A stretch of 64,000 nt of DNA from Thelephora terrestris (taxonomy: Eukaryota > Basidiomycota > Agaricomycetes > Thelephorales > Thelephoraceae): NCBI GenBank assembly GCA_015956445.1, contig WIUZ02000001.1:3534001-3598000 (forward strand), given 5' to 3'. Within the stretch, counting starts at the first letter, position 1; each line of letters opens with the position of its first letter. This document shows positions 1 to 64,000 of the stretch, piece after piece. The translations under genes were made by a program, and so were the position numbers. The notes under the pieces are model-generated. The model was not told the origin of the DNA. It saw only the letters and a list, made by a program, of their open reading frames with translations, and ran no database searches.

Positions 1-308
1 TTGCTTCCACCTTCGTAAGTCGCTCTTGGACGGTCGTAAGTTGTCTCTCGACCGCCCATAGTCGGTCCTCTGGCAGGATCGCCATTTCGAAGACCCTTAC
101 GAGGATACACTCCTTGGTGTGAACGTCATTAAAGGCGAGCTGTTTGTAGTCGCTTAAACAACGCCTTTGGAGGCGATGGAACGGCCCAACCCATCCTCCG
201 CCCGGACGGTGTCGGCTGTGTCTAACAAGGTCTTCGTAGGCACTACCCGCGTACTGACTTACCGATCGGACGGGGAGGGGACGGCCTAACCTCTGCTTAT
301 CTCGCCGC
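1..308 (-). CDS. Partial coding exon of an unrecognised protein, cut by the window edge
   Basis: On the minus strand one frame stays open from about position 308 to the first base, roughly 100 codons. A possible splice acceptor (AACGCAG) sits just upstream of 308. The translation looks protein-like: a Gly/Pro-rich part (RPGGGWVGPFHRLQRRC) is followed by a charged helical part (RLWAVERQLTTVQERLTKVE) that could be a short coiled coil. No ATG lies in the open stretch, so this would be an internal or last exon whose 3' end is outside the window. I do not recognise the family. Upstream exons could not be placed in the 150 bp before the Ariadne gene stop, so a chance open frame is still possible. 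Confidence 0.35.
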
Positions 309-459
309 TGCGTTAATCATCCATTGGATCCGCGCGGCAACTTTACTGGGGTCTTGGCAGCAAGAGCAGGACCGATGATCCCGTATGATCACGGGGAGAT
401 GTATAAGAATGAGTGGGATTGGCTGAGAGGCGAATGGCTCTATGAACCAAACATTACCG

Positions 460-2412
460 CTACGCATCTAATGGTGTCACCCATTCCCATTTTCCCTCAG
501 CCAGTTGGTCCGCCGTATCATTCAACAGAACCTCGTGGCGCTTCTGCACATAAACCTGCAGAGAGTTAGCATCGGTACGTGAGGTTTGTGGTGCAGTCCA
601 ATCTCACCGTCTTATCCATCATACGCTTCCTCAAGTCCTTCACTGTATCAGCTTCAATGGGCTCTTCCAATAGTTGTGACAGATCTTCAACCGCCTTCTC
701 GAGGTTCCTGTCTCAATGATCAAAATTGGTGGTGTAGTGCCAAAGAAGGTGGAACATACGCCTGTAGGTCTTCGAAGATCTGCTTCTGGTTGCCTTGCGC
801 AAGGTAAAACGCCATCGTGTAACTCCATTTTAGTGTCAGACGACACTGCGTCAGCGCATCGACAGCATGTTGCATGAACTTTGACTGCGAAAGGGCCTGG
901 AATTGGAATCGTGGGAGAGCCGCGGTGTATTGGAACCTACTTCAATCCACGATAGGTCGCTGGCCTCTTGGACTTCCACCATCTTCTCCTCCGTTGCTTC
1001 ACATAATGCTTGGTCCAATTTCGCAGAGAGCTCGTGATTATTGAATCTGTCAAAGTAAAACAACCACTTTTCAAGATTCTTCGTAGCCATCGTCATCGAT
1101 TCGTCTCTATCGGGCTCCTGTGCGCGGAGATAAGCGAGAGACTTGGCGCTAACGGCCACAGGGACGCGCTTCTCACCTTCCAGATACTGCATAAAGCGTC
1201 AGAGTAACCGTGGACATCCCAGCTCTGCCGACACATCCAACAGAACTGATATTGACAGTGACGACAGAGCATGCGACTGGAGAAACGTCAGACCGAAAAA
1301 GATATCGATGAAAATTGCACTAACTTGCACCCGCCGCTCTTCTCGATGCTGTTTGAACACTTGGGACACTCACGGGTGTTGGCTTTGATCCACTGGGCCG
1401 TACCAGCATCCTCCCTGGTGTTCTTCTGCCACATTAAAACCCAATAACAAAGCACCGGTCGGTGGTCAGAGTCTAAATTACATCCAAAACAAAAGGAGTG
1501 TTTGTTGCGACAAGACACGGTGGGGACGAAGGAGGTAAATATGTGCTTCGAGCTGGAGCCGACTGAAGACGAGATGGCCTCAGCACACGAGGGATAAGGG
1601 CAAAACTTGAGATTTGACCGAGCCGAGACGAAAGAGTTGATGAGCAGTTCATTGTACCTAGGGGCGGAGGAGCTCGAAATGAATTCCAAACGACTGGTCA
1701 AGGTTGAGCCTCACCTCGAGACAAACGTAGGATCAAGCAGGAAGGACATAGAGCTATCCGTTATAACGGTCCGACACCCTTCGTGCATGCATGGAATGGT
1801 ACATTGCGCCTCGGTCTTGAGCTTCTCTTCGATATACATCTGCCAGCATGATTTACAGAACCTGTGGTTACACCGGAGACTGTAAATTTCTTCGGGGGGT
1901 GGTTCGTCACAGCAGATCCCACAAACGAATACTGGAGTATCTCGTTGCTTGCGATTGTTGTTGATCGAATCAGGCTCGCCGACCAACCGTAGGGCGACAT
2001 CAGAGGACTCCATGAACCGGTCCATGAGTTTGTCGACATCCCAGCGGAAGTGACGCAACAAGATGGAAGTGATTTCAAGCTAAGCGAGCAGGTGAGCGGG
2101 TCTGTCCATCCCTGACGAGGAACGGCAACGGACGTCTAAACCGATTATATTTGAAACGTCCCGGATTTCTGAATCCACAAGTGTCCGTAAATCATCCGTA
2201 GAGAGACTCTTGAACTCGAACGTCGAGCCAGCGTTGTTTGGTTTCTGTTGGATCGGTCCAGTATCGAAAGATATCGCATCGTCATCGTCCTGTGCGATGG
2301 TGAATTGCAACGTGCGAGCGTTAGCTGTTATCTGGGGTTGCTTACCTCGTAAGTTTCTTCCTCGGTATAGTCGGAAGCATCATCCATTTCCTCGTCCGAG
2401 TAGTCCGACATT
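460..2412 (-). CDS. Ariadne-type RBR E3 ubiquitin-protein ligase
   Basis: RING-between-RING ubiquitin ligase that would take ubiquitin from an E2 onto its own catalytic cysteine and pass it to substrates. The start (MSDYSDEEMDD, acidic N-terminus) is at 2412. In order come RING1 (CGICCDE...CNHRFCKSCW, about 2000-1850), the IBR domain (FCPYPSC...HSFCFGC), RING2 and an Ariadne C-terminal helical domain. RING2 reads CPKC...GGCNRMLCRHC...FCWMC once an intron at about 1278-1325 is removed, which restores the GGCN catalytic cysteine. The C-terminal part (LSWIEV, FMQHAVDALTQCR, EGKWEW) matches Ariadne proteins and ends in TAG at 460. At least six short introns. All signature cysteines I checked are present, so it should be active. 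Confidence 0.92.
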
Positions 2413-3849
2413 CTGAGCAGCTATTGGGGTGCTTGCCAAGTCACAAAGCGTGAGAGGGGTTAAGCCCGCAATGTTGGTAGAAACACTAGCGGTGCCGGTG
2501 CTAGCGTGACTGACGCATGTTACGTAAGAAAAGACAAGGGACGCTCAGGCTGACGGCCATCGATGGTGCGTCGAAATGAACGGCTTTCGTGGACAAAAAC
2601 CGACTAGGCAAAGTCTCAGCATGCTGCATTGACTTGGGTGACTCGCTCAGTATGGATCCCTATGACTGCTCACTGGAAACTGCGAAATCGGACGTTGCCT
2701 CGATTTCATTCCTCCTGCCAGTATCGTGTGCAGTTTCATATCCTTAGGCCCTCTTGTCGAATCAATCGTGGGCGTCGGTCAACATACAAGGCATCTCTGT
2801 TTAAGCTCTCGATGCTTCGTTTCTGCGCGCCTTCGTATCTACCACCTGTTGGATCGTCAGGTGACAATGGCCGGAGGCTCGAAACATCGGCCTACATATC
2901 ACGCTGCTCTCCAGTTTCCCCACTATTCTAGGGAATTGGTATACAAAAATTCTGGGTCGCTTTTGATTCAATTTCGATATACTCAATCGGGCGCCTCAGT
3001 AGTCAGGTATACTTGCGGGTTTCGGAGATACGTGCAAGTGCAGGAAGCGAGACCGTACCCCAGACCTCCCACAAGTGCTTACTCTCAGCCCGTTAGACTT
3101 GCCGTTGCTTAGGCCCCCCCACGTAACGCTCCGCAAACCAAGTGCGTGGTTCCACTTTCGATATCCGGCCTAGGACTTCTCATACATCTGTGCGATCACG
3201 TTCTACCTGCCCGCAAATGCCGCCAAGGGCGACATAGCTCTCCGCCTACGTGCACTTGCTCGGGAACCACATTCGTGGGCTCGAGCGTCTGAACAGTATC
3301 GTAAGGCGCCGCGAGACATTCCTACCCCATAATGATCAGCCCACGCACTGGTTTCTTTGATCTCTGATCTCTGCCTTGGCTGTGCGGTGCAAAAAGGTAG
3401 TCAGGATCTAGTTTTCGTGTGCGGCACAACAATGCCCAATGCCTGAGCGTATGGAGCTTTGGATCGACACGTGATAGTGTGTTCACCCTCCCCTTCCCGT
3501 TACTGGGGATCAGTTGGGTCGCCTGAGTTGACTCGCAGCGCTCTATTGCAATGGGTGTGATGTAATATGATTAGTAAATGCTTCGTTGCGGCAACAAGTA
3601 CGGACGAAGGTTCATAACTCACAATACCAACACCAGAGGTGTAATCTTGACAGTAAACCAACGAGATGGTAAAATCGGATACTTCAGAGTTATGGTCCAC
3701 GGAGGCGAGTCAATGGATTGGCAAAGGTCATAACGATCAGTCTAACCAGACGTGGGGGATAACCGTAAGATGAGTATCCGTGGGAACTTCTGGGCCAGGA
3801 GGTCGTTGCATACGGAGCCATTGAATTGACTGCGCGAACGAACTTTGGC
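2413..3849. other. Gene-poor spacer, no supported gene
   Basis: About 1.4 kb between the Ariadne start (-) and the peroxiredoxin-like start (+), so it should hold two divergent promoters. Several short ORFs occur on both strands, the longest about 128 codons at 2726-3112, but none shows a known motif or joins convincingly to another exon. I see no TATA box, repeat or RNA gene. Confidence 0.4.
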
Positions 3850-4889
3850 ATGGACGTATCACCAAGAGACATCCCGACGAGCGAGAATATTGCTACCGTG
3901 TCTAAACTTGAAGTTCGGGATGAAAAGGGAAAAGCTGTGACTTTCGGAAGTCTCTTCGAGAACCAGAAGACCATGGTCATCTTCATCCGTGCGTATTTTC
4001 GCTCCCGGTAGGCCTCGCTTGCTCAGCGCAATATCTGCAGGACATTTCTTTTGCGGTGTGAGTACTACGACCGATTTGTGATTGAGGGTGTTACTGATAT
4101 GTACTGGTACCAGAGCTGCCAGGTGCGGTTTTCACCTTCATTGTGAACACAATTTAATCGTGTGGCAGGCCTATATCTCCCAGCTTGCTTCTATCACCCC
4201 TGAAGCCTTCGCCAACATTGGTGTTCGCCTCGTTGTCATAGGTTGCGGAGAGCCGGACGTGATCCCGTTTTACAAAGGTGCAAAGAAACGCTCGTCGATA
4301 GCTGCTTTCAGGGTACAGCTACGCGGGTTGAATCTCGTTGACCTCGTCACCCCCTAGAAACTACTGGCTTCAAAGGTGATATCTATGCCGACTCGTCGAG
4401 GGAAACCTTTCGAGCACTTGACTTCAAGGTGAACCTCGAGATAACGCCGAAGGGAGAGGAAAAGAAAAGCTACTTGCCAAACAGTAGGTTTGTGAATGTA
4501 ATGGCGAGCACGTGGGTAGGTGGAACGGATTTCTAGGAGTCACGGATGTCTTATCGTGAGGATAGCGGGCGGTCACACACCCAAAAAACATCGGAAGGCA
4601 GGGAAACATCTCTCAATTGGGTGGAGACTTCGTTTTTGGACCAGGTCTGTGGAGCGAGCTATGACAGACCTAACACTGATATTTTCCGTAGGACCACAAT
4701 GTTCCTTTGCCCATCGCATGCAACACACCGAAGACCGTGAGTTGATGCGAAATATTGATCTAACGGGCATGCAATTCTGATCCACGATGCGTAGACATCG
4801 AGATCGCGGAGCTCATCCAGCTTCTTGGCTTGCCAGCGTCTGCGGTCCCCGTCCTTTCAACCTCCGCCTCCGGAACAGAAGGAAAGTGA
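3850..4889 (+). CDS. AhpC/TSA-type peroxiredoxin-like protein (AAED1/PRXL2C-like)
   Basis: Thioredoxin-fold protein of the AhpC/TSA antioxidant group. Eight exons: 3850-3988, 4041-4057, 4114-4122, 4169-4277, 4358-4515, 4566-4644, 4692-4736, 4795-4889. After joining, the redox region reads FIRHFFCGSCQAYISQL, giving a CGSC pair, followed by VRLVVIGCGEPDVIPFYKETTGF and GRQGNISQLGGDFVFGPGPQCSFAHRM, a run typical of this family. Exon 3 is only 9 nt and codes for Ser-Cys-Gln, the second cysteine of the pair. The ATG at 3850 is the first in frame. Role (probably peroxide or thiol redox) is inferred from family. About 215 residues, near the usual length. All joins keep frame and all introns are GT/AG. 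Confidence 0.88.
4114..4122 (+). other. 9-nt microexon of the peroxiredoxin-like gene
   Basis: Nine bases (AGCTGCCAG) bounded by CAG upstream and a GT donor downstream. It adds Ser-Cys-Gln in frame between HFFCG and AYISQL, and so supplies the second cysteine of the CGSC motif. Skipping it would keep the frame but delete that cysteine. Confidence 0.7.
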
Positions 4890-5143
4890 GGGGGAGAATT
4901 TGGCTTCCGGACAGACCCCGGATAAGGAGTGGCGAGAACGTTGTGGCAAGCCATTCGCGACCTCCCATAATCATAATGTTTGAAATGAACGCAGCCGATT
5001 CCCAATGCGATGTCAACGAAGCGATTAGTTGTTTTCCATATTAAGTAATAATACATACATGCACATGGATAAATACAAGAAATCCCCTTAGGTCCAGCCA
5101 TTCGTCCCAAATACCCAGGTTATCCGATACAATTGTTTGTGGT

Positions 5144-6589
5144 TCATTTCCTCTCTTTTGTGGTGTCATTTTCATTCTCAGACTCCCTAGCATCCTCAGA
5201 GTCCGTTTTGATCAAGACCCAAGGGACCTTGAGATCTGACCCTTTTCCATCCTTCGCCCCTTGGTTCTCCTTATCCTCGCTAATAGTTGCACGCACAGAC
5301 ACCTTCGCCGTCTTGCTTTTGGATTTGAAACTTTTCGCCCGAAGCAATATCCCAGGTGAGGCGATGGCGGGGTTGGTTTCCGATTTCGTGGTGTTTTCTT
5401 TCCGGTCCAGCGGAAATTTAGAGGTCGAAGGTTGCTGTTGGGGAAATTCTTTGCTGGCGATGGTGATATCGATTTTTGGCGTGTAAGGGTCGGGATTGGG
5501 GGTGACGACTGGAGGGTCGACGGCGGGAGAGGGCCACTCCCATTCGCTGGGGCTATCAAGACGCCGAAACCCAGGTGCTCGAACCTCTGTGAACATTGGA
5601 TTAGGCGTCTGGATGTCCTTGCCCCTGCGTGTTTCAGTGAGGATAACAGTATGCGATCGATCGAGGGTATCATATCGGTTCTAAAATTAAGGGAGATCCA
5701 TGAGTGGGATCGTCCATGAAACGACTGCGTGGGAGATGCACCCACCTGGAGATTTGCCAACTCGTACTGAACTTCCTCAAGATTGGAGACCGCCTTTTGC
5801 TTGATTCGAAGAATCTCCATTTGTTGGTCAATCACACATTGCCCCAACGCAGAGTGCTCCGTCTGTATGACAACGTTCACGTCAGACATGGGACCAAAAT
5901 GTGGCGCAAACGGAAACGAATCACCTTCCACTGCTCGATCTCTGCGTGGGCACCCTCCAGTTCCGCCGTCATTCTTTCGTGGGAGATGTCTCTCTGCTCA
6001 AGCTTCAGAAGAGCTGCATCATATTTCGTATGCATTTCTCTTATTTCGCCTTGTGCGTTGATCAGCTCATTTTCTGCATTGAGGTGTTGACGCTGCATGT
6101 CGGCGAACCGCTCGCGCAATTCCGTCATCTCCTTCTGGTCCAACTCGACCTGTTTCGTCAAATTGACGTAGTCTGCACGTAGTTTGTCATGGTCCGTTCG
6201 CAGGGTCTCAAAGGAAGCTTTGAGATCTGTCCATCGTTCGTCGTTGTGATGACTAGGGGTGGGTGAAGAGGTTGAGGATGAGGACTGGGAATGAATCGGA
6301 GGACTAGGCGCTCTGCTAGCGTATGATACGAACAAACTTGAGAGCAGAGGACTTGAGCGTAAGAGGGATACAGCGTGCGTGTGCTCCTTCTGGAGGATAT
6401 GGAGGATTTCTGATTCGACCGGGGACACCGCAGATTCCGTACACGTATTGCCGCTGCAGATCTGTGAAAACGGAAGATTCAAGCGGGGTGAACACCTGTT
6501 CACAGCGGAAATGTGCACAGGTAGAGGATCAGACGTACGCAATTGTGTTCGTTGGAGACGATTGGAGGTGTAAAGCGCAAGGGGGACAT
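5144..6589 (-). CDS. Coiled-coil protein with a Ser/Pro/Lys-rich tail, unrecognised
   Basis: Four or five exons. The likely start is the ATG at 6589 (MSPLRFTPPIVSNEHNC), spliced at a GTACGT donor to the acceptor before ICSGNTCTES. Then comes a Ser/Pro-rich linker and a long heptad-like coil (about 6260-5940: LKASFETLRTDHDKL, ELRERFADMQRQH, INAQGEIREMHTKY). After an intron the coil resumes (TEHSALGQCVIDQQMEILR, NLEEVQYELANLQ). A small exon (NRYDTLDRSHTVILTE) leads into a disordered C-terminal part rich in Pro, Ser and Lys, ending in TAA/TAG near 5144. No catalytic domain or membrane segment. It is probably structural or an adaptor, but I cannot name it. The first exon is the least certain part. 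Confidence 0.65.
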
Positions 6590-7387
6590 TGGGGAGGGAA
6601 GGGGAGGGAAATGATGTGGGTGAGAGGTATGATGCACGCGGCAGCTGCGTAAAAGACTCGGGAAGGGGTTATCTCGTCATCATTCGGGCAGTCACCTGAC
6701 AGATCAATTACGGGAAGCGAGCGGCAGAAGGGTGGAACTAGAAGAATGAGCGGTCGTGAGAACCTCGTTTTCGTGTCGTCATAGCCTGGTCTGCCTCCGC
6801 CCCGCCGTCCGTGGATGCCCAGGTGAATTACACTTGGTCCCTTTGACGGGAACCTCTGTGAAAGGTTTCTTCATAGCTCCAATACGCGTGTAGTGAATAT
6901 TTCACCTCATCAAGTGAATTCTGCGGTTTCCACCTTTGCTTGGAATAAGCTGGAGTAAGTGATTTCTGAGGTCTAGCCTGCCGCCACGTGTGAACCTCAA
7001 GCTGACGATCAACGGATGGCACGTTGTCCCCCATAGAGATCTTAGGTATGCGACACTGTCAAGGGATCAAACAGGGTTCCAAAACGCTTTCCGCGCGTCT
7101 GGGGCGGTCTGGACTCTTTCCGATCTTCGTTTGAGTCGTCCTCGTTGGGTTGATACGCAATGCCAGTAAAACTCAGCGTTTGTTTCGATGATCATGTAAC
7201 TTGCAGAAGCTTTGATTGCCCATATATCATAAGCAGTTATAATCCATTCCTCAGCTCTAAAAGCAGTCATTCGCAAGACTTGACGCTTGCTCTCTACAGA
7301 GTTCACCTTCACAAAGTTCTCGGTTTTGCGAGTGTAAGCCAATCACCCCGGTCGGTTGCTGAAGCGAAAGAGGCACAAGCCGAAGGA
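6590..7387. other. Spacer with no supported gene
   Basis: About 800 bp. Minus-strand ORFs of 68 and 91 codons (6828-7034, 7067-7342) and a plus-strand ORF of 79 codons (7160-7399) show no family motifs and do not join well to other exons. I see no RNA gene or repeat. Confidence 0.35.
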
Positions 7388-7895
7388 ATGGTGAGCTGAT
7401 CTGTTTCGTGTGCCTTTCGATTAGTAGTTGCCAAGACAGAGTCTCATCGATACTTATCGTGGCCGTCACACCACACCACGCCTGCGACAGTCCATCTCTA
7501 GCACAATCTCCATTCAGTCCACACCTACTACAGGCAAGGTGTCGGCTACCAAAGGTTGGAGGATCTCCAGTTGGCTTCTGGGCGCTCATCGCATCCTCCG
7601 CCCTCATTTTGATTATCTACTATATTGCCATCCAGATCTTCGGCTTGCTCAAGGTCTGTGGACCTACGCTCGTCGAACGCGCAAGGCATGGAGTAAAACT
7701 GAACACAGAGGAGCGGCGGGACGAAAACCAACAATGACACAGATCTGGAAGACTCTAAAGGGGTGGATCTCCCATCCGAGCCATCATCAAGACTTGGATC
7801 CTCTCTCGGAGGGTTTCCCTGTGCACGGCAAACCTCACCAGGACGAGTGGGATTTCTCTCCGGCAGATGGAGGTAATCATGTTGAGCAGATATGA
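7388..7895 (+). CDS. Candidate small single-pass membrane protein
   Basis: Proposed from splice signals, not homology. The ATG at 7388 is followed at once by a GTGAGC donor; an acceptor before AGTCTCATC gives MSLIDTYRGRHTTPRLRQ. Downstream a clear hydrophobic helix (FWALIASSALILIIYYIAIQIFG) ends at a donor near 7655. An acceptor at about 7742 leads to IWKTLKGWISHPSHH and a hydrophilic tail ending in TGA at 7893-7895. The helix is one frame away from the first part: removing 16 nt (GTGTCGG...CAAAG, about 7537-7552) would join them, which is too short for a normal intron. So either an exon is missing, the gene is frameshifted, or the model is wrong. No function can be given. Confidence 0.35.
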
Positions 7896-8092
7896 CCAGT
7901 GCTCGCAGGCACGACCCACAAACGCTACTTCCTTCCTCACCTTATGATTTGCAGCGCTTTAAGCTTTAAGCTTCAGAAACAAGCTACCCAAAGTTTTATG
8001 TCTACTGATTATAATTTTTGCTAATAATGTAAGTGTCTCTCGCTCAGGGCATTCCAGGGCACCGGGTCTACCTGGTCGGCAACTTCCCGCCT

Positions 8093-9534
8093 CTAATCAA
8101 AATCAACATCAGTATCCCTCTTGAGTCGCTTGCCTCCGGCTTGCTCGTCAAATTCGCACTTCCTAATCAGAGTCGTACCCAGCGCTGTATGTACCTGTGG
8201 GGTAAAGCCCGTGCATACCAATGCGAAGCAGGGGATGGTTGCTTTGCCAGACTCGTATTGTCGCCTGAACTCGGCCGCCGCCGCAGAAACGGCTGCTTGG
8301 GTTGACGGAGCTTGTCCAAGACCCTGGATTGCAACTCTTCTACAATGGTCGACTCTAGTCTGAGTAGGGGTGTCAAGCGTCGGGGGGTGTCCGATCTATG
8401 CGAGGAAGCTCACCTGTTCGGGGAGCTCTAGCCATTCTGACAATCGCATCTCTCCACCAGGCAAGTCAACCCTTTTGTATCTTCCCAGGTATGTCCACTG
8501 GAAACACAGTCTTTATACAGAACGATCAAAATAGCTGGCCACTCACTTGTGCTGCTGGCTCCTCGACGATAAGTTCGAACTCCGTGCTTTCCGGGCACTC
8601 AACCTCCGGTGAGAACCAGTACCCATGCTTTCCACACGCGCCAACTCGGAGCGGGAGGCAGGCAGGTGGTCGTGGGATGAAAAATATTCTGAGCAACCCA
8701 GAGATTGATCAGGCGAATTGTTACGATCGTGTGAAGAGCGTTAGTACTGACGGCCGGCCCCCCAGTACATCCTAATTTTATGAGGTGATTTCGTGAAGGT
8801 GAGTGGAATGATGAGCAGTGTAACTCTTGCGACTCACTGCGGAGACCCTTCCAGATAAAGTTTCCGAAGGGACCCTGAATATCGTACTGGTCCACCCCGC
8901 TGGCAAGAATGACTCTGGAGGATAAATGCTTTCTATCTTTTGTTGTCTTAGCGCCCCCGCCTCGGAGGCGAGAGACGCATTCTGATCGCGGAGCGCCTCG
9001 AGCTACGTTAAGAAAGGTTTCGTTTCGTGTCAGCTAGGGTCACCGTTCGTGCAGACATGCGCAAAGACTAACCGCCTCCAATAATATCTGACGTTCTTGC
9101 GCGCTCGCCGCTAATTCTTCCATTAATTCCGCATTGCAGGCCTTTAACGCTTCCACTTCAAATTCCTCTTCGCTGAATAGGGGTGTGAGTTGAATCCGGA
9201 GTTGGCAAGTAGCTGATCTGGGACTCACTTCTCTGTAACGGAGCTGGATTCATTTATCCTTTCCTCGTCGTCCTCGTTGCAAGGACTACTTGAAGATGAC
9301 GAGGAAGTAGCAACGGAGGAGTCCTAGTCAATGCGGAGGTAGCAATCAGCGAAATGCGCCAACAGTCTTCAAGCCGCTTCGGGGCACACGCACCCTCAGC
9401 CTGACTTTGTTGAGCTCCTCCTGGGCTCGTTCATACTTTTGTGTCCAGAACTCTACTAGTTCCTGCCCATACCTGGCGTCCACAGTTATGGTTCCTTCAG
9501 AAACTTGCCTGCTATTACTTCGGGACTTGGACAT
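8093..9534 (-). CDS. Coiled-coil protein with a basidiomycete-type C-terminal domain (possibly DUF6697)
   Basis: A multi-exon gene starting at 9534 (MSKSRSNSRQVSEGTITVD). An acidic/Ser-rich exon (SSSVTEK) and a coiled coil (EEEFEVEALKACNAELMEEL, LEALRDQNASLASEAGALR) come first. A compact domain follows: SIYPPESFLPAGWTSTIFR, then GRPIFFIPRPPACLPLRVG, ACGKHGYWFSPEVECPE, WTYLGRYKRVDLPGGEMRLSEW, and near the end IPCFALVCTGF. The tail KRLKRDTDVDFD is nucleus-like and stops at 8093. The W-YLGRY...L--EW...LVC-GF pattern resembles an uncharacterised domain I associate with mushroom proteins (DUF6697), but I cannot confirm that. All joins keep frame. Function is unknown. Confidence 0.65.
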
Positions 9535-9729
9535 GGTGAATCGACCTCAAGGCCGTTGTGGGTCCTTTCTTAGTCCGAGGTCTTAAGTGTCACCGAACTT
9601 CAGGGTCTCTTAGCGAGGTGTTCAGGGACAGGTATCCCTGCTCATGGTGAGATTGACAGTGAATAGCAAATGTCACAAATATCTACTATTTTATCTCAGG
9701 TGCCATTGCCACGCGCGCGAATGATTACA

Positions 9730-11308
9730 TTATTCCTTCTTCGTTTTGGCCTTGTCCTCTCCACCAGCTAGCCACAACAAAGAAAACAAGAGGAAACCTA
9801 TGCTGGTGCTGATCGCGCCAGTATAATACGGCCAAGCCGCACTCAGGAACCTCGGGTATCCATCATGCCGCGGTGGTACAACAGGAACGGTGGTGGAACT
9901 CTGGAGAGTCGACCATCTGAATTGTTCGTAATTGATGAGGGCCGATGTTATACAGTGGTGATTAGATAGGGACACATACCCTTTTCGCCTGTAGTCAATG
10001 ACAAACTTGAAAACACCGTGTCTGTCTGGCGCCCGGAAGGTCACGGAGTATTCTCCTGGGGTGTCCGGGACGGGGGAAAGGGAAGTTCGAACGTGGGGGT
10101 CCAACATGGTGAACTCCAGTTGGAGGTCTGAGATGCCAGAGTATGGTACCCATGACGAGGTAGCGGGGTCATACTTGGAAATGTGGGCGATGTATACCTG
10201 GAATATTGGTTAGCAAGGGTGTTCAGCCCAAAGAGGCATATTTACAATTTGGTCGTTGGTAGTGTAGACTTCAGGGGTCTCAGATCCGCCCAGCTTGTGG
10301 TGAGATACGGAGTCGATCCTCAAAACCAAATTCTCTTGAAATGTCCATGCAGCCACATCTTTGGAAAGTTGGGCGTTTCCGGATTTTTTACCACTGAAAG
10401 AGGGTTAGAATGATGAAATACGTCCAGATGCCGAATCCGTACCCTAGTGTATGCTTCTTAGCGAAGTCATCGCTGAATAGCTCCACACCACCAACCCAGG
10501 TTGCTCTGGCACCATTGCGGGTTTGGAAGCCGGTGATGAGACTCGAAGAGCTTCCGGCCCAAAGGCCTTCACCACCTCTATCCGCAGCTTCCAGTACGGA
10601 ATCTGCTCCAGAATCTACGGTAGCATCCGAGGCGAAGCTTTCTGCAGGGGCGCGGAGGATGGGGAATAGGAGTGGATTGTTTCCCGGGGCAACTGGAATA
10701 CCGGAGAACCAGATTGGTGGTAAGTCAGGGTCGACGATGACATTGGGCTGGGGAGTAATTGGGATAACGGTAGCCGGCTCTTCTCGCGCAGGGAAATGAG
10801 AGACGAGAGGGGTTTGTGGTGGCGGGAGAATAAGGGAGAACTCGCTTGCGAGGGAATTGACAAGGTTTTGTTTCTGCGAGAGGGCGAGCAATAGGTTTGT
10901 GCCTTTCCCTAACGATGAGACTAAAGATTGAGGCGTAACGTCAGGTGAAAAGCCTGTGGTAGTTAGATCAGCTTCAATCTTGACGGAAGGAGTCACTATG
11001 AGACGCACTCTTCGTGTGTGGTGCGAAGACGATAACATGGTCGAAGTTTGGTGTGTCATGCTCCTTGATCGCAGGAGTGGTGTCTCCCGGGGCACGGAAG
11101 GTAAGACTGTATCCTTGCCCTGCGACGGGAGGTTAAACAAAAGAAGTGCGAGCCCTAATTCACGAGTACCTTCCAGACCATCGAAGAACAGGGAATAGTC
11201 CGAGCGATTCAGCTTGTTGTCCAAGATGACGAGTATGGAGTCTCCAGTGCTAGACTTCGCCTGCAGCAAGCCAACAAAGGCCGCGAGAATTAGATATAAC
11301 GAGAGCAT
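9730..11308 (-). CDS. WBP1: Oligosaccharyltransferase 48-kDa subunit (WBP1/OST48)
   Basis: Non-catalytic subunit of the ER oligosaccharyltransferase complex that transfers the glycan to Asn-X-Ser/Thr sites. The start at 11308 gives a signal peptide (MLSLYLILAAFVGLLQAKS). The long first exon carries family motifs (LVILDNKLNRSDYSLFFDGL, DLPPIWFSGIPVA, NPLLFPILRAP, GARATWVGGVELFSD). A later exon has TPGEYSVTFRAPDRHGVFKF and, after a 60-nt intron, a transmembrane helix (YYTGAISTSIGFLLFSLLWL) with a short Lys-rich cytosolic tail. The tail KTKKE has lysines at -3 and -5, a dilysine-type ER retrieval signal. Length is near 440 residues, as expected. It is divergent from the V-ATPase gene with only 175 bp between the start codons. 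Confidence 0.92.
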
Positions 11309-11483
11309 TCTCGTGTGGCCCGGGGCGAGACGGAGGTTGGCCTAACCAGAGGAAATGTGGGTGTGAAAGCGGAAGTTACGTCGAGCGAACACGTCGAGTA
11401 CCTTGAAGTCGCGTGTTCCTTATTTGGACATCTGCGGCTGCGCTAAGCCGACCTCAACGCCGATTCTACCCTCCACTTTCATC
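11309..11483. promoter_or_regulatory. Shared divergent promoter of WBP1 and V-ATPase subunit a
   Basis: Only 175 bp separate the two start codons, so both 5' UTRs and core promoters must fit here. There is no clear TATA box. Two housekeeping secretory-pathway genes probably share it, which is an inference from spacing. Confidence 0.5.
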
Positions 11484-14400
11484 ATGTCGGATGACTATCC
11501 CACTCTGTTCCGTGAGTCCCCTCGAAAGTGCTTTGCTCGTTTTCTGTGCTGATGCTTCAAAATAGGCTCCGAGCAGATGAGCTTGGTGCAGCTCATCATC
11601 CCAACGGAAGTTGCTCACGACACCGTCTCCGAACTGGGGGAACTAGGAAATGTCCAATTCAAAGACGTAACTGGTCTCCATGTCCCCAGCTGCTATCGTA
11701 TCTGAACTAGAGTTACAGCTGAACCCACAAATCAACCCATTCCAACGTTCTTTTATTGCAGAAATTCGTCGCGTAGACGACATGGCCCGTCGCGTTCGAT
11801 TCTTCGCTACTCAGCTCGAAAGGGAGAAGGATCTGATCCCTGTCCGACCTCTCTACGATTCCGCTCCGCTGGTTACCGTAGGGCCTCGTTCTGCGCAAAC
11901 CATGGACGAGCTGGACGTCAAACTTTCTGAACACGAGAAGCGGTTGATCCAGATGAACGACAGTTACCAGCTGCTCAGCGATCGGCTCAGGGAGCTAATT
12001 GAGGCTCACCACGTTTTGAGAGAGACTGCTGTCTTTTTCGATAGAGTGAGCCGATTTTATTGGCCGCGTTGGATGATTGGTTGACATTTTCAAGGCTTCC
12101 ACCCAGCAAACTGAGATCCGAACGTCCTTCGATGACAGTTCTGCGCCTCTTTTGCAACACGAAGACCGAGAGGCCAACTACTCTTCCGGCCTCCAGTTTG
12201 ACCTAGAGTATGTCAGACCGCAGCTGAGCGATCCATCACTCATCCGCCCCTAGGTTTGTTGCAGGTACCATCGACAGAAGTCGAGTACCAACATTCGAAC
12301 GGGTCTTATGGCGCGTGCTTCGCGGGAACCTCTACATGAATCATACCGACATCGTCGAACCATTTGTTGATCCTATGACAGGGATGGAGACCAGAAAGAA
12401 TGTTTTCATCATCTTTGCTCATGGAGACACGCTCTTGGCCAAAATTCGCAAGGTTGCTGAGAGCATGGGAGCTACGCTCTACCCCATCGACTCTAACGCC
12501 GAGAACCGTGCGAGCGCTCTCCGAGAAGTATCCAGCCGTATAGAAGATATACAGTTGACCCTACACAACACGGGGTCTAGCAGGCATGCAGAACTGGTGA
12601 AGATCGGCGAAAGCTTGTCGAGCTGGCAGGATGTTGTCATCAAGGAGAAGGCCATATATGAAACCCTCAATCTTTTCGGGTATGACTCCGGTCGGAAGAC
12701 GCTTCTCGCAGAGGGTTGGTGTCCCACTAGAGATATCGCCGTAATCCAACTCGCCCTGAGGCAGGCTACCGTCAGTCTTTGGCCTCTTTTGTGTCCTACT
12801 TTCTTAATATCCGTCTTCTAGGAGCAATCAGGAACAAACATGCCACCCATTCTCCGCGAACTTCCTACAAACAAAACCCCACCGACCTTCCACAGGACGA
12901 ACAAGTTTACCGAAGGCTTCCAGACAATCATGGACAGTTACGGTATTGCCACTTATCAGGAGGTCAATCCTGGCTTATTCGCGGTGGTGACTTTCCCGTT
13001 CCTGTTTGCCGTCATGTTCGGTGATATTGGGCATGGCTTGATCACCCTCATCTTTGCTTTGGGAATGATCATGTTTGAACGGACGCTTGCGAGAGCTGAT
13101 CTCGGAGAAGTGAGTGAAATCCCCCCTTCCTGACTACCATCCACCGCTCAATTGGTTGCCAGATTGGCGGGATGTTCTTTTTGTGAGCTTCTTGAATCTG
13201 ATCCCGTTCCCTCGGCTCCGATTTACGCCTCCAACAGCGGCCGTTATATAATTCTCCTCATGGGTGCCTTTGCCACCTACACTGGGTTCATCTATAACGA
13301 CATCTTCTCCAAGTCGCTTTACGTCTTCCGTTCCGGCTGGGACTTCCCGGAACACGGGACTGTCGGTGCTTTCAACGGCTACACTTATCCCTTTGGTCTG
13401 GACCCAGGATGGCACGGTGCCTCGAACGCGTTGATCTTCACCAACTCGTACAAGATGAAGATGTCCATTGTCATCGGTGTCATTCACGTAAGCACCTCGA
13501 TTTCCGCACTCAGAGGATCGGAGCTGATCCTCCCAAAGATGACTTTCGCCCTTTGTCTACAAGTTCCAAACCACCTGAAGCTTAGGAACCCGTCGGACAT
13601 CTGGACGAACTTTGTTCCGCAGATGTTGTTCCTACAGTCCATTTTTGGCTACTTGGTAGTTTGCATCCTCTACAAGTGGTCGGTGGATTGGTCAAAGTCT
13701 CCTACCTCACCTCCGTCCCTATTGAACATGTTGATCAACATGTTCCTCTCCCCCGGAACCATCAACCCTGATGAACAGTTGTATGCGGGCCAGGGTTTTG
13801 TCCAGCGGATCTTACTTTTGATCGCCGCTGTGTGCGTACCCTGGCTTTTGTGCGCTAAGCCATACTTGCAGTGGAGGGAGATGAAACAGATCCACGAGCA
13901 AGGATACATCGGATTATCGGGCGATCATGACACGCATCGGACCAGTTCGGATGATACTTTGGAAGCCGAGGAGGAGGGCGACGGGCGAGCGGTTGTGGAG
14001 GACATGGAAGAGGAACATGTGGGTTCATTTCCGTCACCTGGGCCTTTCTGTTTCAGCTCAGCTCGACTTCCCATAGGAATCACACGACTTTAGTGAGATG
14101 GTCGTCCACCAAGTTATTCACACCATCGAGTTCTGTCTTGGATGTATCTCGCACACTGCTTCCTATCTTCGATTATGGGCATTGTCACTCGCGCATGCCC
14201 AGTTATCAGAGGTATTGTGGAGCATGACCGTCGAGGACCTGATCCCACCTGATGGAATAACCGGATTGGTCGCACTGATCTTGATGGGGGGCTTTTGGTT
14301 CTGTGCCACCATCGCGATCCTCTGCATCATGGAGGTGGGTTGTGGTGTTCAGCCTGATCCTAATCGGAGAATCAATGTCCGCTAATCGGAAATTATGTGC

Positions 14401-14592
14401 AGGGTCTGTCTGCCTTCTTGCATGCACTCCGATTGCATTGGGTGGAGGGGAACAGTAAACATTACATCGCCGGGGGATATGTGAGTCCTTTGTTGTTTGC
14501 GATGCACGTGTTCCCGGGGAGTCTGACTCTTGTAATTTTCACCGCAGCAATTCGTGCCGCTCAGTTTCGCACGTTTGAAGGAGGAGCAGTAG
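11484..14592 (+). CDS. VPH1: V-type H+-ATPase 100-kDa subunit a
   Basis: Membrane subunit of the Vo sector that forms the proton half-channels in vacuolar/Golgi V-ATPase. The start is MSDDYPTLF at 11484, followed by an intron and [19 protein letters not shown]. The N-terminal cytosolic domain includes [20 protein letters not shown], and later exons hold [25 protein letters not shown] and the TM region ([12 protein letters not shown]). The functional helix reads [20 protein letters not shown], which contains the Arg needed for proton transport. The last exon gives [24 protein letters not shown] and TAG at 14590-14592, once the intron after GGATAT is removed. About ten exons, and full length by family standards (about 830 residues). 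Whether it is the vacuolar or Golgi isoform cannot be told. Confidence 0.93.
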
Positions 14593-15303
14593 TGAAAGAA
14601 CTTTTCAGTTATTTTTACATACATCCATACCCCACAACCCTGTCGCCTATTTTTTGGTACGGTCAGCGGCGAATCCGATTATCCCCCCCTGTACCTCGGC
14701 TACCCGTGGGGCATCAACATCTACAACGACAAAATAGCCGGTGGGGTAACCCGGGCGCAGGCGGTGAGGCTGAAGCGCTGAGTTAAGCCTGCGTTTCGCC
14801 TGCAGGATCGCCTCGTTCATGGTCTGTCTTTCGGCTTCTCTCGGTCGGTTCAAAGGTGAACTCGTCGATTCACACTCGTGCCGGCCTCCCTCCATATCAC
14901 CTTTACAGCTGTCACTGCCCAGCGAACAGCGCCTCGCTCAACTGGGAAGCCGATGCTCGGACTCTCCGGCGATTGCCGATTCCACCTTATAAAAACTTCT
15001 GTGCAGGCCTCCCAAATTTTCCCATCCCCCGCTCCGTCTCTCTCTGCTGCTCTTGTAATTAGAGGTCTGTCCTCTTCTTTCCTCCCCTCCCTCTTTCCCG
15101 CTCACCGTTTTTTCCACAGGCTTTTCTTGGCCATTAGACTCTAGAGACTTCGTCCTTGTCCGGCCTTCGTGAAGTGTATTCGCCACGCAATAGACTGTCA
15201 TCCCAACTATAGAAATTCTTTAGGTTAGTCGTTCACTTTTAGGCGGCAATTCCCTCATCTGACCACCCTCATGACCCTCGATCAGACCATTAACGTCTTA
15301 AAA
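14593..15303. promoter_or_regulatory. Upstream region and probable 5' UTR of the EF3 gene
   Basis: About 710 bp with no supported gene. A TATAAAA element sits at 14988-14994, and a pyrimidine-rich stretch follows at about 15060-15130 (ending TTTTTTCCACAG), which is common in strong fungal promoters or as a 5' UTR intron. Since the ATG is about 310 bp after the TATA element, a spliced leader is likely. A minus-strand ORF of 82 codons (14647-14895) is not supported. Confidence 0.4.
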
Positions 15304-18300
15304 ATGCCAGCCGTTACTGCTTCCGTCAACTCTTCTACTATCCCCGACCCAGCCACTCTTAAGGCTTCTAATACTACTCCCACCGTCGATGTCGCCTCCC
15401 TCTTCGTCGCCGATAAGGCTGCCCGCGACTCGGCAGCACAGCTATTTGCGGGTGCTGCTCTAAAAGATGGTCCCTCCAGCGTCGAATCCGCTGGGTTCAA
15501 CGAGGCCGTCAAGAAGGCCCTCGTCGACAAAAAGTCTCCCGCCTCCCGTGAAGGAGCTGCAGGAGCCGTCTTGGCGATCGTCAATGCCGGTGCTGTCAAG
15601 GCTCTGGAGCCCACTTTCATCACCTCCGGTCTCTATGCTGTTCTCTTAGAGACTTTTGCCGACAAGATGCCAGCCGTCCGTCTGGCTGCCGTCGAAGCCG
15701 TCAAAGCTTTCGTCTCCAAGCAGAACCCCTGGGCCACCGCTCTTGTTCTCCCGGCTCTCCTCAACGAAATCAAAAATAACGGCAAATGGCAGGTCAAGAC
15801 TGGCGCCATCGTTGTACTCAACCAACTAGTCAAGAGCGCTCCCGTTCAGACCGCCAAGCTCATGCCGGATATCGTGCCTATCCTCGCCGATGCTATCTGG
15901 GACACCAAGGCTGATGTGAAGAAGGCCGCCCGCGAAGCACTCACGAAGGCCACTGCTCTCGTTTCTAACAAGGACATTGAACGTTTTATCCCCGCACTAA
16001 TCAAGGCTCTAATCAACCCGGTCGAGGAGGTTCCCAAGACTTTGGACCTCTTGTCGGCCACTACATTCGTTTCCGAAGTAGACTCCGCTACTCTCTCTCT
16101 GATGGTCCCTCTCCTTTCCCGTGGTCTCAACGAGAAGCTTACCGCTATCAAGCGTCGTGTCGCCGTCATCACTGACAACATGGCCAAGCTCGTCGACTCG
16201 GCAGTCACCGTCCGCCCTTTCATTCCCAAGCTCCTCCCCGGTTTGATCAAGATTGAGGCCTCCATCGGTGATCCCGAAGCTCGTGGAGTCGTCGGAAAAG
16301 CTATCGCGACTCTCCGCCAGATTGGTGAAGTCCCCGCCGACTCCGACGGCTCCAACTTGCCCCCAATCAAAACCGCTGAGGCCGCTTCCCTTGCCAGCGG
16401 TTTGATCGCTGTATACAAGAAGCAAGGCACCAGTCCCGTCCCTGAGGTTTCCAACGTGTCTGCGATCTACGCTTCCCGCCTCGCTGCCAACTTGGTCAAT
16501 GTCAACAACTTCGACCTGTCTGAGTGGGAAACTCTTGCCGGATACCTCGACCACATCACTTCCACTCCTCAGGGTCTCACCGTTGCTCGCGATTGGGCTG
16601 TCAAGTCTGCCTCCGACGATGACGGTGACGCCGGCGCTGAAGAAGACGATGAGACAGGTGAGGACTTGTGCAACTGCGAGTTCTCTCTTGCCTACGGTGC
16701 CAAGATCTTGTTGAACACTGCAACCCTCCGCCTCAAGCGCGGCAATCGCTACGGTCTCTGCGGTAGGAACGGAACCGGAAAGTCCACCTTGATGCGTGCC
16801 ATCAACAACGGGTAAGCGTTTCTTGCCGTCCCATTTAGAGCTATACCCTAACTCATTCAACAGCCAGGTCGAAGGCTTCCCATCCCCTGACGTTGTTCGA
16901 ACCTTCTACGTTGAGCACGACATCGACGGATCTGAAGCTGAAACTTCCGTCCTCGACTTCATCCTAAGTGACAAGCGTGTCCTTGCTGACAAACCTGAGG
17001 TTATATCGACCCTTGCCTCCGTCGGTTTCAATGATGAGCGCCAGGGAAATGCGATTGGAAGTCTTTCCGGTGGTTGGAAGATGAAGTTGGCTCTTGCCCG
17101 TGCCATGCTGTTCAAGGCCGACATCCTCCTGCTCGACGAACCCACTAACCATCTCGACGTCGTTAACGTCGCCTGGTTGGAGAGTTACCTCACTAGCTTG
17201 ACCACCTGTACTTCCATCATCGTCTCCCACGACTCGGGCTTCCTCAACAACGTCATCACTGATGTCCTCCACCTCAACCGCTTCAAGCTCAAGAGATACC
17301 ACGGTAATCTCGAGCACTTCATGCAGGTCGTCCCCGAGGCCAAATCTTACTACACGCTGGAGGCCCTTGAGGACTACAAGTTCAAGTTCCCCGACCCTCC
17401 CTTGCTCGATGGTGTCAAGACCAAGGAGAAGAGTTTGTTGAAGATGCGTAAAGCTGGCTTCCAGTACACCACCCAAACAGTCCAGCAACTCTATGATATC
17501 ACCTTGCAGGTTTCCTTGTCCTCCCGTGTCGCCGTCCTCGGACCAAACGGTTCGGGTAAATCTACTCTTGTCAAGTTGCTCATCGGCGACATGGAGCCCA
17601 ACAAGGGCGGTGAAGTCTGGAGGCACCCCAACTTGGTCATTGGTTACGTTGCTCAGCATGCCTTCCACCATATCGATCATCACCTCGACAAAACCCCCCT
17701 TGAATACATGTTGTGGCGTTACCAGACCGGCGAGGACCTGGAGGAGATGACCAAGGCTTCCCGCCAGATCACCGAGGAAGAAGAGAAGAAGATGAAGGAG
17801 GGTGCCACCATCGTCGTCGAGGGGCAGAAGAGGTTAATCGACGAGATCCTCGCTCGAAAGAAGCTCAAGCAATCATACGAATATGAGGTCTCGTTCAAGA
17901 ATATGAGCTCTTCTGAGAACATCTGGCTTCCCCGTGACGACTTGATCAAGCGTGGTTTCGAGAAGAAGGTTTTGGAGGTCGACACCCGTGAGGCTCAGCG
18001 TCTTGGTCTCCTTCGCCCCCTTGTCCGTCGCGAGATCGAGGCCCACTTCGCTGACTTCGGTCTCGAGGCTGAGTTTGTTTCTCACAACTCGATGAGGGGT
18101 CTTTCGGGTGGTCAGAAGGTCAAGGTTGTCCTTGGTGCTGCCACCTGGCGCCGCCCCCACGTCATCTGTATGGACGAACCTACTAGTGCGTATTCTACGT
18201 TCTCTCCAGCTCTTTAAACCGTTGACTGACGTCGCTTTCTAGACTACCTTGATCGTGAATCGCTTGCCGCACTTATTCAGGCTTTGAAGACCTTCGAAGG

Positions 18301-18598
18301 CGGTGTCCTCGTCATCACTCACAACAGGGAGTTCTCGGAATCGATCTGCAAGGAAGTTTGGGCTATGAAGGATGGTTATCTCGAACCTTCTGGACACAAC
18401 TGGGTTGAGGGCCAGGGATCTGGACCACGGATTGACAAGAAGGCAGGAGAGGAGGAGGATCAGTACGATGCCATGGGCAACAAGGTCGAAGTTAACAAGA
18501 AGAAGAAGCTGACTGCCGCTGAGGCCCGCAAGGCTAAGAAGGATCGAATCGCCAGGAGGAAACGTGGCGAGGAAGTCTTCACCGATGAAGAACTGTGA
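15304..18598 (+). CDS. TEF3: Translation elongation factor 3, ABC-F ATPase
   Basis: Fungal ribosome-bound ATPase that helps release deacylated tRNA from the E site. Exons 15304-16811, 16864-18185 and 18243-18598 give 1061 residues, close to yeast eEF3. An N-terminal HEAT-repeat region is followed by two ABC domains. The first has Walker [10 protein letters not shown], signature [14 protein letters not shown] and Walker [12 protein letters not shown]; the second has [21 protein letters not shown] and CMDEPTNYLD (across the last intron). The C-terminus is Lys-rich. ATG 15304 (AAAATGCCA context) is preferred; an in-frame ATG at 15271 would add 11 residues. Codons are strongly biased to C-ending, as expected for a very highly expressed gene. 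This bias also opens long false ORFs on the other strand. Confidence 0.97.
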
Positions 18599-18947
18599 TA
18601 CCCTTCCTCTGTACCTCGTCGTTCATGTTTTCTCTGATCTATTTAGTCCTCGTTTGCGTTTTGCTTCCTTCGTCCGTGTTGTCTTTCTAGGTCGTGCCGT
18701 ATTGTATGCCCGTGATTATTATAGTGTTTCGAGCGAGTTTCGAGTGCATCGTTTCTGCGTGACACAAAGCCGATTAAACTGCCCACACTAGTGCTTCAGC
18801 ACAGATCAGATTCGTTGTGAATCATTCGAGGTCTAAAGCCCAAAGCCCGAATGGAGCACAGGTACTTACAGCGAGTTGCTCTCCCCTTACACTAACAAAA
18901 TCAACCCACGGTGGGCTTGCTACTACCAAATGACGACATCGAGGGCC
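18599..18947. other. Convergent spacer between EF3 and the F-box gene
   Basis: About 350 bp between two convergent stop codons. It should hold both 3' UTRs. I see nothing else in it. Confidence 0.5.
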
Positions 18948-20582
18948 CTAAACATCAGAAGCTACTTCAACTACTTCGGCGAACGGAACACCGCAGGATT
19001 TCCTGGCGGCCTCAAGCTGCGTAAGGATCAAATGGAAAGAGTCGCTCGGATTCTTCACGACCACGAGACTTTGGAGAGAGGGGCAAATAGTGCGTTGTTC
19101 CAACCAGGACCAAAGTCTAAGCACCTCGTGCGTGTGCTTACCTCTTATCTCCAAAGATTCTAACCGCTCGACCGCTCCCAACAACTCAAAGAAGTTCTTC
19201 CTCACCCCTGGAGAAAACCTCTCGAACGTCACAACCAGCTTCTTCACCGAGAGGAAGGGCGTGCCACAAAACCCCTCTCGTTCGAATCGAGGTTCGAAAG
19301 TCCCGCAGTAGGTACCGGATAGGAGGAGTTTTGACCCCCGTCGGCCGTGAAACAGCATATCGAGCACCCCCGGGCCTGCATAAACATCGACGGTCGCGGT
19401 TTCGGCGAAACTGGGAAGTTGCTGCTCAAAGGAACTCGGGAGGGCGGCACTACCCCTTGGTGGGAGCAGCCCAATCGTGACCCGCTCGACGGACGGGAGA
19501 ATCAAGGCGGAGAGGAGAGGGGGAATATATGGTGTTACTGGCGATGAATCTCTCACGCCGTTGAGTACGGATATCTCAACCTCTTTTAGCTTGGGGAGGG
19601 TCACCAAGCGCGGGCTGGGCGCGACTGGTGTCGAAAGGCGGGAAAATGTGGGGAATCTGATGCAAAGAGCTTCCAACAACGGCATATTCGCTAGCACATC
19701 CAGCAACCCATCGATTTTGAACCTTGTAACACTGCGGGCCTCTAAGTCGAACCGGGTGAGCCGAGGGAAATGAGGATGCGTCTTTAGAGCCGAAAATCCC
19801 GCGAGCCGCAAAGTTCTTAGCGCAACGAGTTCTCCGCCAAAAAGAGCGGGGGAAAGGGATAGAGTTCCTTGAGCCATAGTGGCGGCGGCGGATATAGTAA
19901 GGTGTTGTAGCAACGGGGCAGGCTGGGAGAAGTGTGCCGCGATCTTCTCGAGCTGTTCTCGCACGGCCAATTGAATTTCCAGCGAAGCAAACCGAGGGAG
20001 GTGGGGTGCGATGTTGGGGAGGTGCCTGACTGATGTTAATCTGACGTTGAGTGGGACCGACCGAGACCGTTCGAGACACTCTCGAAACATATGCTCGCGA
20101 AGGGGGGTGTAAGCCCCGGAGCAATCCACGGCACACCACAGATCTGGCGTTGACAGCAGGGCGTTGCGCCAATGTCGACAGACCGCGGTTGCATTTATCA
20201 GATCGCGTTTTGAGTGAAAGGAGGAGGGGATAAGACCGAGGACTTCTGGAGGGAGACGGTTGACGGGGGCGAAGCTGTTTTTAAGATATCCCACGGACAT
20301 CCAAATCGCTCGAGTTCTAGACGCCATCTCGTCCAACTGGAAGTAACAAAGGTTGAATTTCCTGTTTGTAGTGACAAGACGGCTCGCAATACCTCATTCT
20401 CTCTCAAACAAAAGTTCTCGGGGCTAGATGAGAGTTCGACAAGATGGGTTGGTCAGTGCCAGTCGCCCCCTCGACGAGAACAGGTCGTACCTTGTCGAAA
20501 GCTTGATCAGTTTGTTTAGCTTTCCCTCCAGAGCGTCAAGGAGCTCGGGTACGGAAAGTTCAGACCCCGGGCACGCCTCCAT
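18948..20582 (-). CDS. F-box protein with leucine-rich C-terminal region
   Basis: Probable substrate adaptor of an SCF ubiquitin ligase. The large exon reads VNRLPPEVLGLIPSSFHSKRDLINATAVCRHWRNALLSTPDLW, a classic F-box, and is followed by about 350 residues of degenerate leucine-rich repeats (LRTLRLAGFSALKTH, PLLEALCIRFPTF). A first exon starting at 20582 (MEACPGSELSVPELLDALEGKL) precedes it, as is usual for Agaricomycete F-box genes, joined through one or two introns at about 20350-20490 that I could not fix exactly. If the first exon is wrong, the start moves to about 20336. Such F-box families are large in mushrooms and their targets are mostly unknown. Confidence 0.8.
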
Positions 20583-20862
20583 GATCAAGTACTGAGTTTG
20601 AGACTTCAAGTGGTGGTGTGCCGTAGAGCCTTCACCCGCTTATCACTGGACCTGCAACGGCTTCCGATTGGCCGCGCATGACTGGTATGGATCTCTCAAA
20701 ACCACGAGTGATTCGAGACACGACTATTCACGTTCTTCTCATGGTCTCTCGAGAGGTAAAAGTGTTGGATGCTGAGCGCTGGATCTTGAGCTCGGTCTCT
20801 AGCCTTGGCACTGTAGCCGATCGGGCATGTGAATTCCAGTTTTCACTTGACTACGCACCATC

Positions 20863-23423
20863 ATGTCCCTCTCTCGACTATCGAGAAAGGTCCCACCTGG
20901 ACTGAGAATCATTGCCTCTCTCTTGTTTGACTGGAGGCTCGTCTCCTTTCCCTTAGTCCTCTACGGAATCTTCAAACCAAAGCTTTGGCAGACGGTCTTG
21001 ATATTCCCAGCAACGATTCCCCTATCGATTGCTACCATAGTTTTCCTGCGAGACTATCGCTACGCGAGGAGACGGGAGGAACTTGACGCGGTATTTCCCC
21101 CGTCGATCCCTAGCAAGACTTTCGGAGGAATGGACATCGTCAAAAGTCTTAGATGGGAGTATCACTTTGGTTACATCGGTGATTTTTGCTTCAGTTGCTT
21201 GAGGTGTTGCTACAGCATGAACACAAAAATTGTTTCTTAGGCGAGCTGGTGAGCCATTGGGGAGAACAACTCGGGCATACAATGTCCGTCATGATCTTTT
21301 GGGAGCCCCGCGTACGTGAATGTAATTATGCTACCTTTAGGTTGCTCACTGAGCAGCTCGCAGATTTTTACCACGGAGCCCGAGTACATAAAGGTGGGCG
21401 GTGAACCCCAGTTATACTTGGTTCACACACTTGATTGGAAATGGCCCAGAGGATTCTTGCGACAGATTTCGAACACTTCGAGAAAGGTCCGACATTCAGG
21501 GATTATATGGAATCTCTGCTGGGGACCGGTGTTTTCAATGCAGATGGTAGGGAATTCACGCCCTTGGACAACACTGCAGGGTGACCTGGCTAACACCTTT
21601 CCAGGTGAATTATGGAAGTATGTTTCGCTCTCCTGTGGCCCCAGGCAATCTTTTTACGATGGATGGATCACAGATTCCACCGATCGATGTCTCGACAGTT
21701 TTTTACTAAGGACAGAATTAGCGATTTCGACAACTTTGATCGACACGCAGATCTAGCTCTTTCGAAACTGAGGGATCGTCTCCGAGAGGGCGTTGCCGTA
21801 GATGTCCAGGATCTTTTCTGCAGATTTACTCTCGACTCTGCCTCGGAGTTCCTTTTTGGTTCAGACCTCCATTCACTGTCAGCAGACTTGCCTTACCCAT
21901 CGACCGCCAAGGCCTCTACCATACATAGAACACATCCCTCCGACTCCTTCGCAGATGCTTTCCAGAAGGCTCAGGTTGCATCGGGTGCGAGGTCGAGGTT
22001 CGGTCGGTTCTGGCCCTTGGTCGAATTTTGGGAAGACAAGGTCGAGAAGGAGATCCAGGCTGTCTTTGATTATGTCGACCCGATCGTCAAGCGTGCACTT
22101 GAGATGAAGAAAGTGAATGCGCTGTCCAAGACAGAAGGCAATAGTGAGGACGAAACATTGTTGGAACACATGGCTAGGCTTACGGATGGTAAGTTCTTCT
22201 TCCTCCTGATTTAAAGGTCTGACATAGTCCTCGTCGTTCACTCCGGAAGATCCCATCATACTCAGAGATGAAATCCTGAACATTATGGTCGCCGGTCGTG
22301 ACACAGTTGAGCTCAATGTTCCGCTACTTGAGGCGTTTTCTGTTGTTGACGTGAAGCGCAAAGACTGCTGCGTTAATCACCTTCGCCGTGTATATGCTCT
22401 CTGAGCATCCTCGTGTTTATGATCGCCTGCGTCAAGAGATAACATCCACCCTCGCAGGCGAAACCCAGCCGACCCCGGGGGACCTGCATAATATGAAGTA
22501 TTTGCGTGCTGTGCTGAATGGTGGGCCTCGACTCGCGTGATACGGGCGGGACCTAATCTCGACCTATTTCCAGAGACATTGCGACTTTTCCCCTCTGTGT
22601 ACGTACAATTTCCGAGTCCCTCCATCTTTTACCTGTCCTTACCGAGGAAAACCAGCCCTTTCAACGTTCGGTATGTCAGACTCGTTGAACTGCGGTATTC
22701 TGAAACCCTACTCTCGAACTACGCCACAGAACACCCACTGTGGACGTCATTTGGCCATCCTTGACAGGGGGTAAACCGTATTATATTCCCGCAGGGACTA
22801 GATGTCTATATGCACCATACGTGATGCAACGAAGGAAAGACCTCTGGGGTCCAACGGGTATGTCAAGCTCTGTTCCTTTAGCCATTGTCTCTATTTCTTA
22901 AGCCAACAACGATTTTCTCTGCCCATCTACCACAACGGACGCACAGCGGAGGAGTTCGACCCAGATCGGTTCCTAGATGATAGAAAGACCCTGCTGACTT
23001 CCAATCCTTTCATGTTCCTCCCATTCAACGCGGGACCGAGGATCTGTCTAGGTCAACAGGTGCGCAAAACGTTCTTTCAAGTGACCGGGGGTATGACCTC
23101 GCTTGCCGACCCATCGCTTGTGTGCATCCAGTTCGCATACAACGAGGCGTCATTCATGGTGATTCGCCTTGTTCAGTCTTTCAAGAACTTTCGGCTCGCG
23201 ATGGAAGATCACCCCGAATCTTTGCCTCCGCCTGAGTGGAAAACGAGTGGAGTTGGAAGAAAGGTCGTGGAGAAGGCCAATGTCAAGAGTCATCTGACTA
23301 TATACGCTAAGGTGAGATACTCTCCACGTCCGCTATCCTAAAGACGGCTCAGAGAACAATCGTCTGAACCTTACCCTTAATTTGTCTCAGGGTGGAATGT
23401 GGGTAAAGATGGACGAGGCATGA
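20863..23423 (+). CDS. Cytochrome P450 monooxygenase (basidiomycete CYP63-like)
   Basis: Membrane-anchored haem monooxygenase. It starts [20 protein letters not shown] at 20863, with an N-terminal hydrophobic anchor ([21 protein letters not shown]). About twelve exons. Landmarks after splicing are [29 protein letters not shown], the I-helix AGRDTTAALITF, the ExxR motif ETLRLFP, the PERF-like [11 protein letters not shown], and the haem loop [12 protein letters not shown] with the cysteine ligand. The C-terminus ([18 protein letters not shown]) stops at 23421-23423. The sequence style recalls CYP63-type P450s of wood-decay fungi, which are often fatty-acid or xenobiotic hydroxylases. The exact family is an inference. 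All key residues are present. Confidence 0.9.
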
Positions 23424-23700
23424 CAGAATGGCTCAGCACGTCGAGGCATCCTGGAATCCTTCGTTATTTGGTACTGTTTTGCTCTATCTCTACTTGCTCC
23501 CTGTCTTCGTTTGAAGAACAGTAAACCCGCCCGAGCTACGTAAGTGGGGCAATGAATGCATCCATTTTATCTTCATGATGAACACAATGCGCATGTCAAT
23601 TTATTTCTCTTCGTAAATTATACATTTGGAGTGTCATCAGATTGTATGATCTCTTGATGCCGACGGCGGTCAGCGGTAAAAATGGAGGATGCGCCGCCTT

Positions 23701-25496
23701 TTAACTGTGGCCCAAAACAGGGACGGGCAGGTACGGTTCTTCCAAGTATTTTGCCTCTTCCTCCGTAAGTTCAATGTCGAGAGCCTCTGCAGTCCTGGTC
23801 AGTGTTCCGAAGAATAAATCCTTCACAGATGATTCAACTCACCAATAATCTCTATCAAGTTCTGGAGCTTTGTCGTCCCAACGATCGGAGCTGTGACTCG
23901 CTTGAGACTCCAAGCGGTGGCGATCTGAGCCATCTTCACGCCCTTCTTCTTGGCCAATTCCTCAACGCTGAGGGCAGATAAGCACCCGTTTGGCAAATAA
24001 GGGTATTGGGTACTGTCACGAACCGTTGAACGACTGCTTCGGACCCATTTTTGCCCAGATAAATATTACCGTAACTACGGAAGATTGGGTTCTGGTATTC
24101 TTCGAGGGGACTTTACGAACTTACCTATCGGTCTCAGAGCGCACGCTAACCTCGTCCCATGGGCGAGTTAGCGAGCCTCTCGCTAAGGGACTCCACGGGA
24201 TGCACCCGACGCCAAGGTGCTAATGACCGAGGATGAGCACCAGTTGGTCCAGGGTGAATGTGCCTGCGTGGAGAGGGACCCGCACATACCTTGAGGAGCG
24301 GGAGCATCTCGCGCTCTTCCTCCCTGTACAACAAACTGTGGTGGTTCTGCATGGAGATGAACGGGGTGAGGTTGTGCGCTATCGCGTAGCCTGTCGAAGA
24401 TGATCAATCGATGGATCGTGCAGTATTGCGCGCTCCTCACTCTGCATCGCGAAGACTGTGATGTGGATCATTGGTGACTGGCCAAGGAGAAAGATGGGGG
24501 TTGAAACGCACATTGCCATGCGTAGCAGCTGCTCATGCCGATATACCGAGCATATCCCGCCTTGACGACGTCGTGAAGAGCTTGCATCTAGGTCAACTTC
24601 ATCAGAGCTGGTAACGGGAGGATAAAGGGGAACAAACAGTTTCTTCGATCGGTGTTTCTGGGTCGAACCTTTCGTACTAGAGGTCACCACGGGTCTTCGA
24701 CAGCAACGCGGACAAATTATACCTGTGGCATTGCAAGACGTCGACATACTCGAGGTCCAGTCTTTCCAAGCTGTCTTTAACCGCCGCGAAAATGTGCTAG
24801 GGCGGCATTCAGCGAACGCATTGTTTTATGATTAGATCGTGGGCTCACCTTGCGGGAGAGTCCGTGGCGGTTGACGTAGCCAATATCGTCCGCTTTCGCC
24901 GGGGGAGCCGGGCCTTCTTCGTCCGGAACGGGGAAGAATACCTTGCGTTGCACTCTGTGAGCGAGCGATAGAGGCACGATGCGTCAGGGGAAGCCAGACC
25001 TTAGTCACGATGACAACCTTTTCCCTGGGGATTTTGTATTCCTTGAGCGCCTTCCCCAGGATACGCTCCGACTCTCCGTTAGAGTATGTGTTGGCCGTGT
25101 CAAAAGTGTTGATACCGTTTTCGTACCTGATCGCGATGGTGGTGTATGTGAATAGACGCAGGACTGAGCGAGCAGGAACAGAGCGCTCACGCGAACTTGA
25201 TATGCTCCATTCCCTCTTTCTCACTCAACAACCATTTTTGCCATTTAGTGGAGCCATAGCTCATGCAACCTGGAATCGTGTACCGTATGATACCGCCGAT
25301 CAGGACCAAAAGATTCGCCTAAACATGCGATAACGGACCCAGGATGATTCGGCTAACTTTCAGCCCAGAATTTCCAAGTCGCACTGTAAATGTCAGACAT
25401 GGATTCAGCAGAGGTGACAAGGGATCGAGTTTTTTCGAGGCTACCGTATTTTCCGGCCTTCGGAGTGACTGCGTTAGTGTCGTTGGTAGTGGACAT
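23701..25496 (-). CDS. Aldo/keto reductase
   Basis: NADPH-dependent oxidoreductase with a TIM barrel. The start is MSTTNDTNAVTPKAGKY at 25496; after one intron it continues VRLGNSGLKVSRIILGCMSYGS. The catalytic region reads INTFDTANTYSNGESERILG (Asp and Tyr of the tetrad), IVTKV (Lys) and VLQCHR (His). Then come QNHHSLLYREEEREMLPL and VGCIPWSPLARGSL, the cofactor-side loop. It ends EEPYLPVPVLGHS with TAA at 23701-23703. About eight exons and close to 350 residues. It resembles the yeast-type AKR9/AKR13-like reductases that act on small aldehydes and ketones; the substrate is unknown. It is convergent with the P450, but I see no proof of a shared pathway. Confidence 0.88.
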
Positions 25497-25847
25497 CCTT
25501 CAAACTGTGATGAGTTGGGTGGCGAATTTGTTGGCCCGCACCAGCCGTTCGCGCTGCTGGTTTTATAGGGTTCCAGGGACTGGAGACCCACTCCTGATCC
25601 TGGTGCTGACCCACATCTTGAACTCGCGTACACTCGGCAGATATAGAGAACATAAAACCCAAGGAAGATATGGGCGGCGGCTTTACTCATCTCGCTCTCG
25701 CCACAAGGTTCAAGAGCTGTTCCCCACTCAGCTTCCTTGAGCGAAATCAAGGTGGGTCAGAGTGGGTCAGAGTGGGTCAGACGCAGCTGATCCCTTGGCA
25801 GGCCCGGGCGGACGCGTGATTCGAGAGATAAGGGCGGCACGGAAAAT
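25497..25847. other. Spacer between the aldo/keto reductase and the kinase remnant
   Basis: About 350 bp with divergent flanks, so it holds the reductase promoter. It also contains a short direct repeat (25751-25780). The N-lobe expected for the neighbouring kinase-like fragment is not visible here. Confidence 0.4.
25751..25780. repeat. Three tandem copies of a 10-bp unit
   Basis: The decamer AGTGGGTCAG is repeated three times in a row (the first copy begins with G). It lies in the reductase promoter region. It may be a small satellite or a repeated binding site. Confidence 0.8.
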
Positions 25848-26364
25848 CGCCACAATGAGTTCACTCTCTTCCAGAGAAACGTCCTCGTTGACAACAACGA
25901 TTTCGCTCGCCTCGGTGGTTTGGGCTCTTCTTTTGCGGTCTCCCTCCCAGCTAGCTGGTCCGATCTAGAGTCAGAGAGGTTGTTTTGCGGGATAGCTCCT
26001 GAGCCCATCGATTCGCATGCCTTTTTGTTCGCCGACGCGCGCGCTGCGAAGGCGACGGACATGTTTGCTTTTTGTGTGCTCGCCTGGGAGGTAAGCCTCA
26101 TCTTCTCTGATTCCCAGTGTCGACGCATTCATTTCCGGTAGAATTCCATTCGGTGCGAGCATTGAGGCTACTGTAATCCTTTCCGTGTATCGCAACGACC
26201 GAACACCGCGGCCAGTTCACCCTGAAGCAACGGATTGCGTGTGGAGCGTGATTGAGAGATGCTGGAGCAAAGACCCTGTTAACGGGATGACTGCTGCAGA
26301 GGTCGTTTATGTCTTCGATAATAAGCTATCCGCGAGTGCGGCTCGGTGGCGGTCATGGTCCTAA
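25848..26364 (+). pseudogene. Remnant of a protein-kinase C-lobe (TKL-like pseudokinase)
   Basis: The frames give RNVLVDNNDFARLGGLGSS, an APE-like motif (GIAPEPID), DMFAFCVLAWE and, after an intron, ISGRIPFGASIEATV, RPVHP, VIERCWSKDPVNGMTAAEVV, then TAA at 26362-26364. This is the C-lobe pattern of tyrosine-kinase-like kinases. The DFG aspartate is replaced (LGGLG) and no N-lobe (P-loop, Lys) is visible upstream. The GTAAGC donor after TGGGAG and the CAG acceptor before TGTCGAC leave the reading frame one base off, so the gene does not splice to a continuous protein. I infer a decayed copy. A missed splice site or sequence error could also explain the break. Confidence 0.5.
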
Positions 26365-26497
26365 CCCATTCCTGAGTGGTTAGGGCAGGACTGCGACCGG
26401 CCACGCGAGCTCTTGAGGAGATTGGAATGAAAGTCACGTGCCTCCTCACAACTGATCTCAACGGTCAACCACTTAAAGCAGGTGCTCGAGACGGCAG

Positions 26498-28414
26498 ATG
26501 GTGCTGTCAGTTCAACCTTCCTCACCCGAATATGTTTCATCCGACGGAACCGTACCTCCTCCTCAACGAGGAACCTTCGCCAAAATCACCCGCTCAGTAT
26601 CCGCTTCCTGTCGGCGCCTGTTGACCGTGATTTCGCCCGACGCAGCCACAGGAGGATCACCGGTCCCAAAGGCTATCGGCGGAAACATCTCATCCCCTTT
26701 CAATGGTAAAGCGCAGGGCAGAGCTCAACCGCGCTTCTCCGAGCTCAGGAAAGAAATTTGGAAAGATTCCATGAGAGAATCGTGGGCTGAGGTCCTGGCC
26801 GCTCTCAAGGATAAAGCAGAACAGATGGAGTCCTTGGGCTCAAAGGCAAGTGACACAATCACAAGACGCCATGTTTGCGCTCAAGCTATAGTGTCTTAGG
26901 CGATCCCAAGGTTTCACTACGACGAACTGCAGAAAGGACTGTCTGATGAACAAATCGCGGAAATCAGAGAAGCGGGCGTCGTCGTTGTGTGCGGCGCCGT
27001 TTCGAAAGAGGTCTGCCACATAACTTCCGTCTTCGTCTTGAGCGGGAATTGACGTTATTTTATAGGAGGCTCTTGGTTGGAAGCAGTCCTTACAGGATTA
27101 CATTGCCGAGAATCGTGACAGGGTCATTTGTAAGTTCATCCTTGCATCAAAGATCTTGAAGACGGCTCACCAGTGATCGAAGGCCATCCTGTCACGAAGC
27201 CGGTGTTCTATGAACTATACAACACAAAGGCACAAATCCTCGCGCGAACCCACCCTGGGGTGGTTAAGACACAAAAGGCGCTCATGTCGTTCTGGCACGC
27301 TTCTGACCCAAATTCGGAGATTTCTCTCGTTCAGCCCATCTCATATTTCGACCGGTTGAGGATTAGAGAACCGGGTTATCACGGCTGGACCCTCGGACCG
27401 CATATAGATGGAGGGGGAGTTGAACGTTGGGTGGATCCAGGATATAGGTCTTGCTATGCCCCCATCTTCGAGGGAGGCGATTCATGGAAGCAGCTCGACT
27501 CCTATGATGTAACCCCCAGGTTGACCGCTAATCAAGACCTCTACGATTCACCGTAGGTTCTATATTTCTAGGAAATGCACAGGCACTGACTATGGGGCAG
27601 GAACCAATGCACCGTTTTCCGCGCCTGGCAGGGTTGGACCTCACTCTCTACTACTAAGGCTCGCGAGGGCACGCTTCGCGTAGTGCCATTTCTCAAGCTT
27701 TCCACCGCGTACGTCATGCTGAGGCCTTTCTTCAAACCCAAGCCTGGCTGCGAGGCCTCGCTGGAAGCTGATGATTGGGAACCCGATCTTGAGCATGGCG
27801 AGTTCCATGGAACGTCGCCAGGACGAGCCCAAAATCTTTCTGTGAAGAGTCATCCTCATCTTCAGCTCGACAAGACTGTGATCTCCATTGATTTTGTTGA
27901 GCCTGGTGACCAAGTTTACTGTACGTTCGACGCTCGCTCAATGAATTAGCAGCTAACGTGGACTGCTGCAGGGCATTGTGATCTGATCCACGCGGTCGAG
28001 GCAGAGCATACCGGTGCTGGGGATTCTTCCGTTCTATACATACCCGCCACCCCTCTCACGGTCAAAAAGTAGTTCTTCCGCATCTGTTCATTTTCCGATC
28101 TGACCTTTCGAAACTCCGTCCACTTAGCGCTCAGTATCTCACAAAGCAGCGCGCACACTTCGAAGCTGGACTACCTGCCCCGTGAGTTTTGAAGGGATTG
28201 CCGGTTTACAATCTAACCTCTTCGCAGAGATTTTCCACAAGGCCTGGGAGAAAGCAAATTTTCGGGTCGTTTCACCGTGGCCGATATCGCTCAGGACGAC
28301 ATCGCTGGTCGAAGGATGCTTGGTTTAGCTCCTTTCGAGGTCCTCCCACAGGAAACGGTAGGCGGTGCGAAGGTGATTGAGGAAGCGAACAGGATATTGG
28401 CTACCACCAATTAA
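26498..28414 (+). CDS. DUF1479/YbiU-type protein, predicted Fe(II)/2-oxoglutarate-like fold
   Basis: Starts at the ATG at 26498 (MVLSVQPSSPEYVSSDG). The N-terminal exon ends QPRFSELRKEIWKDSMRESW...GSKA. A GC/AG intron (26846-26899) then leads to IPRFHYDELQKGLSDEQIAEIREAGVVVV. Later exons hold LMSFWHASDP, ISYFDRLRIREPGYHGWTLGPHIDGGGVERWVDPGY, GTLRVVPFLKLSTAYVMLRPFF and WHCDLIHAVEAEH. The HxDGG motif (PHIDGG) and the later His (WHCDLIHAVE) fit a metal-binding fold of the 2-oxoglutarate oxygenase type. The stop TAA is at 28412-28414. About 530 residues. Bacterial relatives include YbiU; the substrate is unknown. The exact N-terminus is the least certain part. Confidence 0.82.
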
Positions 28415-29674
28415 CGTTACCCTCCCCCATTGATCGGACGTTTTTTCTCGAGAAATTGAAGTCTCATAAACGTTATGTCGATAAGTGGGTTGAATGGAGT
28501 GCCTCTCTCTAAGTATCATATGTAGTATGCACGATCGATTCGGTGTAATAATATCACTGGGATTGCGGTGTCTCTGCTTGTGCAGCAGCATGGATGAGTG
28601 GATCTCCGGAGCTAGGTGTTTCATCCTGAACTCTTTTCGCCGCTGTTGTGGGAATAACCTCTCTGGTTGCGTCTTCAGAGTATTTGTGGAGGCCGGGAGT
28701 GGGTAAAGAAGCCTACTTTAGTGGTGGAGTTGGGGGGATTATACATATCCGTGGAACAGAAGGGTCTGCCACAACAATAGAACTAAGCCTGGAGTCTGAA
28801 AATTGAGTAAGAAAAACCACTAACCGGGAGTGACCGAACCCATTATTTATTCCATAGGAAAAATGTGGAAAGTCCGAAACCACGGCTTGCTGGTACTGCT
28901 TTCGGGGCCAGAGTCCATGATATGGTAGATATTGTTGATAAAGCGCACCTGTCATAGGGGTATTTATGTACACTGAGCTTGGACCTGCCATAGCGTAGGG
29001 TCCACCGTGGTGGGACAGTGGGAGTTTAAGAACGGCCGCGTCCCCAAGAAACACCAACACTGAACACGCTAATCTGGAGGGCCTTTGATGGCGTGCAAAT
29101 GGTCTTTGGCCGCCCTACAGCATCGCATAAAGGACCGTGATGCGGGGACGCTGGCCGTGCCAGAGGGCCGAAGCCATGGATTCAATAAAACTTGAATGAG
29201 ACGCCACAGCAGCCGCACCTATCCCGATGCAAATGGCATTACTGGCGTTATCCTGAACTGTGGCATAGTACCATGTTATAGTGGAGAGGGAATTGGTCAG
29301 CTTCCAAGCTTCTTTTGTTGGGTCAGGCCAAAGTGCGGACTGGATCCTGCGTCCCAGGGACGACGCTGGGTGCAGGAAAGAGGGGTCCCCTGGAAATAAT
29401 CGAAGCCATCTGTTGAATAATCAAAGAACGGTTTGGGTGGCCTCCAAGAAACTACCCTTCCCTGCAATAGCTCAGCGTTCAAGATGGGGCTTTGAAGGTT
29501 TACGAGAGTCTGCTCTTCTTCGCACTGTCGGTATGAGTAACTGTGGGAAACTCTTTCCGCGTCGCGATTTAAAATACCGGATCCAGCCACGACACACCAG
29601 TTACTCTAGAGACCTCAAGCTTTCTCAAATCTCAGCTCCACCACTTCTCTTCAAAGTTCCGGCTAACAATCACC
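28415..29674. other. Gene-poor spacer, no supported gene
   Basis: About 1.26 kb between a plus-strand stop and the cyclophilin start. ORFs up to 170 codons occur (for example 29281-29793 + and 28713-29060 -), but they show no motifs, and the longest overlaps the start of the cyclophilin gene. I see no RNA gene or repeat. Confidence 0.35.
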
Positions 29675-31194
29675 ATGTTCCGTCGTCTTGCTTACTCGCT
29701 GCTCTTTGTGGGACTCGTCGGATTCGCTACTTTCCAGGGGGTAGAGGCCGCAAAAGGACCGAGGATCACTTCCAAGGTCTACTTCGAGATTGAACATGGG
29801 GGTAAACCTTTGGGCAGGGGTACGTGACGTCTCCATATCCTCGTGGAAACGAATGCTCATCGATGGTGCTACATTTTGACTAGTTGTCATTGGGCTCTTT
29901 GGTGGCGTATGGACCGTTCGCGCACTTTCAGCAACCCCTGGAATCTAACTATTGCATTTCAACGACAGACCGTCCCAGAGACCGCGGAGAACTTCAGGGC
30001 TCTGGCGACTGGCGAGAAAGGATTCGGCTACAAGGGCTCCAAGTTCCACCGTGTCATCAAGAATTTCATGTAGAGCCATTCTCTCATCCCGTATCAGACC
30101 ACTTTCCAAATTGACCGCGCTTTTCAGGATCCAAGGCGGTGATTTCAGTAAATAAACTGCCTTTACGCACACCTACAGCAGCTAATGCACGGACAGCTCG
30201 CGGCGATGGTACTGGCGGAAAGTCCATTTACGGTGAACGTTTCCGCGACGAGAACTTGTGAGAACCATGCCAGCATTGCATTTTCTCTGTGCTTATTTGG
30301 TTTCAGCAAACTCAAGCACACTGGTCCCGGTCTCATGTCTATGGCCAACGCTGGTGAGTCCATCCAGTCACAACCATGTAAATCAACAGCCTCTCATCGC
30401 CCCTACAGGAAAGGATACCAATGGTGCGTGGATGATATAAGGGAGTGAAAGCGCGTGACTTATGTCTACCTCAAACCAGGCTCTCAATTTGTATGTGCTT
30501 GGTCTTCACACGTTTCGTTCGACTCACTGAGTTACTTTTCGCAGTTCATCACTACTGTCAAGACCTCTTGGTTAGATGGAAAACACGTCGTATTCGGTAA
30601 GGTCCTTGAGGGCATGGAATTCGTCTACAAAATCGGTTTGTCCATCCCACCGAGAGGTCGCTTACCGTTCGCTCACACGCACACCAGAGGAGGTCCCGAA
30701 GGGCGGCAACGACCGCCCCCTCGAAGATGTTGTCATCGTCGACTCTGGCGAGGTATGTGCTGTTTTCGCCCTTCCAGAACTTCGTCAGCTCAAGGTTATC
30801 GTCAACCATAGTTGGAAATTCCAAAGGACGAAGAAGGAAAGCAGGTGCCTATCCACGCTGAGCTCTAAGCTTGTGTTCTTGCTGTAAAAGTCGAGAGTTA
30901 CCAATAAAAATCATTCTTCTGTCTCCGCAGGAAGACGACGATGTCCCAGCAATCGTACCACCCCCAGCCGAGAATACCCCTGTAGCTCCGAACCCCGAGG
31001 TCGAAGCTGCCTTGGACAGCGCTGTGGAGGCCTCATCCCACTTCTCTTTTGGTGCTCTGCTTTTTGGTTTCGTTTTCCTGGCAGGGTGTGCTGCCTTGTT
31101 CGTCAAGTCCAATGGTATGCAGAGGGTCAACAAAGTTTTGGGACTTGGCAAATATAGATACCCTCGCACGGGTGACGTGGATCTCGAACAGTGA
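29675..31194 (+). CDS. ER/secretory cyclophilin-type peptidyl-prolyl isomerase with C-terminal membrane anchor
   Basis: Catalyses proline cis-trans isomerisation during protein folding. A signal peptide ([25 protein letters not shown]) is followed by a cyclophilin domain: [96 protein letters not shown] and [15 protein letters not shown]. The active-site Arg (HRVI), Gln/Phe (QFFIT) and the SLDGKHV-like loop (here WLDGKHV) are kept. Many exons are tiny. After the domain the last exons add an acidic linker ([19 protein letters not shown]) and a clear TM helix ([21 protein letters not shown]) with a short basic tail, ending in TGA at 31192-31194. This fits an ER-anchored CypB-like protein. Confidence 0.9.
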
Positions 31195-31278
31195 ACTATG
31201 TTGGCGTCGCCTAGGGTGTTCCCGCCGCTTATATTATTGTGGGTTGCTTATTTTTTCGTTAGTTCAATAAATCGTGTA

Positions 31279-32366
31279 TCATGAGAATAGGCTGTGAGAC
31301 GATAGCATGGCGAACACAACAAATGGTATCGAAAATAAAGCGGGGGGCCATAGCGATTGCGCGTCGCTCGTTGTGGTATCAGGTGGTATTCTATACCCAT
31401 CAGAGTATGAGGGGCAGGTATCTTGTTGACTTCCCTGAAACGAAATTCAGAACGCCACTGTCCAGAGTTGTAGGACAGGAGACGTACCGTTGAATTGGCA
31501 GGGCAACAACCGTTTATATTTGGCGCGCTGCCCTTGGCAGCTGCGTCCCCCCAGCCTTTCCACTCTTCGCAAGAGACCAAAGCGTAAGTTATGTTCCAGA
31601 CGCCAAAATCCTGGAAGAAGATAAGACGTTAGGCGGCTATGACCAGCCAACTAAGGCGGTCGTTCCAAGAAGCGTGAACACAAGCCTTGTATCCATACAA
31701 CTTCTCGTCGGAGGGGAAGAAATTGTTTGAGATCGCAGAAGAGGGGTATGCAAGATCAAAATTAAGGTATTGGCCGCTCCTACATCCGCACAGTTGCATC
31801 AGTATCCGCACTCACGTCGAACTCGAGCACCTAGATAAACCTGGTTCCAAGAGAGGGGACACTAGGGAACAGAGGAACGACGATCGCGAGGGCAACGAAA
31901 CGTGGGGGACGTACGGATTCGTCTTGTTTTCGGTAGCAGAGCACCATCCGTTTTCGCTCAACGGGCACAAGTCCGTGACTTTTATCACGATGCTAGGGTG
32001 GGTGCTCGGGAAGAAAGGGGGCGAAGCCGTGTATGAGTTCAGCAATGTCAGCTTGAAACACTTCCCGCAGCCGGGTCCATAATTCTGGCTGCTTCCGTAA
32101 GCCATTTGGTTCAAGGCGGCGGTAGGGTAGTGTGTGGATTTGCCGGTGCATCCGCACGCGGCGATGTAGTCCTGTCAGGTACGCGAGTGTAACATGAACC
32201 CACTGGTGGAAGGTGTGGAGTGATCGTTGACAAGTACCTTTGGAAGATCATAGTGGGTCATCGTAGCTGTGCCATCTGGAGGGTAGTTGATCCACGCGTA
32301 GACGAATGGTTTTGGAAGGAAGGACAGTACGGTAAATAGCCGTAGAATGTACAGTGGCGGGATCAT
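31279..32366 (-). CDS. GH45 endoglucanase-like secreted protein
   Basis: Probable cellulose- or glucan-cleaving endoglucanase of family GH45 (expansin-like fold). A signal peptide (MIPPLYILRLFTVLSFLPKPFVYA) begins at 32366. Exons join to ACGCTGKSTHYPTAALNQMAYG, NYGPGCGKCFKLTLL, IVIKVTDLCP (catalytic-acid region), SGQYLNFDLAYPSSAIS and YGYKDFGVWNITYALVSCEEW, with many cysteines for disulfides. One intron (31611-31685) uses a GC donor. The last exon gives a Ser/Thr/Pro linker (SDGYRIPPDTTTSDAQ) and a hydrophobic end (LFSIPFVVFAMLSSHSLF) before TGA. That tail could be a GPI signal or a membrane anchor. The GH45 subfamily and catalytic status need alignment. Confidence 0.8.
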
Positions 32367-32689
32367 AACATGAAGGAACAGCGCGAAGTCATGCCGATCA
32401 TTATGATTCGGGATGCGGCAGTGATCGCGGCATCGACGAGGCCCTCGGACGACTCGGAACCAAAACGAAGTCTCGCGGCGTTACAGAGGATGGAAAGAGG
32501 GAGGAAGAGATCTAGAATTTACTGACAAACGCTCTAAAACCAAGCTAGGGTAGAAAAGGTTAAATAAAATAGCTAGAAGAATAGGTACAAACAAACATCA
32601 ACTTGCACGAAGTCGAATGGCATACAAAAGCACCGCAGCTACACATAGAAAGAACATCAAGAATGTGGGACAGATGGCGGCGAAATTCA
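32367..32689. other. Spacer between the GH45 gene and the transcription factor gene
   Basis: About 320 bp, AT-richer than the coding parts. It holds the GH45 promoter and the 3' UTR of the transcription factor gene. I see nothing else. Confidence 0.4.
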
Positions 32690-35456
32690 TCACTGCTCAG
32701 GGAAGAACCCAAGGACGCCATCCTGGTCCTCGGCGGTCGCATTACCCTGCATCTCTTCCTGCCAATTCCTCAGCCTGATTCTCATCAACTCTTCCATAAA
32801 GATCGTCGCGTCCTGCTGACCGTCCTTCATGAGCACCTTGATCGTCTTGAACCACTCCTTCATAAGGCGAAACTTTTCATCCCCTTTCAGCGGGGATGGA
32901 AGCCCAAACGGCGGGAACCCCTTGACAAACGCAATCAAGGACACCCGAGCGATCCAGTAAAACGGCATGGAGTCGTACAAGAACGGGACCTGGTTCTGTT
33001 CCTTGTACTCCATCACATCGGGACAGAGCTTCCAAGATTTCAACCACATCTCCGACACATTCTGGATATAGCTGACCCTGTCCCTGACTTCCTTACAGCT
33101 GGCGAGAACTTGTGCCATATCGATGGGGGCGTTGACATGGGTTGAATTGGCCTTCGGGACGCCGAGAAGGTGAGCCTTGACAATGATGGCATGGGTCACT
33201 ACAAAATGCGCGAATGGGCTGACGTGGAAATTGACACGGTCATTCGTGAACATGCGGTGACAATCGCCCATAGTGCGTCCCCTCAGGCGATCGATGCGAG
33301 TGCCATACGGGGAAGGTTTATTGAGAGACTCGAGCCAGTCCTTGGAAGTTTTCGCGTTCCAAAGGGAGTCCTCGGAAGGAAGGGGGACATAGAATTCCGA
33401 AATCAAGAGTTTTGGCTATGATCTCCATCAGCCGAAGTCCAAAAAACAAATACAAGCATACTGACTTTGGCTGCAAAGTAGATGCAGTGCGAGCAGTCAT
33501 GGAGAAACGCCAAGCAAAGCGCTCTAACATCGCGGGTTTCAGGGGTGCCTCGGGCAAAATGGACGAGCACGCACCTTTTGCCCATCTCAATTACCGCCCA
33601 ATCCTTCCAGGCTTTATCAATCGCACCATCGGACACATTATCAATGTCCGGTATTTTCCAAGCTGCAATTTCTGACATGATCCCGCTTCTCCTTATCATC
33701 TGTGTTAATGCATGCGTTAGCGCGATTGCCCGGAAAAATACGCGAGAACCTACATTGACTAGCATTGAATGGTACAACATGGCAATCGAGCGTTGTTCCG
33801 CGTGCTGATGAAACAGACCTAACGTCTGTAGCAAAGTAACAGCCAAGATCGTGTATATCCGGTCGCTCAGAGTAGCAGTTTCTTTCGCCTGTGGATGCGG
33901 AGGTGAGAGGTTATCCCGGAAGCAGCGCTGTCTGCACGTACAAATTGGGCCACCAAAGGGTCCCGCGCCTGGGTCAAAGTCGAAGCAATGAAGGTGTTCG
34001 CTACGCTTGTCTTTGCGTAGAGAGCACCACAGGCCTGCATAGCCCCAACGAGAAGGTGTGGTATCCGATTCACATTCGAGCTGTACGGATGGAACACCGG
34101 TATTTGCTTCACAAATGAAGAGAAAAATAGCACAACTACCGAGCGTCCCTGCTTAGCGCACCAGTTTCAATGAGAGGTATGTCGAGAAAGAGGCGTACGA
34201 TAACACTGTAACTCCGCCTCGGATGGACCGCTAACCATGACTGAGTGGAGTTTTGCCTGGAAATCCAACGCGTCAAAGAAGTCGCCACTCATGGCCTGGG
34301 CATACAGAGTCTGATCCATCATAGGATCTGCAACCAACGAGGAGATGATTTTGTCGATGTCTGGGGTGACTTGGAAGGGATGTGCAAGGAAAGGATCTGA
34401 TGGATTGCCAAACGGGACCCCAATATCAGGTAGCGCAGGCGGCAACCGCCCCTGGCCGACTGCACTCGTGAAAATGTTATTCAGGAATTGGTTGAAGAAA
34501 TCTCCGCTCCGTTGTTGGCCGGCTGGGAGGGTCAGGAGAGGTGAACCTTCTGAATGAGCATAATTAAACATCGACACGTCGTTTACAAAGTCGTCCGTAA
34601 TGGCTCGAACGGAGCCTGGGTCAAGACCGGATGAATCGCTGGAACGAGGGTACCTTTAGCCCGTTGGTTGACAGCACGTCAAGAAAGCGGCTCACTCGGA
34701 AGGGGACGCGTGAGGCTGCAAAAATGTCGGTGTTGAATGAGTGGTTTGTGTCGTCGGGGTCGGAGGGGGATTGCGGTTGCTGACGATATCTTCGATATAG
34801 ACGCATTCCTTTCCACGAGCGCTACACCGAGAGCATGGACGCTCAGTGTCACATCTTTGTTTCGCCTCAGCACACGCACGACACGACTTTCTCCTCGACC
34901 GATTCCCAGACCTGTCAGGATGAAATCAAAACCATGACGTTAGCGAGGTCGAGGGGGGAGGCGTTCAGAAAGGTAGGAGAGGCGTACGAATCACAGCTGC
35001 GCAGGTGCCTGGTGAGGAGATCCTTCCGCGTGAACTGGGCGCCGCATTTCTGTGGTTTCTTATCAGACAAGGCGAATTGGCACGAAGTGGTCGACGAACG
35101 TCACAACGGTGTTGTCTCTCTCCGAGATCTAGAAGAATTCATCGTCAGGGTACTGAATACCACGATAGCCAAGCAACTCTGGGCACATACGCGTCTTCAG
35201 GTGACGATTAAGGTGCGTACTCCTATAAACGAGGGGTCCCGATGATTGACAATTAGGCCAACAATCGATAACGCCAAGACACGGATCCAAGGGTGGCCCA
35301 CCTGGTGAACTTTGCGGGACAATGCGGGCATAACTTATCCTGAGGGATGGTGGGGATGTTGCCTCCATGTAGCCGCATCTTCGACGGTGCCGGGATATTA
35401 CTAAAGTCAAATTCTCCACTGGGGAAATGAGGGAGTTTAGAGGGACCGGATTCCAT
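32690..35456 (-). CDS. Transcription factor with two C2H2 fingers plus a Zn2Cys6 cluster
   Basis: Nuclear DNA-binding regulator. Start MESGPSKLPHFPSGEFDFSN at 35456. Spliced exons give the first C2H2 finger CPHCPAKFTRSTHLNRHLKTH, a linker GERQHRC and a second finger RCDKCGAQFTRKDLLTRHLRSC whose last ligand is Cys. A Zn(II)2Cys6 cluster follows at about 34830-34900 (CRACAEAKQRC...CSRCSARGKEC, spacing CX2CX6CX5CX2CX6C). The C-terminal 500 residues carry the fungal-specific regulatory region (SVRAITDDFVNDV, IPHLLVGAMQACGALY, AIALTHALTQMIRR, LHDCSHCIYFA, SEDSLWNAKTSKDWLESL). About ten exons, stop at 32690. Target genes are unknown. The GH45 gene lies directly downstream. Confidence 0.87.
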
Positions 35457-36429
35457 GGCTCTCGGTGGTGGAGTGGGGGCTATGTGGGTAGAGCAGACTT
35501 TTATATATGCAGAGAGCGGAGACGCGGTCGCCGAGGTGTGAGGCGGGGAACCTTTATTGCAAGACGTCCGATCGAAAGTATGACATCCCACGGTCACACC
35601 TCCCTAATCCGGAGCCGATCAGATCCGGACGAGTCAAGGTCTTGCCGAGTCCCGACTTCCCAAAACCCGGCTTGCGTATGCCCCCGGCGCACTGCGGAGA
35701 ATAGGATGTGGGTAATTGGGTGATGCACCCACTCGTCCTCATGTTTGGGATTGGTTGGGCGGAATCAAACCTCGGAGGCTGTGCCTGCGGTCCAGAGAGT
35801 TAATCATTCGAGCTTTGCTAGACACTCAGGAGTCACGTCTGACGATGTTTGCATACATACGTTGATCAAATACTGCGTAGGAATACATTGGCTACGACTG
35901 CGCGAGCCACACACAAGATGGCGACAGCCAACTTGAAGGAAAGTCACAGGTGGGAGCAAAAGAGCGATCTAAACAACAAATAAATAACGAGCGACAACAG
36001 GAAGAAATGCCCGGCTCATAAGAGGGGTCGCAGGGCTACTTGTAATGATACATACATGCACAAGTTTGATGATGACAAAATGATCCAAAGTAACCCTTGG
36101 CCCCGCGGTGGGGAGGAAAAGAGAAGGTGTTAAACAGCAGAACGAGCTGCATACACACACTGGCGATATATAGACGAATGCGCACAAGAGCGCGATGATA
36201 ACAGAACAGCCGTTTGTGGTAATATCAATAACCAATACACAAAAAATGACAGGAGACCGCAGAAACGGGGATGAGGAAAGGCACTGGGGAAATAGGAGAA
36301 CACGCGAGAAAGGAAGAGGAGTGGTGTGAACTGCCATCCGTTACGTCTGGCATCGATGCGAGTGTTTATATGAAAGTGTAGTGGGTGGTGAGAGGCGAGA
36401 GGAGATGGTCGAGTGGACGCGGCTGATGG
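35457..36429. other. Spacer with transcription factor promoter and 3' UTR of the ankyrin gene
   Basis: About 970 bp. It holds a TATA box for the minus-strand transcription factor (see separate entry). The part from 35950 to 36400 is purine-rich on the plus strand and probably the 3' UTR of the ankyrin-repeat gene. No gene is supported. Confidence 0.4.
35499..35508 (-). promoter_or_regulatory. TATA box of the transcription factor gene
   Basis: On the minus strand the sequence reads ATATATAAAA, 42-52 bp upstream of the ATG at 35456. Such a short distance suggests a short 5' UTR. Confidence 0.5.
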
Positions 36430-39352
36430 TCATCTCTTGCCTTTGATCGAGTCCACCAGGTTCTTGATCCCCCCAAACCGCGATTTGTTGTTACTGGGAC
36501 GAGGACCAGGGTTTGAAGGTGGGAGTTCCGCAGGAGAGAAGCCCATTTTTGCGAGCTTGTTGGCGCGAGAGATCTGTTGCGATCGATCTCGTTGCTGCAC
36601 TTTCGGCAACATGCTGTCCGCATCGTCCAGAGCTGTTGAAACAACCCGAGAATATGTCGATTCCTGGAAGGACCGTCTGCTCTGGGCATGCAGATCTGGG
36701 GAAGAAGTAGCGTAGGGGTTGGTGGATACAGGGGCGGTGTAAGGAGCATCGTGGTAGACCAGCGGGGACGAGGGCCGCGAGGGATCTGGGGTAGGTGAAG
36801 TCTCCACGATAGCAACCGTCGATGGGGAACCCTGATTCTCCCGAACCCCAGAGTCGTCGAGTGTGAGGTGGATGTCCCTCACTCTATCTGCGAATGGGGA
36901 ACCACCGTTAATGAAAATCATAGCTCCATCGCAAGGGCCGAAACGCACCGAATGATTGTGGGGCTTCATCTCCAGCGGTATGTGGCCGTCGGGATTTCCG
37001 TTTCCTTTGAGATTGCCCTTCCAAGCTAAACTGCCTTTCTAACCCACTTTCCCTCGAACTCGACGAGCGAGATGATCGTAGAGCAGGGGAGGTCAAGCTT
37101 TTGGTTGGAGACTTCATGATCTCCGTGGCTTTCCTATCTTCCTCCTCCTTCTTTAACCTTCTCTCAAGCTCGAGTGTTTCTCCGTAGATAGCCAATTTCG
37201 CGCTGAGTGGTGATCTACCGGAGCTCAGCGCCGCCGAAGATAAGGGCATCTCCTCGTCCATCTCGAGGATACTTCTTTGCGTCCGTTGTACGAGAGCCTC
37301 AGCCTGAGCATGCGAAGAAATTGTGCTGATATCTATATCAATTGGTGTGTTGTTGCGCTTGGCTGTCAGGGAACCTTCAGAAGAGACGGGCAACGGTGAG
37401 TTGTTCAATGCAGGGGTGGGCACGGTGACACTAGCGCTTGTGCTCGTCGTGCTAGAGCTCAACGCTGGGTTATCCACGCTAACATCTGTGCTGACGCTGC
37501 TGATGGAGTGGCCCCTGAGCCTAACATCACCCGTTCCAGTTGGCTTGAGGTTTGAGGTCGCCGAGTGTGGTTCCTCGTCTGGGGGCGGATTGCTGATGCT
37601 GAATGGGAAGTCGTTGCCCCTGGAAACCTCCGCACCTCGAGATAAGGATGATGTGGAGGAGTTGACACCCTGATCGGCGCTACGACATTCGGATTTCAGT
37701 TCTCCTAATCGGTCCAATCTCCCATGTGGTCGGGCGCCATCCCCATCCTTTGGTACATCTACATCTTGCATATCAGGGAATCGAGTGTTTGTCGGCGGAG
37801 CGGACTCGGGAGTGTCTCGTCCCGAGGCATTACGAGTGGTAGGGTCAATTCCACGCAGAGAATTGATACTGCTACTACCATTCAGTTGGAGCCCACGTCT
37901 TGGACTGGATGTCCTCCTAGAGAAAAAACCCGGCGCCGAAGAATTGGAGTCGAACCTGAGCGCGCGAGATGTGGGGCGCTGACCAATGGAAGAAGATCTG
38001 CTGTGGCCACGTAGAATACCTGGTGGAACTGGGCTGTTCGAGGGAGACCCATCCAAGGGAGATTCGTCGAAGTCTTCCAGCAACAGCTGGTTGTGAATTT
38101 CTGTAGCCATCAACGGTTTGTCTGCAGCATCGCTTCCAAACCTCGATTTGAACCTCGGTGGAGCCGGTTCTCCCAGAGGGGAATCGAGAGAGGTATTCCG
38201 GTTGTGTTTGTCAAAGGAACTCGGGGAGATAGATAATGAAGGACGGGATTGGGAATCGGACTCAACAAGGGAAACTTGACTTTGTTTTCGAAGGAGATTG
38301 CGAAGGGAATACTTGGAAGACGTCCTGCCAGCACCAAGGCTTCGCTGTTGTTGGGTTGGTCCCTCAGCGCCGTTGCCGGCTGATCGGGGCCTACGCGAAC
38401 TAGTACCAGTTGAATGCTTTCGGACGGGAAGTGAAGGTCTCCGTGTCTTCTGATAGGCATCATCGCCAGTATCCGGTTCATATTCGTTGACGGGGGAGTT
38501 CGATGGGGATGTAGTTGAGGAGTGAGCGGGCGGAGGGGTAAGAACGAGAGGAGTCGAAGAATGGGTTCTGAAAAGGCTTAGTGCATTGTCGATGGAGCGT
38601 TTTACGTGGAGGTGTCTTCTCGAACATGTATCCGACGTGGAAGGCGAAAGACCGTCATAAAGATACTCGGCGCGGTTCTTGAGATCTTGATCCTTTTGTT
38701 CAATCCATCGCCGAATGGTTTCTGCGCAGTTTGCGTGGTCGTTCTCTCGGGCGACGGCCTCTGGGGTGACGCCATGTTTGTCGGCTCGGTCAGGATGGGC
38801 ACCATGCTGAAGTAGGATGGTTACGATATTGATGTGACCGTTTGCGCAAGCGAAATGAAGGGGTGTGGAACCGGACGTTCCGACGATCGGTGCGGAGGTG
38901 TCCCTGTTCTTGTCGCTGGTATAGCGGAGGGGTAGCCTTGATGTACGTGGTCGTGTAGATATGAAAATTTGCAATTGAGGAAGCGAGATGAAGGAGAGAT
39001 AGTGAGAAGGGGTGCCGTACAAGAAAATGAAGAGACACACCTCGGGGCGTTAACATCTGCACCGTTGTCTATCAGCAAGTTGACGACCTGTTCATCGCCA
39101 CCTGAGCATGCAACGTGTATGGGTAGGACCCCGTGGAGGACGGAATTGATTGGTTGTCCGTTGGCGAGAGCGTATCTGACGAGACCATAGTCTCCCGAGG
39201 CGGCCGCGGAATGTAACCCCAGATTCGTGACTGAGGTGTGGGGGAAGAGCGTTAAACCAAGGGTGTGATGATTTAGAGAGGAACTTACACTCTGTGGTTA
39301 CATTAAACTTTGCCTCTGCAGCGACTTGCTTGAACCTTGAGATACCGGGCAT
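36430..39352 (-). CDS. Ankyrin-repeat protein with long disordered tail
   Basis: The likely start is ATG at 39352 (MPGISRFKQVAAEAKFNVTTE); the longer frame upstream begins with TTG. After an intron come ankyrin repeats (LHSAAASGDYGLVRYALANGQPINS, GVLPIHVACSGGDEQVVNLLIDNGADVNA, GSTPLHFACANGHINIVTILLQHGAHPDRADKHGVTPEAVARE). A very long Ser/Pro/Arg-rich region follows, with short coiled-coil parts (LAIYGETLELERRLKKEEEDRK). The last exon begins DRVRDIHLTLDDSG and ends NLVDSIKGKR at 36430. About 900 residues. The disordered part has many RRxS/SP sites, so phosphorylation control is likely. The role is unknown. Confidence 0.85.
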
Positions 39353-40574
39353 CGAGAGAGGCGGAGGCAAAAGGTCGAGCGGAAGAGGACGCTATGAGTG
39401 GATACCCCTTGTGGCGATGAAGATCGGTTAAGTTGAGAAGCGAACCGGGCTGTTGACCCGCGCTTTGTAGCCAGTGGAGAGCGAGGAAACCTCCAGAGCT
39501 GACAACTTGTAGACACAGCCTGTACGCTGGGGGAACGGAGACCGTTAAAGACGTAACGGTACCTTCGGGGCGGGGGAGGGGGATAAGGAGTATGAAGAAT
39601 GCGAACTGCAGACAAAAACGAGCGGGAATAAGCGTAGGTGTTACATAAGCATACCATATCAGGTAACCCCCTCATTCTCAGAATCATTCTGAGGTGCTGA
39701 ACCGATTGAGGTCCCGACGGAAGAAAATTGGGATTCAAGTGAAGGCCCCGTTAAGGTTTGGGATGTCAGTTGTAAGTCAACAGAGCAAAGGCCCGAACGC
39801 CACAGGTACGGCGCACCGGAGGTGAGATGCTTACGAACTTATTATGAAAACCATCCAAATAGACTCACTGCTCTTGACTACGAACAATTTGACGAGTTTC
39901 ACGCACGTAACGAGTTGAATGGTCTCCCAGGGTCTGCCTCTCTTACCATTCCATCACCGAGGCGGATGGTAGGGCCATCACATCGGAAATACGTTTGCAT
40001 GGCTCCCCTAGCCAACTATCGACAAACGGCGTCATTTGCAAGGCTAAGGTACACAGCCGAGAGAGCATCCCGCCATCCACCCAGTACGCGGGAGGACAAG
40101 CTTAAATGGGATCCCTGTAAAGCGCTCACACGTCTTCAGTCCAAGATCTTCCAGCAGTGTCCGCTAAGAGAGAGATGTATTGGCGGGGTCATCGATTCAT
40201 CTCCGAAGGGTTCCACTTCCTTCAATTGATAGCGCCACCGATAATGAAGGTCTACCTGTTGATGACCTTGTTGCTACTCACACTGACGGGTGACAGCTGA
40301 CCTGGCAGATTCATCACTGCGCTTCTGCAGGAAAAATAATGCGCCTACGTGAGCAGGGCACATTGACCACATGCCGCGTTCGCATCGGCAAGAAAGGGGG
40401 CTGTCTGACGACAAGGGAACACCATTCGATCGACTGGACGAGTCAGCGGATCATTCGTCGCTAGCACGTCCCTGACGGGGTCTGTCGCACTATTTGTGCC
40501 ATATATCTAGGCTCCGCAGATTAGCTAACAGAGTTGCATCACCTCTCTCACCAAGGCCCCCACCAAACCCTGCC
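39353..40574. other. Divergent promoter region, no supported gene
   Basis: About 1.2 kb between the ankyrin gene start (-) and the G-alpha start (+). A plus-strand ORF of 135 codons (39822-40229) shows no motif, and its composition does not look like the flanking genes. I see no repeat or RNA gene. Confidence 0.35.
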
Positions 40575-42587
40575 ATGTCCGTCATACCCTCTCCAAACCC
40601 GTTCATACATAACTTCCTCCCCCGAGAAGACGAACCTCCACATGAGAGGGCCCTCCGAGAGCAGGAGGAAGCGCGCGCCAAGGCCGTGAGCGACGCAATC
40701 GACGAACAGATCAGGCAAGACAAGGTCGCTTTTAAAAAGTACCAGAAGGCTATCAAGCTTCTCCTGCTCGGGCAGAGCGAAAGTGGTCAGTTGGCGAGTG
40801 TACAAGACCCAGCCCGTCGCTAATCCCCATCTGCCACACCCGCGCAGGAAAATCCACAACGATCAAAAGTACACACTTTTCTCGGAGCTCCCCTCACCTT
40901 GTTCTGACTGAACCGCCAATAAGACTTTCAGCTCAAGTATGCATACAAAGAGTGGGTCCAAGAGCGGGGTTCGTGGAAGACTGTCATGTGTGTACGAGTC
41001 CAACTTCTACGTGTTTCGTGCTCAAATGTCGCCCCCAGCCACCTGAACCTCATCCGATCAGTCACGACGGTCCTCGAAATCATGGATAGTGTAATGAAAG
41101 AACAGCAGGACCGACCACGACCTCAGCAGCGGTCACTCTCCCCGTCTCGATCCTTCCAACGAGCTGCCGCTACAGCCACGTTCTCATCATCTGAAGAAAC
41201 CGGAAATTTAGATGAGCCCTCGCAAGATGTCGTTTACGACTTCTCGGACAAGCACAAGGTGCTACAGTTGCGACTTCAACCTTTGAGTCGCGTTCAGAGA
41301 GACCTCGAGAAATACCTTGGCTCCGCGGCCCTCGAGCCTGACCAGGTTCCGACTACGGATAATATCACATTCCCCGGTTCAGAGGGTGGGATCCCCAGAC
41401 GCAATGCGGAGTTTTCCGTTTCAGTAAACAGCTCCTGGAAGGCCCGTTTGTTGGGAAAGGAGGACTCTAAAAAATCCGCTGACAAAAAGCACGCTCAGGG
41501 TCTTCACGACGCCACGGAGATCCTCTACCGTTGCGGGCCCGACATTAAACAGCTCTGGACAGATGATGTCGTCCAGCAGGTGTTAACAGAGACGGAAGCT
41601 CAATTGAAGCACTCTTCTGGATTGTGAGTTCGCGAAGGTCCGCGTAACTTTCGTTTCAGGCTAACTCAGAGTTCCCAGCTTCATGGACGATGTCGATCGG
41701 ATTGTTGCGAGGGATTATGAGCCCTCGGATCAAGACGTTGTCAAGGCACGGCTCCGGACGGTTGGTGTTCAGGAGTACCACCTCAGCATCCCGGGAAGTG
41801 AGTGCTCGACATCCGATGTTGGGATGGCACATTGCCTGACTACTTGCCAGGCACCGGCCACCACGACTGGATCTTATATGACGTTGGCGGTTCCAGGGCA
41901 TCTGTGGGTTGTATTCCGCTCTTTGATTTCGGTTTATCTGATATGGGTAACCCGGGCCGGTTATAGCGAACCATCTGGGGCTCTTACTTTGACAATATCA
42001 ATTCCATCATCTTCTTAGCTCCGACGAGCTGCTTCGACCAACGACTGGCAGAAGATTCGAAGGTGAATCGGCTCGAGGACAGCTTGGTCATTTGGAAACA
42101 CATTTGCGGCTCAAAACTCCTAGAAAACATCCAACTGATCCTGTAAGTGAACCGCAGCGTCTAGCGTCCACTTCTCATCAATCGCTTTCGGCCCGCACCC
42201 AGTTTCCTGAACAAGATCGATCTGTTGAAGGAAAAGCTGGAGTCTGGAGTCCGCTTTGACAAACACATCGTCAACTACGGAAAGCATCCAAACGATCTTC
42301 CTTCTGTAACTGCTTGTGAGAATCTCCAAGCGTTCGCACCCCTCTCGTACTGACCCGGAACACGTCACAGTCCTGAAGCACCAGTTCAAGACGATTCTCC
42401 GGAACTCCAAGATTCAGCGAGTCTTCTATTGCTACCTAACATCAGCCGCCGTGCGTCGTGATCTCTACGGCTTCCGAACTCACTCTGAACTCCGTACGAA
42501 TAGGACACGAAAGCGATGGCTACAACGCTGGCCACAATTTACGACGGAGTCATCCGCAACGCACTCGACCGCGCCCAGTTCCTGTGA
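40575..42587 (+). CDS. Atypical heterotrimeric G-protein alpha subunit
   Basis: GTP-binding switch protein. Starts MSVIPSPNPFIHNFLPRED at 40575, with no N-terminal MGxxxS myristoylation motif. Spliced motifs: P-loop LLLLGQSESGKSTTIK, a helical domain with a long Ser/Arg-rich insert (RPRPQQRSLSPSRSFQRAA), switch I VKARLRTVGV with the arginine finger, switch II YDVGGSRAS, then FLAPTSCFDQRLAED, FLNKIDLL (guanine-binding NKxD), VFYCYLTSAADTKAM (in place of TCAxDT) and the C-terminus IYDGVIRNALDRAQFL. The catalytic Gln of the usual DVGGQR is Ser here, so GTP hydrolysis is expected to be slow or altered. Stop TGA at 42585-42587. This looks like a mushroom-type expanded G-alpha class. Confidence 0.9.
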
Positions 42588-43824
42588 CCACTCTTTCCGT
42601 GCTCCCCCTATTTATTTTCGCATCTATTCTCGGTAATGTAATCCCGGTGTCTGTACATGTTGTTTATTTTGAACCCCCTACATGGTCCTCTTAAGTTTTT
42701 GGCTTCCGCCCCCTCCTCGAGCACTCCTTGCGGTGGGTGGTACCAGCGTGTTCTCCATTGTTATGACTTTTGCTTCGTCTTAGTCTTACCGGACCGTTCT
42801 CCAGCTATATCTTTGATACTCTCCCAAACGGTGCGCAGCCGCTTGCACAGGGGCCGCCTCGACGCCCCATCATTCCAAACTTGTTATCTTCTCGATTTCC
42901 TCCACGTTCGTCCCTACGAAGTATTTTTAGATAGATAGGCATTGTGCTCATATCTCCGGAAGTCATACGTGGGCTAAGCATCATGCATCAAGTTTGGAGG
43001 TTACCTACTAGCCGTACGTGTTCGCGTTTGAGCACGAGGCGTAGATGAGGCCATGCGTCGGTCGACGTTTTGATTCTTTGTTCAATGATACATCTATTGA
43101 ATTCTGAGGAGTTCACTGTTAAATAGAGGCGCGAGGCCCGGCTTCGCACAGACAGGTTGTCAGCTTGAACAGCCGTCCGCAGCACCATGATGGATGGCAC
43201 ATATCAGAAGTCCGCACAAACGGACCCTGAGGCTTTCAAATGGAGGAGATGTGAGGATCACGAGCAACTCACTTGGTCTCATGCTCATGCCGATCCCTCT
43301 CTTGGCTGCTTGAAAATCCGTCCGATCTGTTCGGACCGCCCCGGTTTGTCGTCAATGTGACATGTTGGAAAGTCAGCGCTTCAGCTTGAGCGTCCAACTT
43401 CACGTTCGGTGTTCAACGTTGCGAGGAGAGACGAAGACTCGTTACATTCTTGAAACGATGTGGGGCGATCACACATCGAGATGTGCACAATTCAGTGTCA
43501 GACTAAACGGGACCCAGGGAATTTATTCCGTGTTGGAAAGAGGGAAACCCTACTTCCACGTGGGCGCTTAGATGCGGCCCGGACGCGGACGGCGCCCGGT
43601 TGCTGAGGGACCGGATCAGCGTACAACGTTTATCTTGGCGACGTGGCGTCCTGTCTGCTTCCGAGCGTCAGTCACCAGACTCCCTGATGTATTAGTTTAG
43701 TGATACTGGTACGTGATACAACAAAACCAACAATTAGAATTTACGGCAAAGTAGGCGTGGGCGTTGTGAACGTGAACCCCATGTAGAACTCGAGGGTGGT
43801 TCGTCAAGGTCTTCGAGGAAGGGA
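42588..43824. other. Convergent spacer, no supported gene
   Basis: About 1.24 kb between the G-alpha stop and the DUF6593-like stop. It should hold two 3' UTRs. Small ORFs at 42988-43200 (-) and 43362-43571 (+) carry no recognisable motif. I see no RNA gene or repeat. Confidence 0.35.
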
Positions 43825-44625
43825 CTACTTCTTCCCATCTCCGAATTTCCAATACTGAGAATTCGAACCTTCAGTGGAGCTTCTCGAGAAACAACTTGTC
43901 ACAATGAAGACTTACGTCAATTTGTTCCATATTTGCTGCGAGATCCCGCGAGAGATACCTGAGCGCAAAGATAGCAGAGAGGATGCACGTCTCCTCCAGA
44001 GTAGTTGTGGGTGACTCAGCGAGCTCCCGGTAGAGCTCTAGAACCCTGCCCTCAATTACACGTCCACAGACCACTGACGAGCCGCGGGACTTTGAGAAGA
44101 GCTATACAAAGAGCCTCAGGCTATGCCATGAGCGAATCATATCGCAAGGAAGACCCACCGAAAGATTTAGGAGCACGTCTGGGCCTGTATTTGGATCGTG
44201 CTCTTCTCTCGTCCATGCGTAGGAGATACCTCGATCTTCGAAGGTAGAATATTCCCTGAAGTTCGACGGTCTGCTGAGACCGCTCGCTCAAGTAGAATTC
44301 AAGTGTATTACCTGCCCACTTTGAAGAACGCGGATATAGGTCGCTTGATGACAGGAGGGGGTCCAGCCTGACGAGGTTCAACCCAGTGTATTTCATCCCT
44401 CTTGTACGTGTTCCATCGGAAGACTATGACTGGCAGCCCTCTAGAGTCCGAGACTGTAGTGGCCTTGTTCGCTGAATGGGGCGTTGATCTCGAAGTAGAA
44501 ACGATGTAACGATAAGTTGGTTCGCCCTCAGCGTAGAGCGTGGTTTCTCGAACGTCGGACGATGAGAAATGTAGCCTCAGGACAGGAGATGTCAGCTGCC
44601 GCAGGACGAACGTCGAGGGGGTCAT
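43825..44625 (-). CDS. DUF6593-like protein
   Basis: Starts MTPSTFVLRQLTSPVLRLHF at 44625. The first exon includes SDVRETTLYAEGEPTYRYIVSTS and VIVFRWNTYKRDEIHWVEPR. After an intron (acceptor before CAGACC) it continues NFREYSTFEDRGISYAWTRE, then VCGRVIEGRVLELYRELAES and TCILSAIFALRYLSRDLA, and ends EQIDYWKFGDGKK with TAG at 43825-43827. The pattern of a beta-rich start, a short Y-x-W strand and a C-terminal helix is the one I know from mushroom DUF6593 proteins, which are abundant and uncharacterised. Four exons and about 210 residues. No signal peptide or TM helix. Naming by domain is an inference. Confidence 0.65.
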
Positions 44626-45000
44626 CGCCGAAAGCAGGGAGGGGAATATGGGGACATCGAGATCGAGAGTGATGAGTTTTATAAAGGTCACAGGAAAGCA
44701 TCGCAATGGCTTCGATCTCCCCTTCTGATTTGCCACGCGGCAAGACATCGCCCGCAGCGACCACAGTGAGTTCTGTTTGCCTTCTTCTTCTGGGATGAAA
44801 TTCTTCAAATTCCCAAAAAAATCATGAGACGAACCAGACTGTGATTGGACGTTCTACTCGAGATTGCTGATTCTTCTGTTTCTCCCGGAGTTCCATATCT
44901 GTTGCTGATCAGTAGTCAAAACATCTTCTGAGACCTAGAACTCGAACATCCGATAGACGGTGGATGCGGCAGTTGGACCCTCTGAGACAAGTCATAGAAC
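44626..45000. promoter_or_regulatory. Divergent promoter between the DUF6593-like and nucleoside hydrolase genes
   Basis: A 375-bp spacer between two start codons on opposite strands. No TATA box is clear. Confidence 0.35.
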
Positions 45001-46677
45001 ATGTTTGAGCCGGCAAGGAGGATTCCCGTGATCAGTGAGTGAAATTGGCATCTTCCTGTCGAGGATGAAGGCGATTGACATACCGCCTTAGTCGACACCG
45101 ATCCTGGAGTAGACGACGTGATTGGAATGTAAGGAAGCCCGCTCTTTTTTACGTGCTTTCGTCGCCTCACCGCCGGCCTCAGATTACTTGCTCTGGCCTC
45201 GCCCGAACTCGAAGTCCTCGCGATTACGGTCACGTTTGGTACTAGGTTCTCATGATCCGAATCGCAAACCACTCACCTGAATGTCAATAGGCAACACTAA
45301 CCTGGATTACTGTTTGTCAGTGGAATATCTCCGCATTATCATGAGGGTGTCATCGATTTGAACCCCCAGGAAAAACGTTCTTCATCTATATCAAGCTCTT
45401 GAGCGCCACTTCTCGGAAATTCCTGACGATCGGAGTCGGTTTCCGAACTTTGCCCAGTCCCGGAAGACAATCCTGGCGCTAGGAGCCAAAGGCCCGACGT
45501 CCGGCTGTATACACACTGCACAGTATTTCCATGGTCGGTACGAGGCACTTTACCGACACATCGCCGATATCTTGACGATTGGTTCTATAGCGATGGCTTA
45601 GGAGATATCGACACTCGCCACCCTGGTCTGCAGGCTCCGGTTGCAGATGAAGGGCACCAGCACCCCCAATTAGAAATTTCTTCGCGGTCCGCCATAGATG
45701 TCTCACTAGACTTGATCCGATCCGAGCCAGACAAGTCCATAACATACATCGCCCTGGGCCCGCTGACCGATCTGTCAAGGATGTTGAAGAAGGATCCCAC
45801 GTTGGTCAGGGAACGGCTCGGAAGAGTAGTTTGCATGGGAGGTGCTCTGGACGTCCCAGGAAATTCCACACCGGTGGCTGAGTGTCAGATGTCTCCCCTC
45901 TCGACTCGACTGACCCACCGCTGATGACTATATCTAGTCAACTTCTTCGCAGATCCTCATGCCGTTTGTGATGTGCTCACCCCTGCTACACCTGATCAGG
46001 GTTTCCCTCACGAACGTTTCATTTTGGTCCCCCTCGACGTCACCACGCCTCACGAAATTCCATTTCCGCTATACAAAGCCGAAGTTGACCCAGAGTTCGA
46101 AAATACGAGCTTCCCCTCGACCCCTATGAATAAGCCGCCATTGTCGCACTTTACTAGCGCTTTCCTGGAAAGGACGAGAGAAGTCATGCTTGCTTTTGGC
46201 AAGGATGCAATGGAACTGCACGATCCCGTAGCCGTATGGTTTGCGATAGATAATCCACCAGGAATGGAATCGACGGGCCAATCCCCTGTTCTGCAGCAGG
46301 GCTGGAGAACAGTTCGACGGCAATTCCAAGTTGAGCGGTGGGTCTCGTTCCATCTCATCCGGGGAATTGCACTTATCTCGCCCTTCATTATGGGGAACAG
46401 AACGGGCGAGTTCACACGCGGTATGTTGGTTGTAGACCGGCGGGATGACGTTGAAGCATATTCTCTGGGAGACAACAGATCTATGAAATATGCGCCAGGC
46501 CAACTGCATGGGCCATTTGGGTCCGCGGTTGTCCCAGCGCCGGTTCTCGGGGACGAGGGTGTTGGCAACGGGCAAAAATCAGATATCGGTGTTTTTACGC
46601 TAGTTGAAACGCCTGGCCCGCAGGCTTGCCTGGATTTGTTACTCCGGCGGATATGGGGGATATCCAGACAGGTTTAG
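45001..46677 (+). CDS. Inosine/uridine-preferring nucleoside hydrolase
   Basis: Cleaves ribonucleosides into base and ribose for salvage. Eight exons: 45001-45034, 45092-45128, 45183-45238, 45291-45315, 45370-45537, 45591-45883, 45938-46337 and 46401-46677. After joining: [46 protein letters not shown], then LDYCLKNVLHLYQALERHF. The DTDPGVDD motif is the Ca2+-binding Asp cluster of the family. Further on: YFHGRDGLGDI, ITYIALGPLTDLSRML, VVCMGGALDVPGN, FNFFADPHAV, HDPVAVWF and TGEFTRGMLVVDRR. The conserved His (LHDPVAV) is present. The exons are small, so coding regions are easy to miss. Confidence 0.9.
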
Positions 46678-47186
46678 AATATGAATCATATGGAATCAGC
46701 AGTATCTAATTGGATCCGTCCGAGAAAGCCAGTGAGTAAACCCGACCCGATGGGCGTGAGAATTTAGCGGGACACTTAAAGAGGTCATAACTCTGCCACT
46801 TGTCCTCGATCAACCCTCTTGTAAAATTTCTATGACATTCGCCTCGTCCACTGGGTGAGTTTTGCTTTTGACGGTGTCTCGTCGGTTCTGTTGACCACCT
46901 CTCCTATAGGAAACCAAAGCACATTAATCCAGTTCCTCTCGGACCCCTTGGACTCCTCCCAATAGACCTAAACCGACCTCCTTGAAACTCGTTTCTTGTT
47001 TTCCCCTACCCCGGATCCTTCTTAACCATCCCATGGGATAAATTTCTTCTCTGCTCGTCGCTTTGGGTGCCTGAACCGCCCTGAACCGTACTCTCAGAAA
47101 CCAACTTTCCTACCTCCCGTTTTCAACACTCCACTACTCCAACCACCGTAAAACCCTCCAGCATACACTCGTCCAGAACTTGTGTG
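46678..47186. other. Spacer upstream of the unrecognised protein gene
   Basis: About 510 bp. It should hold the end of the nucleoside hydrolase transcript and the promoter of the next gene. The part from 46800 is pyrimidine-rich on the plus strand. No gene is supported. Confidence 0.35.
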
Positions 47187-48868
47187 ATGTACGCCATCAA
47201 AACCCCATCGTTCTTCAGGCCATCGAGCCGCCCTGCTTCCCCTGTACCACTCCCCACATCCACGGCAAAGTTCGAGACCACCTCTAATGCCCAAGACCGC
47301 AACCGTCCACTCTCCAAACTTGCGTTGGCGAGCTTTAGGCGCCCATCTCCCCCTGCGGCAGTTTCACCACAGGCAGTCACACCTCTAGTTCAAGACGGGT
47401 CATACTTAGAAGTTCTGAGTTTGAAGCTGAGTGAAGCCGTCACAAAGGCTCTCGCCCAGCCCACCGGCCCCGCATTACCTCATGAGCTACTCGGGGGGAA
47501 GGGTCCAATTCCTGCAGGCAGAGGTCACGCGCTCGGTGCATTCATTCTCGGGTGAGTCAAACACTTTCCGGATCTCGCACCGGCTGGAGCTGACGGTGAC
47601 ATCACCACAACAGCGAAATCAACGCCTCTCAAGATAACCCACACCTCCAACGGGCCATCGTTCGTTCTTTGCAACGCCCGCTATCTGTGCTGCTCTCCAA
47701 TATCTCTGCTCACTTGCTTCCGTTAACGTCCTCTCCCCAATTCCTTGCCACCACCATGAGCCAGCCCCAGTCTTGCCTTAACGCAACCCAACTGCACGCT
47801 GTAGGGTTAGCGACATTGGCAGGCGAGGTTTTAGAGGCTTTTGACAAGCTTGGCTTGGGGCTGGAAATTGACGGGCGCTCAGATGGGTTGAAGGTGATCC
47901 GGGAGGGTTTGCTTAACCTGGTCACGCGGGTTGCAAGCACCCTTATCGCCTCCATCCAATCCGAGCTGCTTCCCCTTATCGATGGATTAGAGAAGCCTAG
48001 TCCAATTGGAAGGACTGCATCTGGACTTAATTCCAGGAGTGCCAAGACCTCGGCCCCCCACCCGTCGATCATTATTCTGAATTCCGTCGTCCCCCTATAT
48101 GCCAAAGGGCTGGCCAAGATTGCAGCTGTCGATGCAGCCCAGAGCTCGTTAGGCGCGATGGTCATTACTTTGGTATGGCATGGGCTGGTTGCCCTTGCTC
48201 ACCGTCCGTTCACTTCGGGTTCTCCTCCGGCGTCACCCAAACTCACGTCTGCGGTTACCAAGCCCAAGACCAAGCTATCCCCTACGCCGCCCGCCAGCCC
48301 TGCTCCTCGATTCATGACGATAATTCCCCAATCTCGTCCATCAACTCCCCCGAACCACCAAGCCGCGTCGTCCCTGCCCGGCGACGCCAGAATGCTTTTT
48401 GATATCCTTCGCCTCATCGCGAAGCCCTCGAAAGATAAGGCAGCTGGACTGTTGGCATCGGAGGCTGTTGACGAGGCCCTCGCCGCACTGCAATCCTTGA
48501 TCTCCCTCTTGGATCTGATCTTCGCAAACCCACGTCCTGAGGCGGCCCTCCATTTTGAGCAGCTCGAGGCCGACTTGATGGCTGTCACTGATGACCTTCC
48601 TACCCTTATCGGCCTCCCCATCCTCCTGCGCGCCTACGTGCTTCGTGGAGGTTCTCAGGAAGGAGGGGACTCACGTTCTGTGGCTTCGATGCTCGAAGTG
48701 ACGGAAGAGTCCTATCGTGCAAACTGTCTAGCGGGTTTCAACAGAGCCGACGATTGCGAAGAAGTGGTTGGAAAGCACATAATTCGTGTTTTGAGGAACG
48801 ATTTCGCTACGTTGAGAGCCGCAATGGTTGCCAACTGGCTCGAAAGGCAGATCCGTGACGACCGTTGA
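47187..48868 (+). CDS. Conserved-looking protein of unknown function
   Basis: Starts MYAIKTPSFFRPSSRPASP at 47187 (a GTG lies just before it) and has one intron (about 47551-47610) after LGAFILG. The rest is one long open frame to TGA at 48866-48868, about 540 residues. The N-terminus is Pro/Ser-rich. The middle and C-terminal parts are helical and hydrophobic-rich without TM helices (SIIILNSVVPLYAKGLAKIAAVDAAQSSLGAMVITLVWHG, FDILRLIAKPSK, VGKHIIRVLRNDFATLRAAM). A disordered insert lies near 48220-48370. I do not recognise the family. Codon use and length make it a real gene. Confidence 0.75.
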
Positions 48869-49239
48869 TTACATGACGCTTGGTTTAGATTGTTGGTGTT
48901 ACGTCTTCTTGGTTATTTTTATTCAATCGCCCTGTTAAAGCCCCTAGGGTCATTCCTTATTTTAAGCGGGTCATTTCTCCGATGCTATTGGTACACGAAC
49001 CGTTTCTCGTCTCCGTCGGCCATGTGTTAGCTTTTGAAACAAAAATTTATAATAAACTCCAGTTTAATGTCCTATCTCCACTTTGCTCCGAAAGACCAGA
49101 GGGATGATCTCGAACGTAGTAAACGTGGGAAATATTGGACGTGGGATTTTCTTACATAAACTGCACAGTCCGATCTACGCTGGTGGACAGACGGGTCAAC
49201 GACTTCAAGAAGCCAAGCCTCGAAACCTCTAAAACGATA
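48869..49239. promoter_or_regulatory. Spacer and promoter of the RACK1 gene
   Basis: About 370 bp between a plus-strand stop and the RACK1 start. The 5' part is AT-rich (3' UTR and terminator likely). No TATA box stands out. Confidence 0.35.
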
Positions 49240-50543
49240 ATGGAGTCCTTACGCTACCTTGGTTCGCTGCCAGGCCATTCGGGATGGGTTACCGCCATTG
49301 CCACCTCTTCGGAGAACCCAGACATGATCTTGACAGCTTCACGAGGTGCGTAAATCGACTCACAAGGCCGAGGAACAGACTCATCGTCTGACCCATGTCG
49401 CGACAGACAAAACCATCATCGTCTGGCAATTGACCAGAGATGAGGACGCGTACGGATACCCAAAACGCATCCTTCACGGACACAACCACTTCGTTTCTGA
49501 CGTCGTTATCTCCTCTGACGGCCAATTCGCTCTCTCCGCTTCCTGGGACCACACTCTCCGACTCTGGGATCTTACCAACGGCCAGACAACCAGGAAATTT
49601 GTTGGGCACACCTCGGATGTTCTGTCTGTCAGCTTCAGTGCCGACAACAGGCAGATCGTCTCTGGCTCTCGTGACAAGACGATCAAGCTTTGGAATACCC
49701 TCGGTGAATGTAAATTTGACATCAAGGAAGATGGTCACTCGGAGTGGTGAGTTGTGGCGACTCGTGCGTTCGGTGTAAAAAAGGTGTTCACGGCTATGCT
49801 TTAGGGTCTCGTGTGTGCGATTCAGCCCCAACCTGATGAACCCCGTGATCGTTTCTTGTGGTTGGGATAAGGTCGTTAAGGTATGCAGCTGCCACAACCT
49901 ACTTTCACCCGTTCCTTGGGAGCGGTGTGATGTTACATTTAATATTTGCTACTTCAGAGGGATTCACATCCCTATGAGACTAAAATATATCACCAAGATC
50001 TCTGACCCACTCTCCTTCGTTCTCCACGCTTCAGTGAGACCGTTTGCTGATGACTCTATGTCCGCAGGTTTGGGAGCTGTCAAAATTCAAGCTGAGAACA
50101 AACCACCTCGGCCACACCGGTTACATCAACACCGTTTCTGTCTCCCCGGATGGTTCCTTGGCTGCCTCTGGAGGAAAGGACGGTATCACTATGCTCTGGG
50201 ATCTCAACGAGGCTAAGCACCTGTACTCGCTTGAGGCAGGAGATGTCGTCAATGCCCTTGTCTTCTCCCCCAACCGATACTGGTTATGCGCTGCTACCGC
50301 TAGCTGCATCAAAATCTTCGACCTAGAGAGCAAGTGCGTTGGATCACAATCTCGCAACCTGACGATAACGCTGATGCTTGTGACATCCTCAGGTCAATTG
50401 TCGATGAGCTCAAGCCAGAACGTGCCGACACCAGCAAGGTCAAGGAACCGGTATGCGTGTCAATCGCCTGGTCAGCGGATGGTCAGACACTATTCGGTGG
50501 TTTCACCGACGACCTCGTTCGTGTCTGGAGCGTTACCTCGTAA
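49240..50543 (+). CDS. CPC2: RACK1/Gbeta-like ribosome-associated WD40 protein
   Basis: Seven-bladed WD40 propeller on the 40S ribosomal subunit that links translation to signalling. Exons 49240-49345, 49407-49746, 49805-49880, 50068-50333 and 50393-50543. Start [20 protein letters not shown]. Repeats include [87 protein letters not shown] and [27 protein letters not shown]; the last ends VRVWSVTS. About 313 residues, the expected size. The intron after KVVK is 187 nt, much longer than the others, and holds a U24-type snoRNA. Confidence 0.96.
49922..50010 (+). ncRNA. snR24: U24/snR24-type C/D box snoRNA in a RACK1 intron
   Basis: Inside RACK1 intron 3 (49881-50067). C box GTGATGT at 49927-49933, a guide-like element ending in D' box CAGA (49955-49958, stretch AATATTTGCTACTTCAGA), C' box-like ATGAGA (49974-49979) and a second guide-like element before D box CTGA (50002-50005, stretch CACCAAGATCTCTGA). 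Both elements match the conserved parts of U24 snoRNA as I recall them. In baker's yeast snR24 sits in an intron of ASC1, the RACK1 gene, so the host gene fits as well. U24 guides 2'-O-methylation of large-subunit rRNA. The ends are estimated. Confidence 0.88.
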
Positions 50544-50735
50544 TTACTGTGTAGTAGGGCTGGTTGTTTATTGCGTGGCATGCTGTACCCTCAAAATATC
50601 TCGCTGCTGTATCCATGTTATTTCATTGCACTGCAAATGCATGATGCGTAGGTTGGGGATTGAGTATGGGAAGGCATTCATCGCTGTCATGGCCATAACC
50701 ACTGGGAATTCAGTATTCCTTGTGTGCAAAAAAAT

Positions 50736-51645
50736 CTACGATTCCATTGCCTCGCGGAGGTTACGAACACGCTCGTCGTACGTGTACTTGTCCATCCCAC
50801 CGAAATCTATCGTGATGGCGCCATTGGAAAGATTTACTTGTAACTCGCAGATGTGGGACACCCTGACCCTCCAGCTGTCCGCTCTACTCATCATGTTAGC
50901 TTCTTTGGGAATGAAGCACGGTAAAGGACTCACGTTGCAGTGCCATAGAAATCAGAACGTTTGCTGACTAGCCTTGCACTCTGGTCTCGATTCGACGTAG
51001 CATCGTAGATCCACAGCGTCTTCCCATGGTAGATTTCCTGCCACCCATCGTAATCCATGATCGGATTTGGTGGATTGAAGCGTTTCACGTTTGGCGGGAC
51101 AGTAATTTTTCGAAGGTCTACGTCGCTTAGAAGGCGAAGAGCGGCGAGGTTGGAAATGTCGGAGAAGTAGGGGCGAATTTCGGGGCCTGGATCTAGGATG
51201 GAGATTATAGGTCCTGGGTCTCGGTCAGATGAACTTTCGGAATCATCATCCTCGTCATCGTCCATCTTAACGTCGGAAGTAGACGCGGAGGGCTCCTCCT
51301 GGTAATTTTTCGTTTCCGTGTTTTGCTCTTCGTCGGTCGACGGAGAGAACTCGTCTTCCCCCTCTTTCAGTTTGGCCAAGAACGATCGCCACGCTTCCTC
51401 GTTTGAAAAATCGGTTCGAACGAGGATACCCAACCCGGGGGCTTCGTCGTCCGTGATCTCGTCAAAGAGATCATCGTCCGTGAAAAAGTCGGATTCGTCG
51501 CTCGGTTCGGGTTGAGAGAGCTAAGAGGACGAAGATTGATTTCCCCCCCCCCCCCCCCCCAATTATTTACGTTAGGTGTGCGGATGTGGCAGGGGAACTG
51601 ATGTACCTGGTTTGTGTACGTGTTCCGTTTCACGTCAAGGGGCAT
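50736..51645 (-). CDS. DUF6924-like protein, acidic
   Basis: Starts [13 protein letters not shown] at 51645, followed by an intron with an 18-base homopolymer and then [22 protein letters not shown]. The body has [20 protein letters not shown], an acidic low-complexity part ([14 protein letters not shown]), [34 protein letters not shown] and, after a short intron, [23 protein letters not shown]. It ends REAMES at 50736-50738. The [11 protein letters not shown] start recalls the DUF6924 domain known from bacteria and fungi, but I cannot confirm this. About 255 residues. Function unknown. Confidence 0.65.
51543..51560. repeat. 18-base C homopolymer (G on the coding strand) in an intron
   Basis: A run of 18 C on the plus strand lies inside the first intron of the minus-strand DUF6924-like gene, between the donor after TACACAAACCAG and the acceptor CTCTTAG. 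It is the longest single-base run noted in the window. Its length may be a sequencing artefact. Confidence 0.9.
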
Positions 51646-52194
51646 GGCCCAAAATTGCCGTATCGCCCGTAAGCGCCATTTTCGCCTACCTTCGAGCAGA
51701 TGGCGATGTTTGATTTCCGGGTAAGTGGTCTGTCGCGGTGGCCAAAAAACGAAAGTTTTACCCCAAGGCAGACCCAATGTACTCAGGCGTAGCCAAGACT
51801 TACCGCGAGGAATTTCGAAAAGAACGGATCGATGGGGTCCATTTACAAAGTCCAGCCTTCTCGTTTTGATGCAAGAGGGTGCGATCGTGGGAAACGACCT
51901 CAGGAAGCATTTCAATGTCACTGGTGGCTTCACCGTAACGCACGGTTTGAGAGAACATCTGAAGAAAACTGCACCTGCAGAACCGTGGGTTTCATTTCAT
52001 TTGCTTATGGTGGTCAGATACACTGGGGCGTGGTGTCGCCACCGACATTAAACACAACATCGGTGACGTGCTCATTCCCCCTATCGTACTGAGGCCCTGT
52101 AATTAGAAAGCTTGCGCGGAACAAAAAACCCTCCCTCCTGTGTAACGGGCTGATGAATCTGTCCATTCTCTGCTATCAGGGAGGGGGAAAGCGG
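51646..52194. other. Spacer between the DUF6924-like gene and GOT1
   Basis: About 550 bp. A plus-strand ORF of 108 codons (51725-52051) has no recognised motif. It probably holds the DUF6924-like promoter and the GOT1 3' UTR. Confidence 0.35.
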
Positions 52195-52856
52195 TCATAC
52201 TACGGATTGTCTCGACCCCGCCAAACGATCAGCGACCTAGGTCAACGAACAAGGAAGCGTGTAAGCCGACTAGAAGCGAAAATAGGATTTTTAACGTACG
52301 TCTCGGATATAAGGAAGCGTCAGGAACGTCCCAATGAACGGAAGTTGTCGTAAGAACGTCAAGATCACCGGGAAGAAGTCGCTGCGCGGAGAATGCATCG
52401 TGAATTCTGAGTCTGAGATAAACCCCTATGATTTCAAGACCATACCCAAATAAGTTCAAGAACCCGAATATCTCCACGAAGAATCCAATGAACGGCCATT
52501 TAAAGAACACGAGCAGGATGCCTCCAAGAAAGCACGCGGTCCCTCGGATTTTTTGTTTTCGTGCGAAGAAGTAGAAAGTCTTTTGCATGCCGATTATGAG
52601 CGTTAGACCGCACAAGAACAAAATCTGTGGGAATAGGGTTCGGTCAGACCGTGGCGTTCTCTGTCGAGGATATGTCGGACGTACGTTTCCCAGAGCGAGT
52701 AAGGCGCCGTCAAAGAATAGTAACACGCCGAGCATGATGAATATGCCTCCAAACGAGGTCAGGGCAACACCAATTTCTATGACCGGTTTCGAAAAATAAG
52801 ATCAGCAGCCACGGTCCGAGGATTTTGTACCGACTCTGAGTGTCCGTGAGCCACAT
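52195..52856 (-). CDS. GOT1: Golgi transport protein GOT1
   Basis: Small polytopic membrane protein of ER-Golgi and COPII vesicle traffic. Start MWLTDTQ at 52856, an intron, then KIGVALTSFGGIFIMLGVLLFFDGALLALGN. The next exon has FLCGLTLIIGMQKTFYFFARKQKIRGTACFLGGILLVFFKWPFIGFFVEIFGF. Then DFFPVILTFLRQLPFIGTFL and VADRLAGSRQSVV, with TGA at 52195-52197. Four hydrophobic helices and about 140 residues, the usual GOT1 layout. Introns are 50-60 nt. Confidence 0.93.
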
Positions 52857-53119
52857 TTCGTTTTAGTGTGTCCGGGAATTTGAGGGGAAGGTGGAGAGCG
52901 TTGTGGGGAACTGGCTGGGACCGCCTGCGCAGGGTGCTTTATGGTAATAAACAAGGTTCTCCCCTTAAGTACTAGGAGACGTGTCGCTTCAGAATCGTAG
53001 CAAGCACGTGACGTAGATTGGATAGCCGCCCGGGATGGATTTGACAAGCGCTCTTTGCGATTTTACATACTGTAATCCAACCTGCGGAAATCCTTCGTTC
53101 CAAAGATCAGTTCATCTAC

Positions 53120-53896
53120 ATGGTGAAAACATACTGTTCACTCTCTCTACTTCCTCAAGGCTGATCTTTGACTTAGAACAACGCGGTGAAGGCCGTCACT
53201 ACCGCAAAAACCGCTAGGAAGCGGAACAGGAAGAGGAAGAGACGAGTTGCTTCCTCTTCCGAATCTTCGTCCTCCTCCCCCTCGGAAGACAGCTCGTCGG
53301 GCTCAGAAGCCGAAAAGCCGACTACCGTGAAGCTAAAGACACAGGTTCCTACGAAACCTGTTGTCTCAGAGGACTCTTCTTCGTCTGATTCCTCTGAGTC
53401 GGAGCCTGATTCTGATTCTTCAGAGGGCTCATCAGACGAGGGATCCGATGACAAGGAAGACGATGTAGAAATGGCTGATGCTTCGGTCCTCCCTACCGGG
53501 GAATCTGGCAAACGAAAGAAGGTCGCGTATTCTCGTTCACCATCGCCCATCCCAGCACCAGTCCCCTCGTTCCTGCCAACAAATCCGGACGGTGCAGTCG
53601 ACACTGAAGGCGAACAGCAATTGAAGGACAGGTTCCGAACTTTTTGGATGCAGTCCGTCGCAGATGCTTTCCAGGACGACCTAGTACAGATCCACAAGGT
53701 AGGGAACGGCTGTTCGTCGTCTGCAATGTGGATTAATTCGTCTTCCCCTGCTCAGGAACCCGGAATGAATAAATCCCGGCTAGCAATGCTCGTGGATTCT
53801 CTGGCTTCTGGCGCAGATGTGTTCACGTCGAGCTCTGTTTCAGAAACAGGCGGTGTGAACGAGATGGATGTCGTCATGGGTAATCAGACCCATTGA
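53120..53896 (+). CDS. RSA3: Ribosome assembly protein RSA3-like
   Basis: Nucleolar factor needed for 60S subunit assembly. Its C-terminal domain reads QLKDRFRTFWMQSVADAFQDDLVQIHK, then after an intron EPGMNKSRLAMLVDSLASGADVFTS, the RSA3 signature. The N-terminus is basic (TARKRNRKRKRRVASSSESSSS) and then Ser/Asp/Glu-rich. The main exon has no ATG; the best start is an ATG at 53120 directly before a GTGAAA donor, with the exon resuming at 53177 as AACAACGCGGTG. That would put only the start codon in exon 1. TGA is at 53894-53896. It is about 220 residues. Confidence 0.8.
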
Positions 53897-54318
53897 AAAA
53901 CTCTCGTTTATCCAATGGTGCTGTGCCACTCCAATTGAATGTCCTGACACCCTAGTCTGACCACACGCTCAAGTCTCGTCTCCAAGTGCGGTTACATTCA
54001 ACCGCTTGCCGCCGCGACTGGATTGTCAGGTGGCTGATGGAATGTGAGGACAAAGATATGACCTTGTGGTGCAACTACCGCGCGAGTGTCCTTACTGATA
54101 CTGGATACTCATGCATTTGTCTTACACCACAATCAATATCCATTGGCTTGCGTAGGTTCCTGTACTTGTATCACTTGTACTCAACTCAGAATCCACGTCC
54201 TTCGATCGAGTTCACATCGCGCGGAACCTCAGCGGGACCCGGCCGAGGGAAACTGCACTGGTTTACAAGTGTGTAGAGAAGATGCAGACAGCAAAACCTA
54301 GAATACAAATAAAGACAC
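53897..54318. other. Convergent spacer between RSA3 and RPL12
   Basis: About 420 bp between two stop codons, holding both 3' UTRs. Small ORFs overlap on the plus strand but show no motif. Confidence 0.4.
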
Positions 54319-54990
54319 TCATTCCTCTGGAACCTCGACTTCACCTGAATCGATCCCCACGATAACGTCGTGTGGCGGTCTGCCATCGATTGTGCAGCCA
54401 ACGCTTTGGGCAGTTCCCAGGATCTCCTTGACGTTACCGGCTAGGTCCTTGGCGAGAGACTTGTGACGCATCTTACGGGCAATTTCGATAATCTCGTCAA
54501 GAGCGATGTTGCCAGAGTGTTTAACGTTCTTCTCCTTCTTCCTGTCGCGTGGAGGCTCTGCAGAACGATCGGGTCAGAATATGAGAGTGGTCTTGGTTCC
54601 AGTTGAACGCACCCTTAAGAGCCCTGATGACAAGGGCAGAAGCGGTGGGAACGACATCGACTTTGGCTTGCCGGTTTTGAATCGTGAGTTGGACGGTTAC
54701 CCGTAAACCTTTCCATGCACCGGTAGCCTTTGCGATATCTTCACCGACCTTCTTCGGTGACTAGAAACAAATACGCGCAAAGATCATGATATGTGACATG
54801 TGTGGACGTATGCTCAGACGCACGAGACCAAGAGGACCGATTTTGGGAGCAAGAGCAGCATTGGAACCTGGCTCACCACCGGTGGCCCTCAGGTAGATGA
54901 TTTTGATTTCAGCTGGGTCCTAGAAGGCAGGAGCATCAGTCCAAAATATCATTCGAAACACAAGGGAACACCGACGAATTTTGGGGCCAT
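54319..54990 (-). CDS. RPL12: 60S ribosomal protein L12 (uL11)
   Basis: Component of the large-subunit stalk base. Start MAPKF at 54990, an intron, then [32 protein letters not shown], intron, [49 protein letters not shown], intron, then [63 protein letters not shown] and PEE with TGA at 54319-54321. Full length (about 165 residues). Introns are short. I looked for a snoRNA in them and found none. Confidence 0.96.
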
Positions 54991-55242
54991 TGCTGGAAGA
55001 GACCTGGTATACGGATCAGCACCCGATGAGGATGGGAGAGGGGAAGTGGAAGGTTGTGGCTTGTGGGATGAACTGTATAGTGGGGATCGGCGGATCTGAA
55101 TGACACGTGACTGGAAGCGGGCCGATCAAAAGGAAGGGAAGTAGGGTGGAGAGGGACCGCACGTTCGTGTTCGACAGCAATGTGCTGAAACGATCGGTTT
55201 GCTGTCCAACTGACATCGAGGGGTAGATCCCACTATGGGCGG

Positions 55243-56334
55243 ATGGAATCTGAGCCTGAACTGATATTGCTGCCCCCCGCCTTCGAGCATGTAGACCCAG
55301 ACCATCTCTGCCGTCTTATAGGTCAGCCTTCTCGTTTGCTCTCGCCCCCAGCTGAAACACGCTTTCTGTGCGTGGAAGACTGACGACCATCCCAGCTGAC
55401 ATGCTGCAGCGACTGATAGAGCATAACGACAGGATTCCTCTATCCCCGTACGTCCATATGATCTCTTTCAATCATCCAACGTTGCGCTCACAGCTCGCAC
55501 CTTTAGCGAGGCACTGACAAGATTCCACTCCCGAACGGGACCAAACATTTCCGTCCTCGACTATCTCAGGCGGATAGTCCAATACACCAGAACCGAGGTC
55601 TGCATCTCCCCTAGATCTCTCTCATATACACTCACCAACGCATCCGTCACGCATCCTGCCAATTCCTGGGCTCGACAGAGGTGGTGTCTTTTGATCACGC
55701 TCCACTACATTGACCAGATCTGCGAGCGCAACCCTCGGTTCACGATAACCTCACTCACCTGCCATCGTTTCGTCATCACATCCATCTCCATTGCCTCAAA
55801 AACATTCTGCGACTCATTCAGCCGGCACAGCGTATATGCAAAAGTTGGTGGGATCTCCACCGCCGAACTGAACGTTTTGGAGCGCGAGTTTCTGAGGATG
55901 ATTGAATGGAGGCTCACGGTTAGCATTGGTCTTGGACGCACCCCCGTCCATACCGTCTCTCGAGATGAGAATAACCCTCTTTTCTCCAGTGCAACGCGGA
56001 GCTACTTCACAAATATTACGTCAATCTCGTTCGTTCACACAGCAAGTCCCAATTCATCATCGTGGGTGGTCGTTCTTCCGAATCGGGCTCATCCTCAGAA
56101 CACTCGGAGGATGAAGAGATCGTTTCGGTGGATGTGGTCCAGCGCTCCAGACCAGCCACTCCTGGAGATGTCATCATGGAGACAGTTAGCACAGGTCCAG
56201 GAGGGAGCCAAAGCGTCTCCAATTTTATGGGCGTCTCGATGCCATCCACGGAACGGCCATACCAGGGACAGACGCCGCCCACTATCGAGCAGAACATGGC
56301 GTTCGCCGACCTCCAACGCGAAAGATTAACCTAG
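55243..56334 (+). CDS. Pho80/PCL-like cyclin
   Basis: Cyclin that would bind a Pho85-type CDK, as in phosphate and nutrient signalling. Start MESEPELILLPPAFEHVDPDHLCRLI at 55243. Exons give ADMLQRLIEHNDRIPL, SLTRFHSRTGPNISVLDYLRRIVQYTRTE and the cyclin box core WCLLITLHYIDQICERNPRFTITSLTCHRFVITSISIASKTFCDSF, YAKVGGISTAELNVLEREFLRMIEWRLT. After an intron comes YYVNLVRSHSKSQFIIV. An acidic Ser-rich tail (SSESGSSSEHSEDEEIVSV) ends in TAG at 56332-56334. The NKFYAKVGGIS-like run is the Pho80/PCL signature. About 285 residues. Confidence 0.88.
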
Positions 56335-56515
56335 CACCGGTCGCGCAACAGGAAGGGCACATCCAAAACACATACAATACTCCCCATACGAACTCTCATA
56401 TCGACAATTGTCTTGGTAACTTATCGTTCATGCTGTATTTATGTGTCGGGGTTTCAAGTCGACTTGACACATCACATTGTCCTTCTCCTGGGCGCATATA
56501 TGGGGACCAATGCAG

Positions 56516-57345
56516 TCACAAACGTTTCTCTTTCAACTCTGCCCGCGCGTCACGTGCGATCCCTGTAATGTACACGTGTATCCGGGGGAAAACTATGAAG
56601 CCTGCGATCAGTACCAGCGGGATTAGGAACGCGATTGTAGGGAGCAGTGTCTCCGGCACCCCGCCGAACCGAAGAGGTTCCAAGATGGTTATGAACTCGA
56701 CCTTTCCGTAGTCTTTCATGGCTCGGCTGCGGGTCTGATTCATGGATATCGCACGCTGAGCCCAGGGGGCCAAGACGCCAGTGTTGACGGGCCTGATTCG
56801 AGCGTACATAATCCGAGTTTTGGGATAGGTAGGCGGGAGGTCGGTAACTTGTGCCGCATCATAACCGGCTTTGAGAGCGTAGCCGTGCGGTGTATACGCT
56901 TCCAGCAGGAAATCAAACGGGTGCTAAATTGAGAGAGTATGGCAATCGGTTGTCGGGACAAAAGCAAAGTAAATCTTTGAACCCAACGATTTGAACGGCT
57001 AGCACATACCGAAGCGGGCCACGAAATCCTCAAAGTAAAAGACTGGTAGGCACTCCACTCCTCCGCGTCGAAATCGAGCACAAGCCAAAGATCATCCTCA
57101 CACCACTCTCGTTCCCCTACGCAACCCCCACCTTCTTGAGGCATGCGAATCATCGACCACCGGCGTTCATTCTGTCCGCCAACTGGAGTCAAAGCAGGCC
57201 AGCCTGACGAGATAGAATCGAGTGCGGAGATGCGGGGGCTGATGGTAGGTGTGAGATTAATAATTTCTGTGTTGGCTAGACATGAGAGGGCTTGGATGAG
57301 GAGACAAGCGAGGAAAATGGCAAGTCGTGGAAGTTTTGGTTCCAT
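56516..57345 (-). CDS. Type I membrane protein of unknown function
   Basis: Starts MEPKLPRLAIFLACLLIQALSCLANT at 57345, a signal peptide. The luminal part (IINLTPTISPRISALDSISSG, DLWLVLDFDAEEWSAYQSFTLRISW) continues after an intron as HPFDFLLEAYTPHGYALKAGYDA and RIMYARIRPVNTGVLAPW. A TM helix (TIAFLIPLVLIAGFIVFP) near the C-terminus is followed by a basic tail (ARDARAELKEKRL). Stop at 56516-56518. About 255 residues. An ER role is plausible from the layout (short basic cytosolic tail), but I do not recognise the family. Confidence 0.75.
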
Positions 57346-57747
57346 CCAAGGTGGATCGTGGCCCGAGGGTCGCGCACTTGCCCACATGGCGCCACCGATC
57401 TCGATCATCCCGGAGTTCCGGGGAAACCCCGGTGATCCGAGGAAGCATGGGCATTGGCAAGTACGGACATGTGATGGCCTCTCTCCAGTCTCAATGAGCA
57501 GTAATTTCTCTCCATTTTACTTCCGAATACACTTTTCTGATGTTTCACAGGCGTAGATCACTGAGACACCCTGATGTATCTGCTATGTGTCACTGAATAT
57601 ATGCAACTAGAGATTTCTCGGGAAGAACGCCAAGCACAAAGATTCGCATATTAGGCATTCACGTTGTCAGCTTCGTGCATAAACTCCCAATGCCCCGTCC
57701 TGGTATAAAAGGAGAGGGTACCCAAGCACAGCAACTCCTCAGCGACC
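57346..57747. promoter_or_regulatory. Promoter region of the GH25 lysozyme gene
   Basis: About 400 bp with a TATAAAA box at 57704-57710, 38-44 bp upstream of the ATG. It separates two divergent genes. No other gene is supported. Confidence 0.5.
57704..57710 (+). promoter_or_regulatory. TATA box of the GH25 lysozyme gene
   Basis: TATAAAA, 38-44 bp upstream of the start codon. The short distance suggests a short 5' UTR. TATA-driven genes are often regulated. Confidence 0.55.
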
Positions 57748-58648
57748 ATGTTCTTCGATCTCAAAGCTCTCACCGCTGCGCTCCTCCTCGCCACCGCCGC
57801 CTTCGGCGCTGCTGTCGAATTTCCTGGAAGCCTCCAGAAAAGGGCCCAACCCAAGGGCATCGATGTCTCGGCTTACCAGCCCAACGTCGACTGGACCGCT
57901 GTCCATAGCAGCGGCGTAACCTTCGCGTACATCAAAGCCACCGAAGGAACCAGTGAGCACAACGGTGCGCTCATCATTGCGACGCGCTGATATTTCGTGT
58001 AGCGTACAAGAGCCCCGCGTTCAACGCCCAGTACGAAGGAGCCACAAAAGCCGGTCTTATCCGTGGGGCTTACCACTTTGCCCGTCCTGACTCGTCTTCT
58101 GGCGCCGTTCAGGCCGAGTACTTTGCCAAGAACGGCGGGGGTTGGAGCGGAGATGGTATCACTCTTCCAGGTGCCCTCGACATGGAATGTAAGGGTCATT
58201 TATCCCCAACCTTCCGGACCCGCCAACTCACCCACAATCTGCTGCACAGACGGCCCAGACGGCGATAGCTGTTACGGCTTGAGCGCCAGTGCCATGGTCA
58301 ACTGGATCCGTGACTTTTCAAACACCTACCATGCCCAAGTCAAAAGGTACCCGGTCATCTACACCAGCACCAGTTGGTGGCAACTGTGCACCGGCAACAA
58401 CGGCGGTTTCGGTACCGACAATCCGTTGTGGATCGCCCGCTACGCTAGTAGCCCGGGAACTTTGCCCGCCGGGTGGAAGTATCACACTTTCTGGCAGTAC
58501 TCTGATAAAAGTTCCAATCCCGGTGACCCGGACGTGTTCAACGGTGACGAGGCTGGCTTGAAACGGTGAGCAACAGCCCTCTTTTCGTGAGGAAGTCGTA
58601 CGGTGTTTTGATCCATGATACTCTCCTCGCAGTCTGGCTTCCGGCTGA
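57748..58648 (+). CDS. Secreted GH25 lysozyme (Chalaropsis-type muramidase)
   Basis: Hydrolyses the MurNAc-GlcNAc bond of bacterial peptidoglycan. Signal peptide [23 protein letters not shown], then a possible Kex2 site (LQKR), then the catalytic barrel: [16 protein letters not shown] (catalytic Asp region), [58 protein letters not shown], the DME acidic motif across an intron, [24 protein letters not shown] and [25 protein letters not shown]. The last exon ends LASG, TGA at 58646-58648. Four exons and about 235 residues. The family is common in bacteria and phages as well as fungi. It probably attacks bacteria in the growth medium. Confidence 0.92.
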
Positions 58649-60778
58649 TCGAATGAAGAATTAGTCCGCATACCCCCATATTTAATCATTTATGTCGTGA
58701 AGTAAAACATACACGCTCTTTTGGCCGCTTTAGTTTGCAAAGGAGATTCAGGGGGGTCATGACGCTCGTGACCTTTCGCTCTGGGTATATCTCTGTCGGC
58801 GTGCTAAGGACGCCCCTCTAATCGCTGCCTTTCCCTGAAAACAACATTTGGTTACCACTCTTTTGGCGGAGATGTTTCTTGGATGTTTATGTCGCCTAGT
58901 TCAGCCTCCTCTCAGCTGTGGAATTTGGCCAAGCTCGTCCCCATTCCGACGGTGAGACTGAGTTTGAATAATGGGATGAGCACCACCAGCATATATACAC
59001 GTTCCGTCTTTTTAGCCACTGCGGGTGGTCTTTTTCCTGGATCCACCCTTATTCGAGTATCACTTACTAGCGTTGACAAGCTTGATCCATGTGTATACTC
59101 GCCAAGGGGAACCCAACCAACGGTTGCAAAGTTGAGCGGATGTTGAGATATATAGGCATCAAATAACACAAGGATCGGAGTTGGGCAGAGGCCAACAGAC
59201 GAGGTCATTGCGACGGAAACCAGACGGGAACCAGTGCGTTCCCTAACAGCTCAAAATGCCGTGGGTAAGGTCAAAAACAATTTGAAGATGTTGGCGAACG
59301 ATCTCATGCACCTCGTGTTCGTCCAACGCAGTCACTCGAGTGTCCAAACGCACAATACGAATCTGCAAGCTCAGCTCGTTCACAATCCTAGATACCTACC
59401 AGCAGAAAAATAAAACCGTGACGAGAACGAAAAAAATAAGGCTATTAAGTACGAGTCCCATGAAAAGAAAAGATCAGAAACGGAGAACGTGAAAGAAGAA
59501 GACTTAGGGCAGATGCAAGAGAAAACCATGAGTGTATGATTGATTGTTGTTGATTGCGTGATTGAACAAGAATTTAGAAAGCGTATAAACACAAAAGAGA
59601 AAAATAAGAGCCAAACGAGAGGGGGGTGGTCTTGAGATGCTATGAAACTACAAACGAGCGGACTGGCGCGTGGAGGGCCGAACGATACGAGGCAAGGCCC
59701 AAGTGATGTACATACGTAAAGACCGTAGAAGAGGCTCCTCCCTGATGTAGGAGTGTGAACGGAAGATAGCCCAGATCCAGAGAAACTGCGAAACAGAACC
59801 GAGTCAACTGCTGAGCGACGTCAAATAGTGGGCGCGTTTGACGGGAATGGACGCACAAGGGGAAGATGGAGAATGCCGAGCAAGTTTGTGACGGAAAATA
59901 CTGGTATTGCCAATATCCCGAGGCTCTAGAAACAACAACGGTCCGGGGAGTTGTTAAAAAGACGAAACGCCACTCCGGTGCATTGCGAAAAAGTGTAGGG
60001 TACCAATACAGTAGTTGGAGAGGGAACGATTCCATGTATGCGGGTCAACCTTTGACAGACAGTTCAATGGACTGGAAGGATGTCAAACCAAGGGATGGGC
60101 AAGAAGGCGCCAGGAATCGAACCTCAACTTGGGGGACATTGAAGTATCAAGTAATGCAAGATGAAGAAGGGAAACACCACCGCATCAGATGTGAAGAAAC
60201 AAGTGATACTGAGGTGTTTGGGTGGCAGGAGGGGTGAGTGGAGGTGAATAATAAAAACAACAACTTTGCTAAACATCCGACTTTGCGCCGGGGTGAAGAA
60301 AAAAAGGTTTGCGCGTGCATTACAGCGAGATGAACGACGTTTGGGGTTAGGTCCAGCCCTTGGACGCGCAGTTGACGCAAACCGCTGACTTTCCGCTGAA
60401 AGGTAGAAAAGGGAAGTAGGGGAAAGCCAGGATAGGGAGGGGCCGGACGAGGGCAGACGTTCGGGGGGGGGGAGGGTCCGAGAAGGGGGAATTAGCTTCC
60501 TCTTGCTTTCCATATTTTGTGGGGGAACCAAAGCCAGGGACTGAGGGCGAAAGCGGGAGGGGGAGCCAAGAGGCCGAAAATAGTGAATGATCATAATATA
60601 CAGCATTGAAGGTTGGAAGCGACCGCGGAGAGGATTAGATGCGTCGTCGGAGGCGGATAGGAGCCCAATAGGAGTTGCACAGGGAACAAAAGAGTAAGGG
60701 ATTGTGTCGGCTTGAGTGCATCGGGTAAACAACGCAGAACAGGGCGAGGAGAAGAGAAGACGTGGCGAGTGAGTTGGA
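58649..60778. other. Long gene-free stretch, purine-rich on the plus strand
   Basis: About 2.1 kb between the lysozyme stop and the kinase stop. From about 59400 to 60770 the plus strand is rich in A and G, so the minus strand (kinase 3' side) is pyrimidine-rich. Apparent long ORFs on the minus strand (up to 202 codons at 60124-60732) reflect this bias. A run of 10 G lies at 60463-60472, and a tRNA B-box-like motif on the minus strand at 60113-60123. No gene is supported; a long 3' UTR or non-coding RNA is possible. Confidence 0.4.
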
Positions 60779-63700
60779 TCACCGTCTCAACGCAGAAAGC
60801 ATCTTAGCCAACGCGTTGATCTGCCCCTTTTGTACTTTCTTCGGTCCTGCACCATCAAGCGAGTCTCCATCCCTGCCAGCACCTCCACTGTTACTGAGGT
60901 CCGTCGTGCTTGTGGAGGCCTCCGTACTCTGTCCAATTGGCCGTTCAGATATCGTGTCCAGTTTATTGTTCTCCTTTATAGAACCAGTAGTTTGGTTGTT
61001 GCTCCTCGCTCCATTGCTGCTCCCGCGCTTCCTCTGAGGGGGTGAGCCAAAGGAGCCACCAACCGCATTTGAATGCATCTGCCTCGGTGGTTCGACCAAT
61101 TCGCACGGAATCCCTGTCATAACTAGGGGGCAATGCGTGTCGGTCAAAGAGTAACGAAAGGACACAACGATCCACATACGTTTGACATTCGGAGGGGGCA
61201 CATTGCCGTTTCTGTAGGTTCCGCTGTTGACGCTATACTTGCTACCGTTCGTATTCCTCCAGCTTCCACTCGACATACTTGTTGCAACCGTTGAAACACT
61301 ACTGTTGCTGTATCTTGTGAACGCTATGGAGGAGGTGTTCGGGCTCCGGGTGCTATTCGATGTACTGACACTTGATCTCCAATTGCTGCTCGCCATTGAA
61401 CTTGCGCTGGAGGCCGGGTACCTTGCGCTCCTAATGGACGTTGGCGACACACCACGTTTCTCCTTGTCAATCTGGAATTGTGACACAGAACCACCATTGT
61501 TGCCGTACGGCAAATTCTTTCTACGACCACGAGCAGACGTAGAGTCGTCGAAAGGTTGCGCGGACGGCGTGGGGCCGTTACGGATGGGAGTCTGTTGCCT
61601 AGCGGGCGAGCGCGAGTATGACTTGGGCGGGGCAGGACTCAACCCCAGGACGAGGTTTGTGACGTTACTTGCAGTCTTGGACATCTGCCTGCCATCAACG
61701 GCTATGGGCTCTTCTACAGCTGGACTGGGTACAGGAATTGTTGGACTACGGTCGCCGCTGCTTTTGCCGATCATGAGCTTCCATTTCGATGGTTTCTTGG
61801 TGACAGTCGGGGTGGGTGGCACAGCGTCAGCAGGCATAGGTGGGACGGGCGGGACTGTGTCGATAATGTATCCATTTCCGGAAATCTTGGAAGACCTGCT
61901 GATCTCCCTCGCCAGATTCTGATTAGCCTCTGCGAGATTGTCGAGGGTCAGGTCAACCTGCTCAACCTGCGCATCTTTGCCCTTGTTCTTCCGTGCTCCG
62001 CGCTTGCGCCTCCTCATATGTGAAGATGCGCGAGAATTGGGTTGGACCTCTTCCTCCTGGGGTTCCTCATTGATTTCACCTTCATTGTCATTATCCAGGA
62101 CAGTGGACAACTCGGACTCGACAAATCCGTGAGCAAACGAGGGCGGTCGTGAGGCAGATCTGGAACCACGCCTCGTGACGGTGTTGTTGAGTGAAGCTTG
62201 CCGAGATGCGGGTCTGGATGGAGGGAGGCCGGCGGCGAGAGGATGGCCCTGGGTGGAAGAAATTGAAACCGCGCGGGAGTGACCAGGGACGGAGAAATGG
62301 GACGGAAGGTCTTTGGCCCAAGCGCCGAACTCCTCAGCGGACACCCGAGGGCTGTCATCGGAAGAATCTCCGAGAATACAAAACACACGAGTGGCGAGAA
62401 AACGTGCGACCGGCATTGTCATCCCGGTAAACCGTTGCATGAAAAAGTTGATCGGGTTCTGGCGATAAAGTTCAAAAGATGTACATGCTCCTTCAGCGGT
62501 ATCAGTCCACGGGTTATAGTGATACAGCCTATGCCAAAGGCGGTTCAGCGTATGCCCAGGTGAACAGAAAGGGGTGAAACGTACATATTAATGAGAACGA
62601 TGCCAAGTGACCAGACATCCGCAGCACGAGGAGAGTACGTGGGCGCAACGTTGTTCCTGCACTCTAAAAGAGGCAATGAAGCGAATCTGTTTAGTGAATG
62701 ATATGGTGGAGGAGTTCGGGATCATACCGTAACTCATATACGGCGCGGACCCGCAGTCCATGTCGGCACACTCAACGTCATTCGTCGACAATCCAAAGTC
62801 TGTGAGCTTGACAACAACCTTACGCTCTTGCCTGCCATCTGAAGCCTTGACCCACCCATCGGTGACGATGAAGTTCTCAGGTTTGATGTCCCTATGGAAG
62901 ACGTTTACCGCGTGACAAGTGGCAACAGCCTGGCACATCTGAGCGAACATGGAGGAAATGAGGCGTAAGCGAGTGCGCGAGAGCAGTTGGTCCGGGTTGA
63001 GAGAAGACAGAAGGCTTGGAGTAGGGGGAGTGAGCGTCCCAGTAGATGAAGGAGAGGACGGGGGTTCCGGTTCGTAATGGTCACAAGATTGTTCCAAAAA
63101 GTAAAAGAGGTCCTGGCCAGGAACGTATTCGAGAAGCAAAAGGAGATAAGAAGGCGTTTCGAGTGTACGATAGAGGGTGACGATGTTCGGGTGGGTGGGC
63201 AAAGACTGGTGAATCGTTGTCTGGGAGTGGAAGTTAGGATGAAGCAGCGCGGATGATAAAGGTAAGGAAGGCATACCTCGAACATTTGGGCACTCAAAGC
63301 GTCCTTATCAAGGTCAACCTTGGACAGACATTTGAGGGCATATTCGCGACCGTACTTAACCTGGGTAGGGGAGAAGGGGATGTCGTCAAAGTTGACAGCG
63401 CTGATAGGCGAGAGCTCTTCGGTCTGGGGTGGATAACTGGACAGAATCTGACGGACTTGATAGACGACAGCGTAACTTCCGGTACCGAGCGCCTTGACAA
63501 CCTCGAATTTGATGGAAGGGGCATTAAGATCATCGTTGACGTTGCGTTGACTGGCAGGAATAGGGAGAAGGCGGACTCTTTCACCGTAAAAATAGAGACC
63601 TTGGCCGATAACGTCACCTGGGAAGAGAATGTCTTGCATTGGAACGGAAAGAGTGGAAGCGGGTCCCGAAGTGTAGGAAGAGGCGTTCGCACTTGGTGCG

Positions 63701-63846
63701 TCGCGGGAGGAAAGAATGGGCGAACGGGGAATGGGACTGGAGGGCGGGCGGCGGGCGGAATATTGGGTACGGGCGTTAGAGGGAGACCTGGAAGAAGCGG
63801 TGACAGAGGGGGAAAGGAAGACGGAGAGCATGAGGTCGGTAGCCAT
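60779..63846 (-). CDS. Ksp1/Ran1-like serine/threonine protein kinase
   Basis: Kinase with long disordered ends. The start used is ATG 63846 (MATDLMLSVFLSPS); an in-frame ATG at 63960 near the window edge would add 38 Ser/Arg-rich residues. The catalytic domain has ALGTGSYAVVYQV (P-loop), EYALKCLSK (Lys), LPTHPNIVTLY, LEYVPGQDLFYFL, VFHRDIKPENFIV (HRD loop), KLTDFGLST (DFG), GSAPYMSY in the activation loop, and DVWSLGIVLINM. Introns interrupt it. The C-terminal 500 residues are Ser/Pro/Arg-rich and end LAKMLSALRR at 60779. The style fits fungal Ran1/Pat1/Ksp1 kinases that act in nutrient and filament signalling. Substrates are unknown. Confidence 0.87.
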
Positions 63847-64000
63847 GGCGGAACGTTCACTGGTGAGATGGCGACGAGGGCGATCGGAAGGCTCTCTGGA
63901 GCTTAACGTTTCCTTCGAACGAAGGGAGAGGTTAGGCCTCGAGATTGGGTACTGCAACATTCTGGGACCGGTGAGATTGAACGGACAATGAACTTTCTGT

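Follow-up and report, generated by a model that had tools for sequence, protein, structure and literature searches.

In baker's yeast, the ASC1 locus encodes the intronic snoRNA snR24, as stated in the available passages of PMC4848094, and dual U24 RNAs are noted for budding yeast and flowering plants in the accessible part of PMC2780460. Elsewhere, both the host and the division of labor differ. Human U24 is hosted by RPL7A, not RACK1, and sponge U24 lies in RPL5 (PMC3412847); the portion of PMC3511168 at hand assigns the second human site to a separate snoRNA, U76. In Neurospora crassa, the same two rRNA sites are covered, but by two separate snoRNAs, namely U24 (CD50), which is listed as intergenic, and CD51 (U24b), an intronic snoRNA carrying the second guide, and the same split of the two guides is given for Schizosaccharomyces pombe (available text of PMC2780460). 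Since the human, sponge, and N. crassa hosts differ, the host of U24 is evidently not fixed.

Two hints in the literature concern mushrooms. SNORD24.1 of the basidiomycete Pleurotus ostreatus is intronic and measures 83 nt by its printed coordinates, with its host given only as g3964 in the accessible portion of PMC5040776. The RACK1 gene of Flammulina, Fvcpc2, possesses four introns of 50, 50, 177, and 48 bp in the available text of PMC7113406. A literature search, covering listings and passages, found no statement on U24 in a basidiomycete RACK1 gene. ASC1, RACK1, snR24, and U24 receive no mention in the main text of PMC8476143, which discusses conserved fungal snoRNA introns; U24, snR24, and RACK1 are likewise absent from PMC3596301; and the passages seen of PMC6776386 contain nothing on the introns of N. 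crassa cpc-2. The present analysis concerns a 64-kb window of Thelephora terrestris DNA (the whole stretch analysed), in which a sequence-only reading had placed a U24 snoRNA within a RACK1 intron.

The RACK1 host gene

The host gene (RACK1, also Gib2/CPC-2/Asc1) extends from ATG to stop at 49240..50543 on the + strand and comprises five exons encoding 312 aa, with the spliced model open. The solved chain that the protein matches best is Cryptococcus neoformans Gib2 (4d6v, E 2.1e-172 by phmmer), the yeast Asc1 chain 3frx is matched at E 5.3e-107 (phmmer), and Pfam WD40 at 4.6e-56. The Gib2 match, along with a gene structure resembling that of Flammulina, points to a basidiomycete. Judged by these protein similarities, the identification as RACK1 is firm.

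Four introns, all on the + strand, interrupt the gene: intron 1 (49346..49406; 61 nt, phase 1), intron 2 (49747..49804; 58 nt, phase 2), intron 3 (49881..50067; 187 nt, phase 0 after codon 174), and intron 4 (50334..50392; 59 nt, phase 2). Intron 3, the snoRNA host, begins with GTATGC and ends with CCGCAG. The spliced model thus reproduces exactly the boundaries given earlier for the third intron, and the earlier estimate that it is about three times the usual size is right for this gene. A candidate branch site, CTGAT, lies at 50047..50051 (+ strand), its A at 50050 being 17 nt upstream of the 3' splice site; this assignment is a motif match. Flammulina Fvcpc2 is built alike, its third intron being the only long one, and the available source describes that intron by its length alone.

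A search of the organism's own genome (40.6 Mb, 60 contigs, E up to 1e-10) listed at least 45 RACK1 matches, and such counts for large families are lower bounds. Four of these fall at the locus itself (93, 95, and 98% identity, with the first exon at 66%), while the others, at least 41, show 27–43% identity. Among the matches listed, identity of 93–98% occurs only at 49240–50543, and we take the genome, on sequence similarity, to hold one RACK1 gene. Many of the distant matches fall within roughly 600-aa open frames (e.g., on contigs C34, C12, C6, and C56), and by their similarity they look like an expanded WD40 family. In the collection viral_contigs, four stretches fit the pattern for RACK1 protein relatives, and none of them codes for one.

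Anatomy of the predicted snoRNA

The predicted snoRNA, together with its external stem, occupies 49918..50014 of the + strand. As the earlier reading had proposed, boxes C, D', C', and D appear in the order expected of a box C/D snoRNA, all within 49927–50005 of intron 3, and predicted terminal pairing accompanies them. Box C (GTGATGT, 49927..49933, + strand) departs from RUGAUGA in its last base, a departure that is also present in the Rfam U24 consensus as given in the cmscan output. The first guide (49941..49953, + strand) is followed, one base past its end, by box D' (CAGA, 49955..49958, + strand). Between D' and C' lies a stretch that folds into the hairpin GGGAT-TCAC-ATCCC (49959..49972, + strand), and box C' itself (TATGAGA, 49973..49979, + strand) is, like D', degenerate. 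The second guide (49988..50001, + strand) abuts a canonical box D (CTGA, 50002..50005, + strand).

In the minimum-energy fold of 49918–50014, bases 49918–49922 and 49924–49925 pair with 50007–50014 to form the external stem, which contains a C-A mismatch. This fold pairs part of box C and part of the D' guide as well, bases that would be unpaired in a protein-bound box C/D RNA. When the whole 187-nt intron is folded, the GGGAT/ATCCC hairpin is kept and the external stem is absent. Given this absence and the pairing of part of the box C and guide sequence, the modeled stem is considered plausible at most.

Covariance searches

With permissive settings, cmscan of positions 48000–52500 against 4227 Rfam families placed SNORD24 (U24, RF00069) first of three matches in this 4.5 kb (E 0.002). 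The match lies at 49924–50007 of the + strand, scores 35.5 bits, and covers model positions 1–76 of 76, so that the boxes and complementarities of the Rfam family are found here from end to end; its E value is 0.0014 in the 3.1-kb locus L001 and 0.029 over the whole window. The covariance hit proposed as a check on the U24 assignment is therefore present, though below threshold, since the Rfam gathering score for SNORD24 is 41 bits. For the same reason, a default Rfam scan of the window at gathering scores returned 0 matches. The gathering score is an annotation cut-off rather than a biological feature, and the name U24 rests here on other criteria.

The two remaining matches in 48000–52500, to mir-231 (21.6 bits against a cut-off of 50) and sR36 (13.8 bits against a cut-off of 55), were dismissed as chance. 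Elsewhere in the window, at 14840–14933 of the - strand, there is a match to Rfam WT1-AS_5, a piece of the lncRNA antisense to WT1 (29.9 bits, E 0.0053); it is far under the cut-off of 80 and probably reflects chance as well.

Across the 40.6-Mb genome, where scoring covered 59 of 6639 first-look candidates, intron 3 was the best of three SNORD24 matches (E 0.0044), and the other two reached 21.4 bits at E 9.75. Among the scored candidates, it is the only convincing SNORD24 match in the genome. As a control, 14 named prokaryote genomes were searched, and 11 of them gave SNORD24 matches at E up to 10, none above the cut-off; only a low E value combined with the anatomy can therefore count as evidence. 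A U24 sequence pattern found 0 matches in viral_contigs and three stretches in genome_contigs, all in bacterial records; by our own arithmetic, chance alone should give three to four exact matches in a collection as large as the latter.

Guides and predicted rRNA targets

Complementarity to the target was measured on a eukaryotic LSU piece other than the fungus's own rRNA. The organism's nuclear rDNA was not found in the 40.6-Mb, 60-contig genome with an LSU 61-mer, with two LSU 25-mers (up to two mismatches), or with the 5.8S family. The LSU piece was located through an LSU word, which matched one record in viral_contigs (L004), and positions 4115–4503 of its - strand are eukaryotic LSU rRNA at 324.6 bits (Rfam). 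This record is filed as viral and ends in eukaryotic LSU rRNA, and for that reason the contig could be eukaryotic or chimeric.

The two guides are complementary to adjacent stretches of the L004 LSU rRNA. The guide beside D' forms 13 Watson-Crick pairs and the guide beside D forms 14 bp (13 Watson-Crick and one G-U), each in register with its box, where U24 is expected to have about 12 nt apiece. The suggestion that two guide-like elements match U24 is thus borne out, and rRNA complementarity upstream of both D and D' is present on this LSU piece. Five further runs link intron 3 to LSU, all of length 8 and each with one to four G-U pairs. Introns 1, 2, and 4 contain no Watson-Crick run of at least 8 to the LSU stretch.

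It is conceivable that short boxes and rRNA-like words have simply clustered by chance in a long intron. The boxes are indeed short and common, and seven Watson-Crick runs of at least 10 to the LSU stretch occur on the + strand of the 64-kb window (0 on the - strand). Two of the seven, separated by 50 nt, are the guides; the remaining five are isolated from one another (7312, 18917, 28401, 29649, and 37870), three being 11–12 nt long and two 10 nt. However, when intron 3 was shuffled 20,000 times with dinucleotides preserved and compared with the 49-nt LSU stretch, a Watson-Crick run of at least 11 arose in 59 shuffles, a run of at least 13 in 3, and two runs of at least 9 in 15, against observed runs of 13 and 11. 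Together with the register of both guides with D' and D and the genome-wide SNORD24 E value of 0.0044, these counts make a chance origin exceedingly improbable.

The guides also bear on whether the intron might carry a decayed U24 pseudogene, with a working copy elsewhere. The score under the Rfam cut-off and a box C ending in T rather than A would fit such decay, but the box C departure sits in the Rfam consensus itself, both guides are intact, and each has one exact copy in the genome, at this locus: the D' guide over its full length, and the D guide as its final 11 bases together with box D. For the latter pattern, five one-mismatch places exist in the genome versus two for a reversed control pattern. 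With no second convincing SNORD24 match among the scored candidates of the genome (the other two stand at 21.4 bits and E 9.75), a pseudogene is considered very improbable.

The preferred reading is that intron 3 very likely harbors a functional U24 ortholog, a dual guide like yeast snR24. This assignment follows from the boxes, the two guides, the end-to-end SNORD24 match, and the single exact copies of the guides, and the earlier claim of a U24 snoRNA in a RACK1 intron finds support in the SNORD24 match, the guides, and the identity of the host.

In box C/D RNAs, the base to be methylated pairs with the fifth base before box D or D'. By this rule, the D guide is predicted to target the C that corresponds to C1437 of yeast 25S rRNA, and the D' guide the A that corresponds to position 1449, perhaps along with the next G. 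Reading the second target as A is consistent with the L004 LSU letters. The yeast sites are given as 'C1437, C1449, and C1450' in the available passages of PMC4848094, and Cm1435 and Am1447 are listed in the accessible part of PMC3511168.

Proposed biogenesis and function

We infer that the predicted U24 is expressed, processed, and active in methylation, along a route that can be outlined as follows. The RACK1 transcript would be spliced and the resulting lariat debranched, after which exonuclease trimming of the debranched intron to the C/D core would release U24. The released RNA would bind the box C/D proteins and would guide 2'-O-methylation at two neighbouring LSU sites: the counterpart of yeast C1437, a C reached through the fifth base ahead of box D, and the counterpart of yeast 1449, an A reached in the same manner ahead of D', possibly with the G next to it. 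According to the available text of PMC9606315, deletion of the debranching enzyme gene in Fusarium graminearum lowers the levels of five putative intronic snoRNAs, one of which is U24, and this decrease fits the proposed debranching route.

Comparison with yeast snR24

That the host gene is common to this snoRNA and to snR24 of baker's yeast, as had been claimed, agrees with the placement of snR24 in ASC1 in the available passages of PMC4848094, and the T. terrestris host does encode RACK1. Beyond the host gene family and the dual guides, the two RNAs also have guide and box letters in common over the stretches covered by the yeast SNR24 primers printed there: ungapped, the primers agree with intron 3 at 16/23 and 19/23 letters, including uninterrupted identical stretches of 13 and 18 letters. 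The stretch after D' in T. terrestris differs from the yeast primer. The RACK1 gene of T. terrestris has four introns, unlike its S. cerevisiae counterpart ASC1.

Intron 3 follows residue 174 of the host protein, which aligns with residue 179 of the Asc1 sequence used. The yeast ASC1 intron is taken to follow codon 179 in phase 0. If this Asc1 sequence and these coordinates hold, the intron site and phase would coincide in the two fungi; the literature search found no paper confirming the ASC1 intron position.

A true U24 might nonetheless have reached RACK1 independently in the two lineages, this gene having been colonised twice by a mobile snoRNA. Such convergence would draw on the movement of snoRNAs among introns of highly expressed ribosomal genes, and it would accord with the variety of U24 hosts, from RPL7A in human and RPL5 in sponges (PMC3412847) to an intergenic location in N. 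crassa (as listed in the available text of PMC2780460), and with the relocation of snoRNA genes within genomes discussed in passages of PMC8476143. On the other hand, the gene, both guides, and the orientation are all common to yeast, and the long third intron of Flammulina, known from its source by length alone, suggests age within the Agaricomycetes. By the yeast coordinates given above, moreover, the codon boundary and phase would be the same, and two landings at one site are improbable. Convergence is therefore regarded as unlikely.

Age of the arrangement

The alternative to convergence is descent, in which the host, and probably also the intron site, would have come down from an ancestor shared with S. 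cerevisiae. We consider it probable that U24, as a dual-guide RNA, has kept this phase-0 intron site in RACK1 since before the split of Ascomycota and Basidiomycota. Inheritance from before the split would be the simplest reading of one basidiomycete sequence and two literature hints. The 177-bp intron of Flammulina and the intronic SNORD24 of Pleurotus fit an age of this arrangement within the mushrooms. The sequence-only reading had held that the arrangement predates the split of the two phyla. This is considered likely, with the host common to yeast and the Flammulina and Pleurotus hints in its favor, and the U24 of N. crassa, intergenic in the available listing, speaking against it. An ancestral RACK1 host would still be compatible with such cases if U24 had been lost from RACK1, or split, in those lineages.

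Taken as a whole, the T. terrestris locus presents a familiar RNA in a familiar kind of setting, a new basidiomycete example of a snoRNA-host pairing already known from baker's yeast, and it is useful mainly as a hint of an old arrangement. In practical terms, the copy in this RACK1 intron goes undetected when Rfam's curated U24 cut-off is applied, and routine annotation could omit it. The age question is checkable with published fungal genomes. The comparison suggests that a dual-guide U24 within RACK1 is ancestral in Dikarya. If so, the division into U24 and U24b in Neurospora and fission yeast would be derived, and a single transcript would have supplied both a ribosomal protein and an rRNA guide over a very long span of fungal evolution.
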